Shown here in pieces: positions 1 through 7,104 of a DNA stretch of 7,104 nt. The stretch's first letter is position 1; every line of letters begins with the position of its first letter. The stretch is from NCBI GenBank assembly GCA_016193065.1, contig JACPSX010000004.1:1-7104 (forward strand), in the 5' to 3' direction. The stretch is from Candidatus Tectimicrobiota bacterium. Lineage in GTDB: Bacteria > JACPSX01. A model generated the notes under the pieces. It was not told the DNA's origin and ran no database searches. It was given only the letters and a program-made list of their open reading frames with translations. The position numbers and the translations under genes are program-made.

Positions 1-486
1 CTGGCCGGGATGCTGGAGGCCGAAGAGATCGACGCCCTGGTGATGGCCTTCATGCCCTCCGCCTTCATGCGCGGCGCACCTCATATCGGGCGGCTGTTCC
101 CGGACTACCGGAAAGAGGAGCAGGAGTACTTTCGCCAGACCCGGATTTTTCCCATCATGCACACGGTTGTTCTGCACAGGGAGTTCTACGACCAGAATCC
201 CTGGGTCGCCCAGAGCCTCTACAAGGCCTTTTGCCAGTCCATGCGCCTTTGCCAGGAGGTCCTTTACGACACCAACGCCCTGGCCTGCACCCTCCCGTGG
301 CTCATCGCCGAGATCGAGGAGACCCGGGATCTCATGGGGGAACACTTCTGGCCCTATGGAGTGGAGGCAAGCCGGCTCACTCTGGAAACATTGACCCAGT
401 ACAGTTACGAGCAGGGCCTGACCAGCCGCAAATGGGAGGTGGACAGCCTCTTTGCCCCGAACACCCTTAGCGAGTTTAAAACCTAG
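1..486 (+). CDS. 4,5-dihydroxyphthalate decarboxylase-like protein, C-terminal part (5' end outside window)
   Basis: The reading frame is open from base 1 (Leu-Ala-Gly-Met...) to a TAG stop, giving 161 residues with no start of its own, so this is the 3' part of a longer gene. The block LFPDYRKEEQEYFRQT, then IFPIMH, NPWVAQSLYKAF, TLPWL and FWPYGVEASRLTLET is the pattern I know from proteins annotated as 4,5-dihydroxyphthalate decarboxylase. That family has a periplasmic-binding-protein-like fold related to NMT1/THI5 proteins and is usually about 320-340 residues, so roughly the last half is present. Members near catabolic genes may decarboxylate an aromatic acid. Many database members have no demonstrated activity and could be solute-binding proteins, so the substrate here is unknown. 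The last 35 bases overlap the proposed start of nth, which suggests co-transcription. Family membership is fairly secure; the reaction is inference. Confidence 0.8.
   Translation: MAGMLEAEEIDALVMAFMPSAFMRGAPHIGRLFPDYRKEEQEYFRQTRIFPIMHTVVLHREFYDQNPWVAQSLYKAFCQSMRLCQEVLYDTNALACTLPWLIAEIEETRDLMGEHFWPYGVEASRLTLETLTQYSYEQGLTSRKWEVDSLFAPNTLSEFKT
434..442 (+). promoter_or_regulatory. Shine-Dalgarno sequence for nth, inside the upstream gene
   Basis: GGGAGGTGG lies 9 bases before the TTG at 452 and is a near-perfect complement to the 16S rRNA 3' end. It favours TTG 452 as the nth start even though that start lies inside the preceding coding region. The competing TTG at 503 has only a weaker GAGGG at 486-490, 12 bases upstream. 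Confidence 0.6.
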
Positions 487-1114
487 AGGGACGCGGACTT
501 CCTTGCGCCGGCGGGCAGGGCAAATCCTGGCCCGCCTCTACAAAGCGTATCCGCAAGCCCGCTGCTCTCTGCGCTTCACCAACCCGTTGGAGCTTCTGGT
601 CGCCACCATCCTCTCGGCGCAATGCACCGACGAGCGGGTTAACCAGATCACTCCCGCCCTCTTCCAACAATTCCCCGCGGCTCAGGATTACGCAAACGCC
701 CCGCGACCGGCTCTTGAAGAGGCCATCCGGCTGGCCGGACTCTACCGTCATAAGGCGCGCCACATCCAGGAGACCTGCGCCATCCTGGTGAACCGATTCC
801 AGGGACAGGTGCCCCGCACGATGGAAGAACTGCTGGAACTGCCCGGAGTGGGGCGCAAAACGGCCAACGTGATTCTGGGGAACGCCTTCGGGCTTTGCAG
901 CGGCGTTGCTGTAGACACCCACACCCGTCGAGTAGCCAACCGGCTCGGGCTTACGGCCTCCGACGATCCCCTCAAAATCGAGCAGGACATGATGGGCTTG
1001 CTCCCGCGAACGGAATGGACACAGATCACCCAATGCGCGGCCCGGGCTCCCCGCTGTTCCGGCTGCCCGCTCCTGGACCTCTGCCCCTACCCCCGGGGCC
1101 GCTCCCGGCGCTGA
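452..1114 (+). CDS. nth: Endonuclease III (DNA glycosylase/AP lyase), with a short internal deletion
   Basis: A base-excision-repair enzyme that removes oxidised pyrimidines and cleaves the abasic site. The 220-residue protein shows the family in order: LLVATILSAQCTDERVN (residues 48-64), the helix-hairpin-helix LPGVGRKTANV (130-140) with the catalytic Lys at 136, VDTH (154-157) with the catalytic Asp at 155, and a four-cysteine iron-sulfur loop at 195, 202, 205 and 211 with the standard C-x6-C-x2-C-x5-C spacing. E. coli Nth has 211 residues. Oddity: EWTQITQ runs straight into the first cluster cysteine. Homologues have about ten more residues there, the conserved His-rich helix ending in HGR. 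The frame is intact on both sides, so this looks like a clean in-frame loss; activity may be altered. The start is probably TTG 452, overlapping the upstream gene by 35 bases; TTG 503 is the alternative. Confidence 0.93.
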   Translation: MPRTPLASLKPRGTRTSLRRRAGQILARLYKAYPQARCSLRFTNPLELLVATILSAQCTDERVNQITPALFQQFPAAQDYANAPRPALEEAIRLAGLYRHKARHIQETCAILVNRFQGQVPRTMEELLELPGVGRKTANVILGNAFGLCSGVAVDTHTRRVANRLGLTASDDPLKIEQDMMGLLPRTEWTQITQCAARAPRCSGCPLLDLCPYPRGRSRR

Positions 1115-1217
1115 CCCCGATCCGAAAATCCCTCTCGCTGCCCTGACGAGGAACACGGAAAAAGGCTACCGATTCGCTCCAGGCGCCCGACGCGCAACGG
1201 ATAGTTTCGGATCGGGG
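1115..1217. repeat. 13-bp perfect inverted repeat flanking 77 bases, directly after nth
   Basis: CCCCGATCCGAAA at 1115-1127 is the exact reverse complement of TTTCGGATCGGGG at 1205-1217. The left arm begins at the base after the nth stop codon. No T-run follows either arm and the loop is long, so it is not a standard intrinsic terminator. It may be the edge of a decayed miniature element, or a long-range stem in the RNA between nth and proline dehydrogenase. The rest of the 234-base gap (1218-1348) shows nothing else I can support except the ribosome-binding site of the next gene. Confidence 0.55.
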
Positions 1218-1348
1218 CTGACTCGATCTTCCAGAACCGGACTCCCTGGTCTTCCAAACTCCACCCGGGAAAAAAGGAGCTGGCAGAGGTCTCCCCCTTG
1301 ATTTCCCGGACTCCGTGCCGTTAAGTAATCACAGGGAGAAGAAAAACC

Positions 1349-2275
1349 GTGTTGCGCTCCGTGTTGCTCACCCTGGCCCCTCACGAAGGGGTGAAGCGGT
1401 TTCTGACCGAGGCGGTTCAAGTCCGCAGGGCCGTACAGCGCTTTGTGGCCGGGGAAACCCTCGCAGAAGCCCTCCCGGCCGTTATGGCCCTGAACCAACA
1501 GGGTCTCCCTGCCACCATGGACCACCTGGGGGAAAGCATGGTCGACCTCTGGGGAGCCCGCCGGGCCACGGAAGCCTACTTGGAGCTTCTGGACGTCATC
1601 TTCCGGAAACGGATTTCCTCCCACATCTCCGTGAAGCTCACTCAACTGGGCCTTGACATCGATACCGAGCTTTGCCTGGAAAACATGAGGCAGATCCTGG
1701 ACGAGGCGGCGAGGTGCCAGAACTTCGTGCGCATTGACATGGAGGGGTCCCGGTACACGGAAAGGACTCTCGATTTGTTCCACTACCTGCGTCGCTCCTA
1801 CAGCAACGTGGGGGTGGTCTTGCAGGCGTATCTTTACCGCACGGAGGTGGACCTCGAACGCCTCATCCCCTTGGGGGCCAATATCCGGCTGTGCAAAGGA
1901 GCTTATCAGGAAAGCGCCGAGATCGCCTACCCCAGGAAATCGGATGTGGATCGGAATTTCTTCAAGCTCCTGGAGATCCTCATGAGCCCCAGGGCCCAGC
2001 GGGCTGGAGTCTACGCGGCCATCGCCACCCACGATGAGAAGATCATCCAGCGAGCCCGCAGTATGGCAAACCGCATGGGGCGGGGCCTTCGCAACTTCGA
2101 ATTCCAAATGCTCTACGGCATCCGCCGGGATCTCCAGGTCCGGCTGGCCAGGGCCGGCTACCAGGTGCGGATCTACGTACCCTATGGCGGGGAATGGTAC
2201 CCGTACTTCCTGCGGCGGCTGGCCGAGCGCCCGGCAAACCTCGCTTTTTTCCTGAAAAACCTCTTCCGCGGCTAA
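1349..2275 (+). CDS. Proline dehydrogenase, monofunctional (FAD-dependent)
   Basis: Oxidises L-proline to pyrroline-5-carboxylate with FAD, passing electrons to the quinone pool; this is the first step of proline catabolism. At 308 residues it matches the short Thermus/Deinococcus type rather than bifunctional PutA. Visible family motifs: SVKLTQLGL (94-102), FVRIDMEGS (126-134), VVLQAYLYRT (156-165), IRLCKGAY (179-186), ATHD (226-229), EFQMLYGIRRD (251-261), YVPYG (276-280) and YFLRRLAERPAN (286-297). The last includes the Arg pair that holds the substrate carboxylate. All expected motifs are present, so it should be active. The start is GTG 1349, with AGGGAGAAG at 1333-1341 as ribosome-binding site. 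The partner pyrroline-5-carboxylate dehydrogenase is not in the window. It is transcribed toward the SDR gene and is separated from it by a structured palindrome. No convincing promoter was seen. Confidence 0.96.
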   Translation: MLRSVLLTLAPHEGVKRFLTEAVQVRRAVQRFVAGETLAEALPAVMALNQQGLPATMDHLGESMVDLWGARRATEAYLELLDVIFRKRISSHISVKLTQLGLDIDTELCLENMRQILDEAARCQNFVRIDMEGSRYTERTLDLFHYLRRSYSNVGVVLQAYLYRTEVDLERLIPLGANIRLCKGAYQESAEIAYPRKSDVDRNFFKLLEILMSPRAQRAGVYAAIATHDEKIIQRARSMANRMGRGLRNFEFQMLYGIRRDLQVRLARAGYQVRIYVPYGGEWYPYFLRRLAERPANLAFFLKNLFRG

Positions 2276-2281
2276 CCCACC

Positions 2282-2444
2282 AGTACCGGGCCAAGAAACG
2301 AGCCGGGTACCCATCGGAGATGGGTGTAGGCGCGAGCCCCGAGCCGACTGAGGCGTACGTATAAAGTACGCCGCAAGGAGCGCGAGGGCGGGTACCCACC
2401 TTGTGGGTGGTACGAAGTTAGGCGAAGTTTATTGGCCCGGTACT
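2282..2444. repeat. Palindromic, cloverleaf-like intergenic element (MITE- or REP-like)
   Basis: The two ends of this 163-base stretch are complementary: AGTACCGGGCCAA (2282-2294) pairs perfectly with TTGGCCCGGTACT (2432-2444). After one mismatch, AAAC (2296-2299) pairs with GTTT (2427-2430), so 17 of 18 positions match. Inside are three hairpins: ACCCATC/GATGGGT (2309-2325, loop GGA), GGCGTAC/GTACGCC (2352-2372, 7-base loop) and ACCCAC/GTGGGT (2394-2408, loop CTT). The palindrome GGGTACCC occurs twice (2305-2312 and 2390-2397). There is no ORF and no T-run typical of an intrinsic terminator. It fills the gap between convergent genes, and its right end supplies two bases of the SDR stop codon. 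A miniature inverted-repeat element or structured intergenic repeat is likely; I saw no clear target duplication. It could also act as a two-way transcription barrier. Confidence 0.75.
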
Positions 2445-3204
2445 AGCCCAGGAAGAAGCCACCCCCATTTATGTGGATCGTCTGGCCGGTGACATATCGG
2501 CTCATTTCTCCCAGCAGAAACAGGCAGGGACCCACCAGATCCTCGGGAACCCCGATCCGCCCCATGGGGATCGTCTTCTCGCGGTTTCGCACCTCGGCGG
2601 CGAATTCCTCCTCCGTGGCATCTCTGCGCAGGAGGGCGGTGTCGATGGGCCCCGGAGCCACAGCATTGACCCGGATCCCGTCGGCAGCCACCTCCATGGC
2701 CAGTGACTTCGTGAAACCCACAATGCCCGCTTTGGCAGCCGCATAATGGGCGGCATTTTTCGCCCCTTTCGCTCCAAGCCCGGAGGAGAAATTCACGATG
2801 CTCCCCGCCTTCTGGGACTTCATGGGCCTCAGAGCTTCTCGGCAGCACAGGAAAGTCCCCATCAGATGGACCTCGATCATGCGCTTCCAGTCCGCCATGC
2901 TGAGTTCAGCCACAGGCGTATAGCGTAAAAAGCCGGCGGCGTTGACGAGCATGTCCAGGCGGCCGCAACGGGAGACGATGTCGGCAATTGCCGCGGCTAC
3001 TCCAGACTCCTGCGAGACATCGACCCGATAGGCCATGCAGCGCCCCCCTTGGGCTTGAATCTCTGCTGCGACTCGCTCAGTCCCGACCTGATCCAGGTCC
3101 GCCAGGGCCACGGCCGCACCCTGCCGGGCCAGCTCCAAGACCACGGCGCGCCCGATTCCCGCGGCGCTTCCTGTCACCAAAGCCACTTTGCCCGCAAATT
3201 CCAC
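2443..3204 (-). CDS. SDR family NAD(P)-dependent oxidoreductase (FabG-like)
   Basis: A classical short-chain dehydrogenase/reductase of 253 residues. It has the Rossmann glycine motif TGSAAGIG (11-18), an Asp ending beta-2 in ALADLD (36), which usually indicates NAD(H) rather than NADP(H), VDV (61-63), NAAG (88-91), catalytic Ser 141 in NFSSG, the YAAAK motif with Tyr 154 and Lys 158, and PGPIDT (184-189). The usual Asn of the catalytic tetrad (NLxG) is His 113 in VHLMG, a variation seen in part of the family. The substrate cannot be read from sequence; it could be a 3-oxoacyl, hydroxy acid or sugar alcohol reductase. The start is GTG at 3204. An upstream in-frame GTG at 3222 would translate through the AAGGAGG ribosome-binding site, so I prefer 3204. 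It is divergent from the DHS-like/thrC operon with a shared promoter region, and its stop abuts the palindromic element. Confidence 0.93.
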
Positions 3205-3209
3205 CGTTT

Positions 3210-3216
3210 CCTCCTT
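3210..3216 (-). promoter_or_regulatory. Shine-Dalgarno AAGGAGG that fixes the SDR start
   Basis: On the minus strand AAGGAGG is followed after 5 bases (AAACG) by GTG at 3204-3202. It lies in frame just after another GTG (3222), so the longer reading would encode the ribosome-binding site as protein. This argues for the shorter start. Confidence 0.75.
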
Positions 3217-3248
3217 TCCCACCAGAACCGGTTTCCAGATAGCCGCTG

Positions 3249-3278
3249 ATGTTACTTCCCTTCGGCTGCCGGAGTCAA
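3249..3278 (-). promoter_or_regulatory. Predicted sigma70-type promoter for the SDR gene
   Basis: On the minus strand, -35 TTGACT (3278-3273) and -10 TAACAT (3254-3249) are separated by 18 bases. Transcription would begin near 3242, giving a leader of about 38 bases before GTG 3204. The -35 box matches the consensus at 5 of 6 positions and the -10 at 4 of 6. Confidence 0.5.
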
Positions 3279-3303
3279 CGGAACCTCAAATTCCCTTGAC
3301 TCC
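3271..3303. promoter_or_regulatory. 33-bp palindrome between divergent promoters (candidate operator)
   Basis: GGAGTCAACGGAA (3271-3283) and TTCCCTTGACTCC (3291-3303) are complementary at 12 of 13 positions around a 7-base spacer CCTCAAA. The outer 8 bp on each side contain the -35 boxes of the two divergent promoters. A dimeric repressor or activator bound here would touch both. No regulator gene is in the window, so the binding protein is unknown. Confidence 0.55.
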
Positions 3304-3325
3304 CTTCGGACTCATTGCGTATCAT
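3296..3325 (+). promoter_or_regulatory. Predicted sigma70-type promoter for the DHS-like/thrC operon
   Basis: -35 TTGACT (3296-3301) and -10 TATCAT (3320-3325) are separated by 18 bases, and each is one base from consensus. The start of transcription would be near 3332, leaving a leader of about 70 bases before ATG 3401. This supports ATG 3401 over any start further upstream, because upstream starts would precede the promoter. Confidence 0.65.
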
Positions 3326-3400
3326 TCTTCTATTGCAGTCGTTTCTGCGGCTTCTTGCTTTTGTTTGCCGACCGCGGCAAGCCCCGAGAAAGCGCACCCA

Positions 3401-4525
3401 ATGTCAGCAAAGAGCCCTTTCCTGAAAGGAAAACCGATCCGGCCGGAGCCCGTGGCGGCCGGGATCTCCGCCGCCGATCTAGTGGACGGAACCTTCCTCG
3501 CCTACAACGCGGCCAGGCTGCGGGAAGGGTGCCGTCTCTTCGTGGAGAAAATGCTGGAGGACGGTGTCACCGTCGGGATGAGCCTCACCGGCGCCCTGAC
3601 TCCGGCGGGTCTGGGGCGTTCCTGCCTGCTGCCCTTCATGAAAATGGGGTTCGTGGACTGGATCGTGAGCACGGGAGCCAACCTTTACCACGACACCCAC
3701 TTCAGCCTCGGATTGAATCTTCACCAGGGGACTCCGTTTCTGGACGACCGCCAGCTCCGCAAGGAACAGGTGATCCGCATTTATGACATCCTTTTTGAAT
3801 ATGACGTTTTGCTATCCACGGACGTCTTCTACCGGCAGGTCGCTTCTCTGCCTGAATTCCAGAAGGCCATGGGGACGGCGGAGTTCCACTACCGGGTGGG
3901 AAAATACGTGGGCGAGAGGGAGCAGGCTCTGGGGTACGAGGGGGGCAGCATCCTGTCCGTGGCTCATGAGTATGAGATCCCCATCTTTACTTCCTCTCCG
4001 GGGGACAGCTCGATCGGCATGAACATCGCAGCCTTGGCCCTGGAAGGGAATCGCCTCCAAATCGATCCGAACGTGGATGTAAACCAGACCGCGGCCATCG
4101 TTTGGAAGGCCAGGAGCAACGGCAAGGGCAGCGGCCTATTCATCCTGGGAGGGGGGTCCCCGAAAAACTTCGTTCTGCAAACGGAACCCCACATTCAGGA
4201 AATCCTCGGAATCGCTGACTCGGGGCACGACTACTTCCTGCAAATTACCGATGCCCGCCCCGACACGGGGGGACTTTCCGGAGCCACCCCAAGCGAAGCA
4301 GTCAGTTGGGGGAAAGTAGACCCGGACAAGCTGCCCGACGCCGTGGTCACTTACGTGGACTCCACCATTGCTCTCCCCCTGATTACGGCCTACGCTGTTT
4401 CCCGGCGCCGGCCCCGTGAGCCGAAGAGACTTTACCGTCATTTGGAGCAGTGGACCGCGGACCTGCGCCAGAGCTATCTGGCTTCCAAAAATTCCGGCGG
4501 CAAGGGAGTTTCAACCAAATCTTGA
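3401..4525 (+). CDS. Deoxyhypusine synthase family protein (bacterial; substrate uncertain)
   Basis: A 374-residue member of the NAD-dependent deoxyhypusine synthase family, which transfers the aminobutyl group of spermidine through an enzyme-lysine imine. Visible: [13 protein letters not shown] (59-71), [10 protein letters not shown] (89-98), [14 protein letters not shown] (103-116), [17 protein letters not shown] (125-141), a glycine-rich LGGGSPKNF (249-257) and the catalytic motif EAVSWGK (299-305) with Lys 305. Eukaryotes and archaea modify (a)IF5A with this enzyme. Bacteria have EF-P instead, so the acceptor here is probably a small amine (homospermidine-like chemistry) or something unknown. 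By eye against the human enzyme, Trp 303, Glu 299 and Lys 305 are kept while several polyamine-binding acidic and His positions differ. ATG 3401 is chosen because the promoter ends at 3325 and homology begins after it; only a weak GAGAAAG lies upstream. Its TGA is 10 bases from the thrC start. Confidence 0.9.
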
Positions 4526-4530
4526 GGAAG
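4524..4530 (+). promoter_or_regulatory. thrC ribosome-binding site overlapping the DHS-like stop codon
   Basis: GAGGAAG shares two bases with the TGA stop (4523-4525) of the upstream gene and lies 5 bases before ATG 4536. This arrangement favours translational coupling. It also rejects the longer in-frame reading that begins inside the upstream gene near 4416. Confidence 0.65.
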
Positions 4531-4535
4531 TTCCC

Positions 4536-5918
4536 ATGAGTCAGGAAGCGCTCGCTCGACAACCCAACCGCTCCTCCGGAGACGCCCCGACTTACAGGGC
4601 CTGGTTTCAATGCATCGCAGGCTGCCCGGGCACCTACGAACTCAATGAGATTATCTACCAGTGCCCCAAGTGCGGCAATCTCCTGGAAGTCGCCCATGAC
4701 TTGGATCTTCTGCGCCAGAACTCCCCCGGCCAGTGGATGGCCCTCTTTGACATGCGCTACCGGGGGACCGAGTGGCCTTATGGCAGTTCCGTTTGGGGCA
4801 AAAAAGAAATGGTCTGCCCCAACGTGGACAACCGCAACATTGTTTCCACCTACGAGGGCGGCAGCAATCTTTTCTGGGCCGAGCGTCTGGGGCGCGAGAT
4901 CGGCCTGGAAGATCTCTGGATGAAGCTTTGCGGAAACAGTCACACCGGCTCATTCAAAGACCTGGGAATGACGGTCCTGGTCTCCATGGTGAAGCAGATG
5001 ATCTCGGAAGGCGTGCCCATCCAGGCCGTGGCTTGTGCGTCAACGGGGGATACCTCGGCTTCCCTGGCGGCTTATTGCGCCGCGGCGGGAATTCAGGCCA
5101 TTGTTTTTCTCCCCCGCCACAAGGTCTCCGTCCCGCAATTGATCCAGCCGCTGGCCCACGGCGCCCTAACGTTATCCCTGGACACGGATTTCGATGGCTG
5201 CATGAAGCTTGTGCAGGAGATCTGCGCCAAGAACAACATATACCTGGCCAATTCCATGAACTCCCTGCGCCTGGAAGGGCAAAAGACCATCAGCATTGAA
5301 TTGGTCCAACAATTCGACTGGGACATTCCCGACGTCGTCATTGTTCCCGGAGGAAACCTGGGAAATATCAGTGCCATCGGGCGAGGTTTCCTCCTGTTGC
5401 GGAATCTGGGGATTATCTCCCGGCTCCCCCGCCTGGTATGTGCTCAGGCCGAACGGGCCAACCCGCTCTACCGCAGCTACCTCACGGGATTTCGGAAATA
5501 CAAACCCATTAAAGCGAAAAAGACCCTGGCCAGCGCCATTCAGATCGGCAATCCGGTGAGCGTCCAGAAGGCCATTAAAGTTCTGAAAGAATTTGACGGG
5601 ATTGTCGAGCAGGCAACCGAGGAGGAGTTGGCCAACAGTGCAGCCCACGCGGACCGCACTGGACTCTACAATTGTCCACACACCGGAGTGGCCCTGGCTG
5701 TCCTTTCCAAGCTGGTGAAAAGAGGGGTGATTGGTCCCCGGGATCGCGTGGTGGTCATTTCAACGGCGCACGGTCTCAAATTCGCCGACTTCCAGCTGCG
5801 CTACCATTCTCGCCGCCTGCGGGGGATCGAGTCCCGCCACTCCAATCTGCCCGTTGAACTACCTGCCCGGGCCGACCGGATCATGGAAACTATCGTGCGC
5901 CGTCTGGAAAAACCTTAG
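4536..5918 (+). CDS. thrC: Threonine synthase (PLP-dependent, with N-terminal zinc ribbon)
   Basis: Converts O-phosphohomoserine to threonine and phosphate, the last step of threonine biosynthesis. The 460-residue protein begins with a four-cysteine ribbon (Cys 26, 30, 43, 46) typical of one branch of threonine synthases. The fold-type II PLP core follows: [16 protein letters not shown] (104-119), [12 protein letters not shown] with the PLP Lys at 141, [14 protein letters not shown] (167-180), the phosphate-binding GGNLGN (272-277), and AIQIGNPVS (334-342). Near the C-terminus, CPHTGVALA (380-388) and STAHGLKF (409-416) fit the family. All key residues are present. The start is ATG 4536, preceded by GAGGAAG. 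It is the second gene of an operon with the DHS-like gene. The TAG stop at 5916-5918 overlaps the TAA stop of the convergent ribonuclease gene. Homologues such as cysteate synthase are close, so the reaction is likely rather than proven. Confidence 0.93.
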
Positions 5919-7104
5919 GGGATCCTGTCTTTCTTCCCGGCAGAGGAATCCTTCGTTTCCCCTTCCGGATCTTCGTGGCTTATGGGCTCCAGTTCCGACT
6001 GGACCGGATAACCTCCTGCCAGATATTGGGGACCGGGTGACTCTTGGGGGGGAGGCTCATCTTCATAGGTGATTTCCACCTTTTCTTCCCCACTCTGGGC
6101 CACTCTTCGCCTGCCCATCCAGAACAACAACCCATGCTTGCGCCTTTGTGGAAACGTGTAGGCTTCGGCCTCATCATCGGAAAACGGTCCGGCACTCTCG
6201 GCCTGGTCCACCGGAACGGACTCTTTCGAAACCTCTATCACCTCCGTTGCCTGGGGCTTCGGAGAGTCGGGCAGCGCCAAAGGTGGAGTCTCTGAAAGGG
6301 GGGGAAAAAGAGGCTCTTGGCCCGCAGGGGGCTCAAGGAGCGAGATTTTCGGTTCCTCTCGGGCCTGCAAGGGTGCAAATAGCGGGGCCTCCTGTATCTC
6401 CTGGGACCCCGGGTACCCCGGGTGCCCTGTGGGCGTAGCTTGTTCTCGCCGGCGCCGGCGCCCGCGACGGCTTCGCCTCCTCTGGCCGGGCTCCCGGGGC
6501 TCTGCAGGTTCCAGATAGCCTCTAGGCGCGGGCTGCGGGGCGCTCTCCGGGGTCTGCACCTGCGCGGGAACCCCCTCACGAGCCGGGCTTTCCTCCTGAG
6601 AAATTTCCCTGCGCACGAATTCCATTTCGACTTGGTGGGGCATGAGCCCCTCTTTGCCGAGCACATGAATTTCCAAGCGGGAGTCCTTCTCCAGGCTATG
6701 AAGATCCTCCCGCTTCTGGTTCAGAAGATAGGTAGCCACGTCTTGGGGGAGAGCAACCCGCACCTCCTCCAGCGCGCCGTCCTGGGCGCCCGCCTGGATG
6801 CGCCGCAAAACCGATAGGGCTTGGGACTCGATTGTCTTTACCAAACCGTTTCCCGTGCAGAAGGGGCATACTCTGTAGCTCCCTTCCTGCAGAGCAGGCT
6901 TAATGCGCTGGCGCGACAACTCCAGCATGCCGAACCGCGAGATCCGCCCGACCTGTACCCGGGCCTTGTCCTTGCGCAGGGCATTGCGCAGGGTTCGTTC
7001 GACCTCTTGCTGGTGCTTGCGGTCCTTCATGTCGATAAAATCGATGACGATGAGCCCTCCCAGGTCTCGCAGGCGAAGCTGGCGGGAAATCTCATTAGCC
7101 GCCT
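5915..7104 (-). CDS. rne: RNase E/G family endoribonuclease, C-terminal part (5' end outside window)
   Basis: A single-strand endoribonuclease for mRNA decay and rRNA/tRNA processing. The frame is open to the window edge, so 396 residues are visible without the N-terminal S1 domain. The visible part starts in the DNase I-like catalytic domain: [19 protein letters not shown] (residues 4-22) includes the Asp matching E. coli RNase E Asp 346 (a metal ligand) at residue 21. The zinc-link CPFC follows at 79-82 in VCPFCTGNG, then the small domain to about residue 165. After that comes a tail of about 230 residues rich in Pro and Glu, probably disordered, with an Arg-rich patch (208-220, [13 protein letters not shown]) and an isolated hydrophobic segment [11 protein letters not shown] (323-333). 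Tails of this kind in RNase E bind RNA, membrane or degradosome partners. Whether it is RNase E or RNase G by function cannot be told from this part. The TAA stop overlaps the thrC stop. Confidence 0.92.

Follow-up and report, generated by a model that had tools for sequence, protein, structure and literature searches.

A deoxyhypusine synthase homologue of a Candidatus Tectimicrobiota bacterium is very likely a SpeY-type homospermidine synthase

In bacteria, the deoxyhypusine synthase (DHS) homologue SpeY makes homospermidine from putrescine, according to passages in PMC9992855 and PMC10407285, both of which cite Burnat et al. 2018 for the SpeY of Anabaena. A further DHS homologue, the caldomycin synthase CdmS (NF002699; Thermus TTHA1570), couples one agmatine to another (PMC10981699). 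The bacterial HSS of the Blastochloris viridis type is non-homologous to SpeY (PMC9992855) and shares with the enzyme described here only the presumed product, homospermidine. In DHS itself, His288 of the human enzyme is an invariant proton acceptor/donor (PMC7226451), and the Sulfolobus enzyme, which uses spermidine and modifies aIF5A, carries Thr200 and Leu272 at the positions of human Asp243 and Asp316 (PMC7773846).

The window analyzed here, 7,104 nucleotides of a Candidatus Tectimicrobiota bacterium, is an entire contig (C231) of a 2.9-Mb host genome that is 86% complete. Two of its genes are:

3401-4525, + strand: speY, putative DHS-like homospermidine synthase of 374 amino acids, assigned from NF001980, Pfam DS, the tree and the predicted fold
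4536-5918, + strand: thrC, threonine synthase (TIGR00260, 210.9 bits against a cut-off of 167.1; start codon inferred)

Translation of the speY frame from 3401 to 4525 gives 374 amino acids with no internal stop. The frame stays open further 5', as far as a TTG at 3188; because homologues match from residue 1-4 of the protein that begins with the ATG at 3401, we favor this ATG as the likelier start codon. By its inferred start codon, thrC begins 10 bases 3' of speY, and the two genes are probably co-transcribed; thrC lies outside polyamine synthesis. We noted a Cys-rich stretch (YQCPKCG) in the N-terminal region of the thrC product. Elsewhere in the window, a partial ORF on the + strand (10-486; 158 amino acids from its first ATG, with the frame open at the contig start) had no match in Pfam or NCBIfam, and the C-terminal part of an RNase E/G family protein on the - strand (5915-7102), interrupted by the contig end, bears a long low-complexity tail rich in Pro, Glu and Arg.

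The speY product matches the NCBIfam equivalog model NF001980, 'homospermidine biosynthesis protein', over positions 1-349 of its 350 at 557.9 bits (cut-off 450). Pfam DS (deoxyhypusine synthase) matches residues 34-331 with 226.6 bits (cut-off 27). The other DHS-family models in NCBIfam reach at most 214 bits, each under its own cut-off; these include the DHS equivalogs NF002006 (213.6 vs 434) and TIGR00321 (177.9 vs 304), and the CdmS equivalog NF002699 (153.9 vs 500). Homologues with 61-68% identity occur in Kryptonia, Acidobacteriota, Gemmatimonadota, Verrucomicrobiota, Planctomycetota, Ignavibacteriota and Cyanobacteriota, and our connection to the Anabaena enzyme runs indirectly, through NF001980 and the cyanobacterial homologues.

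A phylogeny and a structural superposition, both proposed as checks by the initial annotation, agree with this assignment. In a tree of 49 proteins that included SpeY homologues, CdmS-family proteins and archaeal DHS, the speY product and 39 SpeY homologues (40 rows) form one branch with support of 100/97, set apart from the CdmS family and DHS; the tree places the protein to the level of this branch and no finer. The AlphaFold2 monomer model (mean pLDDT 88, pTM 0.88) superimposes on human DHS with a Z of 30.9 and an rmsd of 2.2 Å over 296 residues, and it has the archaeal DHS fold as well, with Z about 30 to the human and archaeal enzymes. On these sequence-based lines of evidence, the protein is very likely SpeY, a homospermidine synthase that depends on NAD and belongs to the deoxyhypusine-synthase superfamily.

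The active-site residues were read directly from the ORF (Asp202, Met207, Asn256, Gln260, Leu292, Glu299, Trp303 and Lys305) and fall in three segments:

4001-4024, + strand: residues 201-208, GDSSIGMN, with Asp202 at human Asp238 and Met207 at human Asp243 by the alignments
4157-4183, + strand: residues 253-261, SPKNFVLQT, with Asn256 at the catalytic human His288 and Gln260 at human Asn292
4262-4315, + strand: residues 288-305, with Leu292 at human Asp316, and Glu299, Trp303 and the catalytic Lys305

Human Asp238, with which Asp202 aligns, is an NAD-site residue. The initial annotation had matched human Asp243, His288 and Asp316 to Met207, Asn256 and Leu292 by eye. Profile alignment to PDB chains gives the same pairs, the columns coincide in a multi-family alignment that includes archaeal DHS, and these alignments thus place Met207, Asn256 and Leu292, rather than acidic or His residues, at the three positions. 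Each position falls within a motif that aligns without gaps (D-x-S-I-G-M; G-G-G-x-x-K-N-F; G-G-L-S-G-A..E-A-V-S-W-G-K). Inside the monomer model, confidence is low in one segment only, residues 288-294, so Leu292 was assigned from the gap-free, SWGK-anchored sequence alignment and not from the model. Human Glu323, Trp327 and Lys329 are retained as Glu299, Trp303 and Lys305, and the catalytic block is intact, as had been stated.

The initial annotation had also read the three replacements as a rewired polyamine site, implying a new amine specificity, and this reading we rejected. Met207, Asn256 and Leu292 are invariant in 83 of 83 aligned SpeY sequences from many phyla, as is Lys305 of the superfamily SWGK block; the three replacements are therefore features of the family. 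Two of them also have counterparts in archaeal DHS: among the Pyrococcus, Sulfolobus and haloarchaeal enzymes, the Asp316 column holds Leu, as here, and the Asp243 column holds Asp, Thr or Asn. Since spermidine-using archaeal DHS can also be without both residues, the Asp243 and Asp316 swaps are not diagnostic, and the earlier reasoning from residue loss fails for these two. It stands for the third. The His288 column is His in every aligned DHS and Asn in SpeY and CdmS-family proteins, making His288 to Asn the informative change and the only one of the three that tracks function in the sequences aligned here.

The speY product is thus a typical member of an already described family, in which its residues are standard. 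It agrees with SpeY in whole length, equivalog score, fold and the Lys305 block, and in the Met207, Asn256 and Leu292 of all relatives examined. Nothing significant sets it apart; here speY precedes thrC, and the contig as assembled does not link it to speD-speB.

The host gene set fits homospermidine synthesis, in that it provides for putrescine and, as far as detected, not for spermidine; with a genome 86% complete, the absences that follow carry little weight. On a contig other than that of speY (C129:2858-4359; L095, genome G000), a speD homologue is followed 176 bases on by an agmatinase gene. The SpeD homologue has 141 amino acids and scores 75.6 bits on TIGR03330, 0.05 bits short of the 75.65 cut-off. 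An arginase is also encoded. In this 86% complete genome we detected no spermidine synthase SpeE, no agmatine deiminase AguA, no archaeal-type pyruvoyl arginine decarboxylase PvlArgDC and no PLP arginine or ornithine decarboxylase. LysA, encoded in an argH-lysA-dapA run, is the one decarboxylase with the alanine-racemase fold; as it is the sole PF02784 match, no carboxyspermidine decarboxylase was found. The sole aspartate-aminotransferase-fold decarboxylase match (PF01276, weak) and a PF03435 match both fell under their cut-offs, and we took them as unrelated superfamily members.

One genome therefore carries a SpeD homologue without SpeE, an agmatinase and SpeY. This SpeDA-SpeB-SpeY set has been published for other bacteria, and SpeD-derived arginine decarboxylases have been shown for SpeD homologues found without SpeE and with agmatinase and SpeY (PMC10407285). 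By this context the host SpeD homologue is a candidate SpeDA-type pyruvoyl arginine decarboxylase; no diagnostic residue, the published proline marker included, is placed in it with certainty. Putrescine would then probably arise from arginine by this decarboxylase and the adjacent agmatinase, giving a likely route from arginine through agmatine and putrescine to homospermidine.

The speY product would most likely make homospermidine from two putrescines, and for its reaction we infer the following course. NAD+ bound to SpeY would oxidize putrescine, and Lys305 would take over the aminobutyl imine so formed as ammonia is released. This lysine would be displaced by a second putrescine, and the NADH formed earlier would reduce the new imine to homospermidine. 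In DHS, His288 serves as proton acceptor/donor on the secondary amine of spermidine; its replacement by Asn plausibly reflects a donor that is a primary diamine. The initial annotation had suggested that the protein still forms an enzyme imine but acts on a different amine donor or acceptor. Its guess of homospermidine-type synthesis was very probably right, fitting NF001980 and the host genes, and its alternative of an uncharacterized product is unneeded given that SpeY is described.

One competing reading is a CdmS-like enzyme that couples agmatine, from whose product agmatinase would later strip the guanidine groups to leave homospermidine. CdmS shares the superfamily and the catalytic Lys, aligned members of its family likewise have Asn for His288, a hydrophobic residue in the Asp243 column and mostly Leu in the Asp316 column, and the host has an agmatinase. 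Yet the speY product is at most 33% identical to CdmS-family proteins, falls far below the NF002699 cut-off and separates from them in the tree, and CdmS Glu136, the proposed binder of the guanidyl group of the second agmatine (PMC10981699), is apparently Tyr134 in SpeY; we consider this reading very improbable. The same low odds apply to a coupling, in this lineage, whose two substrates are not both putrescine (putrescine and agmatine, for instance) and whose product has so far been attributed to no SpeY.

Homospermidine could instead be built with an aminobutyl group taken from spermidine, in the manner of the plant enzyme. The superfamily offers a precedent (Fig. 1 of PMC10981699), the host might take up spermidine from outside, and its SpeD homologue, so close to the TIGR03330 cut-off, may yet prove a genuine AdoMet decarboxylase. 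However, neither SpeE nor carboxyspermidine decarboxylase was found in the host, putrescine is the substrate reported for bacterial SpeY in a passage of PMC9992855, and the His for secondary-amine chemistry is lost, leaving this donor very unlikely. A true DHS acting on an eIF5A-like protein would account for the fold, Lys305 and the NAD-site residues, since archaeal and eukaryotic DHS (7cmc, 8put, 1rlz) share Asp202, Glu299, Trp303 and Lys305, and archaeal DHS also the Leu in the Asp316 column. Such an enzyme is nevertheless exceedingly unlikely here: identity is only about 20-24%, all DHS equivalog models score far under their cut-offs, and the His288 that is invariant in DHS is Asn256. The initial annotation had expected no eIF5A target, and indeed TIGR00037 had no match in the 86% complete host genome at E up to 0.01.

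In the flanks examined in relatives, speY was found linked neither to speD-speB nor to its neighbors in the window (tblastn with host protein queries, which could miss distant SpeD/SpeB homologues). ORFs that looked like SpeY fusions in L004 (629 amino acids) and L017 (619 amino acids) lie in a frame other than that of speY and showed no DHS domain by profile scan, and they were set aside. No SpeY was found in phages, and plasmids carried only CdmS-like and haloarchaeal DHS genes. The plasmid-borne CdmS-family (NF002699) genes of Nostocaceae and Sphingomonas (L087, L088, L094) are annotated as deoxyhypusine synthase. The records of four SpeY contigs (L052, L054, L060, L062) bear the name Klebsiella pneumoniae or Akkermansia muciniphila. 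In the tree, L052 clusters with a row from Verrucomicrobia, so at least that record looks like a mislabeled MAG.

Among the aligned sequences, it is His288 to Asn, and not the loss of Asp243 or Asp316, that splits the bacterial polyamine couplers (SpeY and the CdmS family) from the protein-modifying DHS, and this change may serve as a simple annotation marker. An annotation of 'deoxyhypusine synthase' in this bacterium would very likely denote a route to homospermidine, not to hypusine.
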